This document shows, in pieces, positions 1 to 64,000 of a stretch of 64,000 nt of DNA; positions within the stretch are counted from its first letter, which is position 1; each line of letters opens with the position of its first letter. This stretch comes from Bacteroidales bacterium (lineage in GTDB: Bacteria; Bacteroidota; Bacteroidia; Bacteroidales; JAADJA01), in contig JAGVPB010000008.1 in the NCBI GenBank assembly GCA_020052415.1, forward strand, positions 1 through 64,000, written 5' to 3'. Both the position numbers and the translations under genes were made by a program. Below the pieces are notes generated by a model. The model had not been told where the DNA came from and did no database searches. It saw only the letters and a program-made list of their open reading frames with translations.

Positions 1-1
1 A

Positions 2-1669
2 ACACCCTCAGCAATAAATTTTGAAGTCACTCCGACATTCAGCCTTGTTGTAAAAGTTCAGGATAACGGAACGGGAAGCCTTTCATCGCAGGCGACGATA
101 ACGGTAAATCTCACCAACGTCAATGAAAATCCGGTGATCGGTAATCAAACATTTTCAGTAGCTGAAAACTCAGCCGCAGGAACCAATGTTGGAACTGTTG
201 TTGCTTCCGATCCCGATGCAGGCCAGACCCTGACATATTCTATTCTCAGCGGAAACACAAACAATGCGTTTCTGATCAATGCCTCAACAGGTGCGTTGAC
301 AGTTGCAACACCCTCAGCGATAAATTTTGAAGTTACTCCGACATTTGGTCTTGTAGTCAAAGTACAGGATAATGGTTCTGGAAGCCTTTCATCTCAGGCG
401 ACGATAACAGTGAACCTCACGGATATAAATGAAAATCCGTTAATCAATAACCAGACTTTTTCGATTACAGAGAATTCTGCAGCCGGTACAACGGTGGGGA
501 CAGTTTTAGCAAGTGATCCCGATGCCGGCCAGACACTGACCTATTCAATCCTAAGTGGAAATATATGGAATGCTTTTCAGATCAATGCCTCTACCGGAGA
601 TTTGACAGTTGCTACACCTGCTGCGATTGATTTTGAGGTTCATCCTTTGTTTAGCCTTGTAGTCAAAGTACAGGATAACGGTTCTGGCAGTCTTTCGTCT
701 CAGGCTACAATGACGGTGAACCTTACGGATATGAATGAAAATCCTTTGATAAATAACCAATCTTTTTCGATTGATGAAAACTCATCTGTCGGATCTTTCG
801 TTGGTCTTGTGTTAGCAAGCGATCCTGATGCCGGTCAAATGATAACCTATTCCATATTGGAAGGAAATACTGATCTTGCATTTCAAATAAATCCGCTTAC
901 GGGTGTTCTTTTTGTACTTACACCTTCTGCAATTAATTTTGAAATGACACCCGGGTTCAGTCTGTTAATTGAGGTAACTGATAATGGACTGGGAAATCTT
1001 TCGAGCCAGGCTACAATTACAGTTTCCATTCTGGATGTTAATGAACCACCGGTAATAGCAACGCAATTTTTTAACCTGTCGTTGGATTGGACAGCAATAA
1101 TTAATGAAATTAACAATCCGTTTTATCAGGTTGGTTATGTGGCAGCATCTGATCCTGATGCTGGACAACTGCTGACTTATTCTCTCGATGCTGTAACCGG
1201 AAAGGATATTTGGTTTATTAATCCGGAGACCGGTGAGTTATCCTTAATTAATCCATACGATCTTTATTCAATGCCTTTATATCAATATGAAGTGATCGTA
1301 ACAGTGGAAGATAATGCAACCAATTCACTTTTATCATCAGCTTCGATTTTCATCCAGATTGAAATTCAGAACTGGGAATACATGATTGAGACAGGTGTTG
1401 ATGAAATTCCGGCTGAAAATATGACAATCGGTTTTCATCCGAACCCGGTAATAAATTATTTAACCGTTGATATTTCAAACCATAAAAGTGAATTGACTGA
1501 AATCAATATTATCAACCTTACAGGTGATAAACTCTATCATGCAAGAACCGAAAGAACTGAAGCCGTGTTCTCCGAGAAGATTTATCTCGGACATTTGAAA
1601 AAAGGAATCTATTTAATTGAAGTATTGAATGGTGGTAATCAAATCATAGAAAAGTTCATTAAATTATGA
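2..1669 (+). CDS. Cadherin-repeat surface protein with T9SS sorting domain (5' end outside window)
   Basis: The reading frame is open from the first bases of the window, so this is the C-terminal part of a larger secreted protein. It consists of cadherin-type repeats of about 104 residues, each with the calcium-binding signatures AENSAAG, ASDPDAGQ and a closing DINENP. The first repeats are nearly identical; the last ones have diverged. The final 80 or so residues begin with the FHPNPV motif and end in a short Lys/Leu tail, as in type A T9SS sorting domains, so the protein is probably moved across the outer membrane and anchored or released there. A role in adhesion is inferred from the repeat family. 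A terminator follows directly. An internal GTG at 134 is unlikely to be the start because homologous repeat sequence continues upstream of it. Confidence 0.9.
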   Translation, partial: TPSAINFEVTPTFSLVVKVQDNGTGSLSSQATITVNLTNVNENPVIGNQTFSVAENSAAGTNVGTVVASDPDAGQTLTYSILSGNTNNAFLINASTGALTVATPSAINFEVTPTFGLVVKVQDNGSGSLSSQATITVNLTDINENPLINNQTFSITENSAAGTTVGTVLASDPDAGQTLTYSILSGNIWNAFQINASTGDLTVATPAAIDFEVHPLFSLVVKVQDNGSGSLSSQATMTVNLTDMNENPLINNQSFSIDENSSVGSFVGLVLASDPDAGQMITYSILEGNTDLAFQINPLTGVLFVLTPSAINFEMTPGFSLLIEVTDNGLGNLSSQATITVSILDVNEPPVIATQFFNLSLDWTAIINEINNPFYQVGYVAASDPDAGQLLTYSLDAVTGKDIWFINPETGELSLINPYDLYSMPLYQYEVIVTVEDNATNSLLSSASIFIQIEIQNWEYMIETGVDEIPAENMTIGFHPNPVINYLTVDISNHKSELTEINIINLTGDKLYHARTERTEAVFSEKIYLGHLKKGIYLIEVLNGGNQIIEKFIKL

Positions 1670-1678
1670 AGTGGTAAT

Positions 1679-1711
1679 AAAAAATCCCGGACCAATATGC
1701 CGGGATTTTTT
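1679..1711. terminator. Bidirectional intrinsic terminator
   Basis: A perfect 12-bp stem runs from 1679-1690 to 1700-1711 around a 9-nt loop. The core is ATCCCGG/CCGGGAT, with A/T runs at the base on both sides. It lies between the convergent cadherin and fcl genes and can serve both. Confidence 0.85.
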
Positions 1712-1731
1712 GTTTGTTCATAGCTGAAAAA

Positions 1732-2832
1732 TCATCTGCAATAATTTTCATAAACCATTTTTATTCCCTCTTCAAGTTCTATCCTGTGGTGCCAGCCGAG
1801 CCGGTGCAGTTTACCAGGATCCGTCAATTTGCGTGGTGTTCCATCCGGTTTTGAAGGGTCAAATTTGATCTCACCCTTGAATCCGACAATGTCTTTTACA
1901 AGAAATGCAACATCTTTTATTGAAATTTCTTTACCCGATCCGATATTCACATGGGTATTCCTTATTTCATTGTTTTGTATATCGCTTACATTAATCAGAT
2001 CTTTAAAATCTATATTTTCCATCAGAAAAACGCAGGCATCGGCCATGTCTTCGGCCCACAGGAATTCACGCATCGGACTGCCTGTTCCCCATACATGCAA
2101 CTCTACTTTATAACTGCCATTTTCCCGGATACGTTTAATCCCGTGTTTTTCAAGAAACAACAGGATTTCGTTTTCATTTACAGCCTTATCAATTTTCGAG
2201 GGATATTTAGCAAGATCTTTACTGATCAATTCAAAATCATCGTTTTCAAGACATTTACAAAGATGGTTTTTCCTTATAAGTGCTGGTAAAACATGAGAAT
2301 TCTCAAGATTATAATTGTCGTTAAAGCCATAAAGATTGGTCGGCATTACGGAAATAAAGTTTGTTCCATACTGCAGGTTATATGATTCGCACATCTTCAT
2401 GCCTGAAATTTTTGCTACGGCATAAGGTTCATTAGTATATTCCAGAACATCGGTCAGCATCGCATCTTCCTTCATTGGCTGAGGAGCAAGTTTCGGGTAA
2501 ATACAGGTACTCCCCAGGAACAGAAGTTTTTTTACATTGTGTTTATAACAGGAATGAATAATGTTGCTCTGAATCATGATATTTTCATAAATAAACTGTG
2601 CTCTGTAGGTGTTGTTTGCATAAATGCCTCCAACTTTTGCAGCAGCCAGAAACACGTATTCAGGCTTTTCCTCTTCAAAGAATTTTTCTGTGTCCTTTTG
2701 ATCAATCAGGTTTAATTCGGGATAACCCTTAAAGATAAAGTTTCCGTAGCCTTTGCTTTTCAGGATTTTAACAATACTGCTTCCTACAAGGCCATCATAT
2801 CCTGCAACATATATTTTGCTGTCTTTATTCAT
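1732..2832 (-). CDS. fcl: GDP-L-fucose synthase
   Basis: This enzyme epimerises and reduces GDP-4-keto-6-deoxymannose to GDP-L-fucose with NADPH, supplying fucose for surface glycans and glycoproteins. The extended-SDR fold is clear: the dinucleotide-binding GYDGLVG at residues 11-17, Ser108 in GSTCIYP, and the catalytic Tyr137/Lys141 pair in PYAVAK. At 366 residues it is longer than the roughly 320 of the E. coli enzyme because of an insertion at about residues 195-245, before HVWGTGSPMREF. From memory, some Bacteroidetes homologues have a similar insertion. It lies 30 bp downstream of gmd on the same strand, so the two steps of the pathway are co-transcribed. Confidence 0.95.
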   Translation of the reverse strand: MNKDSKIYVAGYDGLVGSSIVKILKSKGYGNFIFKGYPELNLIDQKDTEKFFEEEKPEYVFLAAAKVGGIYANNTYRAQFIYENIMIQSNIIHSCYKHNVKKLLFLGSTCIYPKLAPQPMKEDAMLTDVLEYTNEPYAVAKISGMKMCESYNLQYGTNFISVMPTNLYGFNDNYNLENSHVLPALIRKNHLCKCLENDDFELISKDLAKYPSKIDKAVNENEILLFLEKHGIKRIRENGSYKVELHVWGTGSPMREFLWAEDMADACVFLMENIDFKDLINVSDIQNNEIRNTHVNIGSGKEISIKDVAFLVKDIVGFKGEIKFDPSKPDGTPRKLTDPGKLHRLGWHHRIELEEGIKMVYENYCR

Positions 2833-2862
2833 AAATCAAAAGTTAATAATTAATGATCTGAC

Positions 2863-3978
2863 TTATTCAAAGTAATTCATAATTCTGTAGCCCCCGTCCT
2901 GCAGGTATTTGTCACGCTTCACCTTAATCAGGTCTGAAGCAACCATTTCGCTTACCAATCCTTTGAGATCATATTTTGGGAACCAGCCGAGTTCTTTATT
3001 TGCTTTTGCAGGATTGCCTATCAACAATTCAACTTCTGTTGGCCGGAAGTACCGTTTATCAACACAAACGACTTCCTTACCTTTGGGAAGCCTGTAAAGG
3101 GGATTACTGCATGAGGTTATATAACCCTTTTCTTCGGCGCCGGTACCTTTGAATTCTACCTCGATACCACACTCTTTAAAAGCAAGCCTGACAAACTCCC
3201 GAACTTCAGTTGTAACGCCAGTTGCGATTACAAAATCATCGGGTTTATCATGCTGGAGAATCAGATGCATGGCCACAATATAATCCTTTGCATGGCCCCA
3301 GTCGCGTTTAGCTGAGAGATTCCCGAGGAATAACCTGTCCTGCAAACCCAGGGCAATTTTGGAAACAGCCATTGTGATCTTTCGGGTAACAAAGGTTTCA
3401 CCCCGAACCGGAGATTCATGATTGAACAGGATACCATTGCTTGCAAAAAGATTATAAGCTTCACGATAATTAACAGTGATCCAGTATGCATACAATTTAG
3501 CCACGGCATAAGGGCTGCGCGGATAAAAAGGCGTTTTCTCCGACTGCGGAACTTCCTGTACAAGGCCATACAGTTCGCTGGTAGAAGCCTGGTAAAACCT
3601 GGTCTTTTGCGATAATCCCAAAAACCTGATGGCCTCAAGCATACGAAGTGTGCCAATACCATCAGCATTGGCAGTGTATTCAGGTGTGTCGAAGCTTACC
3701 ATGACATGCGACATAGCCGCAAGATTATAAATTTCGTCAGGCTTGGTGTCACTGATAAGCCGGATCAGATTGGTAGAATCGGTCAGATCACTGTAATGAA
3801 GGTAGAAATTCTGGTTTTCAATATGCGGATCCTGGTATAAGTGATCAATGCGGTCGGTATTAAATAATGAAGCCCGCCTTTTCAATCCATGAACGATATA
3901 CCCTTTTTTTAAAAGATATTCAGCCAGATAGGCGCCATCCTGTCCTGTAATCCCTGAAATTAAAGCAACTTTCGACAT
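2863..3978 (-). CDS. gmd: GDP-mannose 4,6-dehydratase
   Basis: This enzyme converts GDP-D-mannose to GDP-4-keto-6-deoxy-D-mannose, the first committed step to GDP-fucose. It is an SDR enzyme of 371 residues, the usual length. GITGQDG at residues 9-15 binds NADP, Thr133-Ser134-Glu135 and Tyr157/Lys161 form the active site, and the [10 protein letters not shown] segment typical of the family is present. It is the first gene of a two-gene operon with fcl, and a promoter-like box lies about 40 bp upstream. Confidence 0.96.
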
Positions 3979-4016
3979 AGTTTGGTAATTTTTTTAAAAT
4001 TGAAAAAACGAATTGG

Positions 4017-4024
4017 CAAAAATA
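4017..4024 (-). promoter_or_regulatory. Possible -7 box for gmd-fcl
   Basis: Read on the minus strand this is TATTTTTG, a match to the Bacteroidetes TAnnTTTG -7 element, 39 bp before the gmd start. I see no good -33 element at the usual distance. Confidence 0.35.
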
Positions 4025-4084
4025 ATCAAAGCATTTGAACTTGAGAAAATTTGGTAAATCCATCAAAAGGGCCCAGGGACGCTT

Positions 4085-5512
4085 TCACTTTCCGATGCAA
4101 AACTTGGAGAATATATTTTCAAGAACCTCATTCGTTGTAATCTCCCCGGTAATTTCTCCTAAATGATGCAAGGCCTGACGGATATCAATGGCAATTAAAT
4201 CCGATGAAATGCTTTGGTTAAAGCCTGTCATGATATTTTCAAGCGACTCTTTTGTCTTTACCAAAGCCTCATAATGCCTAGCCGAAGAAACCATTGCATT
4301 ATCCGTCACTTTTTCAGTTTCAACATATTTTGAAAGACTGTCAACAATAAGGTTTATATTTTCCTTTCTTTTAGCAGAAACAAACAGACATTCCATTTCT
4401 ACCAGCGACTTGAAACCCCTTGGCGCTTCAACCAACAGGTCTGTTTTATTGGCGATCAGAATAATTTTTTTCCCTTTTAATAGCTCCTCCGGCAAATGGC
4501 TGAAGTGCTCCTTCATTTCATCCATAGCGGGCCCAATTTCGGTATATCCGGTAAGGCTGACATCAAATACAAACAATATGATCTTTGCCTGATCAATTTT
4601 TTCATAGGTTCTTTCAATCCCCATACTTTCAATAATGTCGCCCGAATCCCTGAGTCCGGCTGTATCAATAAACCGGAAAGAAATACCATTAATGACGATC
4701 GTATCTTCAATAGTATCGCGTGTTGTACCCGGAATCTCCGAGACGATCGCCCGTTCTTCATTCAGGATTGCATTTAACAGGGTTGATTTACCAACATTTG
4801 GTTGTCCTACTATGGCCACCGGAATTCCTTTTTTCAGGACATTGCCTATAGAAAAGGAATTTGCGAGTGCCGATATTTCAGAATACATGGTTGTAAGAAG
4901 CCTTTTAAAGTCCTCCCGGTTTGCAAATTCAACATCTTCCCCGCTGAAATCCAATTCAAGTTCGATGAGCGTTGTAAAATCAAGCAATTGCTTTCTAAGT
5001 TCTTTTATTCTGTTCGAGAACAATCCCCTCATCTGGTTAAGGGCAAGATCATGAGAAGTTTTGGAGTGAGAGGCGATCAGATCAGCAACGGCTTCAGCCT
5101 GAGATAAGTCAAACTTCCCGTTCAGAAAGGCACGCATGGTAAATTCCCCGGGCCGGGCCATACGAAGTCCGTTATCAATAAGAGCTTCCAATATTTTTTG
5201 TTCAATATATGCAGAACCATGACAGGAAATTTCCACAGAATCTTCTCCGGTGTAGGAATGCGGCTGTTTGAAAACACTCACCATAACTTCATCTAATATT
5301 TCCATTCCAATAACAAATTCACCCAAATGGATGGTATGGGAGTCAGCTGTTGATAACCGGATTTGTTTATTTCTTGGATTAAAAACTTTTTCACAAACGG
5401 AAAAAGAATTTTTGCCTGAAACCCTGATAATTCCAATCGCGCTTAGTCCCGGAGGTGTAGCCAGAGCGCAAATTGTATCATCAATAGCTGTTAAATTGTT
5501 TGACAGATTCAT
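4085..5512 (-). CDS. mnmE: tRNA modification GTPase MnmE
   Basis: MnmE works with MnmG to place the carboxymethylaminomethyl group on the wobble uridine (U34) of certain tRNAs. The 475-residue protein has the folate-binding N-terminal domain, a helical domain, and an inserted GTPase domain with G1 GQPNVGKST (about 236-244), DTAG (about 282) and NKTD (about 345). It ends in FCIGK, which holds the essential cysteine near the C-terminus. Length and motifs are complete. It is divergent from sucD, with facing promoter-like boxes in the 99-bp gap. Confidence 0.97.
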   Translation of the reverse strand: MNLSNNLTAIDDTICALATPPGLSAIGIIRVSGKNSFSVCEKVFNPRNKQIRLSTADSHTIHLGEFVIGMEILDEVMVSVFKQPHSYTGEDSVEISCHGSAYIEQKILEALIDNGLRMARPGEFTMRAFLNGKFDLSQAEAVADLIASHSKTSHDLALNQMRGLFSNRIKELRKQLLDFTTLIELELDFSGEDVEFANREDFKRLLTTMYSEISALANSFSIGNVLKKGIPVAIVGQPNVGKSTLLNAILNEERAIVSEIPGTTRDTIEDTIVINGISFRFIDTAGLRDSGDIIESMGIERTYEKIDQAKIILFVFDVSLTGYTEIGPAMDEMKEHFSHLPEELLKGKKIILIANKTDLLVEAPRGFKSLVEMECLFVSAKRKENINLIVDSLSKYVETEKVTDNAMVSSARHYEALVKTKESLENIMTGFNQSISSDLIAIDIRQALHHLGEITGEITTNEVLENIFSKFCIGK

Positions 5513-5538
5513 TTTCTTTTATTGTATCAATGACGGAA

Positions 5539-5586
5539 CAAAATTAGTGTTTTATATTATCGTAAATCCCAAAACCTGTATATTTG
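5539..5586. promoter_or_regulatory. Divergent promoter boxes for mnmE and sucD
   Basis: On the minus strand TAATTTTG (5546-5539) lies 27 bp before mnmE, with a possible TTTG at 5573-5570. On the plus strand TATATTTG (5579-5586) lies 25 bp before sucD. Both match the Bacteroidetes TAnnTTTG box. The -33 elements are weak. Confidence 0.45.
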
Positions 5587-5611
5587 CGACTTTTAAACGA
5601 AATCCTTATTC

Positions 5612-6496
5612 ATGAGTGTATTAGTTAACAAAGATTCAAAGGTTGTTGTTCAGGGTTATACTGGCAAAGAGGGTAGCTTTCATGCCAGCCAGATGATTGA
5701 ATACGGTACCAATGTAATTGGAGGAGTTACACCGGGCAAAGGTGGCCAAAGACATCTGGAAAGACCGGTTTTCAATACCGTAAAGGACGCTGTTGTAAAG
5801 GCAGGAGCGGATGTGTCAGTAATTTTTGTTCCTCCGGTTTTTTCTGCCGACGCCATCATGGAAGCGGCTGATGCCGGAATTAAGGTAATCATTTGCATTA
5901 CCGAAGGCATACCGGTTCAGGATATGGTAAAAGTGAAAGAATATCTGAAAGATAAACATTGCCGCCTTGTCGGACCAAACTGCCCCGGTGTGATCACTCC
6001 TGGTGAAGCTAAAGTCGGGATTATGCCCGGATTTATTCATCAGCCGGGGAAAATCGGTATCGTTTCCCGTTCGGGCACCCTTACCTACGAAGCTGTTGAC
6101 CAGCTTTCGAAACTTGGACTTGGACAATCAACTGCCATTGGAATTGGCGGTGATCCTATTATCGGTACAACCACAAAAGATGCTGTCGAGCTGTTTATGA
6201 ATGATCCCGATACCGAAGGAATTGTTATGATCGGTGAGATCGGAGGAAATATGGAAGCCGAAGCAGCCTATTATATAAAGGACCATGGGACAAAGCCTGT
6301 GGTGAGTTTTATAGCGGGAGCTACAGCGCCAAAAGGCCGGACTATGGGACATGCCGGCGCCATTATCGGTGGAAAAGGAGATACAGCTCAGGCCAAAAAG
6401 GAAATTTTAAAGGAATGCGGTGTTCATGTCGTTGAATCGCCGGCAGAAATAGGAAGTACAATGGCTCACGTACTTGGAAAATACTTATCCCGATAA
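5612..6496 (+). CDS. sucD: Succinyl-CoA ligase, alpha subunit
   Basis: With the beta subunit SucC, this subunit interconverts succinyl-CoA and succinate in the TCA cycle while making ATP or GTP. The 294-residue sequence has the N-terminal CoA-binding fold ([11 protein letters not shown]), the VGPNCPG loop and the phosphohistidine motif GHAGAIIGG, with the histidine at residue 247. It is full length. sucC is not adjacent, so the two subunits must be encoded at separate loci in this organism. Confidence 0.97.
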
Positions 6497-6557
6497 AAAA
6501 AATTAAAATAAGTACCTGGTATTCAGATAATGATTAACATTTAACAAAAAACAAAAA

Positions 6558-6611
6558 ATGTCAAAGGTTGCTGGGTTAAAATTGAGTCCATTCCGAAAAA
6601 TGACAAGATGA
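6558..6611 (+). other. Short open frame running into the palindromic element
   Basis: An ATG in an A-rich context, like other starts in this window, opens a 17-codon frame (MSKVAGLKLSP...) that ends about 30 nt inside the left arm of the palindrome. It could be the start of a gene interrupted by the element, or chance. I do not recognise the sequence. Confidence 0.15.
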
Positions 6612-6737
6612 AGAATGCCACCAAAACACAAAATCTCTAAATCCCACAAAAGTTTGAAAATCAAACTAAAGTTTTGGTGCAATTTTGTGTTTTAGAGCTT
6701 TTGTGGCATAATTTTTACTTTTCGGAGTGGACTCAAA
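6581..6737. repeat. 157-bp imperfect palindromic (MITE-like) element
   Basis: The outer arms 6581-6600 and 6718-6737 match at 17 of 20 positions as inverted repeats (core GAGTCCA.TCCGAAAA). The centre is a perfect 7-bp hairpin, AGTTTGA (6651-6657) and TCAAACT (6661-6667). Both hairpin and outer arms are centred on 6659. Segments between them, such as ACCAAAAC and ACACAAAAT, are also found inverted on the other side. It has no coding capacity. It fills the gap between sucD and the convergent CAP-domain gene. Confidence 0.75.
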
Positions 6738-6745
6738 GTTTTCAA

Positions 6746-7621
6746 TTAAAACGGCATTATCCATGCATCTTTATATTTGGCAGGCAGTTCCTTTTTTCCC
6801 TGGGCAGCCATTTCTTTTGATGGATAATCCGAAAGTGAAATCCGGTATTTGTTGTCCTTGGCAATAATCTTAACTTTGGTAAATCCTTCTTTATTATATT
6901 TTGCAACCATAGTCTTGGCTTCTTTAAGTGAATTCATGCTTCCGTAAATCAGGTAATACCTGCCGGTGTTCGACGAGACGACGATCTCTTCGTTGGCTGA
7001 AGGAGCCGGCCTTTGTTCAGCAATAATGACTGTTTCCTCGCCGCAAACTTTGGTTTCCTTTTCCACATCAGGCTCTTCGCCCAGCCAAAGAACCGCAAAA
7101 CCAGCTTCCACTCCAACACCCATCGCATTCCATGAACATTTTTCCCACTCTTTAAAATTGGTGAGCATGAAACGGGCCACCGCAGTTTCTTTCCATTGTT
7201 TAATTGCTTTTTCTGCTGAGGCCTCCCTGCTTTCCCAGAAAATAATTTCGTGAGCGATTCCGGGATAATTAGTAAGCTCCTTTGGTTTTGTCAAAACGCA
7301 ATATTTATCTTTATTTTCTTTCCTGAAGCAACATGCTTTCCATGCACCTTTATCAGACCAGCTGTGAAAACTGCAATTGGCCGTATCCGGTTTATTCATT
7401 ATCAAATCTTTTATGTGAACCTTGGCCACATAGCTGAGTGATTTGGACAATTGTATTACCGGGAGCTTTTGTGATTTGCGGTATTCGTTTACAAGATTGT
7501 AAAGCTTAAACTCTTCACTTGAGATGCAAAATTCAGGTGGAATTTCTTTTTGGGCAAAGGATACCTGGGATAAAAATAATATACTGATTAAAAAACTCGC
7601 AACAGGACTCAGGATTTTCAT
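6746..7621 (-). CDS. Secreted CAP-domain protein with C-terminal SPOR domain
   Basis: A signal peptide (hydrophobic residues 5-22, ending SFA) is followed by a CAP/SCP-PR1 domain at about 30-175, recognisable from EFKLYNLVNEYRKSQ and the later alpha-beta pattern. The C-terminal 70 residues or so read as a SPOR domain (YYLIYGSMNSLKEAK...), which in known proteins binds denuded peptidoglycan. A periplasmic or surface location near the cell wall is inferred; the biochemical activity of bacterial CAP proteins is largely unknown. It stands alone, convergent with sucD across the palindromic element. Confidence 0.75.
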   Translation of the reverse strand: MKILSPVASFLISILFLSQVSFAQKEIPPEFCISSEEFKLYNLVNEYRKSQKLPVIQLSKSLSYVAKVHIKDLIMNKPDTANCSFHSWSDKGAWKACCFRKENKDKYCVLTKPKELTNYPGIAHEIIFWESREASAEKAIKQWKETAVARFMLTNFKEWEKCSWNAMGVGVEAGFAVLWLGEEPDVEKETKVCGEETVIIAEQRPAPSANEEIVVSSNTGRYYLIYGSMNSLKEAKTMVAKYNKEGFTKVKIIAKDNKYRISLSDYPSKEMAAQGKKELPAKYKDAWIMPF

Positions 7622-7649
7622 TAATGATTCATCTTAAAAAATTCGTGAT

Positions 7650-7657
7650 CAAAATTA
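7650..7657 (-). promoter_or_regulatory. Possible -7 box for the CAP-SPOR gene
   Basis: Minus-strand TAATTTTG, 28 bp before the start codon, matches TAnnTTTG. No clear -33 element. Confidence 0.3.
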
Positions 7658-7732
7658 TTTATTTATTAAATCAGAACTACCGGCAATTATAATATTTTTC
7701 AGGGTTTCCGGAAAACTTAACCTTACTAATAA

Positions 7733-7762
7733 TTGAGAACAACCAAATGTTTTCTATATTTG
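7733..7762 (+). promoter_or_regulatory. Bacteroidetes-type promoter of the C1 peptidase gene
   Basis: TTG at 7733-7735 and TATATTTG at 7755-7762 are separated by 19 nt, the spacing expected for the -33/-7 elements of the Bacteroidetes primary sigma factor. The start codon follows 41 bp downstream. Confidence 0.55.
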
Positions 7763-7803
7763 TCTGATTTATATGCATTTTCAAATTTATAAAAACATCG
7801 GGC

Positions 7804-9447
7804 ATGAAAAAAATTACGATCGGTTTCTTATACGTCATTTTCGCTGTATTTGTTATGGCGCAGCCTCCTCAATCTTTCGATCTCAGGGATTATAACGGGA
7901 ATAATTATGTGACTTCGGTCAAAAGCCAGAGCGGAGGGACCTGCTGGACACATGGTACAATGGCTTCTATGGAAGGCAACCTGCTTATGACTGGAAACTG
8001 GGTTTCGGCGGGTGAAACCGGAGAGCCGAATTTAGCCGAATACCATCTCGATTGGTGGAACGGTTACAATCAATATTACAACCAGGATCTGAATCCGCCT
8101 TTTAATAACGGACAGGGGCTCGAAGTTCACATGGGTGGCGATTACCGCGTTTCAACGGCATATTTGTCGAGAGGTGACGGGGCAGTCCGCGATATTGACG
8201 GGCAGTCATACGAAAATCCTCCCGCATTTTTCGACACTAGCTATCATTTTTATTACCCTTTGGATGTAGAATGGTTCACCGCCGGTGAAAACCTGGAAAA
8301 TATTAATCTCATTAAAACAAAAGTCATCGAAAAAGGCGTAATGGCGACCTGTATGTATTATAACAGTTCTTTCATAAACAGCGAATTTGAACATTATCAG
8401 CCAGCGACTTCCAGCCAGGATCCGAATCATTCGGTGGCCATCATCGGATGGGACGATTTTCGTGAAGTTCAGGGAGCGCCGGGAAACGGTGCATGGCTTT
8501 GTAAGAACAGCTGGGGAGCAGGCTGGGGATACGGAGGCTTTTTCTGGATTTCATACTACGACAAGCATGCCTGTCAGAATCCTGAAATGGGCGCTGTTTC
8601 CTTTCAGAATGTGGTTCCTATGCCTTACGACACGGTATATTATTATGACTACCATGGATGGCGCGACACCCTGACCACAACCACCGAAGCTTTTAATGCT
8701 TTTACTACCTCTAAAGATGAATTGATAGAAGCAATCAGCTTTTTTGTGGCAGGTAACAATGTTATTTATACCATTAAAATCTTTGATGATTTTGACGGTT
8801 CGGGCCTGAATAACGAATTGACCAGCAAATCCGGGATCATCGGATACAGCGGCCTGCATACGATCAGCCTGCTGAATCCTGTTGGCATTCCGGAGGGCGA
8901 TGACTTTTATGTTTACCTAAGCCTTTCGCAGGGCGGCATTCCTTACGACAGGACATCCGACGTTCCGGTTCTTTTAGGGGCAGATTACAGGACAATTGTA
9001 CCTTCAGCGGCCAATCCCGGCGAGAGTTTTTACAATGACGGCAAGGGATGGCAGGATTTCTACTATTATGATGATCCTTCCGGTTTCCAGAATACCGGTA
9101 ATTTTTGCATCAAAGCTTTGGCAATAACAGATCCGGGAACCGGTTTAGATATTGGTGCTAACCATTTGATAAATACTCTGGGTAATAATTTCCCGAATCC
9201 GTTTGATTCCGAAACAACCATTTGCTTTTCGCTGTCCGAAAATGCTGATGTTGAAATCAACATCACCAATATCATGGGTCATAATATACAAACTTTTACC
9301 AGTAAAGGTCAGCAGGCCGGACAACATGAAGTTAAGTGGGATGGAAGACAAGCCGGTGGTGGAAATGCGCGGACCGGAATCTATTTTTATTCGCTGAAGG
9401 TTAATGACAAAATGATTGGTACAAAGCGGATGATGAAAGTGGATTAG
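7804..9447 (+). CDS. Secreted papain-family (C1) peptidase with T9SS sorting domain
   Basis: The 547-residue protein begins with a signal peptide (to about residue 19). A C1A peptidase domain follows: Cys47 in GGTCWTHG, His209 in [11 protein letters not shown] and Asn235 in [10 protein letters not shown] are all in place, so it should be active. There is no obvious propeptide before the SFDLRDY start of the mature domain. A beta-rich region (about 270-450) follows, and the last 90 residues form a FlgD-like T9SS type A domain beginning NNFPNPF and ending in a Lys/Arg-rich strand. It is probably an exported protease; its substrate is unknown. Confidence 0.9.
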
Positions 9448-9723
9448 ATGATGGTTTCTGGTTGCTTGTTGTCCCGCAGAGCGGGATCTTCGCTTCGCTG
9501 CGACTGGTTACTGGTTGCTGGTCAATTCCTGGGGCTAATTGAAAATTACGTTGGGAGTAAATGATAGCTGAAAAGGAAAGTAAAAATACCAATTAATCAA
9601 AGTAAAAAGTAAAAAGTGAAAAACTCAAAGTTAAAAGTACGTACCAGTGTGAGCCGGCAGTTTTGTTGTTAACGTATTCTTTTAATTTAAACTTCTTTCT
9701 TTAACTTTTTATTTTTTCGTAAA
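9448..9723. other. Gene-free spacer with repeats
   Basis: No credible gene. It contains a perfect hairpin TCCCGC-AGA-GCGGGA (9472-9486), a degenerate GTTACTGGTTGCTGG-type stretch (9449-9520), an A-rich AAGTAAAA run near 9600, and copy 1 of a 57-nt repeat (9652-9708). Confidence 0.6.
9652..9708 (+). repeat. 57-nt dispersed repeat, copy 1
   Basis: It begins AGCCGGCAGTTTTGTT and ends ACTTCTTTCTTTAACTTT, and is identical at 51 of 57 positions to the same-strand copy at 12111-12167. Similarity continues weakly some 20 nt upstream (TTAAAAGT). The two copies bracket the BACON lipoprotein and barrel-protein genes. Confidence 0.8.
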
Positions 9724-11058
9724 CTACTCATCTATAATCTCTATACCCCAATTATAGGAGGAATTAACTGAAGCTTTTGATACGATAATAATTTTACTTC
9801 CGTCAGAACTAATAAATACATATTCAGCCCACGCATTAACTTTAATATAACCGGGTTCGAAATTGCTGATCAAATAATAATCTTCGAGCGTAATAGTTTT
9901 TATAATCTGATAACTACTATCAAAAACCATTATCTTATTACTTTCAGAACCAGAACTATAATTACCATTGTAATCAGGGATTACGTAAAATTCGTTGTGG
10001 ACGAGGTCATGTTCAACACCTGCAATGGATTCCTGTGAGATCGGTAATTCGTTTTCAGCTATGACGTCATAACCCGAAATTTCAGGATTAATAGTCAATA
10101 TTTTCTTCATTTCAGTGAAAATCCTGGAACCATCTTTCGAAATCCAGATGTTATATCCCAATCCATTAATATATTCGTCATAAATCAACTCAGGATCTTC
10201 TCCGGTTATATCTAATTTTAATAGCTCACTTCCGTAAGCAATATAAATATACTTACCATTGGGATGCAACTGGCCATTTTCAAAACCGAAATAGCCGACA
10301 TCAAAAGTAGCGTACGATCCGGTGCTGAGGTCCATTTTACAAATATTGTCATAACTGTTAAAAATATAAACCGTTTTATTATTATAGGCGATCAGATCAT
10401 CAGCGTAAAACGGAGTATGGAATACCGATACAATATTTCCCAAAAAGTGATCAATATATTTGACATTTCCTTCCGAATTATCACTTATCACTGAAAAATT
10501 TCCATTTGGCGGAACTGATAATATAGTTAAATAATTTCCATCTACCGGAAAGGTGGTGAACGTTTCATCGGTAAGAGTATAAATAGACTCGATATAACTA
10601 TTATTTCCCATTGCAAGGCTAATAAGTTTGTTATGTACATAGTCATAGGTAACATCCTTTAGATAATAAGATAGCCTTATTTTGTTTTCCGGAAATCCAT
10701 GAATGAACAACGACAGAGAAAAAGATTCTCCGGTAGATGCACTCACAGTTATCGTACTGGAAATTGAATCCTCATGAATATTCTGTCTCTGCAACAAAAT
10801 ATCGAATTCATCCGGTGAATTTTTTGCACAGGTTCCGTTTGATTTACTGAACTGTACAATATCGGAGGCCCCGCTCACTGTCCATGAAAATTCATCGGAA
10901 CCCATGCAACTGATACTAATTGTAGCATTATCTTCATTATAATCAAATTCAATTTTTGCCGGACTGACATACAAGCTTTCGATTTCATCTTTTTTGCAGC
11001 CGGTAAACAGCAGTAGCAAGCTTAGTCCAGTCAGGACAAATAAATATTTTCCCCTCAT
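9724..11058 (-). CDS. BACON-domain surface lipoprotein
   Basis: I place the start at 11058 (MRGKYLFVLTG), because this gives a proper lipoprotein signal with lipobox LFTGC and lipid-accepting Cys at residue 20; an upstream ATG at 11112 would bury it. Residues 30-115 form a BACON domain (VSPAKIEFDYNEDNATI, then the WTVSG strand), a carbohydrate- or mucin-associated Ig-like domain in Bacteroidota. The remaining 330 residues are beta-rich with propeller-like repeats (LTILSVPPNGNFSVISD, ISKDGSRIF, ISSDGSKIIIVS). The function is unknown; display on the cell surface is inferred. Confidence 0.75.
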   Translation of the reverse strand: MRGKYLFVLTGLSLLLLFTGCKKDEIESLYVSPAKIEFDYNEDNATISISCMGSDEFSWTVSGASDIVQFSKSNGTCAKNSPDEFDILLQRQNIHEDSISSTITVSASTGESFSLSLFIHGFPENKIRLSYYLKDVTYDYVHNKLISLAMGNNSYIESIYTLTDETFTTFPVDGNYLTILSVPPNGNFSVISDNSEGNVKYIDHFLGNIVSVFHTPFYADDLIAYNNKTVYIFNSYDNICKMDLSTGSYATFDVGYFGFENGQLHPNGKYIYIAYGSELLKLDITGEDPELIYDEYINGLGYNIWISKDGSRIFTEMKKILTINPEISGYDVIAENELPISQESIAGVEHDLVHNEFYVIPDYNGNYSSGSESNKIMVFDSSYQIIKTITLEDYYLISNFEPGYIKVNAWAEYVFISSDGSKIIIVSKASVNSSYNWGIEIIDE

Positions 11059-11203
11059 TTTTATAAGTGTTAAATAAAAGTTAATAATTAAAATGTTTTT
11101 TGTATTACCCATTCAAAAAAATGATTAGGTTTGGTGTAAAAATACTAAACATCTCAAAACAAAAATCAATGGTTTAAAATTTATAAATCAAATTCTAAAA
11201 ATT

Positions 11204-11971
11204 ATGAAAGCTTTTGTTATACTGTTTTTGGTAGTCTCAGGGATTGTGGGTATTGCCCAGGAAGATAAATCAGGTTCTTTCATCCCTTCAAAAAACAATT
11301 TTAGTTTCGAGGTTAATTTTACCCCGTTCAATGCTGATGCACCGATTGACATCAGTGGATTTAATAGCAGGCTGTTTCTTACAGATAAACTGGCATTGCG
11401 AATGGGTTTTAATTTCGATATGGGTAAGAATTACGAGGAAATGCCGTATGAAACCAGTGATGCGTTATATTACGAATCTACGGAAGAATCTTATACAACC
11501 ATTGGCGTAAACACGGGCATTGAATATCATTTCCTCGATTCAAAGCGCGTCTCTCCTTATATTGGCGCAATCATTGGCTTTGAAGATATGACTTCAAAAT
11601 CCGTTTATAAGGAATTGTATTCTGCTTATAATGGAATGGAGTACACCTATCTCATCAGAACTACTGAAGCAGAAAATATGTGGTTGGATGAAGTAATTTA
11701 TTATGATCCGGAAACCGGGTATTATATTTTTGAAGAAATGAGCCATCGGGGTTATTTAAAAATTAGCGGTATGGCAGTACTTGGAGCGGATGTGTATATT
11801 GTCAAGCATTTTTATATGGGTGTTGAACTGGGTTTAGGAATAAATGCAACGACATACAAAGAGATTACGGTCACCATTGATGGCGATCCTGAGCCAGGTA
11901 TTCCGAAGGCTAAAGAAACCAATTTCGGGTTGAATGTAAACAATGCAATACGTTTGGGTTTCTGGTTCTGA
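11204..11971 (+). CDS. Outer-membrane beta-barrel protein
   Basis: A 255-residue protein with a signal peptide (to about residue 18) and alternating hydrophobic beta strands through to a terminal aromatic (NNAIRLGFWF), the hallmark of an outer-membrane barrel. Phrases such as LFLTDKLALRMGFNFDMG and VSPYIGAIIGFEDM resemble the OmpW/Omp-like eight-stranded barrels common in Bacteroidota. No ligand can be assigned. It is divergent from the BACON lipoprotein gene, and the pair lies between two copies of the 57-nt repeat. Confidence 0.65.
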   Translation: MKAFVILFLVVSGIVGIAQEDKSGSFIPSKNNFSFEVNFTPFNADAPIDISGFNSRLFLTDKLALRMGFNFDMGKNYEEMPYETSDALYYESTEESYTTIGVNTGIEYHFLDSKRVSPYIGAIIGFEDMTSKSVYKELYSAYNGMEYTYLIRTTEAENMWLDEVIYYDPETGYYIFEEMSHRGYLKISGMAVLGADVYIVKHFYMGVELGLGINATTYKEITVTIDGDPEPGIPKAKETNFGLNVNNAIRLGFWF

Positions 11972-12110
11972 TTCGATATTACATTTGGAATTTTAATCGG
12001 GTAATAAGAAATATTTTATTCTCTTCTATTTGTTGACGGATTATTAAAAAGTAAATTTATCAACTCTTAAAAGTAAGATGGAGAAAAATTTAAAAGTGCC
12101 TTCCGATGAA

Positions 12111-12167
12111 AGCCGGCAGTTTTGTTTTTAGTGTTTTCATTTAATTCAAACTTCTTTCTTTAACTTT
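12111..12167 (+). repeat. 57-nt dispersed repeat, copy 2
   Basis: It matches copy 1 (9652-9708) at 51 of 57 positions on the same strand. Its 3' end (TAACTTTG at 12161-12168) matches the TAnnTTTG promoter box, so this copy may supply the promoter for the next gene. Confidence 0.8.
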
Positions 12168-12223
12168 GAACCGCTGGTTCGGGGCAGGGCAGGTTTAAAC
12201 TCAATTAAGTTAGTTTGCATTTT

Positions 12224-12817
12224 ATGAAACTGCATAGAATATCGTTAAGGATATTTAAGTCACTTGCCTTTATTGGTAAAGGTATTATTGGATTGTTTTT
12301 ACTGATTATGGCAATTATTTTCATTCGACATAAGATAATTGAATATTATGACAAGAAAATAATTACTAAGGATCAGTTTCAATCTCTGCATAATCAAATA
12401 GTGAACCTTGACAGCTTACGAAACATCGCTTTTTTGCCCAACTCTTCTTATTTTGTAATCAATGGAATAGTCGTCAATAAAGTTAAGCGTACTTTTGGGA
12501 ATGAGCCAGAGTTAGGTTTTTATATGCAATACTATACTAATGGTCAAAAAAATAAGTTCGGATTATTGGATGAAATATTAAAAAGCAGCGGAGTTGACAG
12601 TTTAACCGTAGAGGACATTTTCAACAAAATGAAGCACTTTGGAATAGCAGATATTACAAAAGAGGTTAACCCGTTATTTATTTCATATAGAAAAAAAGTT
12701 TCAGCAATGTGGGGAGAACGCGGTATTATATATTCCTCAATTGTACTCGCACCTTCTGAATCTGAAGAAAAAATCGAATGGATAAAAGATAACTTTTACT
12801 ATTTTGAAAGAAATTAA
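12224..12817 (+). CDS. Hypothetical membrane-anchored protein
   Basis: I do not recognise this family. The 197-residue product has a single membrane span near the N-terminus (about residues 15-35, IGKGIIGLFLLIMAIIFI) and a soluble part that would face the periplasm. The soluble part starts with a charged helical stretch and has no catalytic motif I can name. The ATG at 12224 is preferred over a TTG at 12215. The promoter-like box at 12161 lies in the preceding repeat. It is the first of a run of small plus-strand genes separated by repeats. Confidence 0.55.
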   Translation: MKLHRISLRIFKSLAFIGKGIIGLFLLIMAIIFIRHKIIEYYDKKIITKDQFQSLHNQIVNLDSLRNIAFLPNSSYFVINGIVVNKVKRTFGNEPELGFYMQYYTNGQKNKFGLLDEILKSSGVDSLTVEDIFNKMKHFGIADITKEVNPLFISYRKKVSAMWGERGIIYSSIVLAPSESEEKIEWIKDNFYYFERN

Positions 12818-12851
12818 AAATAGAATTCTCTAAGGTTCGAGTCTGCACCAA

Positions 12852-12885
12852 CGGCCATGCGGGTAAGCAGCCTGTGTGCCTGATA
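12852..12885 (+). repeat. 34-nt repeat core, copy 1
   Basis: It reads CGGCCATGCGGGTAAGCAGC and ends TGCCTGATA. It aligns without gaps to the copies at 13707-13740 and 14281-14314 (27 of 34 positions against the latter). A further palindrome (TTGGG..ATCAC / GTGAT.CCCAA) follows at about 12930-12966. Confidence 0.65.
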
Positions 12886-13030
12886 AGCCAGCAACAAATT
12901 ACAAGAAACAAGCAATCAGAAACTGCCATTTGGGCAAGCATCACCTTACAGGAGCAGTGATACCCAAGGCTCAAAAAATTCCCGGTCTTAACTCAAACGG
13001 AATTTCAAAAATTTATACTAATTTTATTGC

Positions 13031-13498
13031 ATGAAACAGAGAATTTATATTGATACTTCAGTTTTTGGCGGCTATTTCGATGAGGAATTTTCCGAATTCA
13101 CAAAACCGCTTTTCGATAGACTTCAGCAAGGGGAATTTAAACTATTGTTTTCGGCCGTTACACAAGACGAACTGAGTTTGGCTCCAAACAAGGTAAAAAA
13201 ACTTGTTAAAAGTTTAAAGGTAGAAAACACTGAATTTACTGAAACTAATGACGAGGCGGTAGAATTAGCTACACAATACATTGCTGAGAAAGTTGTAGGG
13301 CAAACAAGTTTTGCTGACTGCCTGCATATTGCGCTGGCCACCATTAACCGTGCTGACTATTTGATTAGCTGGAATTTCAAACACATCGTGAATGTCCAGA
13401 GAATTCGTGGTTACAATGCAATCAATATAAAGAATGGCTACAGGGTATTAGAAATTCGTTCACCAAGAGATTTTATGACCTATGATGACAACAACTGA
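13031..13498 (+). CDS. PIN-domain (VapC-like) ribonuclease toxin
   Basis: The 155-residue protein has the PIN-domain acidic residues in order: Asp8 in YIDTSVFGG, a Glu in TQDELS, and the Asp of SFADCLHIALA, followed by ADYLISWNFKHI. PIN toxins cut RNA in a metal-dependent way. A 50-residue frame begins inside the last codons of this gene and is the likely antitoxin, so the order is toxin first, which is the reverse of most VapBC pairs. No VapB-type gene lies upstream. It sits in the repeat-separated run of small genes. Confidence 0.75.
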   Translation: MKQRIYIDTSVFGGYFDEEFSEFTKPLFDRLQQGEFKLLFSAVTQDELSLAPNKVKKLVKSLKVENTEFTETNDEAVELATQYIAEKVVGQTSFADCLHIALATINRADYLISWNFKHIVNVQRIRGYNAINIKNGYRVLEIRSPRDFMTYDDNN

Positions 13499-13637
13499 GA
13501 AAACGTTTGACGCTGTTAAATTCATGCGTTCACAACGGGAGAAATTAAGCAAAAAACTTTCTAAGATGACAAGGGAGGAAATCGTTGCATATTTCAGAAA
13601 GAAGAAACTAGAAAACTCAATAAAGCCTGGTGCCTGA
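13485..13637 (+). CDS. Small protein overlapping the PIN gene, probable antitoxin
   Basis: A 50-residue frame starts at an ATG 14 nt before the end of the PIN gene, in another frame, and stops at 13637. The product begins MTTTEKTFDAVKFMRSQREK and continues with a helical, Lys-rich segment ending in FRKKKLE. The FDAVKFMR...REKLSK...MTREEIVAYFRKKK layout resembles short antitoxins I associate with PIN toxins in Bacteroidetes and Chlorobi. The overlap suggests translational coupling. The antitoxin role is inferred from size, charge and position. Confidence 0.65.
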   Translation: MTTTEKTFDAVKFMRSQREKLSKKLSKMTREEIVAYFRKKKLENSIKPGA

Positions 13638-13673
13638 CCCTATGCTCCCTGCATGTTCGTAACGTATGGCAAC

Positions 13674-13740
13674 AAGTCATCCCCCGCATGCTCAGGTATT
13701 CCACCCCGGTCATGCAGGTAAGCATCACTTGTGCCGGATA
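13674..13740 (+). repeat. Palindromic repeat, copy 2 (34-nt core 13707-13740)
   Basis: The core CGGTCATGCAGGTAAGCATC...GCCGGATA matches copy 3 at 30 of 34 positions. The arms GGCAACAAGTCAT (13668-13680) and ATCACTTGTGCC (13724-13735) are near-complementary, so the whole unit can fold into a long hairpin. The part between the arms differs from copy 3. Confidence 0.65.
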
Positions 13741-13829
13741 AAAAGATGTTAGAAATTAGAGGTTGGATATTAAGACGTTAGATTGAAAAAAACAATTTCA
13801 ATTTTCTACTTTCCATTTTCCAAATTCGT

Positions 13830-13837
13830 TATCTTTG
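13830..13837 (+). promoter_or_regulatory. Possible -7 box of the 105-residue protein gene
   Basis: TATCTTTG, a match to TAnnTTTG, about 80 bp before the TTG start. A GGGGTTTGGGGGGAGGG tract follows it. Confidence 0.35.
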
Positions 13838-13916
13838 AACCTGGGGTTTGGGGGGAGGGTGGAGAAAAGACTAAGATGTTGGCAGCAGGCTGAATTGAGT
13901 GATAAACATGTGACAA

Positions 13917-14234
13917 TTGAGAAAAATAGTTATCATTGGGTCAATATTTTTCGCTGGACTGTGCATCCTTTTCTACAATTATGTAGTTCGGGACAATCAA
14001 CGACTTTATGAGAAAGTAAAGTCAGACTTTTCTAACAGGTATCCGGACTTTGAATTCATTGACTGTAGTGTTGGAGAGGGTGATATGGCAGTTGCCTATG
14101 TTCATGTGAGATTTAAAAAATCACAAAAAGACAAAATCCAAGAAGAAATTTGGCAATACTGGGACACCAAAAGTGGATGGCTAATTCGTGACAAATACTT
14201 GCAATTGAATAAAGACAAAAACGATAACAAGTGA
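13917..14234 (+). CDS. Hypothetical short membrane-anchored protein
   Basis: A 105-residue product starting at TTG; the nearby ATG at 13908 is followed at once by a stop. An N-terminal hydrophobic segment (residues 4-24) acts as signal anchor or signal peptide. The rest is a small mixed alpha/beta domain (FEFIDCSVGEGDMAVAYVHV) that might bind or inhibit something outside the membrane. I do not recognise the family. It is flanked by copies 2 and 3 of the palindromic repeat and has its own promoter-like box, so it behaves as a single-gene unit. Confidence 0.5.
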   Translation: MRKIVIIGSIFFAGLCILFYNYVVRDNQRLYEKVKSDFSNRYPDFEFIDCSVGEGDMAVAYVHVRFKKSQKDKIQEEIWQYWDTKSGWLIRDKYLQLNKDKNDNK

Positions 14235-14247
14235 ACACCTCCATGGC

Positions 14248-14314
14248 AAGTCATTCCTGCAGCAGATAAATGTTCCAGCCCGGCCATTCAGTTAAGCAGC
14301 ACTTGTGCCGGATA
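14248..14314 (+). repeat. Palindromic repeat, copy 3 (34-nt core 14281-14314)
   Basis: The core CGGCCATTCAGTTAAGCAGC...GCCGGATA matches copy 2 at 30 of 34 positions. The preceding 33 nt start AAGTCAT and end TTCCAGCC, as in copy 2 (TTCCACCC), with a diverged middle. Outer arms GGCAAGT and ACTTGTGCC are complementary. Confidence 0.65.
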
Positions 14315-14435
14315 AACCCGCAACAAGAAACCAGCATCCAGTAACAAGAAACGAGCAACCAGTTCCCGCCAGATGAAAGGGCAGATTTTTAGGCTGGAAG
14401 TAAAACCAAAGGAAAAGCAATCTTCGAAATAATTT

Positions 14436-14443
14436 TATCTTTG
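14436..14443 (+). promoter_or_regulatory. Possible -7 box of the MazE/MazF-like pair
   Basis: TATCTTTG, matching TAnnTTTG, 20 bp before the antitoxin start codon. Confidence 0.45.
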
Positions 14444-14463
14444 TAAAATAGTATCATATTGAA

Positions 14464-14676
14464 ATGGAAACTAAGGAAATAATTAATGCGATAAAAAAAC
14501 TTCCGGTAACCAAAAGGATGCTTATCGTGGAGCATACCTTAAAAACAATCAGGGAGAGTGAAACCCGTGAACGAATGACAAAAGCGGTTGATGTCCTTTA
14601 TAAAGAATACCAGGAAGATAAAGACCTTACCGCGTTTATGGCGCTTGATTATGAAGCATTTTATGAAACAAGGTGA
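14464..14676 (+). CDS. Antitoxin-like small protein
   Basis: A 70-residue helical protein (IINAIKKLPVTKRMLIVEHT) that ends inside the start of a PemK/MazF-type gene. Its size, charge and 14-nt overlap with the toxin frame are typical of the antitoxin of such a pair. It has no ribbon-helix-helix or AbrB motif that I can point to. The toxin it would neutralise is internally deleted, so this may be a leftover or may still act in trans. Confidence 0.65.
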   Translation: METKEIINAIKKLPVTKRMLIVEHTLKTIRESETRERMTKAVDVLYKEYQEDKDLTAFMALDYEAFYETR

Positions 14677-14863
14677 AATTTGGCTGATCAATCTCGACCC
14701 CGCCATTGGTGCTGAAATAAAAAAAAGCAGGCCCGCCATTGTTGTTAATGATAATACCTTATCCGAAGAAAGATTTATTAAGAAAATAGGTAGAATTAGC
14801 CAGGGTATTCTTGATGATATTAAAGGATCCCTTTCGAAAGTTTTAACCATTGAAAGCTATTAA
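14663..14863 (+). pseudogene. PemK/MazF-family toxin with internal in-frame deletion
   Basis: The frame starts as a normal MazF (MKQGEIWLINLDPAIGAEIK, then KSRPAIVVNDNTL) and ends as a normal MazF C-terminus (EERFIKKIGRISQGILDDIK). The two parts are joined directly, giving 66 residues instead of about 110. The missing middle includes the strands around the second catalytic position (the Thr/Ser that works with the Arg of RPAI in MazF), so ribonuclease activity is unlikely. The join keeps the frame and leaves no stop. Family length is from memory. Confidence 0.75.
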
Positions 14864-14935
14864 CTTACTTACTTGTAAACAGAAACAAGCAACAAGAAAC
14901 AATCCCCCAAGTTCTTCCAAATTCCCGATATTTTC

Positions 14936-14943
14936 TACCTTTG
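14936..14943 (+). promoter_or_regulatory. Possible -7 box of the glucoside cluster
   Basis: TACCTTTG, matching TAnnTTTG, 21 bp before the first GH13 gene. The preceding DNA is a degenerate AACAAGAAAC repeat with no clear -33 element. Confidence 0.4.
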
Positions 14944-14964
14944 CCACCCTAAATAATAGCCGGT

Positions 14965-16689
14965 ATGGACTTGTTCAATGTGCTGTCAGAATATTGGAAT
15001 ACCTTGTATCCAGGCGTTCCGGATACCCAGTTACAGAAGTTTATTTCAGAGATAGAAAAAGTAAAAAAGAATATTCTTTTCCAGAAACATAAACCCGAAT
15101 GGTATAAGGATGCCGTAGTCTATTCACTCTATGTTGACCAGTTTAACCGGGATTTCAAAGGTCTGGAAGAAAAACTCGATTATTTGCAGGATTTGGGTGT
15201 GAATTGTCTCTGGCTTTTGCCGATCCTTGATTCTCCGATGAAAGATGCCGGTTTCGACATCAGGAATTATGACCAGGTTCGGACAGAATTGCTGGGAATG
15301 GATGAAGACACCACCATTGACGAACAAAGGCAAAGATTCAGGGATTTCCTGTATGAAGCACATAAGCGGGGACTGAAGGTTATCTTTGACATCGCCATTA
15401 ACCATACATCCGATGAGCATCCGTGGTTCAAAGAGGCAAAAAAGTCGGTTGACAATCCTTACAGAAATTATTACATCTGGTCGCAGGATACGAATCTTTA
15501 CAAGGACGCCCGGATCATTTTCGAAGGTCTTTGCGAAAGCAACTGGCAAAAAGACGGCGATTGGTATTACTTCCACCGGTTTTTCGAATTCCAGCCCGAC
15601 CTGAATTTTAAAAATCCGCAGGTGCTCATAGATATGACCCGAAATTTCCTTTTCTGGCTTGCCCAGGGAGTTGACGGTTTCAGAGGTGATGCTATTCCTT
15701 ACATCTGGAAAGAAGACGGAACCACCTGTGAGAATCATCCCACACTACACACAGTGGTAAAATTTTTCAGGGCTGTTCTTGATTATGTGAGGCCGCACAC
15801 CTTGTTGCTGGCTGAAGCTTGTCAGAAACCTCATGAAGTGATAAAATACTTCGGAAATGGTGATGAATGCAATGCAGGGTATCATTTTCCATTGATGCCG
15901 ATGATCTTTAAATCGCTGGCAGCAAAAAGCAGCAAACCGGTTTCGTCCATCCTAAGTACTGCCGTTACTCCGATAATTCCGGATTCAGTTCAATGGTTTA
16001 CTTTTTTGCGTTGTCATGATGAGTTAAGCCTGGAACTGGTTTACGTTTCGGAAGAGGACAGGAAATATATTCATGATAATTATTGTCATCAGCCTCTATG
16101 GGATTTTCGGCTTGGACAGGGCGTTGCAGCAAGGCTATCAGAGCTGATGGATCGCGATCCGAAAAAGATCGGACTGGCTTATTCAATTATGCTCACACTG
16201 CCCGGAACTCCGATTATTTATTATGGTGATGAGTTTGCCACGCTGAATGATGAGGCCAACTATAAAGAAATGATCAAGGTTTCGGGAAAAGACGATACCC
16301 GGTTCCTCGTTCGTGGAAAGATTGACTGGAAAAAGACGGAGATTGAACTTAAAAATCCGGGATCATTATCATCAAAAGTTTACACTCAAGTCAGAAATAT
16401 GGTAAGAACCCGTAACCGGTATCAGTGTTTTGGAAGAGGAGCTATTGAATGGATCGATATATTCGGTAAGAATGGTGAAATTGAGGACAAAGTGCTTGGT
16501 TATATTCGTGGGTATGACAAAGAAAAGATTTTGGTTCTGAATAATCTTTCTGACCATGAAGTCTGGATTCACAGCAAAGATATTCCGCCAGGATCAATAA
16601 CGGACGTTTTGGGTCAAACAGTTGAGCCTGGCCATATACCCGGCCACCTGAACATGGAACCGCTGGGATACCTGTGGATAAAGATATAA
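14965..16689 (+). CDS. Trehalose-synthase-like alpha-glucosyltransferase (GH13)
   Basis: A 574-residue cytoplasmic GH13 protein without signal peptide. The start of the barrel (WYKDAVVYSLYVDQFNRDF, then GVNCLWLLPILDSPMKDAGF) and AINHTSDEHPWF closely resemble TreS, which interconverts maltose and trehalose. Catalytic residues are Asp242 (GFRGDAIPY), Glu284 (LLAEACQ) and Asp352 (RCHDELS). It lacks the maltokinase domain fused to some TreS proteins. It opens the cluster with the GH65 phosphorylase, kinase-like protein, second GH13 and transporter. An alpha-amylase or sucrose-phosphorylase-like activity cannot be ruled out. Confidence 0.75.
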   Translation: MDLFNVLSEYWNTLYPGVPDTQLQKFISEIEKVKKNILFQKHKPEWYKDAVVYSLYVDQFNRDFKGLEEKLDYLQDLGVNCLWLLPILDSPMKDAGFDIRNYDQVRTELLGMDEDTTIDEQRQRFRDFLYEAHKRGLKVIFDIAINHTSDEHPWFKEAKKSVDNPYRNYYIWSQDTNLYKDARIIFEGLCESNWQKDGDWYYFHRFFEFQPDLNFKNPQVLIDMTRNFLFWLAQGVDGFRGDAIPYIWKEDGTTCENHPTLHTVVKFFRAVLDYVRPHTLLLAEACQKPHEVIKYFGNGDECNAGYHFPLMPMIFKSLAAKSSKPVSSILSTAVTPIIPDSVQWFTFLRCHDELSLELVYVSEEDRKYIHDNYCHQPLWDFRLGQGVAARLSELMDRDPKKIGLAYSIMLTLPGTPIIYYGDEFATLNDEANYKEMIKVSGKDDTRFLVRGKIDWKKTEIELKNPGSLSSKVYTQVRNMVRTRNRYQCFGRGAIEWIDIFGKNGEIEDKVLGYIRGYDKEKILVLNNLSDHEVWIHSKDIPPGSITDVLGQTVEPGHIPGHLNMEPLGYLWIKI

Positions 16690-16733
16690 ATTGATTTTTC
16701 ATTAATCTGATAACGCTTAATTTATTAATTCTC

Positions 16734-16751
16734 CCGAAGGGATGCCTTCGG
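16734..16751 (+). promoter_or_regulatory. Perfect hairpin in the leader of the HAD-GH65 gene
   Basis: CCGAAGG (16734-16740) and CCTTCGG (16745-16751) form a 7-bp GC-rich stem with a 4-nt loop, ending 21 nt before the start codon. There is no T-run, so it is not a terminator; it could affect translation or mRNA decay. Confidence 0.4.
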
Positions 16752-16772
16752 CAAACAATTCAACAATTAACT

Positions 16773-19700
16773 ATGTCCCAAAACAATTTCGATGCAGTAA
16801 TCTTCGACCTCGATGGTGTAATCACCAGAACGGCGCTGGTTCACAGCTCTGCCTGGAAGAAAATGTTCGACGAATATCTTCTGGAAAGAGAGAAAAAGTA
16901 TGGAGAACCCTTCCGCGAATTCAGCCACGAAAGCGATTACCTGCCGTATGTTGACGGCAAACCCAGATACAAGGGAGTTGAATCTTTTCTTCAATCCAGG
17001 GGCATCAATATCCCGTTCGGTGACCCTGAGGATAAGCCGGGCAAGGAAACTATTTGTGGTTTGGGAAACAGGAAAAACGAAGCCTTTAATGAAGTTCTCG
17101 AAAGGGATGGTGTGCAGGTGTTTGAAGCAACTGTTGCCTTGATTAGGGAACTGATAGAAAAAGGAATTAAAGTCGGTGTGGCCTCATCGAGTAAAAACTG
17201 CAAAGCTGTTCTCGAGCGTGCCGGTTTACTCGGTCTGTTTGAAACCCGTGTGGATGGTGTGGTTTCAACTGAAATGGGTTTGAAGGGTAAACCTGAGCCG
17301 GATATTTTTACCACGGCTGCTGATACCCTCGGAGTTCCTTATGATAAGGTCGTTGTTGTCGAGGACGCTGTTTCCGGTGTTCAGGCTGGTTTTAAAGGCA
17401 ACTTTGGTCTGGTTCTCGGAATTGCAAGAGAGGAAAATGAAAGAGAGTTAAAATTGAACGGAGCCGACATCGTAGTAAAAGATATTGCTGAAACAGGTTT
17501 CACCGGGATTGAACAATGGTTTGTAAATGGGCTTGAAGAGGATAACTGGAGTATTACTTATCATGATTATGTTCCTGAAAAAGAAAGAACCAGGGAAACC
17601 CTTTTGACTGTTGGTAATGGATATTTCGGAACACGTGGCGCCATGGAAGAAGCTGATGCAGGTGAACAAAACTATCCCGGAACCTATATCGCCGGAATGT
17701 ACAATAGGCTCGTGTCAAAAGTTGGCGACAGGGATATAGAAAATGAGGATTTTGTGAATTGTCCCAACTGGCTGAAAATGCAGATAAACCTGAATTTCGA
17801 CAGCCCACTGGATATGAATCAGGTCAAAATCCTCGAAATAGAAAGAAAGCTGGATTTGTTTACGGGTTTGTTTACGAGGTCGATGATTATTGAAGATGAC
17901 CAGCAACGCAGGACGAAAATCGTTTCGAAACGATTTGCAAGCATGGATAATCCTCATCTGGCGGCCTTGTCTTATGAAATAACACCTCTGAATTATTCCG
18001 CACATTTTACTTTTCAAACCGGAATAAATGGGGCAATTATCAATGACGGAGTATCACGATATCGTCAATTGAATCAGAAACATTTAATGCCTGTCGAAAC
18101 AGGTAAATCCGGGGTAATTGGACATGTACTGGTTGAGACCACACAATCGGCTATTAAAATAGCTGAAGCTTTTAAACTTGACATTTCGCTTGATAACATC
18201 AAAATAGAACCGCATAATTTTTATGTTGAAACTCCGGGTGAAATTTATTCCCGGTTCACAATTGAAGCACAACAGAATAGCACCATCCGGATTGACAAGA
18301 TCGTTTCTGTATTTACTTCTCATCCCTGGAATTGTGAGGACCCGGTAAAACAAGCAATAATCTTAGTAAAACAAGCTGAAGATTTTGCTGCTTTGTCCCG
18401 GAACAGCGCTCAAAAATGGGCGGAAATCTGGAACAAAATTGATGTAAAAATCGAGGGTGACAGGCTGGCTCAGAAGCTTCTCCGTCTTCATCTTTATCAT
18501 TTGATGGTTTCGCTGTCGCCTCACAATTCTTCGATAGACGCAAGCGTTACCGCCCGCGGGCTTCATGGCGAAGCTTACCGGGGTCATATTTTCTGGGACG
18601 AGCTTTTCATCCTTCCTCTTTACAATATTCATTTTCCTGAAGTGGTGAAATCTGCATTGATGTATCGTTACCGGCGACTTGATGCAGCTCGGAAATATTC
18701 GAGAGAACACGGATTTCAGGGATCTATGTATCCGTGGCAAAGCGGAAGTGATGGTAGAGAGGAAACTCAGGTTGTCCACCTGAATCCGCTCACTGGTAAA
18801 TGGGGCGAAGATTACAGTTCGCTGCAACGCCATGTTTCCCTCGCAATCGCCTATAATATCTGGCAATATTTTCATATTACCGAAGATGATGAATTTATCA
18901 GGGATTATTGTGCAGAGATGTTTCTTGAAATTTGCCGCTTCTGGGCAAGCAAAGCTGTATTGAATGATGATACCGGCAGGTATTCTATTAAGAATGTCAT
19001 GGGACCGGATGAATTTCATGAAAAGTATCATGGTTCAGAAGAAGGAGGCTTAACTGATAATACCTACACGAATTTAATGGCAGCGTGGGTTTTTGGAAAG
19101 TCTTTCGAAATTATTGAAAAACTTGGTGATGCAAAAGATTTAGTTCTGAATAAAATACATCTTTCAGAAAAGGAACTTTCACTGTGGAAGGATATTTCCG
19201 GTAAGCTTAATATTGTAATCAGCCAGGACATATTGGCTCAATACGATGGTTATTTCGAGCTGAAGGAACTTGACTGGGATTACTTTAAAAAGAAGTATGG
19301 AAATGTTTACCGTATGGATCGTCTGCTTAAAGCGGAAGGAAAGGTAGCTGACGAATTCAAGGTTGCGAAGCAGGCGGACACACTTCAGACATTTTATAAT
19401 CTGGATGAAAGTGATGTCACTGAAATCCTGAATAACCTTGGTTACCGGACTCAGACAAATTATCTGGCAAAAAATCTTGAATATTATCTCCATCGGACTT
19501 CTCATGGATCTACACTCAGCAGGGTTGTTCATGCCCAGCTTGCCAATATGATTGATGATAAAAAGCTGAGCTGGGAATTATACCTTGATGCACTGACAAG
19601 CGATTATTCGGATATTCAGGGAGGAACTACCGGTGAAGGAATCCACGCCGGAGTTATGGCGGGGACAGTTCTGATTGCTCTGCAGTCGTTTGCCGGTTTG

Positions 19701-19922
19701 AACCTGAAAAAGGATGTTGTGGAATTCAATCCCCACCTGCCGGAACACTGGCGGTCAATCAGTTTTAGTTTTGATTATAAAGAGGCTCATTATATATGCA
19801 CAGTAAGTAAAACTTTAATCAGGATTAAACAATCAAATCATAAGGAAATAGAAGTCCGGATAGTCGTTAATGGAAATTCAACTACATTGAAATCAAATTC
19901 AGAATCAGAGATCAAATATTAA
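16773..19922 (+). CDS. Beta-phosphoglucomutase fused to GH65 disaccharide phosphorylase
   Basis: The 1049-residue product joins two enzymes. Residues 1-240 are a HAD phosphoglucomutase: FDLDGVITRT with Asp12 and Asp14, then VASSSKNC and VVEDAVSGVQAG. Residues 265-1040 are a GH65 phosphorylase: N-terminal beta domain, HIFWDELFILP, and the general acid Glu747 in GPDEFHEKYHG. GH65 enzymes split maltose, trehalose, kojibiose or nigerose with phosphate to give beta-glucose 1-phosphate, and the mutase turns that into glucose 6-phosphate, so the fusion couples two consecutive steps. The exact disaccharide cannot be told from sequence; the TreS-like neighbour favours trehalose or maltose. Confidence 0.9.
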   Translation: MSQNNFDAVIFDLDGVITRTALVHSSAWKKMFDEYLLEREKKYGEPFREFSHESDYLPYVDGKPRYKGVESFLQSRGINIPFGDPEDKPGKETICGLGNRKNEAFNEVLERDGVQVFEATVALIRELIEKGIKVGVASSSKNCKAVLERAGLLGLFETRVDGVVSTEMGLKGKPEPDIFTTAADTLGVPYDKVVVVEDAVSGVQAGFKGNFGLVLGIAREENERELKLNGADIVVKDIAETGFTGIEQWFVNGLEEDNWSITYHDYVPEKERTRETLLTVGNGYFGTRGAMEEADAGEQNYPGTYIAGMYNRLVSKVGDRDIENEDFVNCPNWLKMQINLNFDSPLDMNQVKILEIERKLDLFTGLFTRSMIIEDDQQRRTKIVSKRFASMDNPHLAALSYEITPLNYSAHFTFQTGINGAIINDGVSRYRQLNQKHLMPVETGKSGVIGHVLVETTQSAIKIAEAFKLDISLDNIKIEPHNFYVETPGEIYSRFTIEAQQNSTIRIDKIVSVFTSHPWNCEDPVKQAIILVKQAEDFAALSRNSAQKWAEIWNKIDVKIEGDRLAQKLLRLHLYHLMVSLSPHNSSIDASVTARGLHGEAYRGHIFWDELFILPLYNIHFPEVVKSALMYRYRRLDAARKYSREHGFQGSMYPWQSGSDGREETQVVHLNPLTGKWGEDYSSLQRHVSLAIAYNIWQYFHITEDDEFIRDYCAEMFLEICRFWASKAVLNDDTGRYSIKNVMGPDEFHEKYHGSEEGGLTDNTYTNLMAAWVFGKSFEIIEKLGDAKDLVLNKIHLSEKELSLWKDISGKLNIVISQDILAQYDGYFELKELDWDYFKKKYGNVYRMDRLLKAEGKVADEFKVAKQADTLQTFYNLDESDVTEILNNLGYRTQTNYLAKNLEYYLHRTSHGSTLSRVVHAQLANMIDDKKLSWELYLDALTSDYSDIQGGTTGEGIHAGVMAGTVLIALQSFAGLNLKKDVVEFNPHLPEHWRSISFSFDYKEAHYICTVSKTLIRIKQSNHKEIEVRIVVNGNSTTLKSNSESEIKY

Positions 19923-19962
19923 ATCATAAATCGAAAATCTCACATCTAAAATCATAAATCAA

Positions 19963-20610
19963 ATGTTAGGCGATGTTTTATTAATTCAGGAAAAGCACAA
20001 AATTGCCGGTGAAGAAATCATCCAGCGCATTTTGAAGCAGAAGAAGGATAAATTTATTGTAGCCATTTCCGGCGAATCGGGTTCCGGCAAGTCTGAACTG
20101 GCTCACGTAATTGCCAAAGGACTCCGAAAGTTTGGCATCATGGCGAAACCATTACACACCGATAATTATTACAACTCAGATCCACTTAAAAGAAAAGCCT
20201 GGCGGGTTGAGCAGGGAATTGAAAATGTGGTCGGATACAATGAGTATCTCTGGGACGATATTCACAAAAACATTGATGATTTTAAGAACAACCGGTTATC
20301 CGAAATGCCCTGTGTTGATCTTGTAACAGAACAGGTTGACAGGCTGATCACCGATTTCAGCACGGTGGATATGCTGGTTGTTGATGGTTTGTATTCAATT
20401 AAAACTGATCATGTCGATCTAAGGATTTTTATCGAACTCACCTACCTTGAAACAAAGGAAAAGCACACCAAAGATGCCCGAGGCAAGGAAGTGATGGATG
20501 AGGTCAGGTGGGCGATTTTAGGCCAGGAACATGAAATGGTTCAATCCTTGAAGGCGCTGGCGGATATTTTAATTACAAAAGATTATAAGGTTGAAATAGT
20601 AAAGAAGTAA
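19963..20610 (+). CDS. Uridine kinase-like P-loop kinase
   Basis: A 215-residue cytoplasmic protein with Walker A GESGSGKS at 37-44 and the HTDNYYNSD segment that matches the uridine kinase/phosphoribulokinase superfamily, followed by an acidic VVDGLYS strand. It is 40 bp downstream of the HAD-GH65 gene on the same strand, so it is likely co-transcribed with sugar genes. Its substrate is therefore uncertain: uridine, or a sugar or sugar phosphate of the pathway. Confidence 0.7.
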   Translation: MLGDVLLIQEKHKIAGEEIIQRILKQKKDKFIVAISGESGSGKSELAHVIAKGLRKFGIMAKPLHTDNYYNSDPLKRKAWRVEQGIENVVGYNEYLWDDIHKNIDDFKNNRLSEMPCVDLVTEQVDRLITDFSTVDMLVVDGLYSIKTDHVDLRIFIELTYLETKEKHTKDARGKEVMDEVRWAILGQEHEMVQSLKALADILITKDYKVEIVKK

Positions 20611-20711
20611 TCATTCAAATTTTTTTCGACTTCTTAAATATTCTTTTGGAGTCATTCCTTAGCCTTTTTAATCACATCCTCATTCAATTTCAATGTTAAT
20701 TTTGAATCCAT
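20611..20711 (-). pseudogene. Remnant of a toxin-antitoxin operon
   Basis: On the minus strand an ATG at 20711 opens MDSKLTLKLNEDVIKKAKE and stops at 20652. This matches the N-terminus of DUF6364-type antitoxins (family recalled from memory). Overlapping its stop, a second frame (20655-20611) reads MTPKEYLRSRKKFE, which looks like the C-terminus of a PIN toxin. The middle of both genes appears to be deleted. The promoter box and a perfect palindrome remain upstream (20724-20741). Confidence 0.5.
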
Positions 20712-20723
20712 TTTATAAATTAA

Positions 20724-20741
20724 TTTGTACGTACAAAAATA
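20724..20741 (-). promoter_or_regulatory. Palindromic operator and promoter box of the toxin-antitoxin remnant
   Basis: TTTGTACGTACAAA (20724-20737) is a perfect 14-bp palindrome. It overlaps the minus-strand -7 box TATTTTTG (20741-20734), 22 bp before the remnant ATG. This is the arrangement expected for an autoregulated antitoxin promoter. Confidence 0.5.
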
Positions 20742-20829
20742 AACTTTAAGTGCGTATTATAAAAGTTTCGAATATCATTTTTATACAAATTTCATATATT
20801 ATTAAAAATTCAACTATACCAATAGTAAT

Positions 20830-20837
20830 TACATTTG
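20830..20837 (+). promoter_or_regulatory. Possible -7 box of the second GH13 gene
   Basis: TACATTTG, matching TAnnTTTG, 13 bp before the start codon. It suggests this gene can be transcribed apart from the upstream cluster genes. Confidence 0.35.
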
Positions 20838-20850
20838 TAAATTAATTTCA

Positions 20851-22140
20851 ATGATGTATAAAAGAAAAATAACCACAGTTGAATGGATCAGGAATCAGGT
20901 CATCTACGAAGTAAACCTCCGTCAATACACAAAAGGCGGAACTTTCCGGGAATTTTCGGAACATCTGCCAAGGTTGAAAGAACTCGGAGTGGGTATTCTT
21001 TGGTTCATGCCGCTTCAACCCATAGGTAAAAAGAACCGGAAAGGATCTCTTGGAAGTTATTATTCCATTCATAACTACACACAGGTTAATCCGGAGTTCG
21101 GAACTTTGGAGGAGTTTAAAGCTTTAGTCCAAAAGATTCATGATTTAGGAATGAAAGTTATCATTGACTGGGTAGCAAACCATACCGCATGGGATCATCA
21201 CTGGACTATTGATTATCCTGACTTTTATGACCGGAATGAAAACGGGGATTTTTTACCTCCGAATCCCGAGTGGACGGATGTGATCCATCTTAATTACAGG
21301 AATCCGGCCCTGTGGTATGAAATGATCGGGCAAATGGAGTTCTGGATTAGAGAGGCTGATATAGATGGTTTTCGTTGCGACATGGCTCATCTGGTTACGA
21401 CCCTTTTCTGGAATCATGCAAGATATCATTTGGATGAAGTCAAGCCGGTTTTCATGCTTGCCGAAACCGAAAACCACGACCTCCTTGAATTTGCTTTCGA
21501 TGTAATCTACAACTGGAAACTTTTACATGGATTGAACGACCTTGCCGCCGGAAAGATCAAAGCAGATCAGTTATTAAGTTTTGCTAAAAATGGAGTGGAT
21601 TACCTTCCGGCAGGTGTTGCCGAACTCAATTTTACCGAGAACCATGACGAAAACTCGTGGAATGGATCTGCGATAGAACGCCTCCACTATTTCCTGGAAC
21701 CTTTGACCGTTCTCACTTTTACTTTACCCGGAATGCCTCTTATTTACAGCGCACAGGAAGCAGGTAATTCCAGGAGACTCAGTTTTTTTGACAAGGGTGA
21801 GATTGAATGGAAAGAAGATAAAATGACGCGGTTATATCAGAAACTTATCGACATTAAAAAGAGGAATAAATCACTGTGGACAGGGCAGGAGGGAGGAGGA
21901 TTCGAGATCCTTGAAACAAAGAATCCAGATAACATTGCTGCTTATAAAAGAGTTTGTGATGATCATGAGGTGATTGTGATAACTAATTTGAGTAATGCAG
22001 AAATCTCGTTGAGCCTAAAGCAAGGAATTGCCGGATCAAAATACCTGGATGTTTTTTCCAATCAGCAATTCAACAATTCAACAATTCAACAAATTTCAAT
22101 TCCACCTTTTGGCTATAAGGTTTACGAGAAGCTGCAATGA
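20851..22140 (+). CDS. Cytoplasmic alpha-amylase-family hydrolase (GH13)
   Basis: A 429-residue GH13 protein without signal peptide. The barrel starts at VIYEVNLRQYTKGGTF; catalytic residues are Asp177 (DGFRCDMAH), Glu205 (LAETEN) and Asp266 (ENHDENSW), so it should be active. The compact size and GVGILWFMPLQPIGKKNRKG are typical of intracellular maltodextrin-active enzymes in Bacteroidota. Near the C-terminus a short repeat (CAATTCAACAATTCAACAATT, about 22070-22090) encodes QQFNNSTIQQ, an apparent insertion of a sequence also present at about 16755. It is probably a maltodextrin hydrolase serving the phosphorylase. Confidence 0.85.
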   Translation: MMYKRKITTVEWIRNQVIYEVNLRQYTKGGTFREFSEHLPRLKELGVGILWFMPLQPIGKKNRKGSLGSYYSIHNYTQVNPEFGTLEEFKALVQKIHDLGMKVIIDWVANHTAWDHHWTIDYPDFYDRNENGDFLPPNPEWTDVIHLNYRNPALWYEMIGQMEFWIREADIDGFRCDMAHLVTTLFWNHARYHLDEVKPVFMLAETENHDLLEFAFDVIYNWKLLHGLNDLAAGKIKADQLLSFAKNGVDYLPAGVAELNFTENHDENSWNGSAIERLHYFLEPLTVLTFTLPGMPLIYSAQEAGNSRRLSFFDKGEIEWKEDKMTRLYQKLIDIKKRNKSLWTGQEGGGFEILETKNPDNIAAYKRVCDDHEVIVITNLSNAEISLSLKQGIAGSKYLDVFSNQQFNNSTIQQISIPPFGYKVYEKLQ

Positions 22141-22191
22141 TTGATAGTAAATGATCAATTTGTTTTAAAAGAAAACTCTGGTTGACAGTTC

Positions 22192-22416
22192 TTATTTTGT
22201 AATCCATTGTTTAGGAAGCCCGGCAGTTTTCAATATTTTATTAGCTTTTTCTAATTTATCAGGGAATAAAACAATGTTATCATAATTGTTCAGGGATTTT
22301 TCAATCCGAACTATAGGAATCTTCCGCTTTTTTATTTCTTGTATAATTTTCATATAGTAAAGATAAAAGGTTATCAATTTGTCACCAGAGGACAACGGAT
22401 ATTTAGGTAATTTCAT
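22192..22416 (-). CDS. Small hypothetical protein downstream of the MFS gene
   Basis: A 74-residue frame whose ATG overlaps the MFS stop by 4 nt (ATGA), which suggests coupling. An internal ATG at 22353 would give 53 residues (MKIIQEIKKRKIPIVRIEKS) and has a TATCTTTA promoter-like box just upstream, so the shorter form is equally possible. The sequence is basic and mixed alpha/beta with no motif that I can name. Confidence 0.5.
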   Translation of the reverse strand: MKLPKYPLSSGDKLITFYLYYMKIIQEIKKRKIPIVRIEKSLNNYDNIVLFPDKLEKANKILKTAGLPKQWITK

Positions 22417-23726
22417 TTTAACATATCTCTTTTACTATCCAGGATATCCTTTACAAAGATAGTACTCACAGCTCCCAGTATCATAAAAACACCAGCCATG
22501 ATAAGTGTAAGTTGTGGATCATCATTGAAAACATATTGCAGAATCAAACCACCGAAAATCCCATTGACAATCTGCGGAACGGTGATTGACATATTGAATA
22601 ATCCCATAAAAATGCCCATCTGCCGCGGAGGAATGGAATTAGCGAGCATGGCATAAGGCATGGCCAAAATACTTCCCCACGCAATTCCGATTCCGATCAT
22701 CGGGATGATCAATAACTGGTGGGTAGGGATGATATAAAATGATAAATAAGATAATCCGCCGATGGTGAGCGCAAGTGCGTGGGTTCTCTTTCGACCGATA
22801 CGGGCTGCGACTTTGGGTAACAATAACGCAATGATGGCAGAAACGCCATTGTAAACTCCAAACAAAATTCCTACCCAGTTACCGGCATTTTGGTATTCGG
22901 TTGAGTATGGATCAGTTGTTCCAAAGAAATGTTTTGCCACTGCCGGGGTCGTAAAAACCCACATCGAGAACAATGCGAACCATGAAAAGAATTGCACCAG
23001 CAACAACTGCCACATGGTTTTCGGAATTTTGAATTTGCTTTGTATTTTTTCTGATTCTCCTTCCTCACGATAAAAATCAGGTGGGTATTCCTTAGTGGAG
23101 GTCACAGTCCAGATGATTGTTGAAAGTAATACGGCTGCACCGAAATAAAACGAAACAACCACATTGGCAGGAACCAGGCCTCTTCCGGTGGCCTCCATCG
23201 AAACGCCAAACCAGTTCCCCAAAATATAGGGCAACCACGAACCCACCACGGCCCCAATTCCAATCAATAATGTTTGCATCGAAAAACCGAGTGTATGCTG
23301 TTCATCCGGAAGTTTATCCGCCACCAGAGCCCTGAAGGGTTCCATCGAAATGTTGATGGAGGCATCCATGATCATCAGCAAACCCCCGCCGATAAACATA
23401 GGGGCAATAAAAGTTGCCAGATGAGGAGCATTCGGCATAAGGATAAGCGCCATGCTTGTAAGAAATGCCCCCACCAGGAAATACGGCCTCCTTCTTCCGA
23501 ACCGGTTCCATGTACGGTCGCTGAAATAACCCACGATGGGCTGAACGATCATTCCGGTAATAGGCGCTACCAGCCAAAACCAGCTTAAATGATGTACATC
23601 GGCACCGAAGGTTTGTAAAATCCTGGAGGCATTAGCATTCTGCAAAGCAAAACCGAATTGAATTCCGAGAAATCCGAAACTCATGTTCCAGATTTGCCAG
23701 AACGATAAACGGGGTTTTTGTTTCAT
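22413..23726 (-). CDS. MFS sugar transporter (SLC45/GPH-like)
   Basis: A 437-residue membrane protein with about 12 predicted spans. The N-terminal FWQIWNMSFGFLGIQFGFAL, the loop GYFSDRTWNRFGRRRPYF between the second and third spans, and the matching GRKRTH in the second half are features of the MFS disaccharide:proton symporters that accompany maltose or trehalose phosphorylases in Bacteroidota. It would bring the disaccharide into the cytoplasm. It is convergent with the GH13 gene but part of the same cluster by function. Confidence 0.85.
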   Translation of the reverse strand: MKQKPRLSFWQIWNMSFGFLGIQFGFALQNANASRILQTFGADVHHLSWFWLVAPITGMIVQPIVGYFSDRTWNRFGRRRPYFLVGAFLTSMALILMPNAPHLATFIAPMFIGGGLLMIMDASINISMEPFRALVADKLPDEQHTLGFSMQTLLIGIGAVVGSWLPYILGNWFGVSMEATGRGLVPANVVVSFYFGAAVLLSTIIWTVTSTKEYPPDFYREEGESEKIQSKFKIPKTMWQLLLVQFFSWFALFSMWVFTTPAVAKHFFGTTDPYSTEYQNAGNWVGILFGVYNGVSAIIALLLPKVAARIGRKRTHALALTIGGLSYLSFYIIPTHQLLIIPMIGIGIAWGSILAMPYAMLANSIPPRQMGIFMGLFNMSITVPQIVNGIFGGLILQYVFNDDPQLTLIMAGVFMILGAVSTIFVKDILDSKRDMLK

Positions 23727-24171
23727 AACTTCTTTGATTGAAAGAATTCCCGAAAATAGTAATTATTTAAGAATTTACTTTGTGATGATATAATTATTGT
23801 AATGAGAAAATTGACAGGAGCATTATTAAAGCAACTAATGGTTAATGTACCCTGCAAATAGAACAAGATTCCTCGTCCGTCGGAGGCGGACTACCAATGA
23901 CAGCCGATTTTAATTGGGGAGATTTCTCACTGCCTTCGAAATGACAAGTCCTTTTTTATTGATAAGGTGGGTCTTTGCGCCGGTGGCGCAAAGCCCCGCC
24001 CTCTCTACAATTGGCGTTGTTGTCATTCCGAATGGAGCGCAGGGGAATGAGGAATCTCAAATGAAACCAATGCAGTGAAGACGATGAAATATTACAGCAC
24101 ATCAAAATAAGTTTCACCCCTTATTACCTATCATTAATTGGATTATATTTGCTACACAATTCGTAATTAAA
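23727..24171. repeat. Gene-free region with three related repeat units and hairpins
   Basis: No gene seen. Two direct units, 23866-23902 and 23920-23946, start AGATTYCTC and end AATGACA; a third at 24021-24057 is the same motif inverted (TGTCATTCCGAATGGAGCGC...GAGGAATCT). Between them is a perfect hairpin CTTTGCGCC-GGT-GGCGCAAAG (23973-23993), and unit 1 contains GTCCG/CGGAC (23875-23891). The layout suggests a decayed palindromic repeat cluster. Confidence 0.65.
24144..24151 (+). promoter_or_regulatory. Possible -7 box
   Basis: TATATTTG, matching TAnnTTTG, 20 bp before the barrel-protein gene; -33 element unclear. Confidence 0.4.
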
Positions 24172-24759
24172 ATGAAGAAAATTTTACTTTCCGCAATCAT
24201 GTTTTGTTTTATTTGCAATGCAAATCATGCACAAAATCATGAAGTCAGCCTTAAAGTCGCTATTCTTCCCTGGGGTAATTCGGCCTTACATTATTCATTT
24301 GGCCTTGAATTGCCAGTTGCAGAAAGTTTTACCACCCAGACGACGTATAATTATCTTGAAATCTTTGATTCGGAAAGTGAACTTGAGGAAATCAACAAGC
24401 GAAATGCTCTGATGCAGGATATAAGATACTTTATTTCTCCCAAGGAGGCTGAGAAGTCAGTAAGGTTATATGTGTTTTTATTTCCCCGTGTGTCTTTTAA
24501 TCAAATGGGATACGTTGGTTCTGTAGTCAATCCTGTTCATGACGAATTTGAGTATGGCGGTGGTGGTGGTGCAGGATTTAAGTTTGGGGCGAAGAGGAGA
24601 CTTTATATGGATTTTAACCTCGGTTATTTTTACCGTACCACAGAAACTGAATACAAAACGATTGACAGAGTTTATGACGGATGGCTGCCCCGGATAAACC
24701 TACATTTATGCTATAAAATTGGTTTTGGGAACTTAAACGAATCCGATAAAGAAAAATAA
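24172..24759 (+). CDS. Small outer-membrane beta-barrel protein
   Basis: A 195-residue protein with a signal peptide (ending NHAQ) and amphipathic strands such as LHYSFGLELPVAESFTTQTT and GAGFKFGAKRRLYMDFNLGY, closing near INLHLCYKIGFG. The pattern fits an eight- to ten-stranded barrel of unknown function. It is followed 19 bp later by a GNAT gene on the same strand. Confidence 0.6.
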   Translation: MKKILLSAIMFCFICNANHAQNHEVSLKVAILPWGNSALHYSFGLELPVAESFTTQTTYNYLEIFDSESELEEINKRNALMQDIRYFISPKEAEKSVRLYVFLFPRVSFNQMGYVGSVVNPVHDEFEYGGGGGAGFKFGAKRRLYMDFNLGYFYRTTETEYKTIDRVYDGWLPRINLHLCYKIGFGNLNESDKEK

Positions 24760-24778
24760 ATTTATATCAGGTCCGGAT

Positions 24779-25264
24779 ATGATCAGAGAAATGGAAAACC
24801 GGGATTCTGTTGATGTCCTTCGGATTTTTGGATTGGGAATAGAAAGCGGTAATGCTACTTTTGACCCTGATATTCCTGCCTGGACTGAGTGGGATTCAAA
24901 TCACCTCAGACATTCGAGGTTAGTCTTCGAAGAAAACGGAAAAGTACTGGGTTGGGCAGCCTTATCGCCTGTGTCGTCAAGAGAAGCTTACCGCGGAGTC
25001 GCAGAGGTGAGCATTTACGTTAATACCGATTTTCTGGGTAAAGGAATTGGGACTGAACTTATGGAACGATTAATCCTTTCATCAGAGGAAAATGGAATTT
25101 GGTCGCTGTACTCAGGTATATTCCCTGAAAATGTTGCTTCGATAAAACTCCATGAAAAATTTGGGTTCAGGATATTTGGTTCCCGTGAACGGATTGCCTG
25201 CCACAATGGGAGATGGCGGGATACGGTTGCGCTTGAAAGGAGGAGTACGATAATTGGGATTTGA
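24779..25264 (+). CDS. GNAT N-acetyltransferase (phosphinothricin acetyltransferase-like)
   Basis: The 161-residue protein has the GNAT acetyl-CoA site FLGKGIGTELMERLI and the family signatures GNATFDP, GWAALSPVSSR and AEVSIYV. These match the Pat/YncA group, which acetylate amino-acid-like substrates such as methionine sulfone or phosphinothricin. A later LHEKFGFRIFGSRERI is the usual conserved tail. The natural substrate is not known. Confidence 0.85.
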   Translation: MIREMENRDSVDVLRIFGLGIESGNATFDPDIPAWTEWDSNHLRHSRLVFEENGKVLGWAALSPVSSREAYRGVAEVSIYVNTDFLGKGIGTELMERLILSSEENGIWSLYSGIFPENVASIKLHEKFGFRIFGSRERIACHNGRWRDTVALERRSTIIGI

Positions 25265-25292
25265 GAGATGAGGCTTGATTGAAATAATTTTG

Positions 25293-25300
25293 TAAATTTG
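25293..25300 (+). promoter_or_regulatory. Possible -7 box of the leucine-rich protein gene
   Basis: TAAATTTG, matching TAnnTTTG, about 40 bp before the start; TTG at 25275-25277 is a possible, slightly close, -33 element. Confidence 0.35.
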
Positions 25301-25341
25301 AATCGTGTAAAATATTCAATAAAAACTAAAAAAGTAAAATT

Positions 25342-26400
25342 ATGAAAACACTTGCCTTTCTATTAATTGTATTCGTGACAATAACCAGCGCAAACGCACA
25401 GGGTTGCCTGCCTTATGGCATTACATTTACCACACAGCAACAGATTGATAATTTCCAAACTAATTATCCGGGGTGTACAGAAATTGAGGGGTATGTGATA
25501 ATTAGTGGAAATGATATTACCAATCTTGATGGATTAAGTGTGTTGACTTCCATCGGGAGTGGACTTAGTATTCATACTAACGCTCTAACCAGTTTTACGG
25601 GGCTTAATAATCTTACTTCGATCGGGGGTGATCTTGGAATAGAGGAAAATTACGCACTAACCAGTATCATAGGGCTGGAGGGATTGACATCCATAGGTGG
25701 AAGGCTTGAAGTATCTTATAATTACCACCTGACCAGTCTTACGGGGTTGGAGGGATTGACATCCATCGGGGGTAGTCTTACTATAGCAATGAATCAGCAA
25801 ATGAATACTCTTATAGGGTTGGAAGGATTAACTACTATCGGTGGTAGTTTTTACATAGGTGATAGTTACTCCCTGACCAGTCTTACAGGGCTGGAGGGAT
25901 TGACTGCTATTGGAAATGATCTTTGGATTCTGAGTAACATTAACCTTGTCACTTTAATTGGGATTGATAATTTGGCTTCTATCGGAGGCGACCTTTCGAT
26001 TGCAGATAACAATTCTTTATCCACCTGTGATGTGGAAAGCATCTGCAATTACCTTACGAGTCCAAATAGTGAAATACATATTAACGACAACAATTCTGGG
26101 TGCAACAGTGTTGATGAAGTGCAGGAAACATGTCCTAATGGTGTTGAAGAATTTAAATACAATAAAGAAGAAATTTTCATTACTCCCAATCCCTCAAATG
26201 ACGACATCACCATTTCATCGCCTGTAATTAATGGAAACACCATCCTTTCGATTTTCACTTTTAGCGGAAAGAAAGTAATAGAAACACAATTAATATATAA
26301 GGAAACCCAAATCGACATCAGCGCCCTGCCGCAGGGAATTTATTTCGTTAGGGTGCAGGATGAAAATGAAGTTATGGTAGGGAAGTTCGTAAAGGAATGA
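25342..26400 (+). CDS. Secreted leucine-rich (receptor L-domain-like) protein with T9SS sorting domain
   Basis: A signal peptide (ending NAQG) is followed by at least seven repeats of about 24 residues with the pattern LTSLTGLEGLTSIGGSLxI (residues 50-225), the solenoid seen in receptor-L-domain-like proteins. A short Cys-containing cap follows (STCDVESICNYL, GCNSVDEVQETC). The last 75 residues are a T9SS type A domain (ITPNPSNDDITI ... GIYFVRV ... GKFVKE). It is probably a cell-surface binding protein; the partner is unknown. Confidence 0.85.
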   Translation: MKTLAFLLIVFVTITSANAQGCLPYGITFTTQQQIDNFQTNYPGCTEIEGYVIISGNDITNLDGLSVLTSIGSGLSIHTNALTSFTGLNNLTSIGGDLGIEENYALTSIIGLEGLTSIGGRLEVSYNYHLTSLTGLEGLTSIGGSLTIAMNQQMNTLIGLEGLTTIGGSFYIGDSYSLTSLTGLEGLTAIGNDLWILSNINLVTLIGIDNLASIGGDLSIADNNSLSTCDVESICNYLTSPNSEIHINDNNSGCNSVDEVQETCPNGVEEFKYNKEEIFITPNPSNDDITISSPVINGNTILSIFTFSGKKVIETQLIYKETQIDISALPQGIYFVRVQDENEVMVGKFVKE

Positions 26401-26464
26401 TCAAATATCTCAGTAAATCCAGCGCTACTTTTTACTTTTTACTTTCTCCTTTTTCCTTTCCTAG

Positions 26465-26549
26465 TACCCGGGGCGGGACTTGAACCCGCACGACCGCAAT
26501 GGCCAAGGGATTTTAAGTCCCTCGTGTCTACCAGTTCCACCACCCGGGC
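26465..26549 (-). tRNA. tRNA-Leu (anticodon TAA)
   Basis: On the minus strand the 85-nt gene starts GCCCGGGTGG, has a D arm with TGGTAGACAC, anticodon stem GGGACT-TAAAA-TCCC giving UAA, a long variable arm (CTTGGCCATTGCGGTCGT) and T arm GGGTTCAAGTCCC. The acceptor closes with CCCGGGT. The long variable arm marks a class II tRNA. CCA is not encoded. Confidence 0.93.
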
Positions 26550-26597
26550 AAAATGTCAAAAAAAATATCTCCCGCGCTTGAGAGATTTTTTACCTAG

Positions 26598-26670
26598 AGC
26601 GGAAAACGAGACTCGAACTCGCGACCCTAACCTTGGCAAGGTTATGCTCTACCAACTGAGCTATTTCCGC
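26598..26670 (-). tRNA. tRNA-Gly (anticodon GCC)
   Basis: On the minus strand the 73-nt gene starts GCGGAAATAGCTCAGTTGGT, has anticodon arm TAACCTTGCCAAGGTTA with anticodon GCC, and T arm GAGTTCGAGTCTC. The acceptor closes with TTTCCGC-type pairing. It lies 48 nt upstream of tRNA-Leu, and the two are probably co-transcribed. Confidence 0.93.
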
Positions 26671-26768
26671 ATTCATAAATTTGAGGCTGCAAATATAAAT
26701 ATTTTTCATTACCAAAACCGGTTCAAATTATTTTCATGTAATTTTATAATCAAAGCTCATGTCTCCTG

Positions 26769-29384
26769 TCATTTCCCTAACAACTTCTTAAGTTCGTGAA
26801 GTTTCAGTAGTGCTTCCACGGGAGTCAATGTATCAATATCCGTGTTCAGAATATCATCTTTTATCTGAAGAAGCAACGGATCATCGAGCTGGATGAAACT
26901 AAGCTGGAAGTTATCTTTTCCTGGCTTTAATTTTTGCGCCTGTTTCTTCAGTTCATCGCTGCTATGCGTTTTTTCAAGGATTTTGAGCAGTTCATTCGCC
27001 CGCTCAACCACTTTCTGCGGCATACCGGCCATCCGGGCTACATGAATTCCAAAGCTGTGCTCGCTTCCTCCTGCCACCAATTTTCTGAGGAAAATAACCT
27101 GGTTATTGATCTCTTTAATTGAAATGTGATAATTTTTTATCCGGTTATAACTTAAAGCCATCTCATTGAGCTCATGGTAATGAGTTGCAAACAATACCTT
27201 CGCTCTAAAAAGCTTATGTTCATGAAGAAATTCAGCAATCGCCCAGGCAATGGAAATGCCATCGTAGGTGCTGGTTCCCCGTCCGATCTCATCAAGCAGG
27301 ATCAGGCTTCGGTTCGAAATGTTGTTCAGTATGCTCGACGTTTCATTCATTTCAACCATAAAAGTTGATTCTCCGGAAGAAATATTATCACTTGCTCCGA
27401 CTCTTGTAAAAATTTTATCCACTATACCGATTTTAGCCGATTCCGCAGGTACAAAGCTACCGATCTGGGCCATGAGGACGATCAGGGCTGTCTGCCGCAA
27501 CAGAGCCGATTTCCCTGACATGTTAGGTCCGGTGATAATTAGTATCTGTTGATTATCGTTGTCCAGGTAAATGTCGTTTGGAATAAAACTTTCACCCACA
27601 GGCATTTGAGTTTCCAGTACCGGATGTCTACCTTTTTTTATATCAATGATATAAGTTTCGTTTATTTCCGGGCGAATATAATTATTGATGGATGCGATGT
27701 GGGCAAGAGATAACAGAGCATCCAGATTTCCAATAACCTGTGCGTTGACCTGTATAGGTTCAATATAATCGCATAAACTCAGAATTAATTCATTGTAGAG
27801 CTTGGTTTCAAGCGACAGTATTTTTTCTTCTGCCCCAAGAATCTTTTGTTCATAATCTTTTAACTCTTCAGTTATGTAACGCTCCGAGCCGGTAAGCGTT
27901 TGTTTCCGGTGCCAGGCGGCTGGAACTTTATCTTTGTGCGTATTGGTTACCTCGAGGTAATATCCGAAAATGTTGTTATAGCCTATTTTTAAGGAAGGAA
28001 TACCGGTGTTTATAATTTCACGCTGCTGAATCTGAATTAAATAATCCTTGCCCGAATAGGCAATCTTCCTGAGTTCATCAAGTTCATTGGAAACTCCGGC
28101 TGCTATTACATTTCCTTTATTGAGCAGTGCGGGTGGATCAGGTTTTAAAGATTTATTAATCTGTTCGGTGATTAAAGGCAACGAATTTAATTTTTCAATC
28201 AATTTGTTAACCGAAAGGTTACCGCTGTCAGAGTTTTTTTTGATAATTTGATGAACCGATTGAAGTGATTCCTTTATTTTCTGGACTTCCCTGGGACTGA
28301 TTTTACCAACTGATACCTTTGAAATCAACCTTTCCAGGTCGCCAATATTCTTTATCAGGAATCGTATTTCTTCAGCTTTTTCAGGTTTATTACAGAAGAA
28401 TTCAACAATCTCAATCCGTTCTTCAATAGGTTTGATATTTTTCAATGGCAAAACCATCCATCGTCTGAGTAATCTTGATCCCATCGGTGAAACTGTGTGG
28501 TCAAGGACATTCAATAAGGTCGCTGCGTGTTCATTGGGCGAAGATATAAGTTCGAGATTGCGGATGGTAAAGCGGTCGAGCCAAACATGGTTTTCCTCTT
28601 CAATCCTGGAAATCTTTGATACATGATCCAATTTATCATGGTGAGTCTCATTAAGGTAATGCAGAATTACTCCTGCGGCGATCGTACCAAGGCCGAAGTC
28701 CTCAATACCAAATCCCTTGAGGGAAGCCGTCTTAAAATGCTTTAGCAATAAATCAGTTGTAAAATCGCTTGTGAAAATCCATTGCTCATAGTTTTGCAGG
28801 AAATGTTTCTCACCATACAATCTTGTAAACTCACTGACCTTATCCCGTTGAACAATAATTTCGGCGGGTTTCAGACTTTGTATCAGTTTATCAATATAAT
28901 TATGATTGCCCTCAGCCACCAAAAATTCACCTGTAGATACATCGAGAAATGCAATGCCGGAAATTTTTGAACCAAGTTCGATGCAGGCCAGGAAATTATT
29001 TTGTTGCTGTTCCAGTACATTGTCATTGTATGTTACTCCGGGGGTAACCAATTCTGTGACGCCCCGTTTTACGATTTTTTTTGTCAGCTTTGGATCCTCC
29101 AGTTGATCGCAAATTGCTACTCTGAACCCGGCTCTCACAAGCTTTGGAAGATAGGTATCAATTGAATGATAGGGAAATCCGGCAAGATCAATATAAGACG
29201 CTGAACCATTGGTTCTTTTTGTGAGGACAATGCCTAAAATTTTTGAAGTCTTTACAGCATCTTCTCCAAATGTTTCATAAAAATCACCGACCCTGAATAG
29301 CAGCAAAGCATCCGGATACCGGGCTTTGATGGAATTGAATTGCTTCATTAAAGGAGTCTCTGCTATTTCTTTTTGTCCTGACAT
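26769..29384 (-). CDS. mutS: DNA mismatch repair protein MutS
   Basis: MutS recognises mismatches and short loops and recruits MutL. The start at 29384 (MSGQKEIAETPLMKQFN) gives 871 residues and the standard N-terminus; a frame extension to 29456 adds an unlikely tail. The mismatch-binding FRVGDFYETFGEDA lies near residue 35, with connector, lever and clamp regions after it. The ATPase domain has Walker A GPNMSGKSALLRQ, DEIGRGTSTYDG and THYHEL. It is complete and ends in the usual helical C-terminus. Confidence 0.97.
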   Translation of the reverse strand: MSGQKEIAETPLMKQFNSIKARYPDALLLFRVGDFYETFGEDAVKTSKILGIVLTKRTNGSASYIDLAGFPYHSIDTYLPKLVRAGFRVAICDQLEDPKLTKKIVKRGVTELVTPGVTYNDNVLEQQQNNFLACIELGSKISGIAFLDVSTGEFLVAEGNHNYIDKLIQSLKPAEIIVQRDKVSEFTRLYGEKHFLQNYEQWIFTSDFTTDLLLKHFKTASLKGFGIEDFGLGTIAAGVILHYLNETHHDKLDHVSKISRIEEENHVWLDRFTIRNLELISSPNEHAATLLNVLDHTVSPMGSRLLRRWMVLPLKNIKPIEERIEIVEFFCNKPEKAEEIRFLIKNIGDLERLISKVSVGKISPREVQKIKESLQSVHQIIKKNSDSGNLSVNKLIEKLNSLPLITEQINKSLKPDPPALLNKGNVIAAGVSNELDELRKIAYSGKDYLIQIQQREIINTGIPSLKIGYNNIFGYYLEVTNTHKDKVPAAWHRKQTLTGSERYITEELKDYEQKILGAEEKILSLETKLYNELILSLCDYIEPIQVNAQVIGNLDALLSLAHIASINNYIRPEINETYIIDIKKGRHPVLETQMPVGESFIPNDIYLDNDNQQILIITGPNMSGKSALLRQTALIVLMAQIGSFVPAESAKIGIVDKIFTRVGASDNISSGESTFMVEMNETSSILNNISNRSLILLDEIGRGTSTYDGISIAWAIAEFLHEHKLFRAKVLFATHYHELNEMALSYNRIKNYHISIKEINNQVIFLRKLVAGGSEHSFGIHVARMAGMPQKVVERANELLKILEKTHSSDELKKQAQKLKPGKDNFQLSFIQLDDPLLLQIKDDILNTDIDTLTPVEALLKLHELKKLLGK

Positions 29385-29463
29385 CAATAAGTTCGTTTCT
29401 ACAAAAATATAATTAATATGTCTATAATTTAACGAAAAGATACCACTTTGTCTCATCTGTAAT

Positions 29464-29471
29464 TATTTTTG
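29464..29471 (+). promoter_or_regulatory. Possible -7 box of the TrmH-family gene
   Basis: TATTTTTG, matching TAnnTTTG, 17 bp before the start; a minus-strand box (CAAAAATA, 29402-29409) lies 17 bp before mutS, so the gap may be a divergent promoter region. Confidence 0.35.
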
Positions 29472-29488
29472 CGAAATAATAAATCAAA

Positions 29489-30022
29489 ATGAGAAAGCTG
29501 AAAAACATTGAATTAAACAGGATTTCAGTAAATGAATTTAAAACTTTGGAAAAATTGCCTGTAGTTATTGTGCTCGATAACCTCCGAAGCCTTAACAATA
29601 TTGGTTCGATTTTTCGGACTGCAGATTCATTCCGGATCGAAAAAATTCATCTCTGCGGAATAACCGCAACCCCACCGCACCGTGAAATAAATAAAACTGC
29701 ACTTGGAGCCACCGAATCTGTTGAATGGGTGTATTTTCCGAAAGTAGTTGATTCAGTGAACCTTTTAAAAGAGAATGGTTATACAATAGTTGCAGTCGAA
29801 CAAATGGATGACAGCATAACACTTGAAAATTTCAAGCCAGCTGCATATGATAAACTGGCGCTTATTTTTGGAAATGAAATCAACGGTGTTTCGGACAACG
29901 TTGTTGACTGCCTGGATGCTTGTGTTGAAATACCTCAGTTTGGAACAAAACATTCTTTCAATGTTGCCGTCAGCGTAGGAATTTTATTATGGCATTTGTA
30001 TCTTAACCACATAACAAAATAA
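29489..30022 (+). CDS. TrmH/SpoU-family RNA 2'-O-methyltransferase
   Basis: The 177-residue protein is a compact SPOUT methyltransferase: motif 1 LDNLRSLNNIGSIFRTADSF, motif 2 LIFGNEINGVSD and motif 3 VEIPQFGTKHSFNVAVSVGI form the trefoil knot that binds S-adenosylmethionine. It has no extra N-terminal RNA-binding domain. tRNA or rRNA ribose methylation is expected; the exact nucleotide cannot be assigned. Confidence 0.88.
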   Translation: MRKLKNIELNRISVNEFKTLEKLPVVIVLDNLRSLNNIGSIFRTADSFRIEKIHLCGITATPPHREINKTALGATESVEWVYFPKVVDSVNLLKENGYTIVAVEQMDDSITLENFKPAAYDKLALIFGNEINGVSDNVVDCLDACVEIPQFGTKHSFNVAVSVGILLWHLYLNHITK

Positions 30023-30023
30023 A

Positions 30024-30054
30024 GAGGCCGCCCTTTTGGGACAGCCTCCTTTTA
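30024..30054. terminator. Intrinsic terminator between convergent genes
   Basis: GAGGC (30024-30028) pairs with GCCTC (30044-30048), with an inner CCC/GGG and loop TTTT, followed by CCTTTT. It lies between the TrmH-family gene and the barrel/TPR gene. Confidence 0.65.
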
Positions 30055-30076
30055 CTGAAAAAAATATCTTGTAGTA

Positions 30077-32482
30077 TTATTTTATTATATTCTGGAATTC
30101 CGGGTTACTGTAATACTTAAAGAATTCTCTGTCATCTTTAGCGGTGGTTATGTACGCCGGATCAGCAGCTATGGCTTTCTTTAAATTATCAAATACCATA
30201 GTATCATTGCTCGTCCTCGCGCCAACTACTGCCATCAGGTAATATACTTCAGGTGTTTTTTCCGCACAATTCAATGTTGAAGTTGCAGCATTATAATTGC
30301 CACTAAGAACATGGGCAAGGGCAAGGTTGTAATCACACTTTACTGAACCGAATGAATTGATTGCACCATTGTAATTACCATCAGCAATTTTTAAAATACC
30401 CATATTATATCCTACATCTACACCCTGCTTTTGCGCTGCCAGGTAATCGGTTTTGGCTGTTTCAAAATCCTTATCCTTTGAGGCCATTGCTCCGGTGTTG
30501 TTAAGAACCATGCCGTTATTTGCGGATAATGATTTTGCTTTTCCAAAGTAAGTTTCAGCAGAATCAAAATCACCGAGTTCAGCACTTACTAAACCTGCAT
30601 TATTGTAACCCCTCCAGTCATTAGGATATTTCTCAATAATGGTTTTGTAAATATTCAGTTTTGCCTGATTGTCGGAAGTAAGGGTTGCAGCATATAACAG
30701 CTCACTTATTGACAGAGAATCCGGTGTTGAAGTTGCAAACTGCGCAATTTCATTATCGTTGAGAGAAGGCTCATAGCAAACAACATTGATTTCAGCCCTT
30801 CTGAGAGGTGGCAGGATATTTTCTTCTATTTCTTTATAAATAACCGTCATATTCCTGATTTCCTGTTCCCGTTTTGCCGGATCAGCTTGTGAGTTGACTA
30901 CGTTTGCAATAATATTTTTGTCCTTAATATCAGAAGACTGAATTGATTTCATGAAACCATCCCAATCTTCTCCATTGGCTTTAAGATTGAATTTTACAGC
31001 CTGCATAATAGTTTCGGGTTTAACATTCAATTTCTTAGCCTCAGCTTTAATAAACTTATCATATTCGCTTTCAAAATATTTCTGACCCGATTCCGACCTG
31101 TGTTGTGACAATCCCTGGTTCAGAGATTCTTCACCTTCAGGAGATGCCCATGCATTGATATCAATGGATTTAATTTCCCATTTTTTAGCAATGAACTCAT
31201 TAAATTTCGCCAGATTTTCCTTTGCTTTGTCTTCCTTATTCAGTTTGTAGTTGAAATTGAGGTCATATTTGTTAACGACGAAGTAAATAATCCCCATTTC
31301 TTTTGCCTCAATATCTCTTTTATATCCATGGTCAGCCAATATCAAATGCTCAACATTATTGATTCGCTTGGACGTCATGATCAATCCATCGGCGATTTTA
31401 CGGTCAGTCATGCTGTAAGGCTTATTTCCTTTAACGGAAGCCATCGGATCAACATACAGCTCACAGATTTCCATACCCGGTTCATATTTTATATAAGTCT
31501 TATAGGTAAATGATCCACCGGTTGCAGGAATTACAGTTGCACCCTCCTTCTGGTACTCGGCTGCAACTTCTTCACCCTGAAAATACATGGTTTGCAATTG
31601 CAGGCTCTTGTCGCCATACTTTAAAACGGGTGTGAAATCAACAACAGCTTTTTTATTATAGGTTTCCGGGAAGGTACCTTTAATTTCTACCGGAATGGAA
31701 TCGCCGTGTAATGCTAACAGTGAAGGTTCGGTTTCGATACGCATTTTACCGCCTTCTTTTGGTTTCCAGAAGCTATATCCCAATCCAACAGAAGTAAAGT
31801 AATATGCATCGTTTTTAGAACCGCTTTTGTACCCATCAAGTTTATCTGAGTCGAACCACCTGATCGTAGTTTCAAAATTTGCATCCCATCGGTCATTGAT
31901 TCTGAAATCCACTCCAATACCAGTCGGAACCATTGCTTCAGTTGTACGACCCCATGATTTGATGCTGGTATCACTGGAATCTGGAATTTGAGGAGTTCCG
32001 TCCATTTTGTAAGCTTGAGGAGTGAATGTTGACAGCCCAATACCAACTGTGCCATAAACATTAACTAACCTGGGTTTATAACCGAAAATCAGGTTACTAA
32101 AGCTAACTGTAGTCCCCAAGTAATAATCAATCAAAGTGGTTTTAAAATACATATTTTTAGTATCAACACCGCTTTTCCCCTTGAGTGGTCCCTTTATAAT
32201 TTGGCCGTAGATACCAAAAACCGGACTGACGTGTTTTCCAATCCTCAATCCACCAGCAAGTCCCATGTCATCCGAGGTTAACATCGCCCCGTGCCATGTG
32301 CCACCCTGAATATCGCAATAACTTTGAGTTATACCTCCACTGATATTTACATACCATTGATAGATAAGTTTATCACTGCCTTCTGCTCTATTGGCATTTT
32401 GAGAGAATACTACACCCGGTATGATAAAAATGAGTGTAATTATTAAAATTTTTAATAATACGATCTGATAATTTTTTTTCAT
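30077..32482 (-). CDS. Outer-membrane barrel, OmpA-like and TPR envelope protein
   Basis: An 801-residue protein with signal peptide (to about 28). Residues 35-245 are beta-barrel-like (YVNISGGITQSYCDIQGG, VGLGYSFWKP). Residues 255-365 are a beta domain. About 375-560 have an OmpA-C-like pattern (IDINAWASPEGEESLNQGLS with following HRSESGQKYFE) that could hold peptidoglycan. The rest, about 600-780, are TPR-type repeats (WRGYNNAGLVSAELGDFDSA). Similar barrel-OmpA-TPR proteins are common in Bacteroidota; the role is unknown, and envelope organisation is inferred. Confidence 0.75.
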   Translation of the reverse strand: MKKNYQIVLLKILIITLIFIIPGVVFSQNANRAEGSDKLIYQWYVNISGGITQSYCDIQGGTWHGAMLTSDDMGLAGGLRIGKHVSPVFGIYGQIIKGPLKGKSGVDTKNMYFKTTLIDYYLGTTVSFSNLIFGYKPRLVNVYGTVGIGLSTFTPQAYKMDGTPQIPDSSDTSIKSWGRTTEAMVPTGIGVDFRINDRWDANFETTIRWFDSDKLDGYKSGSKNDAYYFTSVGLGYSFWKPKEGGKMRIETEPSLLALHGDSIPVEIKGTFPETYNKKAVVDFTPVLKYGDKSLQLQTMYFQGEEVAAEYQKEGATVIPATGGSFTYKTYIKYEPGMEICELYVDPMASVKGNKPYSMTDRKIADGLIMTSKRINNVEHLILADHGYKRDIEAKEMGIIYFVVNKYDLNFNYKLNKEDKAKENLAKFNEFIAKKWEIKSIDINAWASPEGEESLNQGLSQHRSESGQKYFESEYDKFIKAEAKKLNVKPETIMQAVKFNLKANGEDWDGFMKSIQSSDIKDKNIIANVVNSQADPAKREQEIRNMTVIYKEIEENILPPLRRAEINVVCYEPSLNDNEIAQFATSTPDSLSISELLYAATLTSDNQAKLNIYKTIIEKYPNDWRGYNNAGLVSAELGDFDSAETYFGKAKSLSANNGMVLNNTGAMASKDKDFETAKTDYLAAQKQGVDVGYNMGILKIADGNYNGAINSFGSVKCDYNLALAHVLSGNYNAATSTLNCAEKTPEVYYLMAVVGARTSNDTMVFDNLKKAIAADPAYITTAKDDREFFKYYSNPEFQNIIK

Positions 32483-32958
32483 AGTGATTAAATTTACCTT
32501 TATAATTTATTTCTAATTATTCAAGTTAAAGTTCTTTAACTATATAAAATTCAAATTTGTAGTTAGACTGTTCACGGTCAACTCTGCTTTATTTATAATT
32601 TTCTCAAAAGTATAAAATATTCTTATTTGATACGTAACTATTCTTTAAAAAATTGTTAGAAAAATAATTAATCTTCAAATTTATTAATATAAATTCAAGA
32701 AAATCAAATATTTAATTAAATATTTTTCAATTTTATCAACAGAGGATTCTTAATAAAAAACATTTCTGATGTCAGTTTTGCAATGTAAATGACCATTTCA
32801 GCGACTTTAATTCAGTATTTTTTATAATATATTAATTGATATGATGTAATGATTACCTTTCAATTCTGGTATTCCTTGTTACATTAATATGAAAATTTCT
32901 TATCCTGACTATCATATCAGAGTAAGAGCTTTTAATTACATAGTAGGCTACCTTTAAA
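32483..32958. other. AT-rich gene-free stretch
   Basis: About 475 bp with no credible gene. It holds a minus-strand promoter-like box, TACTTTTG (32612-32605), for the barrel/TPR gene, giving a leader of about 120 nt. The rest is A/T homopolymer runs; no repeat or clear hairpin seen. Confidence 0.5.
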
Positions 32959-33594
32959 TTAATTGAATGTAATCCTGTGAATTCCTTTTTTATACACATT
33001 TTCAAGTAAAGAGGTAATTTTATAATAGTCGTTTTTATTAAGTACAAAATCCATTTCATGGGTATCAACGACTAAAATAGCAGATTTTACATTTATTCTG
33101 AAATAGTCAAAATATCCGGCTTGTATTTTCTCCAGATACGAATTTTCAATATTTTTTTCATAAGGCCTGCCCCTGCTGAGTATATTTCGTTTTAGCTGAT
33201 CGGTTGTAGCATATAAAAAGATGATAAGGTCGGGCTTTGGTAGAGAAGAAATAATTATTTCAAAAAGCTTGGAGTACAAAACAAATTCATCATTCTGAAG
33301 AGTCTTTCTGGCAAAAATCAGGGATTTATCAATGAAGTAGTCTGCCACTGTAAATGACTGAAATAAATCCTGCATGTTAATTTCATTCTTCAGCTGCTGA
33401 AATCTGTCTGCCAAAAATGACATTTCAAGCGGAAATGCATACTTCTCAGGATCATTGTAAAACTTGGGCAAAAAGGAATTATCCTCGAATCGTTCCAGTA
33501 TCAGCCGGGCATTATAATCTTTAGCGATCATTTTAGCCAGTGAAGTTTTCCCGGAACCTATATTTCCCTCTATAGTAATATATTTATATCTCAT
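32959..33594 (-). CDS. Deoxynucleoside kinase
   Basis: The start at 33594 (MRYKYITIEGNIGSGKT) places the P-loop GNIGSGKT at residues 10-17, as in the family; upstream methionines lie within folK. The 211-residue product has the LERFEDNSFLPKFY segment, where E and R contact the nucleoside, DRF at about 67 and the lid-type RGRPYEKN. It phosphorylates deoxynucleosides (dAK/dGK-like) in the salvage pathway. It overlaps the folK stop by 11 nt, so the two are translated as a pair. Confidence 0.88.
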   Translation of the reverse strand: MRYKYITIEGNIGSGKTSLAKMIAKDYNARLILERFEDNSFLPKFYNDPEKYAFPLEMSFLADRFQQLKNEINMQDLFQSFTVADYFIDKSLIFARKTLQNDEFVLYSKLFEIIISSLPKPDLIIFLYATTDQLKRNILSRGRPYEKNIENSYLEKIQAGYFDYFRINVKSAILVVDTHEMDFVLNKNDYYKITSLLENVYKKGIHRITFN

Positions 33595-34108
33595 TTGATA
33601 CAGGAATTTCAGGAATGGAATTGTCCATAAAGAAGTTGACTTTTTTATCATCACCACACCTGTCGCAAAGAATTGAAAGGCTTACATTTAAAACCGGATG
33701 AATAAAATCACCGGCGATTTCTGTCAAAGGAATCAGTGTAAATTTTCTTAAATGCAGACGGGGATGTGGAATGTATAAATCCTTGCTGTTTATAACCAAC
33801 TGCTCATAGAAAAGCAGATCAATGTCAATGATTCTTGATCCATCCCCAGCCTCAGATCTAACTCTTCCTAATTTTTTTTCGATAGCCAATACTTTATTCA
33901 ATAATTCACCGGGGGAGTATTGCGATTCGATGATGATAACCTGGTTTAAGAAATCATGCAGGCATTCGTAACCCCAGGATTCTGTTTCATAAATGGAAGA
34001 ACGCTTCAATATTGTACCCGAATTTTGACCGATCAAATCACAGGCGTTAGCCAAATTTTTCAACCGGTCTCCTAAGTTTGATCCCAGAGATATTATTGCT
34101 TTACTCAT
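33584..34108 (-). CDS. folK: HPPK, 6-hydroxymethyl-dihydropterin pyrophosphokinase
   Basis: This enzyme transfers pyrophosphate from ATP to 6-hydroxymethyl-7,8-dihydropterin in folate synthesis. The 174-residue sequence has SLGSNLGDRLKNL at the N-terminus, YETESWGY, and the signature RSEAGDGSRIIDIDLLFYE, in which RxIDIDLL holds the two Mg-binding aspartates. PHPRLHLRKFTLIPL follows. It overlaps the deoxynucleoside kinase gene and is divergent from sppA. Confidence 0.95.
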   Translation of the reverse strand: MSKAIISLGSNLGDRLKNLANACDLIGQNSGTILKRSSIYETESWGYECLHDFLNQVIIIESQYSPGELLNKVLAIEKKLGRVRSEAGDGSRIIDIDLLFYEQLVINSKDLYIPHPRLHLRKFTLIPLTEIAGDFIHPVLNVSLSILCDRCGDDKKVNFFMDNSIPEIPVSNEI

Positions 34109-34248
34109 TTCAGGTACAAATTAAAGAAAACAAAAGCTCTTATTGTTAAAATAAAATTCAATATTGTGGAAAAAATAAAATTCAAATTATAAAGTGACGG
34201 AATACAATTGGTTTTTTGATTAATATTGCGTATTAAAAATTAATCAAT

Positions 34249-36018
34249 ATGAAAGACTTTTTTAAATTCATGTTTGCCTCGATGCTCGGCTTTTTACTGA
34301 CATCGGTTATTTTATTCTTTCTGTTCCTGGCCTTTATTATGGCATTGGTTTCTTTGACAAAACCTGATGAGGTGTCAGTAAAAGATAATTCAATTCTTCA
34401 TTTGAAACTTGATTATGAGATTGAAGACAGGTCATCAAATAATCCTTTTAATTTTAATATGGATTTTGAATCTTTCAGGTCAAAACCGGGTCTCAATGAA
34501 ATAATTAAAAATATCGGTAAAGCTAAAAACGATGATAGAATTAAAGGTATTTTCCTTGATTTAATGGATGTCCCGTCAGGTTTGGCAACAATTTCAGAAA
34601 TCAGAAAAACCCTGGGAGATTTTAAAGAATCAGGGAAATTTATTTTTACGTATGGAGAAATTTATACTCAAAAAACTTATTACCTGGCAACCATTGCAGA
34701 TAAAATATTTGTAAATCCGGTTGGCATGCTTGAATTCAGGGGCTTCAGGGGAAATGTTGTTTTTATAAAAGGATTACTTGAAAAACTGGAAATTGAACCC
34801 CAGATCATCCGGCATGGAAAATACAAAAGTGCCATCGAACCTCTGATTCTGGATAAAATGAGCGAGGCCAATAAAGAACAAACCCTTGCATTTATACAAT
34901 CAATGTGGAATGATGTTGTTGGTGATATTTCAGAATCAAGAAAAATTGGAGACCAAAAATTAAATGAAATAGCCAACCTGCTTGAAGGATCAACGGCCCA
35001 GGATGCCTACAAACTTAATTTGATTGATTCGGTCATTTATTATGATCAGTTTCTGAATATTCTTGCGAAAAAAATAGAGAGTGAAAATGTAACCGGTGAG
35101 GATTTCATTACTTTGGATGACTATAATAATGTTACACCAAAAGAGAAAAAGGAGAAACACAGCAAAAACAAGATCGCTATAATCTATGCTTCGGGTTCAA
35201 TTATTCAGGGAGAGGGGGATGAGCTGTCAATCGGCTCTGATAAAATCGCCAGGACAATTCGCAATGCACGTTTCGACAAATCTATAAAAGCTGTGGTATT
35301 GAGAGTGAACTCGCCGGGTGGTGATGGCGTTGCCTCAGATGTTATCCTTCGGGAGGTAAACCTTACAAAATCGGAAAAACCTGTAGTGGTCTCAATGGGA
35401 AATTATGCTGCTTCGGGCGGGTATTATATTTCATGCGGTGCAAATAAGATTTTTGCCAATCCCAACACAATAACAGGTTCAATCGGTGTATTTGGCATAG
35501 TTCCTAATTTTCAAAAATTCTTCAATAACAAACTTGGGATTACATTCGATGAGGTGCTTACCAATGATAATGCAGATTTTATGGAAGTAACAAAACCGCT
35601 CAGCGAATATCAGTACACCCTGATTCAAAAAGAAATAGATAATTTCTACACCACATTTCTGCAGCATGTTTCAATAGGAAGGGATATGTCGCCGGAAGAC
35701 GTTGATGAAATCGCGCAAGGAAGGGTTTGGTCAGGTACGGATGCTCTTCGTCTTGGTTTGATTGATGAACTCGGCGGACTTGACGATGCTGTTGAATCTG
35801 CCGCGGAACTTGCAAAACTTGAAGACTACCGGATCATTGAACTTCCCACTCAGCTTGAGCCTTTTGAACAAATTGTACAGGACCTGACCGGAAAATCCGG
35901 TAAATTGGCATTGGAGCGTGAATTAGGAAATAGCTATAAATATTTCAAATATCTGAAAGAAATTTCTGAAATGGAAGGCATTCAGGCAAGGTTACCATTT
36001 AATATTGAAGTTGAATAA
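34249..36018 (+). CDS. sppA: Signal peptide peptidase SppA, long form
   Basis: SppA degrades signal peptides left in the inner membrane. The 589-residue protein has an N-terminal span (about 8-35) and two tandem ClpP/crotonase-like domains, as in E. coli SppA. Lys193 in HGKYKSAIEP is the general base in the first domain, and Ser389 in NYAASGGYYISCG is the nucleophile in the second. ITGSIGVFG follows. It is complete and stands alone, divergent from folK. Confidence 0.95.
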   Translation: MKDFFKFMFASMLGFLLTSVILFFLFLAFIMALVSLTKPDEVSVKDNSILHLKLDYEIEDRSSNNPFNFNMDFESFRSKPGLNEIIKNIGKAKNDDRIKGIFLDLMDVPSGLATISEIRKTLGDFKESGKFIFTYGEIYTQKTYYLATIADKIFVNPVGMLEFRGFRGNVVFIKGLLEKLEIEPQIIRHGKYKSAIEPLILDKMSEANKEQTLAFIQSMWNDVVGDISESRKIGDQKLNEIANLLEGSTAQDAYKLNLIDSVIYYDQFLNILAKKIESENVTGEDFITLDDYNNVTPKEKKEKHSKNKIAIIYASGSIIQGEGDELSIGSDKIARTIRNARFDKSIKAVVLRVNSPGGDGVASDVILREVNLTKSEKPVVVSMGNYAASGGYYISCGANKIFANPNTITGSIGVFGIVPNFQKFFNNKLGITFDEVLTNDNADFMEVTKPLSEYQYTLIQKEIDNFYTTFLQHVSIGRDMSPEDVDEIAQGRVWSGTDALRLGLIDELGGLDDAVESAAELAKLEDYRIIELPTQLEPFEQIVQDLTGKSGKLALERELGNSYKYFKYLKEISEMEGIQARLPFNIEVE

Positions 36019-36035
36019 AATTGAAGCCCGCAGTG

Positions 36036-36326
36036 TTACAGAAACACAATATCGTCAATAACATTCTTATTGACGACCTTATTCAGTGATTTTATCAGTT
36101 TGCTTTTGGCGAATGAAAGTTCGTGTTTCAAAGCAGGTGAATCGAGCTTAATATAGAGTTTATTTTTTCTGATATAAATCCTTTCGGTGTGGTTCGACAC
36201 CATTAAACCTGCTATTCTTTCCCATGAACTGATCAACCGGGTTTCATTAATACCATCTTCAAGCTTGTAAGCTTTCAGCAATTCATTAATGATTTCCTTC
36301 AGGGATTGTTCGTTGGAATCTTTCAA
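36036..36326 (-). CDS. DUF721 (DciA-like) protein
   Basis: The 96-residue protein has the DUF721 core (LISSWERIAGLMVSNHTERI, then YIKLDSPALKHELSFAKSKL). DUF721 proteins include DciA, a loader of the replicative helicase. It is the last gene of the porQ-ispH-recF group, 25 bp downstream of recF; the recF-DUF721 neighbourhood is common in bacteria and supports a replication or repair role. Helicase loading is inferred from the family. Confidence 0.8.
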   Translation of the reverse strand: MKDSNEQSLKEIINELLKAYKLEDGINETRLISSWERIAGLMVSNHTERIYIRKNKLYIKLDSPALKHELSFAKSKLIKSLNKVVNKNVIDDIVFL

Positions 36327-36351
36327 TTTGAATTTTATTTAAGGCTCTAAA

Positions 36352-37470
36352 TTACAAAGAATCCGAAAGCAATTTGGAAATGCCATCAGAAATTTCGAAG
36401 ATGATATTATCAATCTTTACCTGACGGAAAACATTCTCAACCCTTTCCTTTTTTGTGTCGGTAATAAAAGTCTGGCCAAAATTATTATTGCTTACAAGTT
36501 CGATGATCTGCTTTACACGGTTTTCGTCCAGTTTATCAAATATATCATCCAGCAGAACAATGGGCTTAAATCCGTTGACTTTCCTAGTGTATTCAAATTG
36601 AGCGAGTTTAACGGCAACAACAAATGATTTTTGCTGACCCTGCGATCCGAACCTTTTTAAAGGATAAAGATCAATATTAAATAAAAGATCATCCTTGTGA
36701 ATACCTGAATTTGTAAATCTGGTTTGTCTGTCGTTATCCCTGGAAACGGAGAGTAATTCTTCCAAAGATCTGTCGTGTAACTGCGACAAATATTGGATTT
36801 CCACTTTTTCTTTACCATTGGTTATAAAATCGAAAAAGTACTGAAATAATCCTTGAAATTCCATCAGGAATTCTTTCCGCTTAGCATATATTTTCTCTGC
36901 ATACTTTATGAGTTGCTGATCCCAGATTTCAAGGGCAGAGATATCAAAATAATTGAATTCAGCAAATTTTTTAAGTAAAACATTCCGTTGTAATAATGCC
37001 TTATTATAATTGATCAAATCGTCAAGGTAGATTTTGTCAAATTGTGAAATTACCGAATCAATATATTTTCTTCTTATTTCACTTCCTTCATTGATGAGAT
37101 CCCTGTCATTTGGCGAAATCATAACCAAAGGAAACAATCCGATATGATCCGACAGGCGGTCGTACTCCTTATCATTTAATTTAAATTGTTTTTTATGATT
37201 GCGTTTCTGAATACATGATACCAAATCACCACCATTGCCATTTTTGTGATAGGTTCCATGAATTGAAAAAAAAGCTGCATCATGCAGGATGTTTTGTGTA
37301 TCAATGGAGTTAAAATAGCTTTTACAAAAAGATAAATAATGAATACCATCGAGGATATTTGTTTTACCGGCTCCGTTATTCCCAATGAAACAGTTTATTT
37401 TATTAGAGAAAGTGAATTCAGCCTCCCGGTAATTTTTAAAATTCGTTAGTTTTAGGTTTTGTAAAAACAT
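36352..37470 (-). CDS. recF: DNA replication and repair protein RecF
   Basis: RecF acts with RecO and RecR at gapped DNA. The 372-residue SMC-like ATPase has Walker A GNNGAGKTNIL at about 29-39, the signature FGSQGQQKSFVVAVKLAQ and Walker B PIVLLDDIFDKLD. It is full length. Only 3 bp separate it from ispH upstream, so the two are co-transcribed. recR is also in this window, at 62974-63594. Confidence 0.95.
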   Translation of the reverse strand: MFLQNLKLTNFKNYREAEFTFSNKINCFIGNNGAGKTNILDGIHYLSFCKSYFNSIDTQNILHDAAFFSIHGTYHKNGNGGDLVSCIQKRNHKKQFKLNDKEYDRLSDHIGLFPLVMISPNDRDLINEGSEIRRKYIDSVISQFDKIYLDDLINYNKALLQRNVLLKKFAEFNYFDISALEIWDQQLIKYAEKIYAKRKEFLMEFQGLFQYFFDFITNGKEKVEIQYLSQLHDRSLEELLSVSRDNDRQTRFTNSGIHKDDLLFNIDLYPLKRFGSQGQQKSFVVAVKLAQFEYTRKVNGFKPIVLLDDIFDKLDENRVKQIIELVSNNNFGQTFITDTKKERVENVFRQVKIDNIIFEISDGISKLLSDSL

Positions 37471-37473
37471 GAT

Positions 37474-38343
37474 TTAATGTGTAGAGATATTATCTGCGAT
37501 TTTTTTCATAAGCCATCCGGGCGTTGAGGTTGCTCCACTGACTCCCACAGAAATAGCCTTGTTGTACCATTCGGATTTTAACTCACCCGGTGATGAAATG
37601 AAATAACTTCTTGGATTCATGGATTGGCAAATATTGAATAACTGTTTTCCGTTCGAACTGTTTTTACCACTTACAAATATAATCACTTCGTTTTGACTGC
37701 AGAATTCTTTCAACCTTGGAATTCTGCCCGATACCTGTCCGCAGATAGTATTATGGTATTTGAAGTCAGGATTTGTTATTCCCAATTTCAAGTACTTTTC
37801 TAAAACAACTTTGACAATTTCATCCAGGAACTCTTTATTTTTTGTCGTTTGTATAAATAGTCTCACCGGCAACCGGAAATTAATTTTATTAATATCTGCT
37901 ACCGATTCAATTATAATTGCTGTTCCCTCCGTCTGTCCTTTCAGCCCAATTACTTCAGGATGATTCTTATTTCCTGCAATAACTATTTGTCCATTCTTTA
38001 GCTGCATTTCTTTGAATGCTTGTTTTACCTTTTCCTGAAATTTTAAAACAACAGGACAGGTCGCATCAATTATTTCAAAATTATTTTTCCTGGCGTTTTC
38101 ATAAGTTGATGGCGGTTCTCCATGAGCTCTGAACATAATCTTAGCTCCCTGGATATTTTCCAAATCTTTGTAATGAAGAGTGCTTAAACCGGATTTTTCA
38201 AGTCGCTGGATTTCTTCGTCGTTGTGGACAATTTCTCCCAGGCAAAAAAGCTTTTGATTTTGCTGAAGCCCTTCTTCAGCCTTCTGTATTGCTTTCTTTA
38301 CTCCGAAACAAAAGCCGGCATAAGGATCGAGGGTTACTTTCAT
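37474..38343 (-). CDS. ispH: 4-Hydroxy-3-methylbut-2-enyl diphosphate reductase
   Basis: IspH makes IPP and DMAPP in the last step of the MEP isoprenoid pathway. The three iron-sulfur cysteines are present: Cys12 in GFCFGVKKA, DATCPVV and NTICGQVSGR. The motif EIVHN and the substrate-binding ISVGVSGATSTP are also present. The length of 289 residues is normal. It lies between porQ and recF in one minus-strand operon. Confidence 0.96.
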   Translation of the reverse strand: MKVTLDPYAGFCFGVKKAIQKAEEGLQQNQKLFCLGEIVHNDEEIQRLEKSGLSTLHYKDLENIQGAKIMFRAHGEPPSTYENARKNNFEIIDATCPVVLKFQEKVKQAFKEMQLKNGQIVIAGNKNHPEVIGLKGQTEGTAIIIESVADINKINFRLPVRLFIQTTKNKEFLDEIVKVVLEKYLKLGITNPDFKYHNTICGQVSGRIPRLKEFCSQNEVIIFVSGKNSSNGKQLFNICQSMNPRSYFISSPGELKSEWYNKAISVGVSGATSTPGWLMKKIADNISTH

Positions 38344-38386
38344 TTTGGAACAGGTTATAGAGAAAAGGAATTTTCGAATGGTTACT

Positions 38387-39442
38387 CTAATTCTTCGTTC
38401 TGTAAAAATCCGATAAATTAGTTGTTACAGTGATATAATTTGGCGATCCAACCAAATGCCAGGCTGAACGGGAATAACTAAATTGAAACTTTGAGACACG
38501 AATTCCAAGTCCCCACGAAAAACCAACAGTGGAAGCCTTAGTTTCAATTTTCATTTCCTGTCTTCTCTGATAATTATATCCTGCCCGTAAACTAAGAAAC
38601 TTCCCAATATAGAATTCACCTCCAACAACGATATGTCGCATGAAATTATCTGCAAATTCCTCAATCCGGGTATCCTTAAGTACTTCTCCTGTAATTGGAT
38701 CTGTTTGACTGACTGCCGGATCTTCATATCTCAGATTCCACTTTTCCAGATGATTGTACAGTACCGAATATCTGAATGGAAGGTGTTTTAAGCGCTGGGA
38801 AATTCCCATCTGGATTTCAAATGGAATGGGTTCACTATTATCATTATACTGTTTGAACTGCCTTCCGATATTGCAGGCAATGAGTGATGCGTTGAAACTG
38901 TTATCACGGCTTGTATAGCTCCCTGCAACATCAACCGCCATACCATAGGATTTATAGCTTTCGAAGGCAGAATAGAAAAATTTAAGATTTGCTCCAAGCG
39001 AAAATAATGAGTCCAGTTGTCTTCCCCATCCGATATTCAGAGCTGTTTCACTGGTATAAAAGTTTCCGGTGGGTCCCTCATTTTCATCGTAACCATCAAA
39101 TTCACCATAATTTAAGTATTTGATTGATCCGACAAAACTCCCCAGTTTATTGAAGTGTCTGCCATAGGAGGCAACACCAAAATTACCACCGGCAAAAAAA
39201 TCCACATATTCCAAACCAAGATGATTGTGCATGGCCGGACTAATAAGTGATGGATTTGTGGTCACAATCGTAATATCATCATCATTGATTGTCAAAAAAT
39301 CTCCACCCATTGCTACAATTCTGGCAGAAGAGGGTAAATTGAGAAATTCAACTGTGTTATCACCACCAATCTGAGCGTTGATCCCGGTATTAAATATGAG
39401 TAAAATAAAACAAAGAAGAGTACAAACTATCCGATATTTCAT
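38387..39442 (-). CDS. porQ: Type IX secretion system protein PorQ
   Basis: The 351-residue product has a signal peptide (ending INAQ), the PorQ/PorV-type start VEFLNLPSSARIVAMGG and the strand-rich barrel of this outer-membrane family. PorQ is an accessory component of the attachment complex that anchors T9SS cargo at the surface in Porphyromonas. Its presence fits the three T9SS-signal proteins elsewhere in the window. It is the first gene of the porQ-ispH-recF-DUF721 group, with a promoter-like TAGGTTTG on the minus strand at 39475-39468. Confidence 0.85.
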   Translation of the reverse strand: MKYRIVCTLLCFILLIFNTGINAQIGGDNTVEFLNLPSSARIVAMGGDFLTINDDDITIVTTNPSLISPAMHNHLGLEYVDFFAGGNFGVASYGRHFNKLGSFVGSIKYLNYGEFDGYDENEGPTGNFYTSETALNIGWGRQLDSLFSLGANLKFFYSAFESYKSYGMAVDVAGSYTSRDNSFNASLIACNIGRQFKQYNDNSEPIPFEIQMGISQRLKHLPFRYSVLYNHLEKWNLRYEDPAVSQTDPITGEVLKDTRIEEFADNFMRHIVVGGEFYIGKFLSLRAGYNYQRRQEMKIETKASTVGFSWGLGIRVSKFQFSYSRSAWHLVGSPNYITVTTNLSDFYRTKN

Positions 39443-39467
39443 TGATTGAGTTATTATTTACAAATCA

Positions 39468-39475
39468 CAAACCTA
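39468..39475 (-). promoter_or_regulatory. Possible -7 box of the porQ operon
   Basis: Minus-strand TAGGTTTG, matching TAnnTTTG, 25 bp before porQ. The -33 element is unclear. Confidence 0.4.
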
Positions 39476-39522
39476 CAAATTTTAGGAACGTAAGTTTTAA
39501 ACAATTATTTTTAAAGGATTAA

Positions 39523-39553
39523 AAGTAAAAAAAAATCCGCCGACCGGCGGATT
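39523..39553 (-). terminator. Terminator of the thrS-infC-rpmI-rplT operon
   Basis: A perfect 8-bp stem AATCCGCC (39534-39541) / GGCGGATT (39546-39553) with a 4-nt loop. On the minus strand it is followed by a T-run (39533-39526) just after the rplT stop. Confidence 0.85.
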
Positions 39554-39556
39554 CCT

Positions 39557-39901
39557 TTACTTTATCGCATCTAATATTGCTTTAAATGCATCAGGGTTAT
39601 TCATCGCAAGATCGGCTAACGCCTTGCGGTTTAATTCAATATCCTTTTTATGCAGTTTTCCCATAAATTCGGAATACGACATTCCGTATTCACGAACTGC
39701 TGCATTGATTCTTTGAATCCAAAGACCTCTGAAGTTTCGTTTTTTTGTTCGTCTGTCGCGGTATGCATACACCTGGCCTTTTTCGTATGCATTTTTGGCC
39801 ACCGTCCAAACATTCTTGCGCCGTCCAAATTGTCCTTTTACCCTTTGGAGGATTTTTTTTCTCCTTTGGCGCGATGCTACTGCATTTACTGATCGTGGCA
39901 T
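39557..39901 (-). CDS. rplT: 50S ribosomal protein L20
   Basis: A 114-residue basic protein starting [18 protein letters not shown], with [17 protein letters not shown] and the C-terminal globular part [20 protein letters not shown] that binds 23S rRNA and, in several bacteria, its own mRNA. It is the last gene of the operon and is preceded by a 79-nt gap that holds a stable hairpin. Confidence 0.97.
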
Positions 39902-39917
39902 AATTTAATTTTTTTTG

Positions 39918-39959
39918 CTTTAGCGTTTCGTCGTAATACGAAATCTTTTTTGGCTAAAG
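39918..39959 (-). promoter_or_regulatory. Stem-loop in the rpmI-rplT intergenic region
   Basis: CTTTAGC (39918-39924) pairs with GCTAAAG (39953-39959), and inside it TTTCGT (39926-39931) pairs with ACGAAA (39938-39943). On the transcribed strand it precedes an A-run, not a T-run, and ends about 17 nt before the rplT start. It is a candidate L20 autoregulatory site or translation-coupling structure. Confidence 0.45.
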
Positions 39960-39980
39960 ACAAGTTAAACATTATTTTAA

Positions 39981-40175
39981 TTACTTCGAAATCAAGCTTC
40001 TTATATTTGCGTCATCTGTCTTATCAACAATGGAAAAGTAACCGAGATTACGTTTCCGTTTTTTTGATTTTTTAGTCAGAATGTGGCTTTTATAAGCATG
40101 CTTCCTTTTTAATTTACCTGTTCCGGTGAATGAAAATCGCTTTTTTGCACCGGATTTAGACTTCATTTTTGGCAT
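39981..40175 (-). CDS. rpmI: 50S ribosomal protein L35
   Basis: A 64-residue basic protein starting [20 protein letters not shown], the standard L35 N-terminus. [21 protein letters not shown] follows in a typical way, ending with the [13 protein letters not shown] segment. It sits between infC and rplT, as in most bacteria. Confidence 0.96.
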
Positions 40176-40203
40176 TACATTCAGTTTTTATATTAATTGA
40201 AAA

Positions 40204-40752
40204 TTATTTCTTTGGTGACAGTATCATAATCATTCGTTTTCCTTCAAGCCTGGGCATTTGCTCAACTTTTCCATATTCTTCAACTTCCTGTGCAAACCTC
40301 AGAAGAATGATCTCACCAGTGTCTTTATATACGATTGAACGACCCTTGAAAAATACATCTACTTTAACTTTGGCTCCATCCTGCAAAAATTTTATTGCAT
40401 GCCGTAGTTTGAAATTAAAGTCGTGATCATCAGTATGAGGTCCAAGCCGGATTTCCTTGACTACAACCTTTACGGTTTTAGCTTTAATTTCTTTTTGTTT
40501 TTTCTTCCTGTCGAATAGGAATTTTTTGTAATCTATAACTTTACAAACAGGAGGATCGGCTGCTGGTGAAATTTCAACGAGATCCAAATCCTGTTCCCGT
40601 GCCATATTAATTGCCTCACGCGAAGAAAATATTCCATTTTCAACATTTTCTCCCACCAATCTTACCATAGGGGAGGTAATCCTTTCATTAATTTTGAATG
40701 GCTCTTCGGGTCTTTTGAAACCTCTGCCAGGTCTGAAAAATTGTTTTGCTAT
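40204..40752 (-). CDS. infC: Translation initiation factor IF-3, probable AUA start
   Basis: IF-3 binds the 30S subunit and checks the start codon. The first ATG in frame (40668) would remove the N-terminal KINERIT region. Reading upstream to the thrS stop, the frame has no ATG, GTG, TTG or CTG, but an ATA at 40752-40750 lies 7 nt after a perfect AGGAGG. That start gives 182 residues ([19 protein letters not shown]...), the usual length. E. coli infC uses a rare AUU start for autoregulation; an AUA start here would serve the same purpose. The body is typical: [20 protein letters not shown] and [17 protein letters not shown]. Confidence 0.85.
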
Positions 40753-40770
40753 TTTATTGCCTCCTATATA

Positions 40771-42711
40771 TTAATTTATTTCAAGTGACTTTTCAATTTC
40801 TTTATTCACCATTTGTACAAATGCCTGCAATGTCATTTTCCCCTTATCTCCTTCACCCTGCTTTCTCACTGCAACCAGTTCCTCCGTCTCTTCCTGCTCC
40901 CCTACAATCAGCATATAAGGAATTCTCATTAATTCAGCGTCCCTTATTTTCTTGCCGGTCTTTTCGCTTCGGTCATCAATTTGGGCGCGAAGTTCGGCAT
41001 TATTAAGGAAACTAAAAACTTTTTCAGCATATTTTTGAAATTTTTCACTAATGGGCAAAATGATTACCTGATCCGGTGTTAACCATAAAGGGAATTTTCC
41101 GGCAGTATGTTCAATTAAAACCGCGACAAATCTTTCCATTGATCCGAAAGGAGCCCTGTGGATCATAACAGGACGATGCTTTTCATTATCGCTTCCCTTA
41201 TATTCAAGTTCAAATCTCTCAGGTAAATTATAATCAACCTGGATTGTGCCCAACTGCCACTTTCTGCCGATGGCATCCCTTACCATAAAGTCCATCTTGG
41301 GACCATAAAAAGCGGCCTCTCCCAAAACTATCTCCGCTTCCAGGCCGGTTTCTTCAGCAACTTCAATGATAGCCTTTTCTGCTTTTTCCCAGTTTTCGTC
41401 GGTACCGATATATTTTTCCTTATTATTCGGATCCCTTAAAGAAATCTGAACGGTAAAATTATTGAATTCGAGAGCTTTGAATATAATCATTACAATTTTC
41501 ATGACTCCCTTGAATTCCTCTTTAACCTGGTCGGGTGTACAGAAAATATGAGCGTCATCCTGTGTAAACCCTCTTACTCTGGTTAATCCATGAAGCTCAC
41601 CGCTTTGTTCATAACGGTAAACAGTACCAAATTCTGCATACCTGATAGGCAATTCCTTGTATGAATGAGGTTTGCTTTTATAAATCTCACAGTGATGCGG
41701 ACAGTTCATGGGTTTGAGAAAAAATTGCTCTCCTTCAATTGGAGTTGAAATTGGCTGAAAGGAATCAGCGCCGTATTTATCAAAGTGCCCCGACGTTTTA
41801 TATAACTCGACATTTCCGATATGAGGCGTAATTACTGGATCGTAACCGGCTTCTTTCTGAACTTTCTTTAGAAATTGTTCCAGCTTTTCACGAAGTTGTG
41901 CCCCTTTGGGAAGCCAGAGCGGAAGGCCTTGTCCTACTTTTTGAGAGAAGGTAAACAATTCAAGTTCTTTCCCGATTTTCCGGTGATCACGTTTCCTGGC
42001 TTCTTCCAGCTTAACAAGGAATTCATCAAGCTCACTTTTTTTTGGGAATGTGATACCATAGATCCTTGTAAGTTGTTTGCGTTTTTCATCGCCACGCCAG
42101 TAAGCACCGGCAATATTTAATAACTTTACAGCTTTGATCGGGCTGGTATCAGGAAGGTGAGGTCCGCGGCACAGATCGGTAAATTTTCCCGATTCATAAA
42201 ATGTAATCTGTCCATCTTCAAGCTCTTCAATCAGCTCGAGTTTATATTCATCACCTTTTTCAGTAAAATATTTAACAGCATCTGGTTTGGAAACCTCCTT
42301 ACGGATATATTTTTGTTTCTCTCTGGCCAATTCCAGCATTTTGTCCTCAATTTTCTTAAGGTCATTCTCCGAAATAAGCCTTTCGCCGAAGTCTATATCG
42401 TAATAAAATCCATTCTCTATATCAGGGCCAATCCCAAATTTTGCGCCGGGGTAAAAATGTTCGACCGATTCGGCCATCAAATGTGCCGATGAATGCCACA
42501 TAGTGGATTTCCCTTCAGGATCATTCCATGTCAGTAGCTGAAGGCTGGCGTCAGAATTTATTGGCCGTGTAGCGTCAATAACTTCACCATTAACTTTTGC
42601 CGACAATACATTTCTTGCAAGTCCCTCGCTGATGCCTAAAGCAATCTCAAGCGCAGTAATCCCAGTGATATATTGCTTTACCCTGCCGTCAGGAAAAGTT
42701 ATATTTATCAT
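40771..42711 (-). CDS. thrS: Threonyl-tRNA synthetase
   Basis: The 646-residue class II synthetase charges tRNA-Thr. In order it has the TGS domain ([20 protein letters not shown]), the editing domain with [12 protein letters not shown] (about 73-84), the catalytic core with motif 2 [20 protein letters not shown] and the zinc-binding [11 protein letters not shown], motif 3 [11 protein letters not shown], and the anticodon-binding domain. It leads the translation operon; infC begins 18 nt after its stop. Confidence 0.97.
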
Positions 42712-42742
42712 GTTGAATAAACCTTTTTAAAAAATGTGGGTG

Positions 42743-42772
42743 CAAAAGTAATAAAATGTATTAAAGTAGCAA
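42743..42772 (-). promoter_or_regulatory. Promoter of the thrS operon
   Basis: On the minus strand TTG (42772-42770) and TACTTTTG (42750-42743) are 19 nt apart, the expected -33/-7 spacing in Bacteroidetes. thrS begins 31 nt downstream. Confidence 0.55.
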
Positions 42773-42809
42773 CATCGGTGATGCGATAAATCCTGTATTC
42801 TTGAACAGA

Positions 42810-42977
42810 TCAGAAGGGCAGGGTGGAAGGATAAAAAAATACTACCAGCGAACCAATAGCAAATAACATAATACCCAGCAGGAGGAACATATATCCAATC
42901 ACTTTTTTTCTTTTGAGCATCGCAAACGTGCCGAATCCGATAAAGAAAACTGCAAAAATGAAAAGTTGAAGTATCAT
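42810..42977 (-). CDS. Short two-span membrane protein
   Basis: A 55-residue frame with ATG at 42977 and stop at 42810. The product is two hydrophobic helices (ILQLFIFAVFFIGFGTFA and GYMFLLLGIMLFAIGSLVVF) joined by a basic LKRKKV turn, ending YPSTLPF. The positive loop suggests both termini face the periplasm. It lies 42 bp downstream of a secreted-protein gene on the same strand and may be its co-transcribed partner. I do not know the family. Confidence 0.6.
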   Translation of the reverse strand: MILQLFIFAVFFIGFGTFAMLKRKKVIGYMFLLLGIMLFAIGSLVVFFYPSTLPF

Positions 42978-43019
42978 ATTTCTTTATGTCATTTTTTGAT
43001 CATCGCAATTCTACGTTTA

Positions 43020-44114
43020 TCAGGGATTCTCATATACCTGTCCGTTAAAATAAATCTTTGTTTTATTCACCCCTTCTACATAAACAATCAAATCCCTGAT
43101 CAAGCTTATTTCATTTACTTTACTAAAGCCGATTGTCACTTGTTCACAGTTTTGAAAGGCCTTTACAAATCCGCTTTGATCCAAATAAGCGATGGTATTA
43201 AAATCAATCCGGTAAGGTTGAGGGAGGTATCTCTCAACGATATATACCTTTCCATTACACAATGTCTTCAAATATCCCTGTTCCTCAAAAATCAATACTT
43301 TATCTTCGACAGTATAAAACTGCGGTTCAAATGAACTTATCGTTTGTACTTTTCCATTTTCGAAGTATTTAAGTTTTCCAAGATTGTCAACGTAAGCCAA
43401 AATTTCATCTCCGACCTGGAATGACTTTGGCCGGAATGTTTCCAATTCATATTTATTTCCCCGGAAGAAAGCGTTGAAGGATTGATCCGGAATATCCATG
43501 TAGCCAACTATATCACGGCCTGCTTCAAAAACCAAATCCTCGACAAAATCATCTATAAGCTGTAGTTTGCCAAGATAAAATATGTAAAACTGTTCGGTAG
43601 AAGAATGGATAAAAGCAATTATATTGTCTCCGGCTTTGAACTCTTCAATCGGAAAATACAGTAGCCCGTCAATAAGTGTAATGATTCTGCCATTATAGTA
43701 AACCTGCAATGTTTTTTTTAACTGGTTATGCCAACCGATCAGGCTGTCGCGAACAATGTAATCACTACATTCTGTACTTAACACTTTTGTTTTACCATTG
43801 TCATACACGTTCAATTGCTGGTATAATGAATATCCCAGTAAAAAGTCGGTCGCGGTGAATTTGATGGGTGCGCCTTGCATCAATGTTTCCACAGTTCCGT
43901 TGCGATATATTTTCAGGTTGTCCTTATTGTCAATATAAGCGATTAAAATTCCGCCAACCTGATATTCCTTTATAGGAATATGTTCGAGTTTCTGAAAGGA
44001 ACCGGCTTCAAAGGCCCAAAAATGCTTTAAATAGTTGCTGTAAGCCGCCAGGTATTGATTATAAGCACTGCTGGTTGTAAAAAGTATAATGAATAGAAAG
44101 AATATTTTTTTCAT
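43020..44114 (-). CDS. Secreted repeat protein of unknown function
   Basis: The 364-residue product has a signal peptide (to about 17) and eight or so strand-rich repeats of about 42 residues, each with a Y.NG.- or YFNGK-like turn followed by a Phe-x-Val/Ala-Gly-Asp-x-Ile-x-x-Tyr segment (for example FQVGDEILAYVDNLGKLKYF). The periodicity suggests a beta-propeller. No catalytic motif is visible. The downstream 55-residue membrane protein may belong with it; RidA lies just upstream on the same strand (15-bp gap). Confidence 0.6.
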   Translation of the reverse strand: MKKIFFLFIILFTTSSAYNQYLAAYSNYLKHFWAFEAGSFQKLEHIPIKEYQVGGILIAYIDNKDNLKIYRNGTVETLMQGAPIKFTATDFLLGYSLYQQLNVYDNGKTKVLSTECSDYIVRDSLIGWHNQLKKTLQVYYNGRIITLIDGLLYFPIEEFKAGDNIIAFIHSSTEQFYIFYLGKLQLIDDFVEDLVFEAGRDIVGYMDIPDQSFNAFFRGNKYELETFRPKSFQVGDEILAYVDNLGKLKYFENGKVQTISSFEPQFYTVEDKVLIFEEQGYLKTLCNGKVYIVERYLPQPYRIDFNTIAYLDQSGFVKAFQNCEQVTIGFSKVNEISLIRDLIVYVEGVNKTKIYFNGQVYENP

Positions 44115-44129
44115 AAAAAATTTTATCTT

Positions 44130-44507
44130 TCACCTCGCTGCAATTGTTTCAATTTCAACCAAAGCGCCCAGCGGAAGCTTGACTACCCCATAAGCTGCCC
44201 TTGCCGGAGGATTTTCAGGATAAAACTTTCCATAAACCTCATTCATAGCGGCAAAATTATTCATATCATTGAGCATGCAGGTTGATTTTATTACATCTTT
44301 GAAGGTATAACCTGAGGCGTTTAAAATGGCTTCAATGTTTTTCATTACCTGTAAAGTTTGTTCTTTAATGTCTCCCTCGACAACCTTTCCCGTTTCAGGA
44401 TTTATAGGGATTTGCCCTGAAATAAATAAAAACCCATTGATTTCAACCGCCTGGCTGTATGGACCGATGGCTTTGGGGGCATTGGGTGTATTGATTATCA
44501 TTTTCAT
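44130..44507 (-). CDS. ridA: RidA-family enamine/imine deaminase
   Basis: RidA hydrolyses reactive 2-aminoacrylate and related imines formed by PLP enzymes. The 125-residue sequence has the family core IGPYSQAVEINGFLFISGQI, the GNxxxQ-like region, CMLNDMNNFAAMNEVYGKFY and the arginine of NPPARAAYGVVKLP that holds the substrate carboxylate. VEIETIAAR is the standard C-terminus. All active-site positions are intact. Confidence 0.93.
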   Translation of the reverse strand: MKMIINTPNAPKAIGPYSQAVEINGFLFISGQIPINPETGKVVEGDIKEQTLQVMKNIEAILNASGYTFKDVIKSTCMLNDMNNFAAMNEVYGKFYPENPPARAAYGVVKLPLGALVEIETIAAR

Positions 44508-44618
44508 TTTATGTTAAAATTATTTTGATCATTTTGATCGTAAAAATAGGAAAAAGTTTTTGTGTTGAGGGTAAATTTCAGTCTTAATATTTGACTCTAT
44601 TTAGGCATTGACATTTAT

Positions 44619-44653
44619 CTCCTGCTCCCTGCTCCCTGCTCCCTGCTCCCAGC
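44619..44653. repeat. Heptanucleotide tandem repeat at the lptD stop
   Basis: Four or so copies of CTCCCTG (GGGAGCA-type units on the minus strand) directly follow the lptD stop codon. Copies are near-perfect, so the tract is prone to length change, but it lies outside the coding sequence. Confidence 0.75.
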
Positions 44654-47307
44654 TAATAATCCCTGTAATCTTTCTTTTTATCAAGTTTTAGGTCCTGTAA
44701 CAGGCTTGATTTAATATTAATGCTAAAATTCCAGCTTTGCATATAACCCATGGGAATCCAGCTAAACCGCATCTCCCAGCAATGAAGATCACGGTAAATA
44801 TCGAAGGAACTGGCCACAATTTGATTACTCTCAAAATCATAACCGGTATTGAACCCGAATTTCCACTTAGGAGTAAGATTGACATTTCCATTCATCCTGA
44901 TAGATTGAATTAGAGTTTTTTCCTTCGATATATTATAATCCCAATAACCATTCTCATAGGAATATACAATGTTATATCTGAAGTCGTATGTAAGATTTAG
45001 TGTCCATGGAACCGACCAGTCAACGTAATCCTCCATATTCTCATTTACATCCTTTACCTCCTGTTCGGTTCCTGCAGTTGATTTTTTTTCTTTACCCAAT
45101 CTATCCGATGAAAGATTTAAAGTCAGTCCTACTCTCCAGCCATGCTGCTCAGTTCTGAATAACCTGTGATTGACATCCCATTCGAATTTATTAATTCTCC
45201 GCCCGTTCGAATCGAGTGCATAAGGATCGAAGGTACTATTGTAGTTAATTTGCAGGTTTTTGAACAGTTTAGTATGGCCGGATAAAGTAAGTTTACTCAG
45301 GTTAAGTGAATCCCTGGCAAAATCGTAAGATGTTGACAATGAAAAATCCTCAATAAGCATGATCTTTTTGGACCCGGTAATGGTATCTTTTTGAGAGCGT
45401 ACTTTCATTTCCAGGTTATTGCTTAACCTGAAACTCAATGCCCCGGAACGCCCGTCGGGGGGCGTACCATACATAAAATTGTCGTAAATGGAATACTTTT
45501 GTTTTTCACCGTTTTCATTTATATAATACTTGTAATATCCCCAGAACTGAGTCCCGAAATCGGGCCGGATATTAAAACTTAGAGAAGGTTTCATCACATG
45601 CCTTATCGCCAGCACGGGTCCCTTTTTATAGGTGAACATACCATATAATGCGGTACTTAATGATGAACTGAAACCAAAATCTCTTGCGGTATTGAAGCCA
45701 TAAATAGTATCAGTTCCAACATATCCGGGAACAGGGCCTTCACTTAAAAAAAGGGTATCACTTCTCCATGATTTAATATGTTGCTGTGAATACCATCTTT
45801 CAGTGAAATTTAAGCTGTTCGACCAGACTATATTTTTTAAAAGCTTGATGGATCCACCAGAAATGCTGACACTATGTTTCATCCCATTTTCAAGCTTTTT
45901 AGTCAGATCTTCATTAAATATCAGCGAGTCATAAGTGTTGATGGTGTTGGCAGCAACCATGCTGTAATTCACACTGATATTGTCGTAAAATTTTAATTTA
46001 CCTGCCACGATCTTTTTTCGGAATGGATAAAATCTGTTTACCGTGAAAGATAGACTTGGCAGGGTTAGATTTACTTCCCTTGTGATGGTATTTTGTGAAT
46101 GATTAAGGTTTGCATTGAAGAAATATTTTCCGGCAAAACTTGTCGAATAATTGATTCCGGATTGGAAAGTGTTGGTAACATAAGTATTGATGTTTGGAGC
46201 ATTTAATTTTGGCGAATTCTTACTGACCAGGTTAACATCAGCTGAGAACCTGCCGTTTGGCCGGGCTTTGGGATCCTGGCTGTGTTTCCATCGGATTGAA
46301 AAATCTTTGCTTTTTAAATAATTGGGAGAACCTTCTTCACCAAGGTAATTGATGGCGTAATTGGCATTGAAATAGCCATTATACTTATAAAGTTTACGGT
46401 AGTTTACAGTAGGCTCAACCGCCCAGCTTCCGAGAGTATAAATTTCTCCTACAAGCTTGAAATCGAGGTAATCATTTATCGCAAAATAATAACCCCCGGA
46501 CTCGAAATAAAATCCCCGGTTGCTCGATTCACCATAAGTGGGAATCACTATTCCTGACCGCTGACCTTTTTTATTCGGGAACATTCCAAATGGTACTACG
46601 AGGGGAGTAGGAACCTGTTCAATCACCAGATATGCCGGGCCCGTAACAATTTTTTTATCCGGAATTACTTTTGCTTTTTTAAAACTGAATGAAAAGTGAG
46701 GAACTTCGTTTTCACAAGTTGTGTATGATCCCTGATATACATTTGTAACATCGTCGGGCATTTTTTTTATAACATTGCCGTGCAGATATCCTTCAGCATC
46801 TTCTGTAATTACATTATTTACGAGTCCTTTTTTAGTTTCATAATTATACTTTATAGACTTCGATTCAAAACTATTGTTTCCCATAGTAAAAACCGGTGAA
46901 CCCTCATCTTTGCCTGTTGAATCAGGAGTACCGGTTGCATAAACGGTGCTGTTCCTGAATTCTATCTCAACATAATTAGCTTTGAGTTTAATGTCTTCAT
47001 AGCTGATATCGTTCTCTCTGAACATAAAAACCTTTTGCGATTTAACATCAAGCATGATCGAATCGGTGGATTTATAATCTACCCTGGACCTGATGGCATT
47101 CGGCGACAATCCAAATATCGTACTGTCTTCAAAACTTAATTGGGCAGGTAATGAATCGGAATTAATAAATAATGTATCAGATTGATTTTGTAAAGCTGTA
47201 TCAACCTGTGCGTAACACACAAAGGGCAGAACACAGAAAATGAATGGTATCGGATAATATCCTCCTGTGATTTGTGTTAATAATTTGGTTGACAATTTGT
47301 TTAGCAA
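44653..47307 (-). CDS. lptD: LPS-assembly protein LptD-like
   Basis: The 884-residue outer-membrane protein has a signal peptide region, an N-terminal OstA-type jellyroll (SIMLDVKSQKVFMFRENDIS, LKANYVEIEFRNSTVYATG) and a C-terminal barrel with many amphipathic strands (VPFGMFPNKKGQRSGIVIPT is the conserved entry to the barrel in Bacteroidetes). LptD inserts lipopolysaccharide into the outer leaflet. Its start is divergent from the amidase gene. The divergent lptD/amidase/mlaD layout is, from memory, common in this phylum. Confidence 0.85.
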   Translation of the reverse strand: MLNKLSTKLLTQITGGYYPIPFIFCVLPFVCYAQVDTALQNQSDTLFINSDSLPAQLSFEDSTIFGLSPNAIRSRVDYKSTDSIMLDVKSQKVFMFRENDISYEDIKLKANYVEIEFRNSTVYATGTPDSTGKDEGSPVFTMGNNSFESKSIKYNYETKKGLVNNVITEDAEGYLHGNVIKKMPDDVTNVYQGSYTTCENEVPHFSFSFKKAKVIPDKKIVTGPAYLVIEQVPTPLVVPFGMFPNKKGQRSGIVIPTYGESSNRGFYFESGGYYFAINDYLDFKLVGEIYTLGSWAVEPTVNYRKLYKYNGYFNANYAINYLGEEGSPNYLKSKDFSIRWKHSQDPKARPNGRFSADVNLVSKNSPKLNAPNINTYVTNTFQSGINYSTSFAGKYFFNANLNHSQNTITREVNLTLPSLSFTVNRFYPFRKKIVAGKLKFYDNISVNYSMVAANTINTYDSLIFNEDLTKKLENGMKHSVSISGGSIKLLKNIVWSNSLNFTERWYSQQHIKSWRSDTLFLSEGPVPGYVGTDTIYGFNTARDFGFSSSLSTALYGMFTYKKGPVLAIRHVMKPSLSFNIRPDFGTQFWGYYKYYINENGEKQKYSIYDNFMYGTPPDGRSGALSFRLSNNLEMKVRSQKDTITGSKKIMLIEDFSLSTSYDFARDSLNLSKLTLSGHTKLFKNLQINYNSTFDPYALDSNGRRINKFEWDVNHRLFRTEQHGWRVGLTLNLSSDRLGKEKKSTAGTEQEVKDVNENMEDYVDWSVPWTLNLTYDFRYNIVYSYENGYWDYNISKEKTLIQSIRMNGNVNLTPKWKFGFNTGYDFESNQIVASSFDIYRDLHCWEMRFSWIPMGYMQSWNFSINIKSSLLQDLKLDKKKDYRDY

Positions 47308-47325
47308 GTCTGGGGTTTTATGTAT

Positions 47326-47333
47326 TAAATTTG
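47326..47333 (+). promoter_or_regulatory. Possible -7 box of the amidase-mlaD group
   Basis: TAAATTTG, matching TAnnTTTG, about 70 bp before the amidase GTG start. A TTTG at 47296-47299 is rather far for a -33 element. Confidence 0.35.
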
Positions 47334-47399
47334 CAAGAATTGTTCAATAATATTTATAAAAATTGAGATTCAAAACTAAACAAAAAATATTCCACAGCT

Positions 47400-48500
47400 G
47401 TGAAACGACTTTTAATATTTTTTGGTATTTTATTTTTGCATAGCCATTACTTATCCAATGGGTATGCTCAGATTGAAAACAGGATCACCAAAGTAATCCT
47501 TGATGCAGGGCATGGAGGTAAGGATCCTGGTGCACTTGGCAAAAACAGCAGGGAAAAAGACATAGCTTTGTCAGTAGCCTTAAAAACCGGCAAATACATT
47601 CGTGATAGCATTGAAGGTGTCCAGTTGGTTTATACGCGAAAAACCGATGAATTTATAGAATTACATAAAAGGGCGAAAATTGCTAATGAAAGTGGTGGAG
47701 ATGTGTTTATATCCATTCATTGTAATTCAAGTAAATCGCAGCAGGCATTTGGATCGGAATCTTATGTCATGGGATTGCATAAATCAATGGACAACCTGGA
47801 GGTTGCTAAATCTGAAAATGCCGCGATTTATTTTGAAGAGGATTATAAACAGCAATATGAAGGCTTTGATCCTAATACCGATGAAGATTATATCTTATTA
47901 TCAATGTTTCAAAGTGCAAGCATTGATCAGAGTATCAGTCTATCTTCCAAAGTTCAGAATCAGTTTAGTGAGAAGGTGGGAAGGAACGACAGAGGTGTTA
48001 AACAGGCTGGATTTTGGGTATTGTATAAAACCACTATGCCTGGCATTTTAATTGAACTTGGTTTTTTAAGTAATCCCAAAGAAGAAAAATTCCTTATGTC
48101 TGAATCAGGACAGGATTCCTTGGCTATGGCTATTTGCCTTGCTCTAAAAGAATTTAAATCGGATTTTGAAGATCAAAATAGCGACCTGAAACCAGTTGCT
48201 GTAATATTAAAGGAAAAAGAATCAGAACCTCAGGTTTACTACCGTGTCCAGTTTGCTTCTTTTAAAAAGGAAAAAAGTTTCGATTTTAAAAAATTCAGAA
48301 GTATCGGGAACATAAAAATGTACAAGCATGATGGATTATATAAATATACAGCGGGGAATGAATTGAATATTGAAAATGCAAAAGAATTAAAGTCAGAACT
48401 TGAAAAAAAAGGATTTGCAGATACTTTTATTGTAGCTTTTATCGGTGAAAAAAGAATTCCATTAGGTGAAGCCCAACAGCTTTCAGAAAATAAAAATTGA
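47400..48500 (+). CDS. N-acetylmuramoyl-L-alanine amidase with C-terminal SPOR-like domain
   Basis: This enzyme cuts the amide bond between MurNAc and the peptide in peptidoglycan. The start is GTG. After a signal peptide (to about 24) the amidase_3 domain has VILDAGHGGKDPGA (zinc His), HKRAKIANESGGDVFISIHCN (second His) and the catalytic Glu in GILIELGFLSNP. The last 90 residues (VYYRVQFASFKKEK ... FIGEKRIPLGEAQQL) form a SPOR-like domain. The domain reappears in the product of the next gene. Confidence 0.92.
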   Translation: MKRLLIFFGILFLHSHYLSNGYAQIENRITKVILDAGHGGKDPGALGKNSREKDIALSVALKTGKYIRDSIEGVQLVYTRKTDEFIELHKRAKIANESGGDVFISIHCNSSKSQQAFGSESYVMGLHKSMDNLEVAKSENAAIYFEEDYKQQYEGFDPNTDEDYILLSMFQSASIDQSISLSSKVQNQFSEKVGRNDRGVKQAGFWVLYKTTMPGILIELGFLSNPKEEKFLMSESGQDSLAMAICLALKEFKSDFEDQNSDLKPVAVILKEKESEPQVYYRVQFASFKKEKSFDFKKFRSIGNIKMYKHDGLYKYTAGNELNIENAKELKSELEKKGFADTFIVAFIGEKRIPLGEAQQLSENKN

Positions 48501-49269
48501 CGTATTGAATTTTATTCGAAACCATAGAACCGTTATTTTAATTGTGTTCATCGTAGCTGTTGTGATGTTTCTGATATGTACCAAACTCAGAATATTTTCC
48601 CGCCAGAATTTTTATTTTGCAATTATTGAACAACATATTGATATTAATGTGGACAATCCCGTTTTTGCCGAAACCCTTGAAATTGGTAAAGTTGCTGATA
48701 TAATTACTCCTGGTGCCATCACTAATAAACTGATCCTGAAACTCGCAATAGATAATGAAATTAATATTCCGGATGAGTCATATCTTGAGATTGAAAAGGA
48801 TCAGTCAATAACTAAACAGAAAATCAAAATTCAATTTGTGTCTTCAAATGATTACTTTCAAAATAATGATACCATACCGGTGAAAAGCTTCATTATTGAA
48901 CCCATTAAAACTGACAGTCTTTTTACTGCAATACAGAAATCTCCAGCAGATACTTCAGTAGTAAAGAAGGCTGCAAGAAGTGATACGCCAAAAAATAAAC
49001 AAGCTGATGTTAAATTTTTTGTACAGATATTGACATCAGAAAAAGAGCTTGCTTTGAATTCAAAGAAATTCAAGGGAATTGAGGAAGTGATGATGTATGA
49101 GGACACTGGAATCTATAAATATTATGTTGGCAAGGACCTGACTTTTGAGGGTTCGATACAATTATGTGATGATCTTAAAAACAAAGGATTTACAGATGCT
49201 TTTGTAATTGCCTTAAAAAATAATCAAAGAATATCTGTAAAACAGGCTCTACAAATATTGGAAAAATAA
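48466..49269 (+). CDS. Single-span membrane protein with SPOR-like domain paralogous to the amidase tail
   Basis: The frame can start at GTG 48466, overlapping the amidase end by 35 nt, or at TTG 48505, just after it. The 267-residue product has one membrane span (about 24-42), a linker and a C-terminal domain (FFVQILTSEKELALNSKKF ... KNNQRISVKQALQIL) that aligns end to end with the last 85 residues of the amidase. The pair looks like a domain duplication. A role in peptidoglycan targeting is inferred. mlaD follows 28 bp downstream. Confidence 0.65.
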   Translation: MKPNSFQKIKIDVLNFIRNHRTVILIVFIVAVVMFLICTKLRIFSRQNFYFAIIEQHIDINVDNPVFAETLEIGKVADIITPGAITNKLILKLAIDNEINIPDESYLEIEKDQSITKQKIKIQFVSSNDYFQNNDTIPVKSFIIEPIKTDSLFTAIQKSPADTSVVKKAARSDTPKNKQADVKFFVQILTSEKELALNSKKFKGIEEVMMYEDTGIYKYYVGKDLTFEGSIQLCDDLKNKGFTDAFVIALKNNQRISVKQALQILEK

Positions 49270-49297
49270 TGTTAATTTTGCTATTAAATTTTCTATC

Positions 49298-50245
49298 TTG
49301 AAGCTGTCAAAAGAATTTAAAATAGGTATTGTTGTAATTATTTCACTTGCCCTTTTATATTGGGGGTTTAATTTTTTAAAAGGCGAGGATATTTTTTCTA
49401 ATGAACGGGTCTTTGTTGCAGTATATAATGACGTAAGCGGGCTCAATAAGGCAAACGCTGTGATTATCAATGGACTCTATGTCGGTCATGTGCGTGATAT
49501 GTATTTTAATAAAAAGGGAAACGCAAGTGTAGTTATTGAAATGCTGATTAATGACCCGATTCCCATACCTAAAAATTCTGTTGCTAAAATTATCAGTTCT
49601 GATCTTTTGGGTTCCAAAACCGTAGAAATACAACTTGGTACTTCTGCTGATTTTGCAGTTCCGGGTGATACTCTGCAATCAGATATAGAATCATCAATAA
49701 AAGAAGAGGTTAACAGACAGCTTCAACCATTGAAAAATAAAGCCGAAGGACTTTTAATGTCACTTGATACAGTTTTAACAATGGTAAACGGCCTGTTTAA
49801 TAAAACCAATACCGACAATATTTCAAAAAGTGTTGCTCACATGACTAATTCTTTCGAAAATATTGAAAGTACCACTAATAATCTTGATGAAATTATTTTC
49901 GAACAAAAGGAGAGGATTGGAACAATTCTAAAAAATATTGAATCCATATCGCAGAATTTAAAAGACAATGGAGAAAACCTGAATAATATTCTAACAAATT
50001 TTTCTGCAATCAGCGATACTCTTACCAGGATTCAGATCACAGAAACAATGCAGAAACTTAAAAATACTTTAAATCAATTATCTGAAATTACCGAAAAAAT
50101 TAATTCTGGAGAAGGTAGTTTCGGTATGTTGGTTAATGATGACTCTTTGTACATTGATTTGCAAAAATCATCAAAGGATTTGAATCTTTTACTCGAGGAC
50201 ATTCGTCTTAATCCAAAAAAATATTTAAAATTTTCAGTTTTTTAA
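49298..50245 (+). CDS. mlaD: MlaD/MCE-family lipid transport protein
   Basis: The 315-residue protein starts at TTG (MKLSKEFKIGIVVIISLALLYW), with a single N-terminal span and an MCE domain at about 35-125 (VAVYNDVSGLNKANAVIING, GSKTVEIQLGTSADF). A long coiled-coil tail follows. MCE proteins hold and pass phospholipids between the membranes. No MlaE or MlaF gene is in the window. A TAATTTTG box at 49272-49279 could give it a separate promoter. Confidence 0.88.
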   Translation: MKLSKEFKIGIVVIISLALLYWGFNFLKGEDIFSNERVFVAVYNDVSGLNKANAVIINGLYVGHVRDMYFNKKGNASVVIEMLINDPIPIPKNSVAKIISSDLLGSKTVEIQLGTSADFAVPGDTLQSDIESSIKEEVNRQLQPLKNKAEGLLMSLDTVLTMVNGLFNKTNTDNISKSVAHMTNSFENIESTTNNLDEIIFEQKERIGTILKNIESISQNLKDNGENLNNILTNFSAISDTLTRIQITETMQKLKNTLNQLSEITEKINSGEGSFGMLVNDDSLYIDLQKSSKDLNLLLEDIRLNPKKYLKFSVF

Positions 50246-50275
50246 AATCAGTTTTTTCTTACTAAAAATAAAATC

Positions 50276-50310
50276 AAAAAGCCTGTCGGATATTTCACCA
50301 GACAGGCCTT
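50276..50310. terminator. Bidirectional terminator between mlaD and hsp20
   Basis: GCCTGTC (50281-50287) pairs with GACAGGC (50301-50307), flanked by A-run and T-run, so it can end transcription from both convergent genes. Confidence 0.8.
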
Positions 50311-50315
50311 TATGT

Positions 50316-50747
50316 TTATGAGATTTTTATCGCTTTTGAGGATTTTAATTTTTCCTCAGTGTGTTTGGGTAATTCAACAATTAGAACTCCATTCTTGAGC
50401 GAAGCCTGTATTGATTCAGTATTCACAAATTCAGGAATTGAAAACGATCTGCAAAATGAGTTGAACCCAAATTCTCTCCTCATAAAAGTTTTATCATCAC
50501 TTTCTTTTTTTGATTCCTTTTCTGAAGATATAGTCAGAATGTTTTTTTCGAGGTTGATTTTTAAATCTTCCTTGTTGATACCCGGGGCAGCAAGTTCAAT
50601 TTCAAACTGGTTTTCATTTTCCTTAATGTTTACTGCCGGAACCCTATAGTCTGCTCCGTCACTGAAAAGTGAATTCAAAAATTCACTTCCAAAATAATCA
50701 TCCCTGAATTGAGGGAAATACATTCTCTTTTTTAATACTGGTAACAT
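50316..50747 (-). CDS. Hsp20/alpha-crystallin small heat shock protein
   Basis: A 143-residue holdase chaperone with an alpha-crystallin domain at about 35-130: VPAVNIKENENQFEIELAAPGI, the NILTISSEKE strand, RREFGFNSFCRSFSIPE and LKNGVLIVELPK before a short C-terminus. It probably prevents aggregation under stress. A GGAG sequence lies about 8 nt before the start, which is unusual among the genes here. It is convergent with mlaD. Confidence 0.93.
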   Translation of the reverse strand: MLPVLKKRMYFPQFRDDYFGSEFLNSLFSDGADYRVPAVNIKENENQFEIELAAPGINKEDLKINLEKNILTISSEKESKKESDDKTFMRREFGFNSFCRSFSIPEFVNTESIQASLKNGVLIVELPKHTEEKLKSSKAIKIS

Positions 50748-50923
50748 AACTTATTTCTCCTATTTTAATTTAATTTTTTATATTTTAGAATTATGATTCG
50801 GGACAGTCAAAAATTATTCCAGAGCAAATTTTTTGGTAAGCAGTAATTTTTTTAAGCAATAACAAGCCATAATGGCCGAATTAAATAATAAATTATAAAA
50901 TATTAATGTCAATATGGCCGGAT

Positions 50924-52111
50924 TTATAATTCCAGCAGGCTTTTTTTGATAAGAGAGATGGCTTTTTCGATTTCCTGAAAAGTAATATTCAGAGGCGGTC
51001 CGATTCTGATTGCAAAAGGACGGAACAAAAAGCGATCGGTTAATAGTCCATTTATTTTGAATTTTTCAACTATTTTATTTGATTGTTCAATACTTTTCAG
51101 GTCAATACCCAGAATAAGACCAATATGCCTGATGTCAGCAACTTGTTCCAATTCAATTAATGCGTCTCTGAATCTTAAACCCTTAATGTTTATTTCTTCA
51201 ATCAGGTTTTCATCTTTGATCACTTGAATATTGGCTAATGCGGCAGCACAGCTAACCGGATGACCACCAAAGGTTGTAATATGTCCAAATTCCGGTTCAA
51301 AAGTAAGTGTGTTCATAATTTGTCTTGATGAAACAAATGCACCAAGGGGCATTCCTCCACCCATTCCCTTTGCTAATGTTAGTATGTCGGGGACAAAGTC
51401 AAAGTTTTCAAAACTAAATAACTTACCCGTTCGCCCAAATCCCATCTGGATATCATCGAGTACAAGCAGCGAACCGGTTTTATCACATCTTTTTCTCAGT
51501 TCAGATAAAAATCCTGTTGCAGGTAAAATAACACCTGCTTCAGCCTGTACAGATTCTGCAATGACACAAGCTGTTTTTTCAGTAATTTCCTTTAAATCTT
51601 CAAATCGGTTAAAATGAATAAATTTAATATCAGGAAGTAAAGGCCGGTACGCAAATTTTAGAGATTCACTGCCTGATATGCTCAGAGCGCCATGTGTTCC
51701 GCCATGATATGCGTTTTTAAACGCAATTATTTCAGTTCTGCCTGTAAAACGTTTTGCAAGTTTTATGGCCCCTTCGTTGGCTTCGCTGCCTGAATTGACC
51801 AGGTAAACAGAGTCAAGATTTTTTGGTAATGCATCAGTAATTGCTTTAGCCAATTGAACCTGTGGACTCTGAATGTATTCACCGTAAACCATAAGGTGCA
51901 TATATTTGTCGAGCTGGTTTTTGACAGCTTTGACAACTTTAGGATGAAGATGGCCAACATTGCATACCGAAACACCTGATATCAGGTCTATGTATTCCTT
52001 ACCTTTTTCGTCATATAAATATATACCCTTAGCTTTTTCAATTTCGAGACCAACAGGATTTGAAGAGGGCAATCCCAGATTTCTGAAAAATATTTCTTTA
52101 TTACTTATCAT
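50924..52111 (-). CDS. Class III aminotransferase (acetylornithine/ornithine type)
   Basis: A 395-residue PLP enzyme of fold type I. It has the GIYLYDEKGKEYIDLISG start, VNSGSEANEGAIKLA, the PLP-binding lysine in LTLAKGMGGGMPLG, and FGHITTFGGHPVSCAAAL. The usual DEIQ motif reads DDIQ here (LVLDDIQMGFGRTG); the Asp that pairs with the PLP ring nitrogen is kept. Acetylornithine or ornithine aminotransferase is the nearest guess; no arginine-pathway gene is adjacent, so the substrate is uncertain. Confidence 0.8.
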   Translation of the reverse strand: MISNKEIFFRNLGLPSSNPVGLEIEKAKGIYLYDEKGKEYIDLISGVSVCNVGHLHPKVVKAVKNQLDKYMHLMVYGEYIQSPQVQLAKAITDALPKNLDSVYLVNSGSEANEGAIKLAKRFTGRTEIIAFKNAYHGGTHGALSISGSESLKFAYRPLLPDIKFIHFNRFEDLKEITEKTACVIAESVQAEAGVILPATGFLSELRKRCDKTGSLLVLDDIQMGFGRTGKLFSFENFDFVPDILTLAKGMGGGMPLGAFVSSRQIMNTLTFEPEFGHITTFGGHPVSCAAALANIQVIKDENLIEEINIKGLRFRDALIELEQVADIRHIGLILGIDLKSIEQSNKIVEKFKINGLLTDRFLFRPFAIRIGPPLNITFQEIEKAISLIKKSLLEL

Positions 52112-52134
52112 AAGGTTATGAATGCTATTTTTCT

Positions 52135-52183
52135 CAAAGATATTTAATATATTGCAATGAATTGAAGGAAATATTTAATTTTG
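52135..52183. promoter_or_regulatory. Divergent promoter boxes for the aminotransferase and SDR genes
   Basis: On the minus strand TATCTTTG (52142-52135) lies 23 bp before the aminotransferase. On the plus strand TTG (52152-52154) and TAATTTTG (52176-52183) lie 21 nt apart, 31 bp before the SDR gene. Confidence 0.45.
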
Positions 52184-52214
52184 AAAATCTACAATCTATC
52201 CTAAATTTAAAATA

Positions 52215-53021
52215 ATGAAAGACAAAGTAGTGATTATAACCGGCGCGTCTTCCGGAATAGGAAAAGCAATTGCTGAAAATTTAATAATGCTAAAAGCTAA
52301 AGTTGTGCTGGCCGCCAGAAATCTTGAAAAACTTGAGGAAATTAAACAAAATCACCGATCTGAAGGTAAAGATATACTCCTTATAAAAACTGATGTATCA
52401 ATAGAATCAGATTGCAGAGCATTGATTTTTCATACTGTGGAGAAATTTGGAAGGATTGATATTTTGATAAATAATGCAGGAATATCTATGAGGGCAACTA
52501 TTGAAGAAACGGAGCTTTCAGTCATTAAAAGGGTGATGGATATAAATTTCTGGGGAACTGTTTTTTGTACAAAATTTGCATTACCATACCTGCTTGAATC
52601 AAAGGGTTCTGTAGTAGGTGTGTCATCTATTGCAGGTTACAAAGGATTACCAGGACGAGCTGGCTATTCAGCTTCAAAATTTGCCATTCAGGGATTCCTG
52701 GAGGTACTCAGAATTGAAAATATGAGAAAAGGACTTCATGTTTTAATTGCCTGCCCGGGTTTCACTGCCTCAGGAATCAGAAATAGTGCTTTAGCAGCGG
52801 ATGGATCACAGCAGGGTGAATCACCACGGGATGAAAACAGAATGATGTCTGCGGATAAGGTTGCAGCCGTAATAATAAATGGTATTTTGAAAAGAAAACA
52901 CAGAATTATACTGACAACCCAGGGAAAACTTACCGTATTGCTGAATAAAATATTTCCCAGCCTTGTTGATAGATTGGTTTATAACCACATGGCAAAGGAA
53001 ACCAATTCACCGTTTAAATAA
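52215..53021 (+). CDS. Short-chain dehydrogenase/reductase
   Basis: The 268-residue classical SDR has the cofactor loop GASSGIGKA (10-18), NNAGIS (about 91), the catalytic Ser of VSSIAG, and YSASKFA (Tyr and Lys). The C-terminus has a hydrophobic segment (ILTTQGKLTVLLNKIFPSLV) like that of membrane-associated SDRs acting on lipid-like substrates. The substrate is unknown. Confidence 0.85.
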   Translation: MKDKVVIITGASSGIGKAIAENLIMLKAKVVLAARNLEKLEEIKQNHRSEGKDILLIKTDVSIESDCRALIFHTVEKFGRIDILINNAGISMRATIEETELSVIKRVMDINFWGTVFCTKFALPYLLESKGSVVGVSSIAGYKGLPGRAGYSASKFAIQGFLEVLRIENMRKGLHVLIACPGFTASGIRNSALAADGSQQGESPRDENRMMSADKVAAVIINGILKRKHRIILTTQGKLTVLLNKIFPSLVDRLVYNHMAKETNSPFK

Positions 53022-53093
53022 TATTAAAAAATGCTTTGCATTTCCAGGTTAGTGAAAACTATAGATCCTGCAATAACAATCATATTAAGTCGG

Positions 53094-54014
53094 TTAATTT
53101 TTTCTCAAATGCAATTCAGATCGTGGGTGAAACTGAAGGATGGAATTTCTGAGGTATTCACGGTCAAGGTGAGTATAAATTTCGGTGGTTGTTATGGATT
53201 CGTGCCCGAGCATTTCCTGAACTGCCCGTAAATCTGCACCACCCTCGATCAAATGGGTTGCAAATGAATGGCGGAATGTATGCGGGCTAATTGTTTTCTT
53301 CAGCCCTATTTTTTTTACAAGATCCTTGATAATCATGAATATCATAACCCTTGTAAGATGACTTCCCCTGTTATTAATAAATAATGTATCAGAACTATTT
53401 TTTTCAATAGTCAACTGGTTTCGAACATTTTCGAGATAAATATTTATACTTTTTATTGCTGTGTTACCAATTGGAACCAACCTTTCTTTATTCCCTTTTC
53501 CGGTTATTTTGATAAATCCATCCTGAAAAAATAAATTTGAAATCTTCAGGGTAATCAATTCAGTAACTCTTAAGCCACAACCGTACAAAGTTTCAAGTAT
53601 TGCCTTATTTCTATGACCATTTGAATTACTCAAATCAATTGCAGATATAAGGGTGTTAATTTCCACAGTGCTTAAAGTATCCGGCAGTTTTCGGCCTATT
53701 TTCGGGCTTTCCATTAATTCTGCCGGGCTCGATTTGATCACATCCTCCAAAACAAGATATTTAAAAAATGCCTTGATTCCCGAAATAATCCGCGCCTGTG
53801 ATGTGGCAGATATTCCAAATGAATTGATCCAATAAATAAATTCGTTCAGATGTTTTAATGTTACTTTTTCAGGAACCAGTTCTATTTGAAATACTTCGCA
53901 ATATTGAACAAACTTCAATATATCATGTAAATATGCTTCGATCGAATTTACGGATAATGATTTTTCAAGTTTTAAATAACTTTCAAATCCTTTAATATAA
54001 TTTTGCCAGATCAT
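53094..54014 (-). CDS. xerD: XerC/XerD-type tyrosine recombinase
   Basis: The 306-residue protein has the SAM-like N-terminal domain (FESYLKLEKSLSVNSIEAYL) and a catalytic domain with all active residues: Arg in GCGLRVTELITL, Lys in GKGNKERLVPI, HTFRHSFATHL, LGHESITTTEIYTH with the nucleophilic Tyr. It resolves chromosome dimers at dif. It stands in a core-gene context, not among mobile genes, and is of housekeeping length. Confidence 0.9.
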   Translation of the reverse strand: MIWQNYIKGFESYLKLEKSLSVNSIEAYLHDILKFVQYCEVFQIELVPEKVTLKHLNEFIYWINSFGISATSQARIISGIKAFFKYLVLEDVIKSSPAELMESPKIGRKLPDTLSTVEINTLISAIDLSNSNGHRNKAILETLYGCGLRVTELITLKISNLFFQDGFIKITGKGNKERLVPIGNTAIKSINIYLENVRNQLTIEKNSSDTLFINNRGSHLTRVMIFMIIKDLVKKIGLKKTISPHTFRHSFATHLIEGGADLRAVQEMLGHESITTTEIYTHLDREYLRNSILQFHPRSELHLRKN

Positions 54015-54083
54015 AACAGGATCAAAAATACTTTATAACCTGAAATACTTGTCAAAAAATTAGGTTTATTTTATTTTAAGATT

Positions 54084-54091
54084 TACTTTTG
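54084..54091 (+). promoter_or_regulatory. Possible -7 box of the rpmG operon
   Basis: TACTTTTG, matching TAnnTTTG, 29 bp before rpmG; -33 element weak. Confidence 0.45.
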
Positions 54092-54120
54092 CCCCCCGAA
54101 TTTAAAAGATATATAAAGAA

Positions 54121-54309
54121 ATGGCAAAAAAGAGTAAGGATGCAAGGGTTCAGGTAATTTTGGAGTGCACTGAGCATAAGAACAGCGGCATGCCCGGAAC
54201 ATCAAGGTACATAACTACAAAGAACAAAAAAAATACACCGGACAGGCTGGAATTGAAAAAGTTTAATCCGATTTTGAAAAAAATAACATTACATAAAGAA
54301 ATTAAATAA
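54121..54309 (+). CDS. rpmG: 50S ribosomal protein L33
   Basis: The 62-residue product matches L33: [39 protein letters not shown] and a basic tail. It lacks the zinc-binding cysteine pairs, so it is the zinc-free type, keeping a single Cys. The usual partner rpmB (L28) is not upstream; xerD on the other strand is there instead. A DUF4295 gene follows 8 bp later. Confidence 0.96.
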
Positions 54310-54317
54310 TATTAGAA

Positions 54318-54470
54318 ATGGCCAAGAAAGTTATTGCAACATTACAGACCGCTGGAAAGAACTATGCTAAAGTTATCCGGATGGTAAAATCACCTAAAAC
54401 CGGTGCTTATACTTTTAAAGAAAACATTCTTCACGTAGAACAGGTTAAAGAGTATTTAGCAAAAAAATAA
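54318..54470 (+). CDS. DUF4295 family small protein
   Basis: A 50-residue basic protein (MAKKVIATLQTAGKNYAKVI ... SPKTGAYTFKENILHVEQVK) that matches DUF4295, a family restricted to Bacteroidetes and found next to rpmG. I recall that a small protein of this kind was modelled as a new large-subunit protein (bL38) in the Flavobacterium johnsoniae ribosome structure, but cannot confirm it here. Its position between rpmG and ftsY supports a ribosomal role. Confidence 0.85.
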   Translation: MAKKVIATLQTAGKNYAKVIRMVKSPKTGAYTFKENILHVEQVKEYLAKK

Positions 54471-54545
54471 CGGCAATTTAAAAATTGCTTGACTGGCTTT
54501 TTCCTGGTTGGGAAGAAGCTTTTTTTTTATTTAAATAAATTTTTT

Positions 54546-55499
54546 ATGGGCTTGCTGAATTTCTTTTCAAAGGAAAAAAAGGAAAAACTCGATATAGGGC
54601 TTACTAAAACAAAAGAAAGTGTTTTTAGTAAGCTGACACGGGCAGTTGCTGGAAAATCAAGTGTTGACGATGAGGTGCTTGACAATCTTGAAGAAATTTT
54701 GGTGACTTCCGACGTTGGTGTTGATACTACGTTAAAAATAATAGGAAGAATTCAGGTTCGGGTTTCGCGCGATAAATATCTCGGGACAAATGAATTAAAT
54801 TCAATTTTGAAAGAAGAAATTGCTTCACTGCTGCAGGAAAACAACTCCGCCGATCAAACAGAATTTATTATACCCGAAGGGAAAAAACCTTATGTTATTT
54901 TAGTAGTAGGAGTGAATGGTGTAGGGAAGACGACTACAATAGGAAAGCTGGCATTTCAGTTTAAGCAGGCCGGAAAGACTGTATTATTAGGTGCTGCAGA
55001 TACCTTTAGGGCAGCGGCAGTTGATCAGTTGGTTATTTGGGCAAAAAGGGTTGATGTTCCTATAATCAATCAGGGCATGAACGCTGATCCGGCTTCCGTA
55101 GCGTTTGAAACTTTAAAATCGGCCATTACATCGGGAACGGATGTGGTAATTATTGACACCGCAGGAAGATTACATAATAAAATTAACCTGATGAATGAAC
55201 TGACTAAAATAAAAAGAGTAATGCAAAAACTGATGGCTGATGCACCTCATGAAATTCTATTAATTCTTGATGCTTCAACAGGACAAAATGCAATTGAACA
55301 GGCAAAACAATTTACCGCGGCAACAGAAGTTAATGCACTTGCTCTTACAAAACTTGACGGTACGGCAAAAGGTGGTGTAGTGATTGGTATTTCCGATCAG
55401 TTTAAACTACCCGTAAAGTATATTGGAATAGGAGAAAAGGTGGAAGACTTACAGGTATTTAACCGGACCGAATTTGTGGATAGCCTGTTTAAGTCATAA
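54546..55499 (+). CDS. ftsY: Signal recognition particle receptor FtsY
   Basis: FtsY docks the SRP-ribosome complex at the inner membrane. The start at 54546 (MGLLNFFSKEKKEKLDIGL) gives 317 residues; upstream in-frame methionines add a poor N-terminus. The amphipathic start replaces the long acidic domain of E. coli FtsY. The NG domain has GVNGVGKTTTIGKLA, DTFRAAAVDQL, DTAGRLHNK and TKLDGTAKGG. Confidence 0.96.
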   Translation: MGLLNFFSKEKKEKLDIGLTKTKESVFSKLTRAVAGKSSVDDEVLDNLEEILVTSDVGVDTTLKIIGRIQVRVSRDKYLGTNELNSILKEEIASLLQENNSADQTEFIIPEGKKPYVILVVGVNGVGKTTTIGKLAFQFKQAGKTVLLGAADTFRAAAVDQLVIWAKRVDVPIINQGMNADPASVAFETLKSAITSGTDVVIIDTAGRLHNKINLMNELTKIKRVMQKLMADAPHEILLILDASTGQNAIEQAKQFTAATEVNALALTKLDGTAKGGVVIGISDQFKLPVKYIGIGEKVEDLQVFNRTEFVDSLFKS

Positions 55500-55531
55500 T
55501 TCAATGTAAACAAATCTGAAACTTTCAAAAA

Positions 55532-56839
55532 TTGAGAACTAAGCCAGGAAGGCGAAAAATAAATATCATCTCATTGGGATGTTCTAAAAACCTTGTAGAT
55601 TCTGAGGTTCTCATGGCACAACTAAGAGCTAATGATTTCGATGTGGTTCATGAGGGAAATAAAGCTTCCGAAATAGTTGTCATAAACACCTGCGGCTTTA
55701 TTAAGGATGCCAAGCAGGAATCTGTTGATACCATTCTGCAATATGTAAACGCCAAGGAAAAGGGTCAAGTGGATAAATTATATGTAATGGGATGTCTTTC
55801 AGAAAGATACCGAAGTGACTTAATTAATCAAATCCCAAATGTTGATCAATATTTCGGTGTTAATAACCTTCAGGAAATTATAAAGGAAATTGGCGGGCAA
55901 TACAAAAACGAACTCCTCGGAGAAAGAATGTTAACTACACCTTCACATTATGCATATCTGAAAATTTCAGAGGGATGTAATCGAAAGTGTACTTTTTGTG
56001 CGATACCATCAATCAGAGGGAAACATTTATCAAAGCCTGTTGAAGAAATCCTGGCTGAAGCAATAGGATTGGTGGCGAAAGGCGTAAAAGAAATAATGCT
56101 TATTGCCCAGGATTTGACCTATTATGGAATTGATATTTATCGAAAAAAACAGTTGCCTTATCTTCTTGGTGAATTGTCAAAAATTGAGAACCTTCGGTGG
56201 ATCAGACTGCATTATGCGTACCCTGCAGGTTTCCCGGAAGAGATATTGCCAATAATAAAGGAAAATGGAAAAATCTGTAATTATCTGGATATCCCTATTC
56301 AGCATATTAATAACAGAATATTATCCCTGATGCAGCGAGGCCATTCAAGAAATGATACCATTCAGTTGCTTGAAAGAATCAAGAGAGAAGTCCCGGGTAT
56401 AACTTTAAGATCTACTGTTATTGTTGGATTTCCGGGCGAAACCAGACAGGAATTTGATGAATTAATTGATTTTATTAAGGAGTTTAAATTTGACAGGCTT
56501 GGTGGTTTCCCTTATTCTCCGGAAGAAGGTACCACAGCATATCGCCTTAAGGATAATATTCCGGCTAAAGTCAAAATAGAGAGGATGGAACACTTAATGG
56601 AAATCCAGCAGTCAATTTCACTTGAATTGAATAATGCCAGAGTAGGCAAAACATTTCAAACAATTATTGACAGAAAAGAAAGTGAATTTTATATCGGTCG
56701 TACTGAATCGGATTCTCCGGAAGTAGATAATGAAGTAATTATTGCCCAACCGAATAGTGAATTACGGATCGGTAATTTTTATCCAGTTAAAATAATAAAA
56801 GCAGAGCATTTCGATTTGTTTGGCGAAATTGCCACGTAA
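55532..56839 (+). CDS. rimO: Ribosomal protein S12 methylthiotransferase RimO
   Basis: A radical-SAM enzyme that adds a methylthio group to an Asp of ribosomal protein S12. The TTG start gives 435 residues. The N-terminal domain has ISLGCSKNLVDSEVL with the first auxiliary-cluster Cys, the radical-SAM motif is SEGCNRKCTFCAIPSIRGKH, and a TRAM domain ends the protein. It follows ftsY by 32 bp and is probably co-transcribed. Confidence 0.95.
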   Translation: MRTKPGRRKINIISLGCSKNLVDSEVLMAQLRANDFDVVHEGNKASEIVVINTCGFIKDAKQESVDTILQYVNAKEKGQVDKLYVMGCLSERYRSDLINQIPNVDQYFGVNNLQEIIKEIGGQYKNELLGERMLTTPSHYAYLKISEGCNRKCTFCAIPSIRGKHLSKPVEEILAEAIGLVAKGVKEIMLIAQDLTYYGIDIYRKKQLPYLLGELSKIENLRWIRLHYAYPAGFPEEILPIIKENGKICNYLDIPIQHINNRILSLMQRGHSRNDTIQLLERIKREVPGITLRSTVIVGFPGETRQEFDELIDFIKEFKFDRLGGFPYSPEEGTTAYRLKDNIPAKVKIERMEHLMEIQQSISLELNNARVGKTFQTIIDRKESEFYIGRTESDSPEVDNEVIIAQPNSELRIGNFYPVKIIKAEHFDLFGEIAT

Positions 56840-57319
56840 TAAATTTTAAACTAAATTATTCTACAATTATCCGATGTCGGAAGATTCTACGATAATGGAT
56901 AATTTTATTCCATATTCAGAAGTCATTGTTTTTTATTAACACATTGATATTGAAAGTAATATGACTTATTTTCAACACGCAGTGATTAGATGGTTAAAAA
57001 TTCAATTTTGTTAATTTTTTAGGAATGAACATGTTATAGCTTTTGGCACATTCATTGAATATATGATTGCAGTTCTTTGATTCAAAAAATAACAGCATCA
57101 ATTGGTTAATGTAATCTGATAATTTTTCATGGTGGTTAATTTTTATTTGTAAAATTTGGTTTTGGTTGGTTAATTAGGCCGGAAAACTTGCATAATACGT
57201 AGTTTTCCGGTCTTTTTTTTTATGGAAATTTTCAGGTTAGGTTTATTTTTGTAATTTTGGTTTTCTTCTAACGTTTAGGTGATTGTAAATGTTCCGGATT
57301 TATTAACCGGATTTTCAAT
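56840..57319. other. Gene-free stretch ending in a strong terminator
   Basis: About 480 bp without a credible gene. The sequence is AT-rich with a G/T-rich GGTTGGTTAAT section (57120-57178) just before the terminator at 57179-57220. It is either a long 3' UTR of rimO or holds a small RNA; no clear promoter box is seen. None of the RNase P, SRP or tmRNA signatures are present. Confidence 0.4.
57179..57220 (+). terminator. Intrinsic terminator
   Basis: CCGGAAAACT (57179-57188) pairs perfectly with AGTTTTCCGG (57201-57210); a TCTTTTTTTT run follows. It lies about 340 nt downstream of the rimO stop. Confidence 0.9.
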
Positions 57320-57343
57320 TTGTTTTCAGGTTTAACCAGGTTG

Positions 57344-58840
57344 ATGAAGGTATTTTCCTCAATATGTTTGTTGCTCTTTTCTCATTTCGTTCTTGTCGGA
57401 CAGGAAATGCTCGGTATAGTCAGTAGCAATTTCAGCGGTATTTATGGGATCAGTCTTAATCCATCAAGTATGGTTGGTTCAAGATTGTACATGGATTATA
57501 ATTTACTGTCTTTAAATTCCTCGTTTGTCAATAATTATATTTACATCGAGAGGAGTGATTATGCAGATTGGTTATTTAATGGAGTTACACCTGTTTATTA
57601 TACAAGTGAAAATGAAGAAAGAAATTTCAACGTTTCAAGAAACAGCAAAGATAAATACGGATTTTATACTACAAGGGTAATGGGCCCGGGTGCTATGATT
57701 GTTGATGGCGATCATGCCTATGGAATCACAACATCCTACAGGACAAACTTTTCTTTTCACAATTTACCTCAGGATATATCCAACTTTTTATATGAGGCCA
57801 TTGATTACGATGTACAACATAGACTGAATTACAGTCATGATGAAAAAATACAAATTGGAGCACTTTCATGGTTTGAGATTAACCTGAGCTATGCATATAA
57901 TTTTCACAGGTATAAGTGGGACTCATGGACCGCAGGTATTACAATAAAACCTTTACTGGGGTATTTCGGTACATACACAAATTTGTATAATGTAAGTTAT
58001 TTGGTTCACAATGATACAGTTGCCTCAGTTTATTCTGCATCATTTGACTATGCTTATTCACTGCCCATTGGCTACTCCGACAATAACTTTCCTCATGAAC
58101 CTTTCATTCGTGGTTTTGGATTTGGAGCAGATATTGGAATCACTTACGCAAAAACGACCAAAGGACATACTTCCAAAATATATTCAAGGTTATGCGAACA
58201 ACGGTATGAAAAATACAATTACAAAATCGCAGTTTCATTATTAGATTTTGGATATATCAGGTTTTCAAAAAATGCCCAGTTAAATTCTTATTCAGAAGCA
58301 TCAACTGAATGGTATAAACCATATGATACCTTACCTACCGGATCAGTAGATGAATTAAATGCCAAGATTGAGTCCTATTTTAAGGATAGCGCTAAGGATT
58401 TTGAATCAAAGCAAAGCTTTAACATGAATCCCCCGCCTTGTGCAAGTCTTCAGATTGATTATCCGATAAAGGACTATTTCTTTATAAACATGACAATGAT
58501 CTGGGGATTTAATATCGGAAAATCATATATTAAAAGACCCTCGCTTCTGTCGGTAGCTCCACGTTTTGAAACTGCAAGGATTGAAGTATGTATGCCTGTA
58601 TCAATTTATGAGTGGAATTTTACTTACCCGCAAATTGGATTGGCAATAAGATATGGCAACTTCTTTTTTGGAACAGATAAACTCAGTACTTTTATAGGCA
58701 TTAATGATTTTGCCGCATTCGATTTTTATTTGGGACTTAGATTAAATATTTCAAATACGTTCAGAATGAATTATATTAAGGAAATTTGCGGAAGAGATAG
58801 ATTAAGAAATATTGAAATGTTTGATTTCCGGAATTTTTAG
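57344..58840 (+). CDS. DUF5723-type outer-membrane protein
   Basis: The ATG at 57344 gives 498 residues and a normal signal peptide (MKVFSSICLLLFSHFVLVGQ); a TTG at 57320 would extend it poorly. The start of the mature part, GIVSSNFSGIYGISLNPSSM, matches the Bacteroidetes DUF5723 proteins, which are predicted barrels. The rest is strand-rich with frequent Tyr/Phe. The function is unknown. Confidence 0.75.
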   Translation: MKVFSSICLLLFSHFVLVGQEMLGIVSSNFSGIYGISLNPSSMVGSRLYMDYNLLSLNSSFVNNYIYIERSDYADWLFNGVTPVYYTSENEERNFNVSRNSKDKYGFYTTRVMGPGAMIVDGDHAYGITTSYRTNFSFHNLPQDISNFLYEAIDYDVQHRLNYSHDEKIQIGALSWFEINLSYAYNFHRYKWDSWTAGITIKPLLGYFGTYTNLYNVSYLVHNDTVASVYSASFDYAYSLPIGYSDNNFPHEPFIRGFGFGADIGITYAKTTKGHTSKIYSRLCEQRYEKYNYKIAVSLLDFGYIRFSKNAQLNSYSEASTEWYKPYDTLPTGSVDELNAKIESYFKDSAKDFESKQSFNMNPPPCASLQIDYPIKDYFFINMTMIWGFNIGKSYIKRPSLLSVAPRFETARIEVCMPVSIYEWNFTYPQIGLAIRYGNFFFGTDKLSTFIGINDFAAFDFYLGLRLNISNTFRMNYIKEICGRDRLRNIEMFDFRNF

Positions 58841-58918
58841 TTTACTAAAGTGAAAATCATCTGAAGAGATGATTCCCATTCATATTATTAAAATATTTAT
58901 TGATTAAAATTAATTATA

Positions 58919-59704
58919 ATGCAGAAAAAATTACTTACTATTTCGCTTTTGACCATTATAGTGGTCTTATGTTCCTGCAGCAGTTCCGTAGATTATAAAA
59001 ATCTGGAAGATAACGAAGGTGTAATGTTCAGCAATAATTCCATTTATACTGGTAAAAGCATTGATCATTATGCTGACGGTAGTATAAAAACCAGGATGCA
59101 CTTCGAAGATGGAAAATTACACGGTAATTATTGTTCATACTTTAATAATGGTAAAACCGAATCAGAGGGGAAATATAATTCAGGAGAAAGGGAAGGGGTG
59201 TGGATAAGGTATTACGAAACGGGTGAAAAATATCTTGAAGGATCATTTAAAAACAGCAAAAAAGACGGCTTATGGATTTACTGGTATGAAAACGGTCAAA
59301 CTGAATACAAAGGTTTATGGACCGACGATGTTCAGGAAGGGCTTTGGCTGAGCTGGTATAAAGATGGAAAACTTCACTCGGAAATTGAATGGCTGAACGG
59401 GATTCAGCATGGAAAGGAAGTAAAATATTATCCTGATGGTAATAAACGGAGTGAAGGAAATTTTGATCAGGGAAAACAAACCGGATCGTGGAAATGGTAC
59501 TATGAATCAGGTAAAATTGAATCAGAAGAGAACTGGAAAAATGGTCAGCCTCATGGGATTGTTGCCAATTACTATGAATCCGGAACTAAAAAGAAAGAGA
59601 CTCATTGGATCAACGGAAAAAAACATGGAATGATGAAGGAATGGGATGAATCTGGTGCCCTGATCCTTGAGCAATTAGCAGATTCCCTCGTCGTATCAAA
59701 ATAA
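58919..59704 (+). CDS. YwqK/MORN-repeat lipoprotein
   Basis: A 261-residue protein with a lipoprotein signal (lipobox VLCSC, Cys about 19). About nine repeats of 22-23 residues follow with the pattern G.W..YY..G....E..YK.GK..G (for example KDGLWIYWYENGQTEYKGLW), which is the YwqK/MORN-2 repeat. Such proteins are often annotated as antitoxins, on weak grounds; binding or scaffolding at the membrane is as likely. A paralogue lies at 62120-62833 on the other strand. Confidence 0.8.
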   Translation: MQKKLLTISLLTIIVVLCSCSSSVDYKNLEDNEGVMFSNNSIYTGKSIDHYADGSIKTRMHFEDGKLHGNYCSYFNNGKTESEGKYNSGEREGVWIRYYETGEKYLEGSFKNSKKDGLWIYWYENGQTEYKGLWTDDVQEGLWLSWYKDGKLHSEIEWLNGIQHGKEVKYYPDGNKRSEGNFDQGKQTGSWKWYYESGKIESEENWKNGQPHGIVANYYESGTKKKETHWINGKKHGMMKEWDESGALILEQLADSLVVSK

Positions 59705-59790
59705 CAGTATTTCTTAATTACCCGATTGCCTCCGAATTCATATATTCCAGAGGATCGGGATATTTATTATAGACCTATATTGGCAAAAAA

Positions 59791-62064
59791 TTACTGAGTA
59801 ACTTTAATTAGAACAACCCCGTGTGAAGGAATGCCGGTTTCAAAAGTACCGGTGAATGTTCCGAGGTCTTTTTGTCGCCAAAGATCACGTATTTTTAGAG
59901 TTTCAGGAAGTCCTGCTGTTTTAAGGCTTAAAGGATAATTGATCGTTGAATCGGCAAGGTTAAAAATACCGACCGCTTGTCCTCCATCAGCAAGTTGTTT
60001 TAGCCATACCTGCAAATCACCTTCAACAATCACTTGATCAGCCTGGCTGCCCAGTGGATCCTGGTCAATAGCTAAAACTTCATCATTTGTAAGAAGGTTT
60101 ATTGTAAATGGATCCAATCGTTGAAGATCGCAACCAATTAGTAGTGGCGATGACAACAAACACCATAAGCTGATATGGGTATATTGTTCATCCGGTGTAA
60201 GCCTGGTAGGATGGAGGTTCGGACCCCATCCGACCCACCCGGTTACAAGCATATCCGGATCGTTCCAATGTCCTGGCCCGGCAAAGGAACCAATTTCAGT
60301 TTGGTTAAACCCTATTTCACTCAAACTTTCCCATGTATCGGTGATATCTCCTGTGGTTCGCCACAGATTACCACCCACCTCGGCTCCCCACTCCCACACT
60401 CTGCTCATCCCGTACTGACAAAGACTGTAAACAATGTCACGGTCAACACCGGCAAGGGCATCCCGCATGATGAAATATGGTTTCTTCCTCTCGGAAAGGC
60501 TTGTATCTTTTGCAATTCCATCATAGGAGCACCAATCGTATTTGAGATAGTCAACTCCCCATTTCGCAAATGATTTTGCATCATTCACTTCATATTGATA
60601 GCTTGCAGTGTATCCTCCGCAGGTAAGTGGCCCCGGTGAACTATAAATTCCGAATTTGAGTCCCATGGCATGAAGGCTGTCACCAAGCCTTTTCATATCA
60701 GGAAACTTTTCGTTTGTGAGGATATTTCCTTTTCCGTCTCGTTTCGGATCCTTGTCCTTTGGTATTTCCCATCCATCATCAATATTGATGTAAGTCCATC
60801 CATGATTAATCAAACCTTTATCAATATATGCCCTGGCGCTCATCATTACTTTTTCTTCATCTACTGCAAGTCCCCAACAATTCCAGCTATTCCAACCCAT
60901 CGGCGGGGTAAGAGCAAGTTGATCACCGATAATTATGAGCAAGCTTTTACTATCGGTGCCCTGATTATTCGTGGCTGTTAAATTTACCTTATATTCACCC
61001 TTCTTTATGACTTTTCCTGTAATAATTCCTGTACTTTGATCCAGAGTAAGCCCCTGCGGCAGATTTTCAGCTTTATATGTCAACGGTCTTTCACCGGTTG
61101 CCGGAATCGTGAACAGGAATGGATTGCCTGGCCGGGCTCCGGTAATCCGTGCTCCATTAATCCGCGGCCCAGCAGGTTCTGAAGGGGTCAGGATGTACGG
61201 AGTTTCCTCTTTGTATTCGTATATTTCATTTGTTCCTTTGAATGAATAATTATATTTAATTAATGCTGACTGGTCAATTTGCGGAAACTCAAGTTTGAAT
61301 TCCTGAGATGCAAGAGGCAAAAGTGTTACATCATTTTCCAGTTTATAAATTTCCTCTCCCGTAACTTTATTTACCGCTCTTATTTTCAGTCTGCCTTCCA
61401 GATTAAGGATTTTAGATATGTTGTTAACGCTAAAGGATTTGCTTATTTTGCCATTGCTAAATATGAAAGGATTTGACCCGTTATTAAATGCTATATATTC
61501 TTTAATATTTACCATACTCAGCATTTGATTGCCGGTATAAAGTCCACCCTGTCCACCCTGATCAAAAACCCGGACTGCGATCACATTTTCTTCATCCCAT
61601 AGAATTCTCGGATCACTCACCGAAATAGCATACCTGCGTTCATAATCCCAAAGATTGATTGGCGCTTTTAAAAAAGAAGAATCAAGGATGGCGTTCTCTA
61701 CCACAGTTTTACCATTTATTCCTAATATCTTACCATTCAGGAAGGTTTGATCAAAGTTATTGATCTTGCCCAAAAACAACCTGAGGCTATCCTGCAGAAA
61801 AGCTTCTTTATATAGTTTTGAAGGGATTGTGACTTTGAGCCTGAACCATGCAAAACCATCATAAGGATCGTAACCTTGTTCTTCCCAGATTTTATCAACT
61901 TCAATGAGTTTCCACTCAGTATCGTTAAAAACAGGATTGGAGTATTCAGGATTATCACCGGTAATAAATTTCCAGCCTGAATTCAGAGGTATAACAATTT
62001 CATTTATCTTACGCTGACAACTTACCAGTAGCAGCACAACCAGGATGATGGAATATTTTTTCAT
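59791..62064 (-). CDS. GH27 alpha-galactosidase-type lipoprotein
   Basis: A 757-residue protein with a lipoprotein signal (VLLLVSCQRK). Residues 25-270 contain a jellyroll sugar-binding region (GWKFITGDNPEYSNPVFND) and about 290-380 an Ig-like putative-glycan domain (TYKAENLPQGLTLDQSTGII). The catalytic domain begins LTPPMGWNSWNCWG; the nucleophile Asp is in DYLKYDWCSYD and the acid/base Asp in GHWNDPDML. GH27 enzymes release terminal alpha-galactose or N-acetylgalactosamine. Surface or periplasmic action is expected; the substrate is unknown. Confidence 0.88.
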   Translation of the reverse strand: MKKYSIILVVLLLVSCQRKINEIVIPLNSGWKFITGDNPEYSNPVFNDTEWKLIEVDKIWEEQGYDPYDGFAWFRLKVTIPSKLYKEAFLQDSLRLFLGKINNFDQTFLNGKILGINGKTVVENAILDSSFLKAPINLWDYERRYAISVSDPRILWDEENVIAVRVFDQGGQGGLYTGNQMLSMVNIKEYIAFNNGSNPFIFSNGKISKSFSVNNISKILNLEGRLKIRAVNKVTGEEIYKLENDVTLLPLASQEFKLEFPQIDQSALIKYNYSFKGTNEIYEYKEETPYILTPSEPAGPRINGARITGARPGNPFLFTIPATGERPLTYKAENLPQGLTLDQSTGIITGKVIKKGEYKVNLTATNNQGTDSKSLLIIIGDQLALTPPMGWNSWNCWGLAVDEEKVMMSARAYIDKGLINHGWTYINIDDGWEIPKDKDPKRDGKGNILTNEKFPDMKRLGDSLHAMGLKFGIYSSPGPLTCGGYTASYQYEVNDAKSFAKWGVDYLKYDWCSYDGIAKDTSLSERKKPYFIMRDALAGVDRDIVYSLCQYGMSRVWEWGAEVGGNLWRTTGDITDTWESLSEIGFNQTEIGSFAGPGHWNDPDMLVTGWVGWGPNLHPTRLTPDEQYTHISLWCLLSSPLLIGCDLQRLDPFTINLLTNDEVLAIDQDPLGSQADQVIVEGDLQVWLKQLADGGQAVGIFNLADSTINYPLSLKTAGLPETLKIRDLWRQKDLGTFTGTFETGIPSHGVVLIKVTQ

Positions 62065-62119
62065 GAGGTATTGAATTTAAATCGTTATTCTGTTTATTTT
62101 TTGGCAATTTTTATGAATG

Positions 62120-62833
62120 CTATTTATTATCGAAATTTTGTTCTTTAACCAATTTCCCGTTTTCATAAACCTCTTTCCTCGTGACTCTTGCTTTTTCATC
62201 CATGTAGAGCCATTCTCCGGTACGAATAGAGGCTTCGTAAAAACCAATGATATCAATTTTACCCGACTGGTAATAATACCTGAATTCACCCTGTTTTTCA
62301 TCATTGGCATATTGTCCCTCAAGTTTGAGTTTCCCGTCAGGAAAGTATTGCTTCCAGGGTCCTTCCTTTTTATCCTGTCTCCATGTGATTTCATCGCTTA
62401 CCTGGCCACTTTCATAATAAGTTTTCCACGTACCTTCTTTCATTTTATTCCGATAAAACTCTTCCTTTAGAAGAAGCCCTTCACTGTTGAAATACTTCCA
62501 GAGACTGTCTTTTTCCTTATCCGTATAAAACCCTTCTGTCATTACCTTGCCGGAATGATGATAGGTAGTGGTTATGGATTTTGTGCCATCGTTATAAAAA
62601 ATGGAACGGGCCTTTACTATCTCGTCAGGATAATAATAGACAAAGTTTCCGTAAGGTTTATCATCCTTAAAGTAACCTATATACTTAAGCAAGCCATCCT
62701 CGTCGTACTTTTTCCAATAGCCTTGTTTCAATCCGTTATTATCGGTGCGGTTAACAGTGTCGGGAGTGATTTGGGAAATAATACTTCCGGCGGAAACCAA
62801 AAATATTAAAGTAACTATAAGTTTTAGGGGCAT
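62120..62833 (-). CDS. Secreted YwqK/MORN-repeat protein
   Basis: The ATG at 62833 gives 237 residues starting MPLKLIVTLIFLVSAG, a signal peptide without a lipobox cysteine. Eight or so YwqK/MORN-2 repeats follow (GYWKKYDEDGLLKYIGYFKD, EGTWKTYYESGQVSDEITW). It is a paralogue of the lipoprotein at 58919-59704, in opposite orientation and without the lipid anchor, on the far side of the GH27 gene. The function is unknown. Confidence 0.78.
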   Translation of the reverse strand: MPLKLIVTLIFLVSAGSIISQITPDTVNRTDNNGLKQGYWKKYDEDGLLKYIGYFKDDKPYGNFVYYYPDEIVKARSIFYNDGTKSITTTYHHSGKVMTEGFYTDKEKDSLWKYFNSEGLLLKEEFYRNKMKEGTWKTYYESGQVSDEITWRQDKKEGPWKQYFPDGKLKLEGQYANDEKQGEFRYYYQSGKIDIIGFYEASIRTGEWLYMDEKARVTRKEVYENGKLVKEQNFDNK

Positions 62834-62973
62834 AAATCTTATGAAGTTTTTCGAAACCAACAGAGCGTAAAACTAAACATTTTATTTATTACAAAGGTTA
62901 ATTTGAATTAGTTTTGTAAGTTACTAAAGGTGGTATGGAAGCATTCCTTAATTGCTTAAAATGATTTATACCG

Positions 62974-63594
62974 ATGAATATTTATTCTTCAAAATTAGTT
63001 GAGAATGCCGTCAATGAATTTTCGCGGCTTCCCGGGATCGGAAAGAAGACGGCTTTGCGGTTGGTATTGTATCTCATAAAGAAGGATCCTCCGGTTGCAG
63101 ATGCCCTTGGAAATGCAATAATAAAAATGAGAAGCGAAATTCAGTTTTGCACGGAATGTCATACCATTTCGGACGGGAAATTGTGTGTGATTTGTTCGGA
63201 TGAAAAAAGAATTAAATCCATAATCTGTGTGGTTGAAGATATCAGGGATATGATGGCAATAGAGAACACCGGCCAGTACAACGGGGTATATCACGTTTTA
63301 GGTGGAATCATTTCTCCAATGGACGGGATAGGTCCAAACGATCTGAATATTGAATCTTTGATCAGCAGGGCCGGGAGCGGGATAATTCATGAAGTCGTAA
63401 TGGCGCTCCCAACAACGATCGAAGGCGACACCACCAATTTCTATATTTATAAAAAGCTTAAAAATTCCGGCCTTGAAATAACTACTATTGCCCGGGGAAT
63501 TGCCATTGGCGATGAACTGGAATATACGGATGAGATCACACTCGGCAGATCTATTCTGAATCGTTTGCCTTATGAAAATACGCTTTCGAAATGA
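62974..63594 (+). CDS. recR: Recombination protein RecR
   Basis: RecR forms a ring clamp with RecO and RecF in gap repair. The 206-residue protein has a helix-hairpin-helix (SRLPGIGKKTALRLVLYLIK), the zinc site CTEC...CVICSD, a Toprim domain (ICVVEDIRDMMAIENTGQYN) and ALPTTIEGDTTNFYIYKKL. All motifs are present, and the length is normal. Confidence 0.96.
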   Translation: MNIYSSKLVENAVNEFSRLPGIGKKTALRLVLYLIKKDPPVADALGNAIIKMRSEIQFCTECHTISDGKLCVICSDEKRIKSIICVVEDIRDMMAIENTGQYNGVYHVLGGIISPMDGIGPNDLNIESLISRAGSGIIHEVVMALPTTIEGDTTNFYIYKKLKNSGLEITTIARGIAIGDELEYTDEITLGRSILNRLPYENTLSK

Positions 63595-63683
63595 TTGTAG
63601 AAATTGAGAGCATGAGAGTAAAGGCTGATAAATTATTAATTTAATTCTTTGTACAATTTATTCACCATTGATTATAACTTTTA

Positions 63684-63691
63684 TATCTTTG
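63684..63691 (+). promoter_or_regulatory. Possible -7 box
   Basis: TATCTTTG, matching TAnnTTTG, 19 bp before the start of the last gene. Confidence 0.4.
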
Positions 63692-63710
63692 TTTAATTAA
63701 ATAACTGATT

Positions 63711-64000
63711 ATGAACCGGGCAGGGTTGTTCACTTACGAGCTTTTTATTGGTCTGACAATAATCCTGTCGGCATGTGGTAAAACGGATAACAAAGTTCCT
63801 CCTCCCCACGAAGGAATTACCAACTGGCAATATTTTGGCCTCACTTCACCAGGCCTTATTCCCCAGGTATTTTCGCCTGAAATCATATCAACAAGGAGAA
63901 ACGAGAGAGATATGACCATGTCTCCGGCAGGCAATGTTATGTTTTATAGCCTGGTAATGCCGGCGAATAATCTTAATGTGATATTGTTTCTGCATTTCGA
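63711..64000 (+). CDS. Lipoprotein with likely PD40-type propeller (3' end outside window)
   Basis: The frame starts at ATG 63711 and is still open at the window end (96 complete codons). It has a lipoprotein signal with lipobox ILSAC (Cys 22). The segment FGLTSPGLIPQVFSPEIIST followed by RRNERDMTMSPAGNVMFYS resembles the first blade of the PD40/TolB-like proteins of Bacteroidota, where phrases like 'ERDMTFSPDG' are common. The family call rests on this short stretch. Confidence 0.6.
   Translation, partial: MNRAGLFTYELFIGLTIILSACGKTDNKVPPPHEGITNWQYFGLTSPGLIPQVFSPEIISTRRNERDMTMSPAGNVMFYSLVMPANNLNVILFLHF

Follow-up and report, generated by a model that had tools for sequence, protein, structure and literature searches.

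The window, the whole 64,000-nucleotide stretch of Bacteroidales DNA that was analysed, carries a short minus-strand element between two protein-coding genes (Table 1). Direct reading of the minus strand of 20611-20741 gives, in order, a -7 box, TTTGTACGTACAAA, an ATG codon, MDSKLTLKLNEDVIKKAKE, a TGA stop codon and, overlapping this stop, MTPKEYLRSRKKFE. The coordinates and letters of the first-pass annotation were correct, as was its placement of this relic between a kinase-like and a GH13 gene, both neighbours being recognised by Pfam (PF00485 and PF00128, respectively). A GH65/HAD fusion gene lies upstream in the same neighbourhood and, taken with the kinase and the GH13 gene, makes it look like a maltose-type cluster. 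A reading frame of 74 amino acids (window 22192-22416, minus strand), situated between the GH13 and transporter genes, has no Pfam match.

Table 1. Features of the relic and its neighbours (window coordinates).
Feature	Position	Strand	Remarks
DUF6364 antitoxin remnant	20652..20711	-	First 19 codons, MDSKLTLKLNEDVIKKAKE, and a stop created by the putative junction
ATG of antitoxin remnant	20711-20709	-	Read from the sequence
Stop codon TGA of antitoxin remnant	20654-20652	-	Overlaps ATG 20655-20653 of the toxin remnant
PIN_3 toxin remnant	20611..20655	-	Last 14 codons, MTPKEYLRSRKKFE, and stop
Stop codon of toxin remnant	20613-20611	-	Abuts the kinase stop codon, 20608-20610
Putative deletion junction, G-AAT-G	20653..20657	-	Four DNA matches end at 20654
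Operator box 2, ACGTA	20728..20732	-	Core of palindrome 20724-20737
Operator box 1, ACGCA	20751..20755	-	Lies 23 bp upstream of box 2; differs in one base from ACGTA/ACGGA, the common forms
-7 promoter element TATTTTTG, TAnnTTTG type	20734..20741	-	Read from the sequence; consensus from PMC7366714
Palindrome TTTGTACGTACAAA	20724-20737		Perfect, 14 bp
Kinase, PRK/uridine kinase family (PF00485)	19963..20610	+	Convergent with the relic
GH13 alpha-amylase-family gene (PF00128)	20851..22140	+	Divergent from the relic

On the evidence of its sequence, the segment 20711-20652 represents the opening 19 codons of a DUF6364 antitoxin, in agreement with the earlier assignment of a minus-strand antitoxin N-terminus. 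It matches PF19891 (DUF6364) with 27.4 bits, just above the cut-off of 27.3 (E = 2e-5), and all 19 residues are found at their respective positions among 93 distinct intact N-termini, the best single one of which is identical at 16 of the 19. A complete DUF6364 antitoxin, of about 80-85 amino acids, is absent from the relic, where 19 codons are followed by a stop. At the DNA level a query of the 131 bases found some match in 32 of 393 genomes, with up to 80% identity to intact loci from the -7 box to codon 19 (query bases 1-88). Four of the DNA matches stop at query base 88, which is position 20654 and corresponds to the junction. A search with PF19891 covering the genome itself and 59 relatives gave DUF6364 matches in 22 of the 60, above the cut-off in 21, and in 10 of the 16 congeners; the relic is the sole match in its own 4.67-Mb genome.

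Intact DUF6364 genes of the type seen in the relic are mostly followed by a PIN-domain toxin, the C-terminus of which resembles IPVMTPDEYLKS. The one intact toxin that was scanned matched PF13470 with 64.1 bits and PF01850 with 34.1 bits. A profile of toxin tails was prepared from the 106 of 116 distinct full-length toxins with the tail motif, the other ten being left out. On this profile the relic tail scores 20.8 bits, compared with a toxin median of 22.8, a value reached by no other of 310,005 background 8-mers (six frames; 231,846 distinct), among which the relic tail itself is counted twice owing to overlap between the window and one locus. The length from the M of the motif to the stop is 14, within the 9-17 observed for intact toxins. 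Profile score, strand, order and motif-to-stop distance are thus all in accord with the PIN-toxin-like C-terminus overlapping the antitoxin stop that had been proposed, and 20655-20611 is, judged by these sequence features, the last 14 codons of a PIN_3 toxin, all that is left here of the PIN domain. Two DNA matches to the tail only (G241 and G354) lie outside any PIN toxin and so were set aside and not counted as support. One of them sits in a protein ending LTKEYLRGLKK, which we take to be GxxExxY-like.

Intact operons of this type were collected in two ways. An order-wide promoter pattern, TTTGYACGTR-N(5-35)-ATGRANDCNAARYT, was searched in 393 genomes of the order and located 53 places in 46 of them; the reversed control pattern had no match in the genomes listed. 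A full-length antitoxin and toxin are present at 44 of the 53 loci. The other nine comprise three cut by contig ends and six that are damaged or have no recognisable PIN toxin, the relic in the window included. A narrower pattern applied to a collection of genome contigs yielded 76 stretches with 66 intact pairs, the remaining ten being three that are not DUF6364, three that are cut and four that are damaged or lack a PIN toxin. Since both samples, which overlap, were selected by the promoter, they cannot tell how frequently the operator is lost first. Defence-system models gave no match for one intact DUF6364/PIN pair.

Several of the damaged copies have lost internal sequence. The copy at G011:C3 lacks 295 bp of the toxin when compared with the nearly identical G016:C303, its antitoxin is whole and the break carries a 7-base repeat, ATGTGAT. 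At G133:C2 a 16-codon antitoxin start continues in frame into the central part of a toxin; the toxin part is recognised by our custom toxin profile (E = 2.5e-9) and the fused frame has no Pfam match. The same strand also carries an intact DUF6364/PIN pair, approximately 870 bp from this fusion (at 5601). A second and more decayed relic occurs within the genus at G003:C124:19712-19762, where box 2 of the operator described below, MDMDTKLTIKTNK and a stop are left. With this second relic and the two other internal deletions, such decay is seen to recur. The G003 relic directly adjoins a flavodiiron-like gene (PF19583 ODP) at its start codon, and this gene may by now be transcribed from the old promoter. 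Copies of that gene elsewhere in the genus (13 other genomes) are at most 43% identical to it, so the locus is not comparable with theirs.

The perfect palindrome that the first-pass annotation placed over the -7 box is indeed there, with TATTTTTG at 20741-20734. The exact word TTTGTACGTACAAA occurs once in the window and in none of 100 shuffles, and with up to two mismatches it is found in 31 of 100. Perfect 14-bp palindromes are no rarity (the window has 12, with 5.7 expected and up to 12 in 60 simulations), and it is therefore the placement of TTTGTACGTACAAA, not its perfection, that constitutes evidence. Within the genus TTTGYACGTRYAAA has matches in 9 of 17 genomes. By our reading these are 16 distinct sites, six of them, including both relics, ahead of DUF6364 starts and ten away from such starts, some of the latter inside reading frames.

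The 14-bp palindrome was rejected as the operator since a 23-bp two-box register describes the sites better. The claim that the locus kept its operator holds, but the conserved element is a pair of ACGTA-type boxes rather than the palindrome. In its outer arms the palindrome consists for the most part of the TTTG of the -7 box and of A-rich sequence; given that the conserved element is the two-box register, the full 14 bp are in part a coincidence of this TTTG and the A's downstream.

The two-box register was apparent in a protein-selected and in a promoter-selected sample. The former comprised 20 of 33 PF19891 match rows, 13 having been dropped as short, broken or belonging to another subfamily. 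TTTGnACGT is present within 90 bases upstream of 15 of these 20 DUF6364 genes and missing from five, and ACGnA-N(17-19)-ACGT, which allows a looser spacing, is found upstream of 14; in 300 shuffles the means for the two patterns were 0.11 and 0.17, respectively, and the count was at most 2. The promoter-selected sample consisted of 112 loci with a full-length antitoxin, after seven of 119 without one had been dropped and identical promoters merged. At 90 of the 112 the best upstream box lies exactly 23 bp away and has at least four of the five ACGTA bases. Upstream boxes are mostly ACGTA or ACGGA, with C at the variable base in three of the 112, and in the intact relatives the second box abuts the TAnnTTTG -7 box. 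On the box statistics of both samples, the DUF6364 operator most likely consists of two boxes of the ACGTA type, placed around the promoter with a spacing of 23 bp, both of which the antitoxin would bind. The relic keeps the register as ACGCA-N18-ACGTA, and its operator score of 30.8, compared with a median of 37.3, is above that of 19 of the 112 intact loci. In the G003 relic box 2 alone is kept, and the score is -6.0.

According to PMC7366714, the -7 TAnnTTTG and -33 TTTG elements are the Bacteroidota promoter consensus, and the same paper reports that no -33 motif was found in F. johnsoniae. The -33 region of the relic reads TTT; the third base is G at 63 and T at 22 of the 112 intact loci.

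The genome that carries the window has three TANNTTTGYACGTR sites. Only the one in the relic is connected with the start of an antitoxin gene, and the genome gave no further antitoxin promoter with this motif. At G000:C77:131013 of this genome, TATTTTTGCACGTA lies approximately 40-50 bp before a gene that, from its sequence, we presume to be ParA-like, with no DUF6364 gene nearby.

We know of no characterised member of DUF6364, and the name was found in no paper of the literature searched. A model of the antitoxin from an intact relative, based on 48 homologues, has pLDDT 70.9 and pTM 0.36, a middling quality; the monomer has helices at 11-23 and 28-44 and no strand. The best structural rows are ribbon-helix-helix repressors, with Z up to 6.2 over 44 residues, a value under the safe level of the tool, and Foldseek gave no significant match to the model (best E = 0.82). 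By sequence the similarity to CopG reaches only E = 0.27, interleukin-10 chains, which are surely chance matches, ranking equal or better, and the NCBIfam RelB/ParD model gives 17.1 bits against a cut-off of 60. The intact relatives of the relic share a PIN toxin with VapBC-type systems such as FitAB, in which the antitoxin is a ribbon-helix-helix protein; their own antitoxin may be of this kind.

Autoregulation is described in the review PMC4803016 as the paradigm of type II operons. The review also reports that Kis-Kid has two palindromes, of which one covers the -10 region and the other lies upstream of -35, and the arrangement seen here is similar in having two operator regions, so placed. 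Kis-Kid differs in that its antitoxin is of another family, whereas the relic has two short boxes 23 bp apart and a -7 element of the Bacteroidota type. The nearest counterparts are the DUF6364 (PF19891)/PIN_3 (PF13470) pairs of the Bacteroidota, which have the same promoter, two-box operator, antitoxin start, toxin tail and gene order as the relic; the latter differs in lacking approximately 570 bp between the ends, and neither protein can be made from it.

We consider it very probable that the relic is a decayed DUF6364/PIN_3 operon that has kept its outer ends and operator and has had about 570 bp deleted. The operator, the ATG and both pieces are in the same order and on the same strand as in the intact operons, which occur in the genus and in the order and carry the two pieces at the opposite outer ends of one operon. 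This supports the earlier proposal of a decayed two-gene operon with both ends kept. At 91 loci the number of bases between the positions homologous to the two sides of the junction ranges from 282 to 624 with a median of 571, the minimum being the already shortened G011:C3 copy, and about 570 bases are thus missing from the relic relative to intact pairs. The first-pass annotation had further suggested a single internal deletion. This is the simplest reading of the order, the strand and the lost middle, although no intact parent was found at the site.

The history may be pictured as follows. A type II DUF6364/PIN_3 operon would once have occupied the minus strand immediately after the kinase stop codon. 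By analogy with type II antitoxins, its antitoxin, probably a ribbon-helix-helix protein, would have bound both ACGTA boxes and blocked the promoter. A deletion would then have taken out approximately 570 bp, from antitoxin codon 20 up to the last 14 codons of the toxin, perhaps by way of a short match such as AAT at its two ends. Promoter, two-box operator and leader would have stayed behind together with 19 antitoxin codons and the toxin tail, a remainder from which neither toxin nor repressor could be made. The putative repeat at the junction, of two or three bases (GAAT on the antitoxin side with AATG or ATG on the toxin side), is indistinguishable from chance. In itself the relic is a case of ordinary decay, and the module is a known one. 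A useful by-product of its analysis is a clear and testable two-box operator for the uncharacterised DUF6364 family.

Other explanations of the locus were considered. The antitoxin start and promoter might be a true remnant and the 14-codon tail a chance open stretch, brought there by a deletion into unrelated sequence. The tail is short, the DNA matches to it only are not in PIN toxins, and the G003 relic keeps a promoter and an antitoxin start without a toxin piece. We nevertheless regard a chance tail as very unlikely, since its profile score is unmatched in the 8-mer background and strand, order and motif-to-stop distance all fit those of a toxin. It is scarcely credible that the palindrome is the site of a GH13 regulator and lies next to an antitoxin fragment by coincidence; it does lie approximately 115 bp upstream of the GH13 start codon, but in many other genomes the same element is found at this position ahead of DUF6364 genes.

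A different possibility concerns what the relic does at present. Judged by its sequence, the promoter could be active and unrepressed, running antisense into the 3' end of the kinase and damping its expression. The score of the operator and promoter lies within the intact range, the stop codons of the kinase and the relic abut, no terminator-like site was found in 20400-20950 and the genome, which has two PIN_3 matches, contains no DUF6364 match elsewhere. The TTG expected at -33 reads TTT, however, so that this element looks weakened, and a good promoter would also be explained by a recent deletion. We therefore judge such activity to be unlikely. Were it true, a sugar-utilisation cluster would have gained a regulatory element from a dead toxin-antitoxin module.

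The kinase-GH13 site was compared across the genus. The kinase has a match in 16 of the 17 genomes and an orthologue of at least 78% identity in 11, both counts including the genome itself; in the ten congeners with the orthologue the identity is 78-86%. GH13 follows the kinase in six of these ten, with gaps of 74 (G014), 301 (G003), 679 (G012), 717 (G005), 720 (G007) and 1006 nt (G010). The shortest gap is thus that of G014, which has the most similar kinase. In G011 the 1926 nt after the kinase hold other reading frames, and in G006, G016 and G015 there is no GH13 gene in the fetched stretch, which for G016 ends 1.3 kb on. No DUF6364/PIN pair lies next to the orthologous kinase in the stretches fetched from the ten congeners, so an intact pair at the same place in relatives was not found and we infer the ancestral state of the site.

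When DUF6364, PIN, PemK and RHH queries were compared with the six gaps using tblastn, strong matches were obtained only for RHH and PemK, in three of them. These gaps (G012:C10, G005:C75 and G007:C98) contain an RHH_3 antitoxin and a PemK toxin (PF12651 and PF02452) in the orientation opposite to that of the relic; the assignment was made by scanning the G005 pair, to which the other two are 77-86% identical. The presence of the relic and of a different, RHH_3/PemK pair in the same gap suggests that, within the genus, toxin-antitoxin modules entered this site on at least two occasions. One intergenic spot thereby holds different modules in related species, and one module type is seen at several stages of decay. 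The 1006 nt gap of G010:C118 contains repeated GAACCCCGAAGGGGTTCAATATGAAT-like units and, on our impression, may hold the remains of a transposase-like frame.
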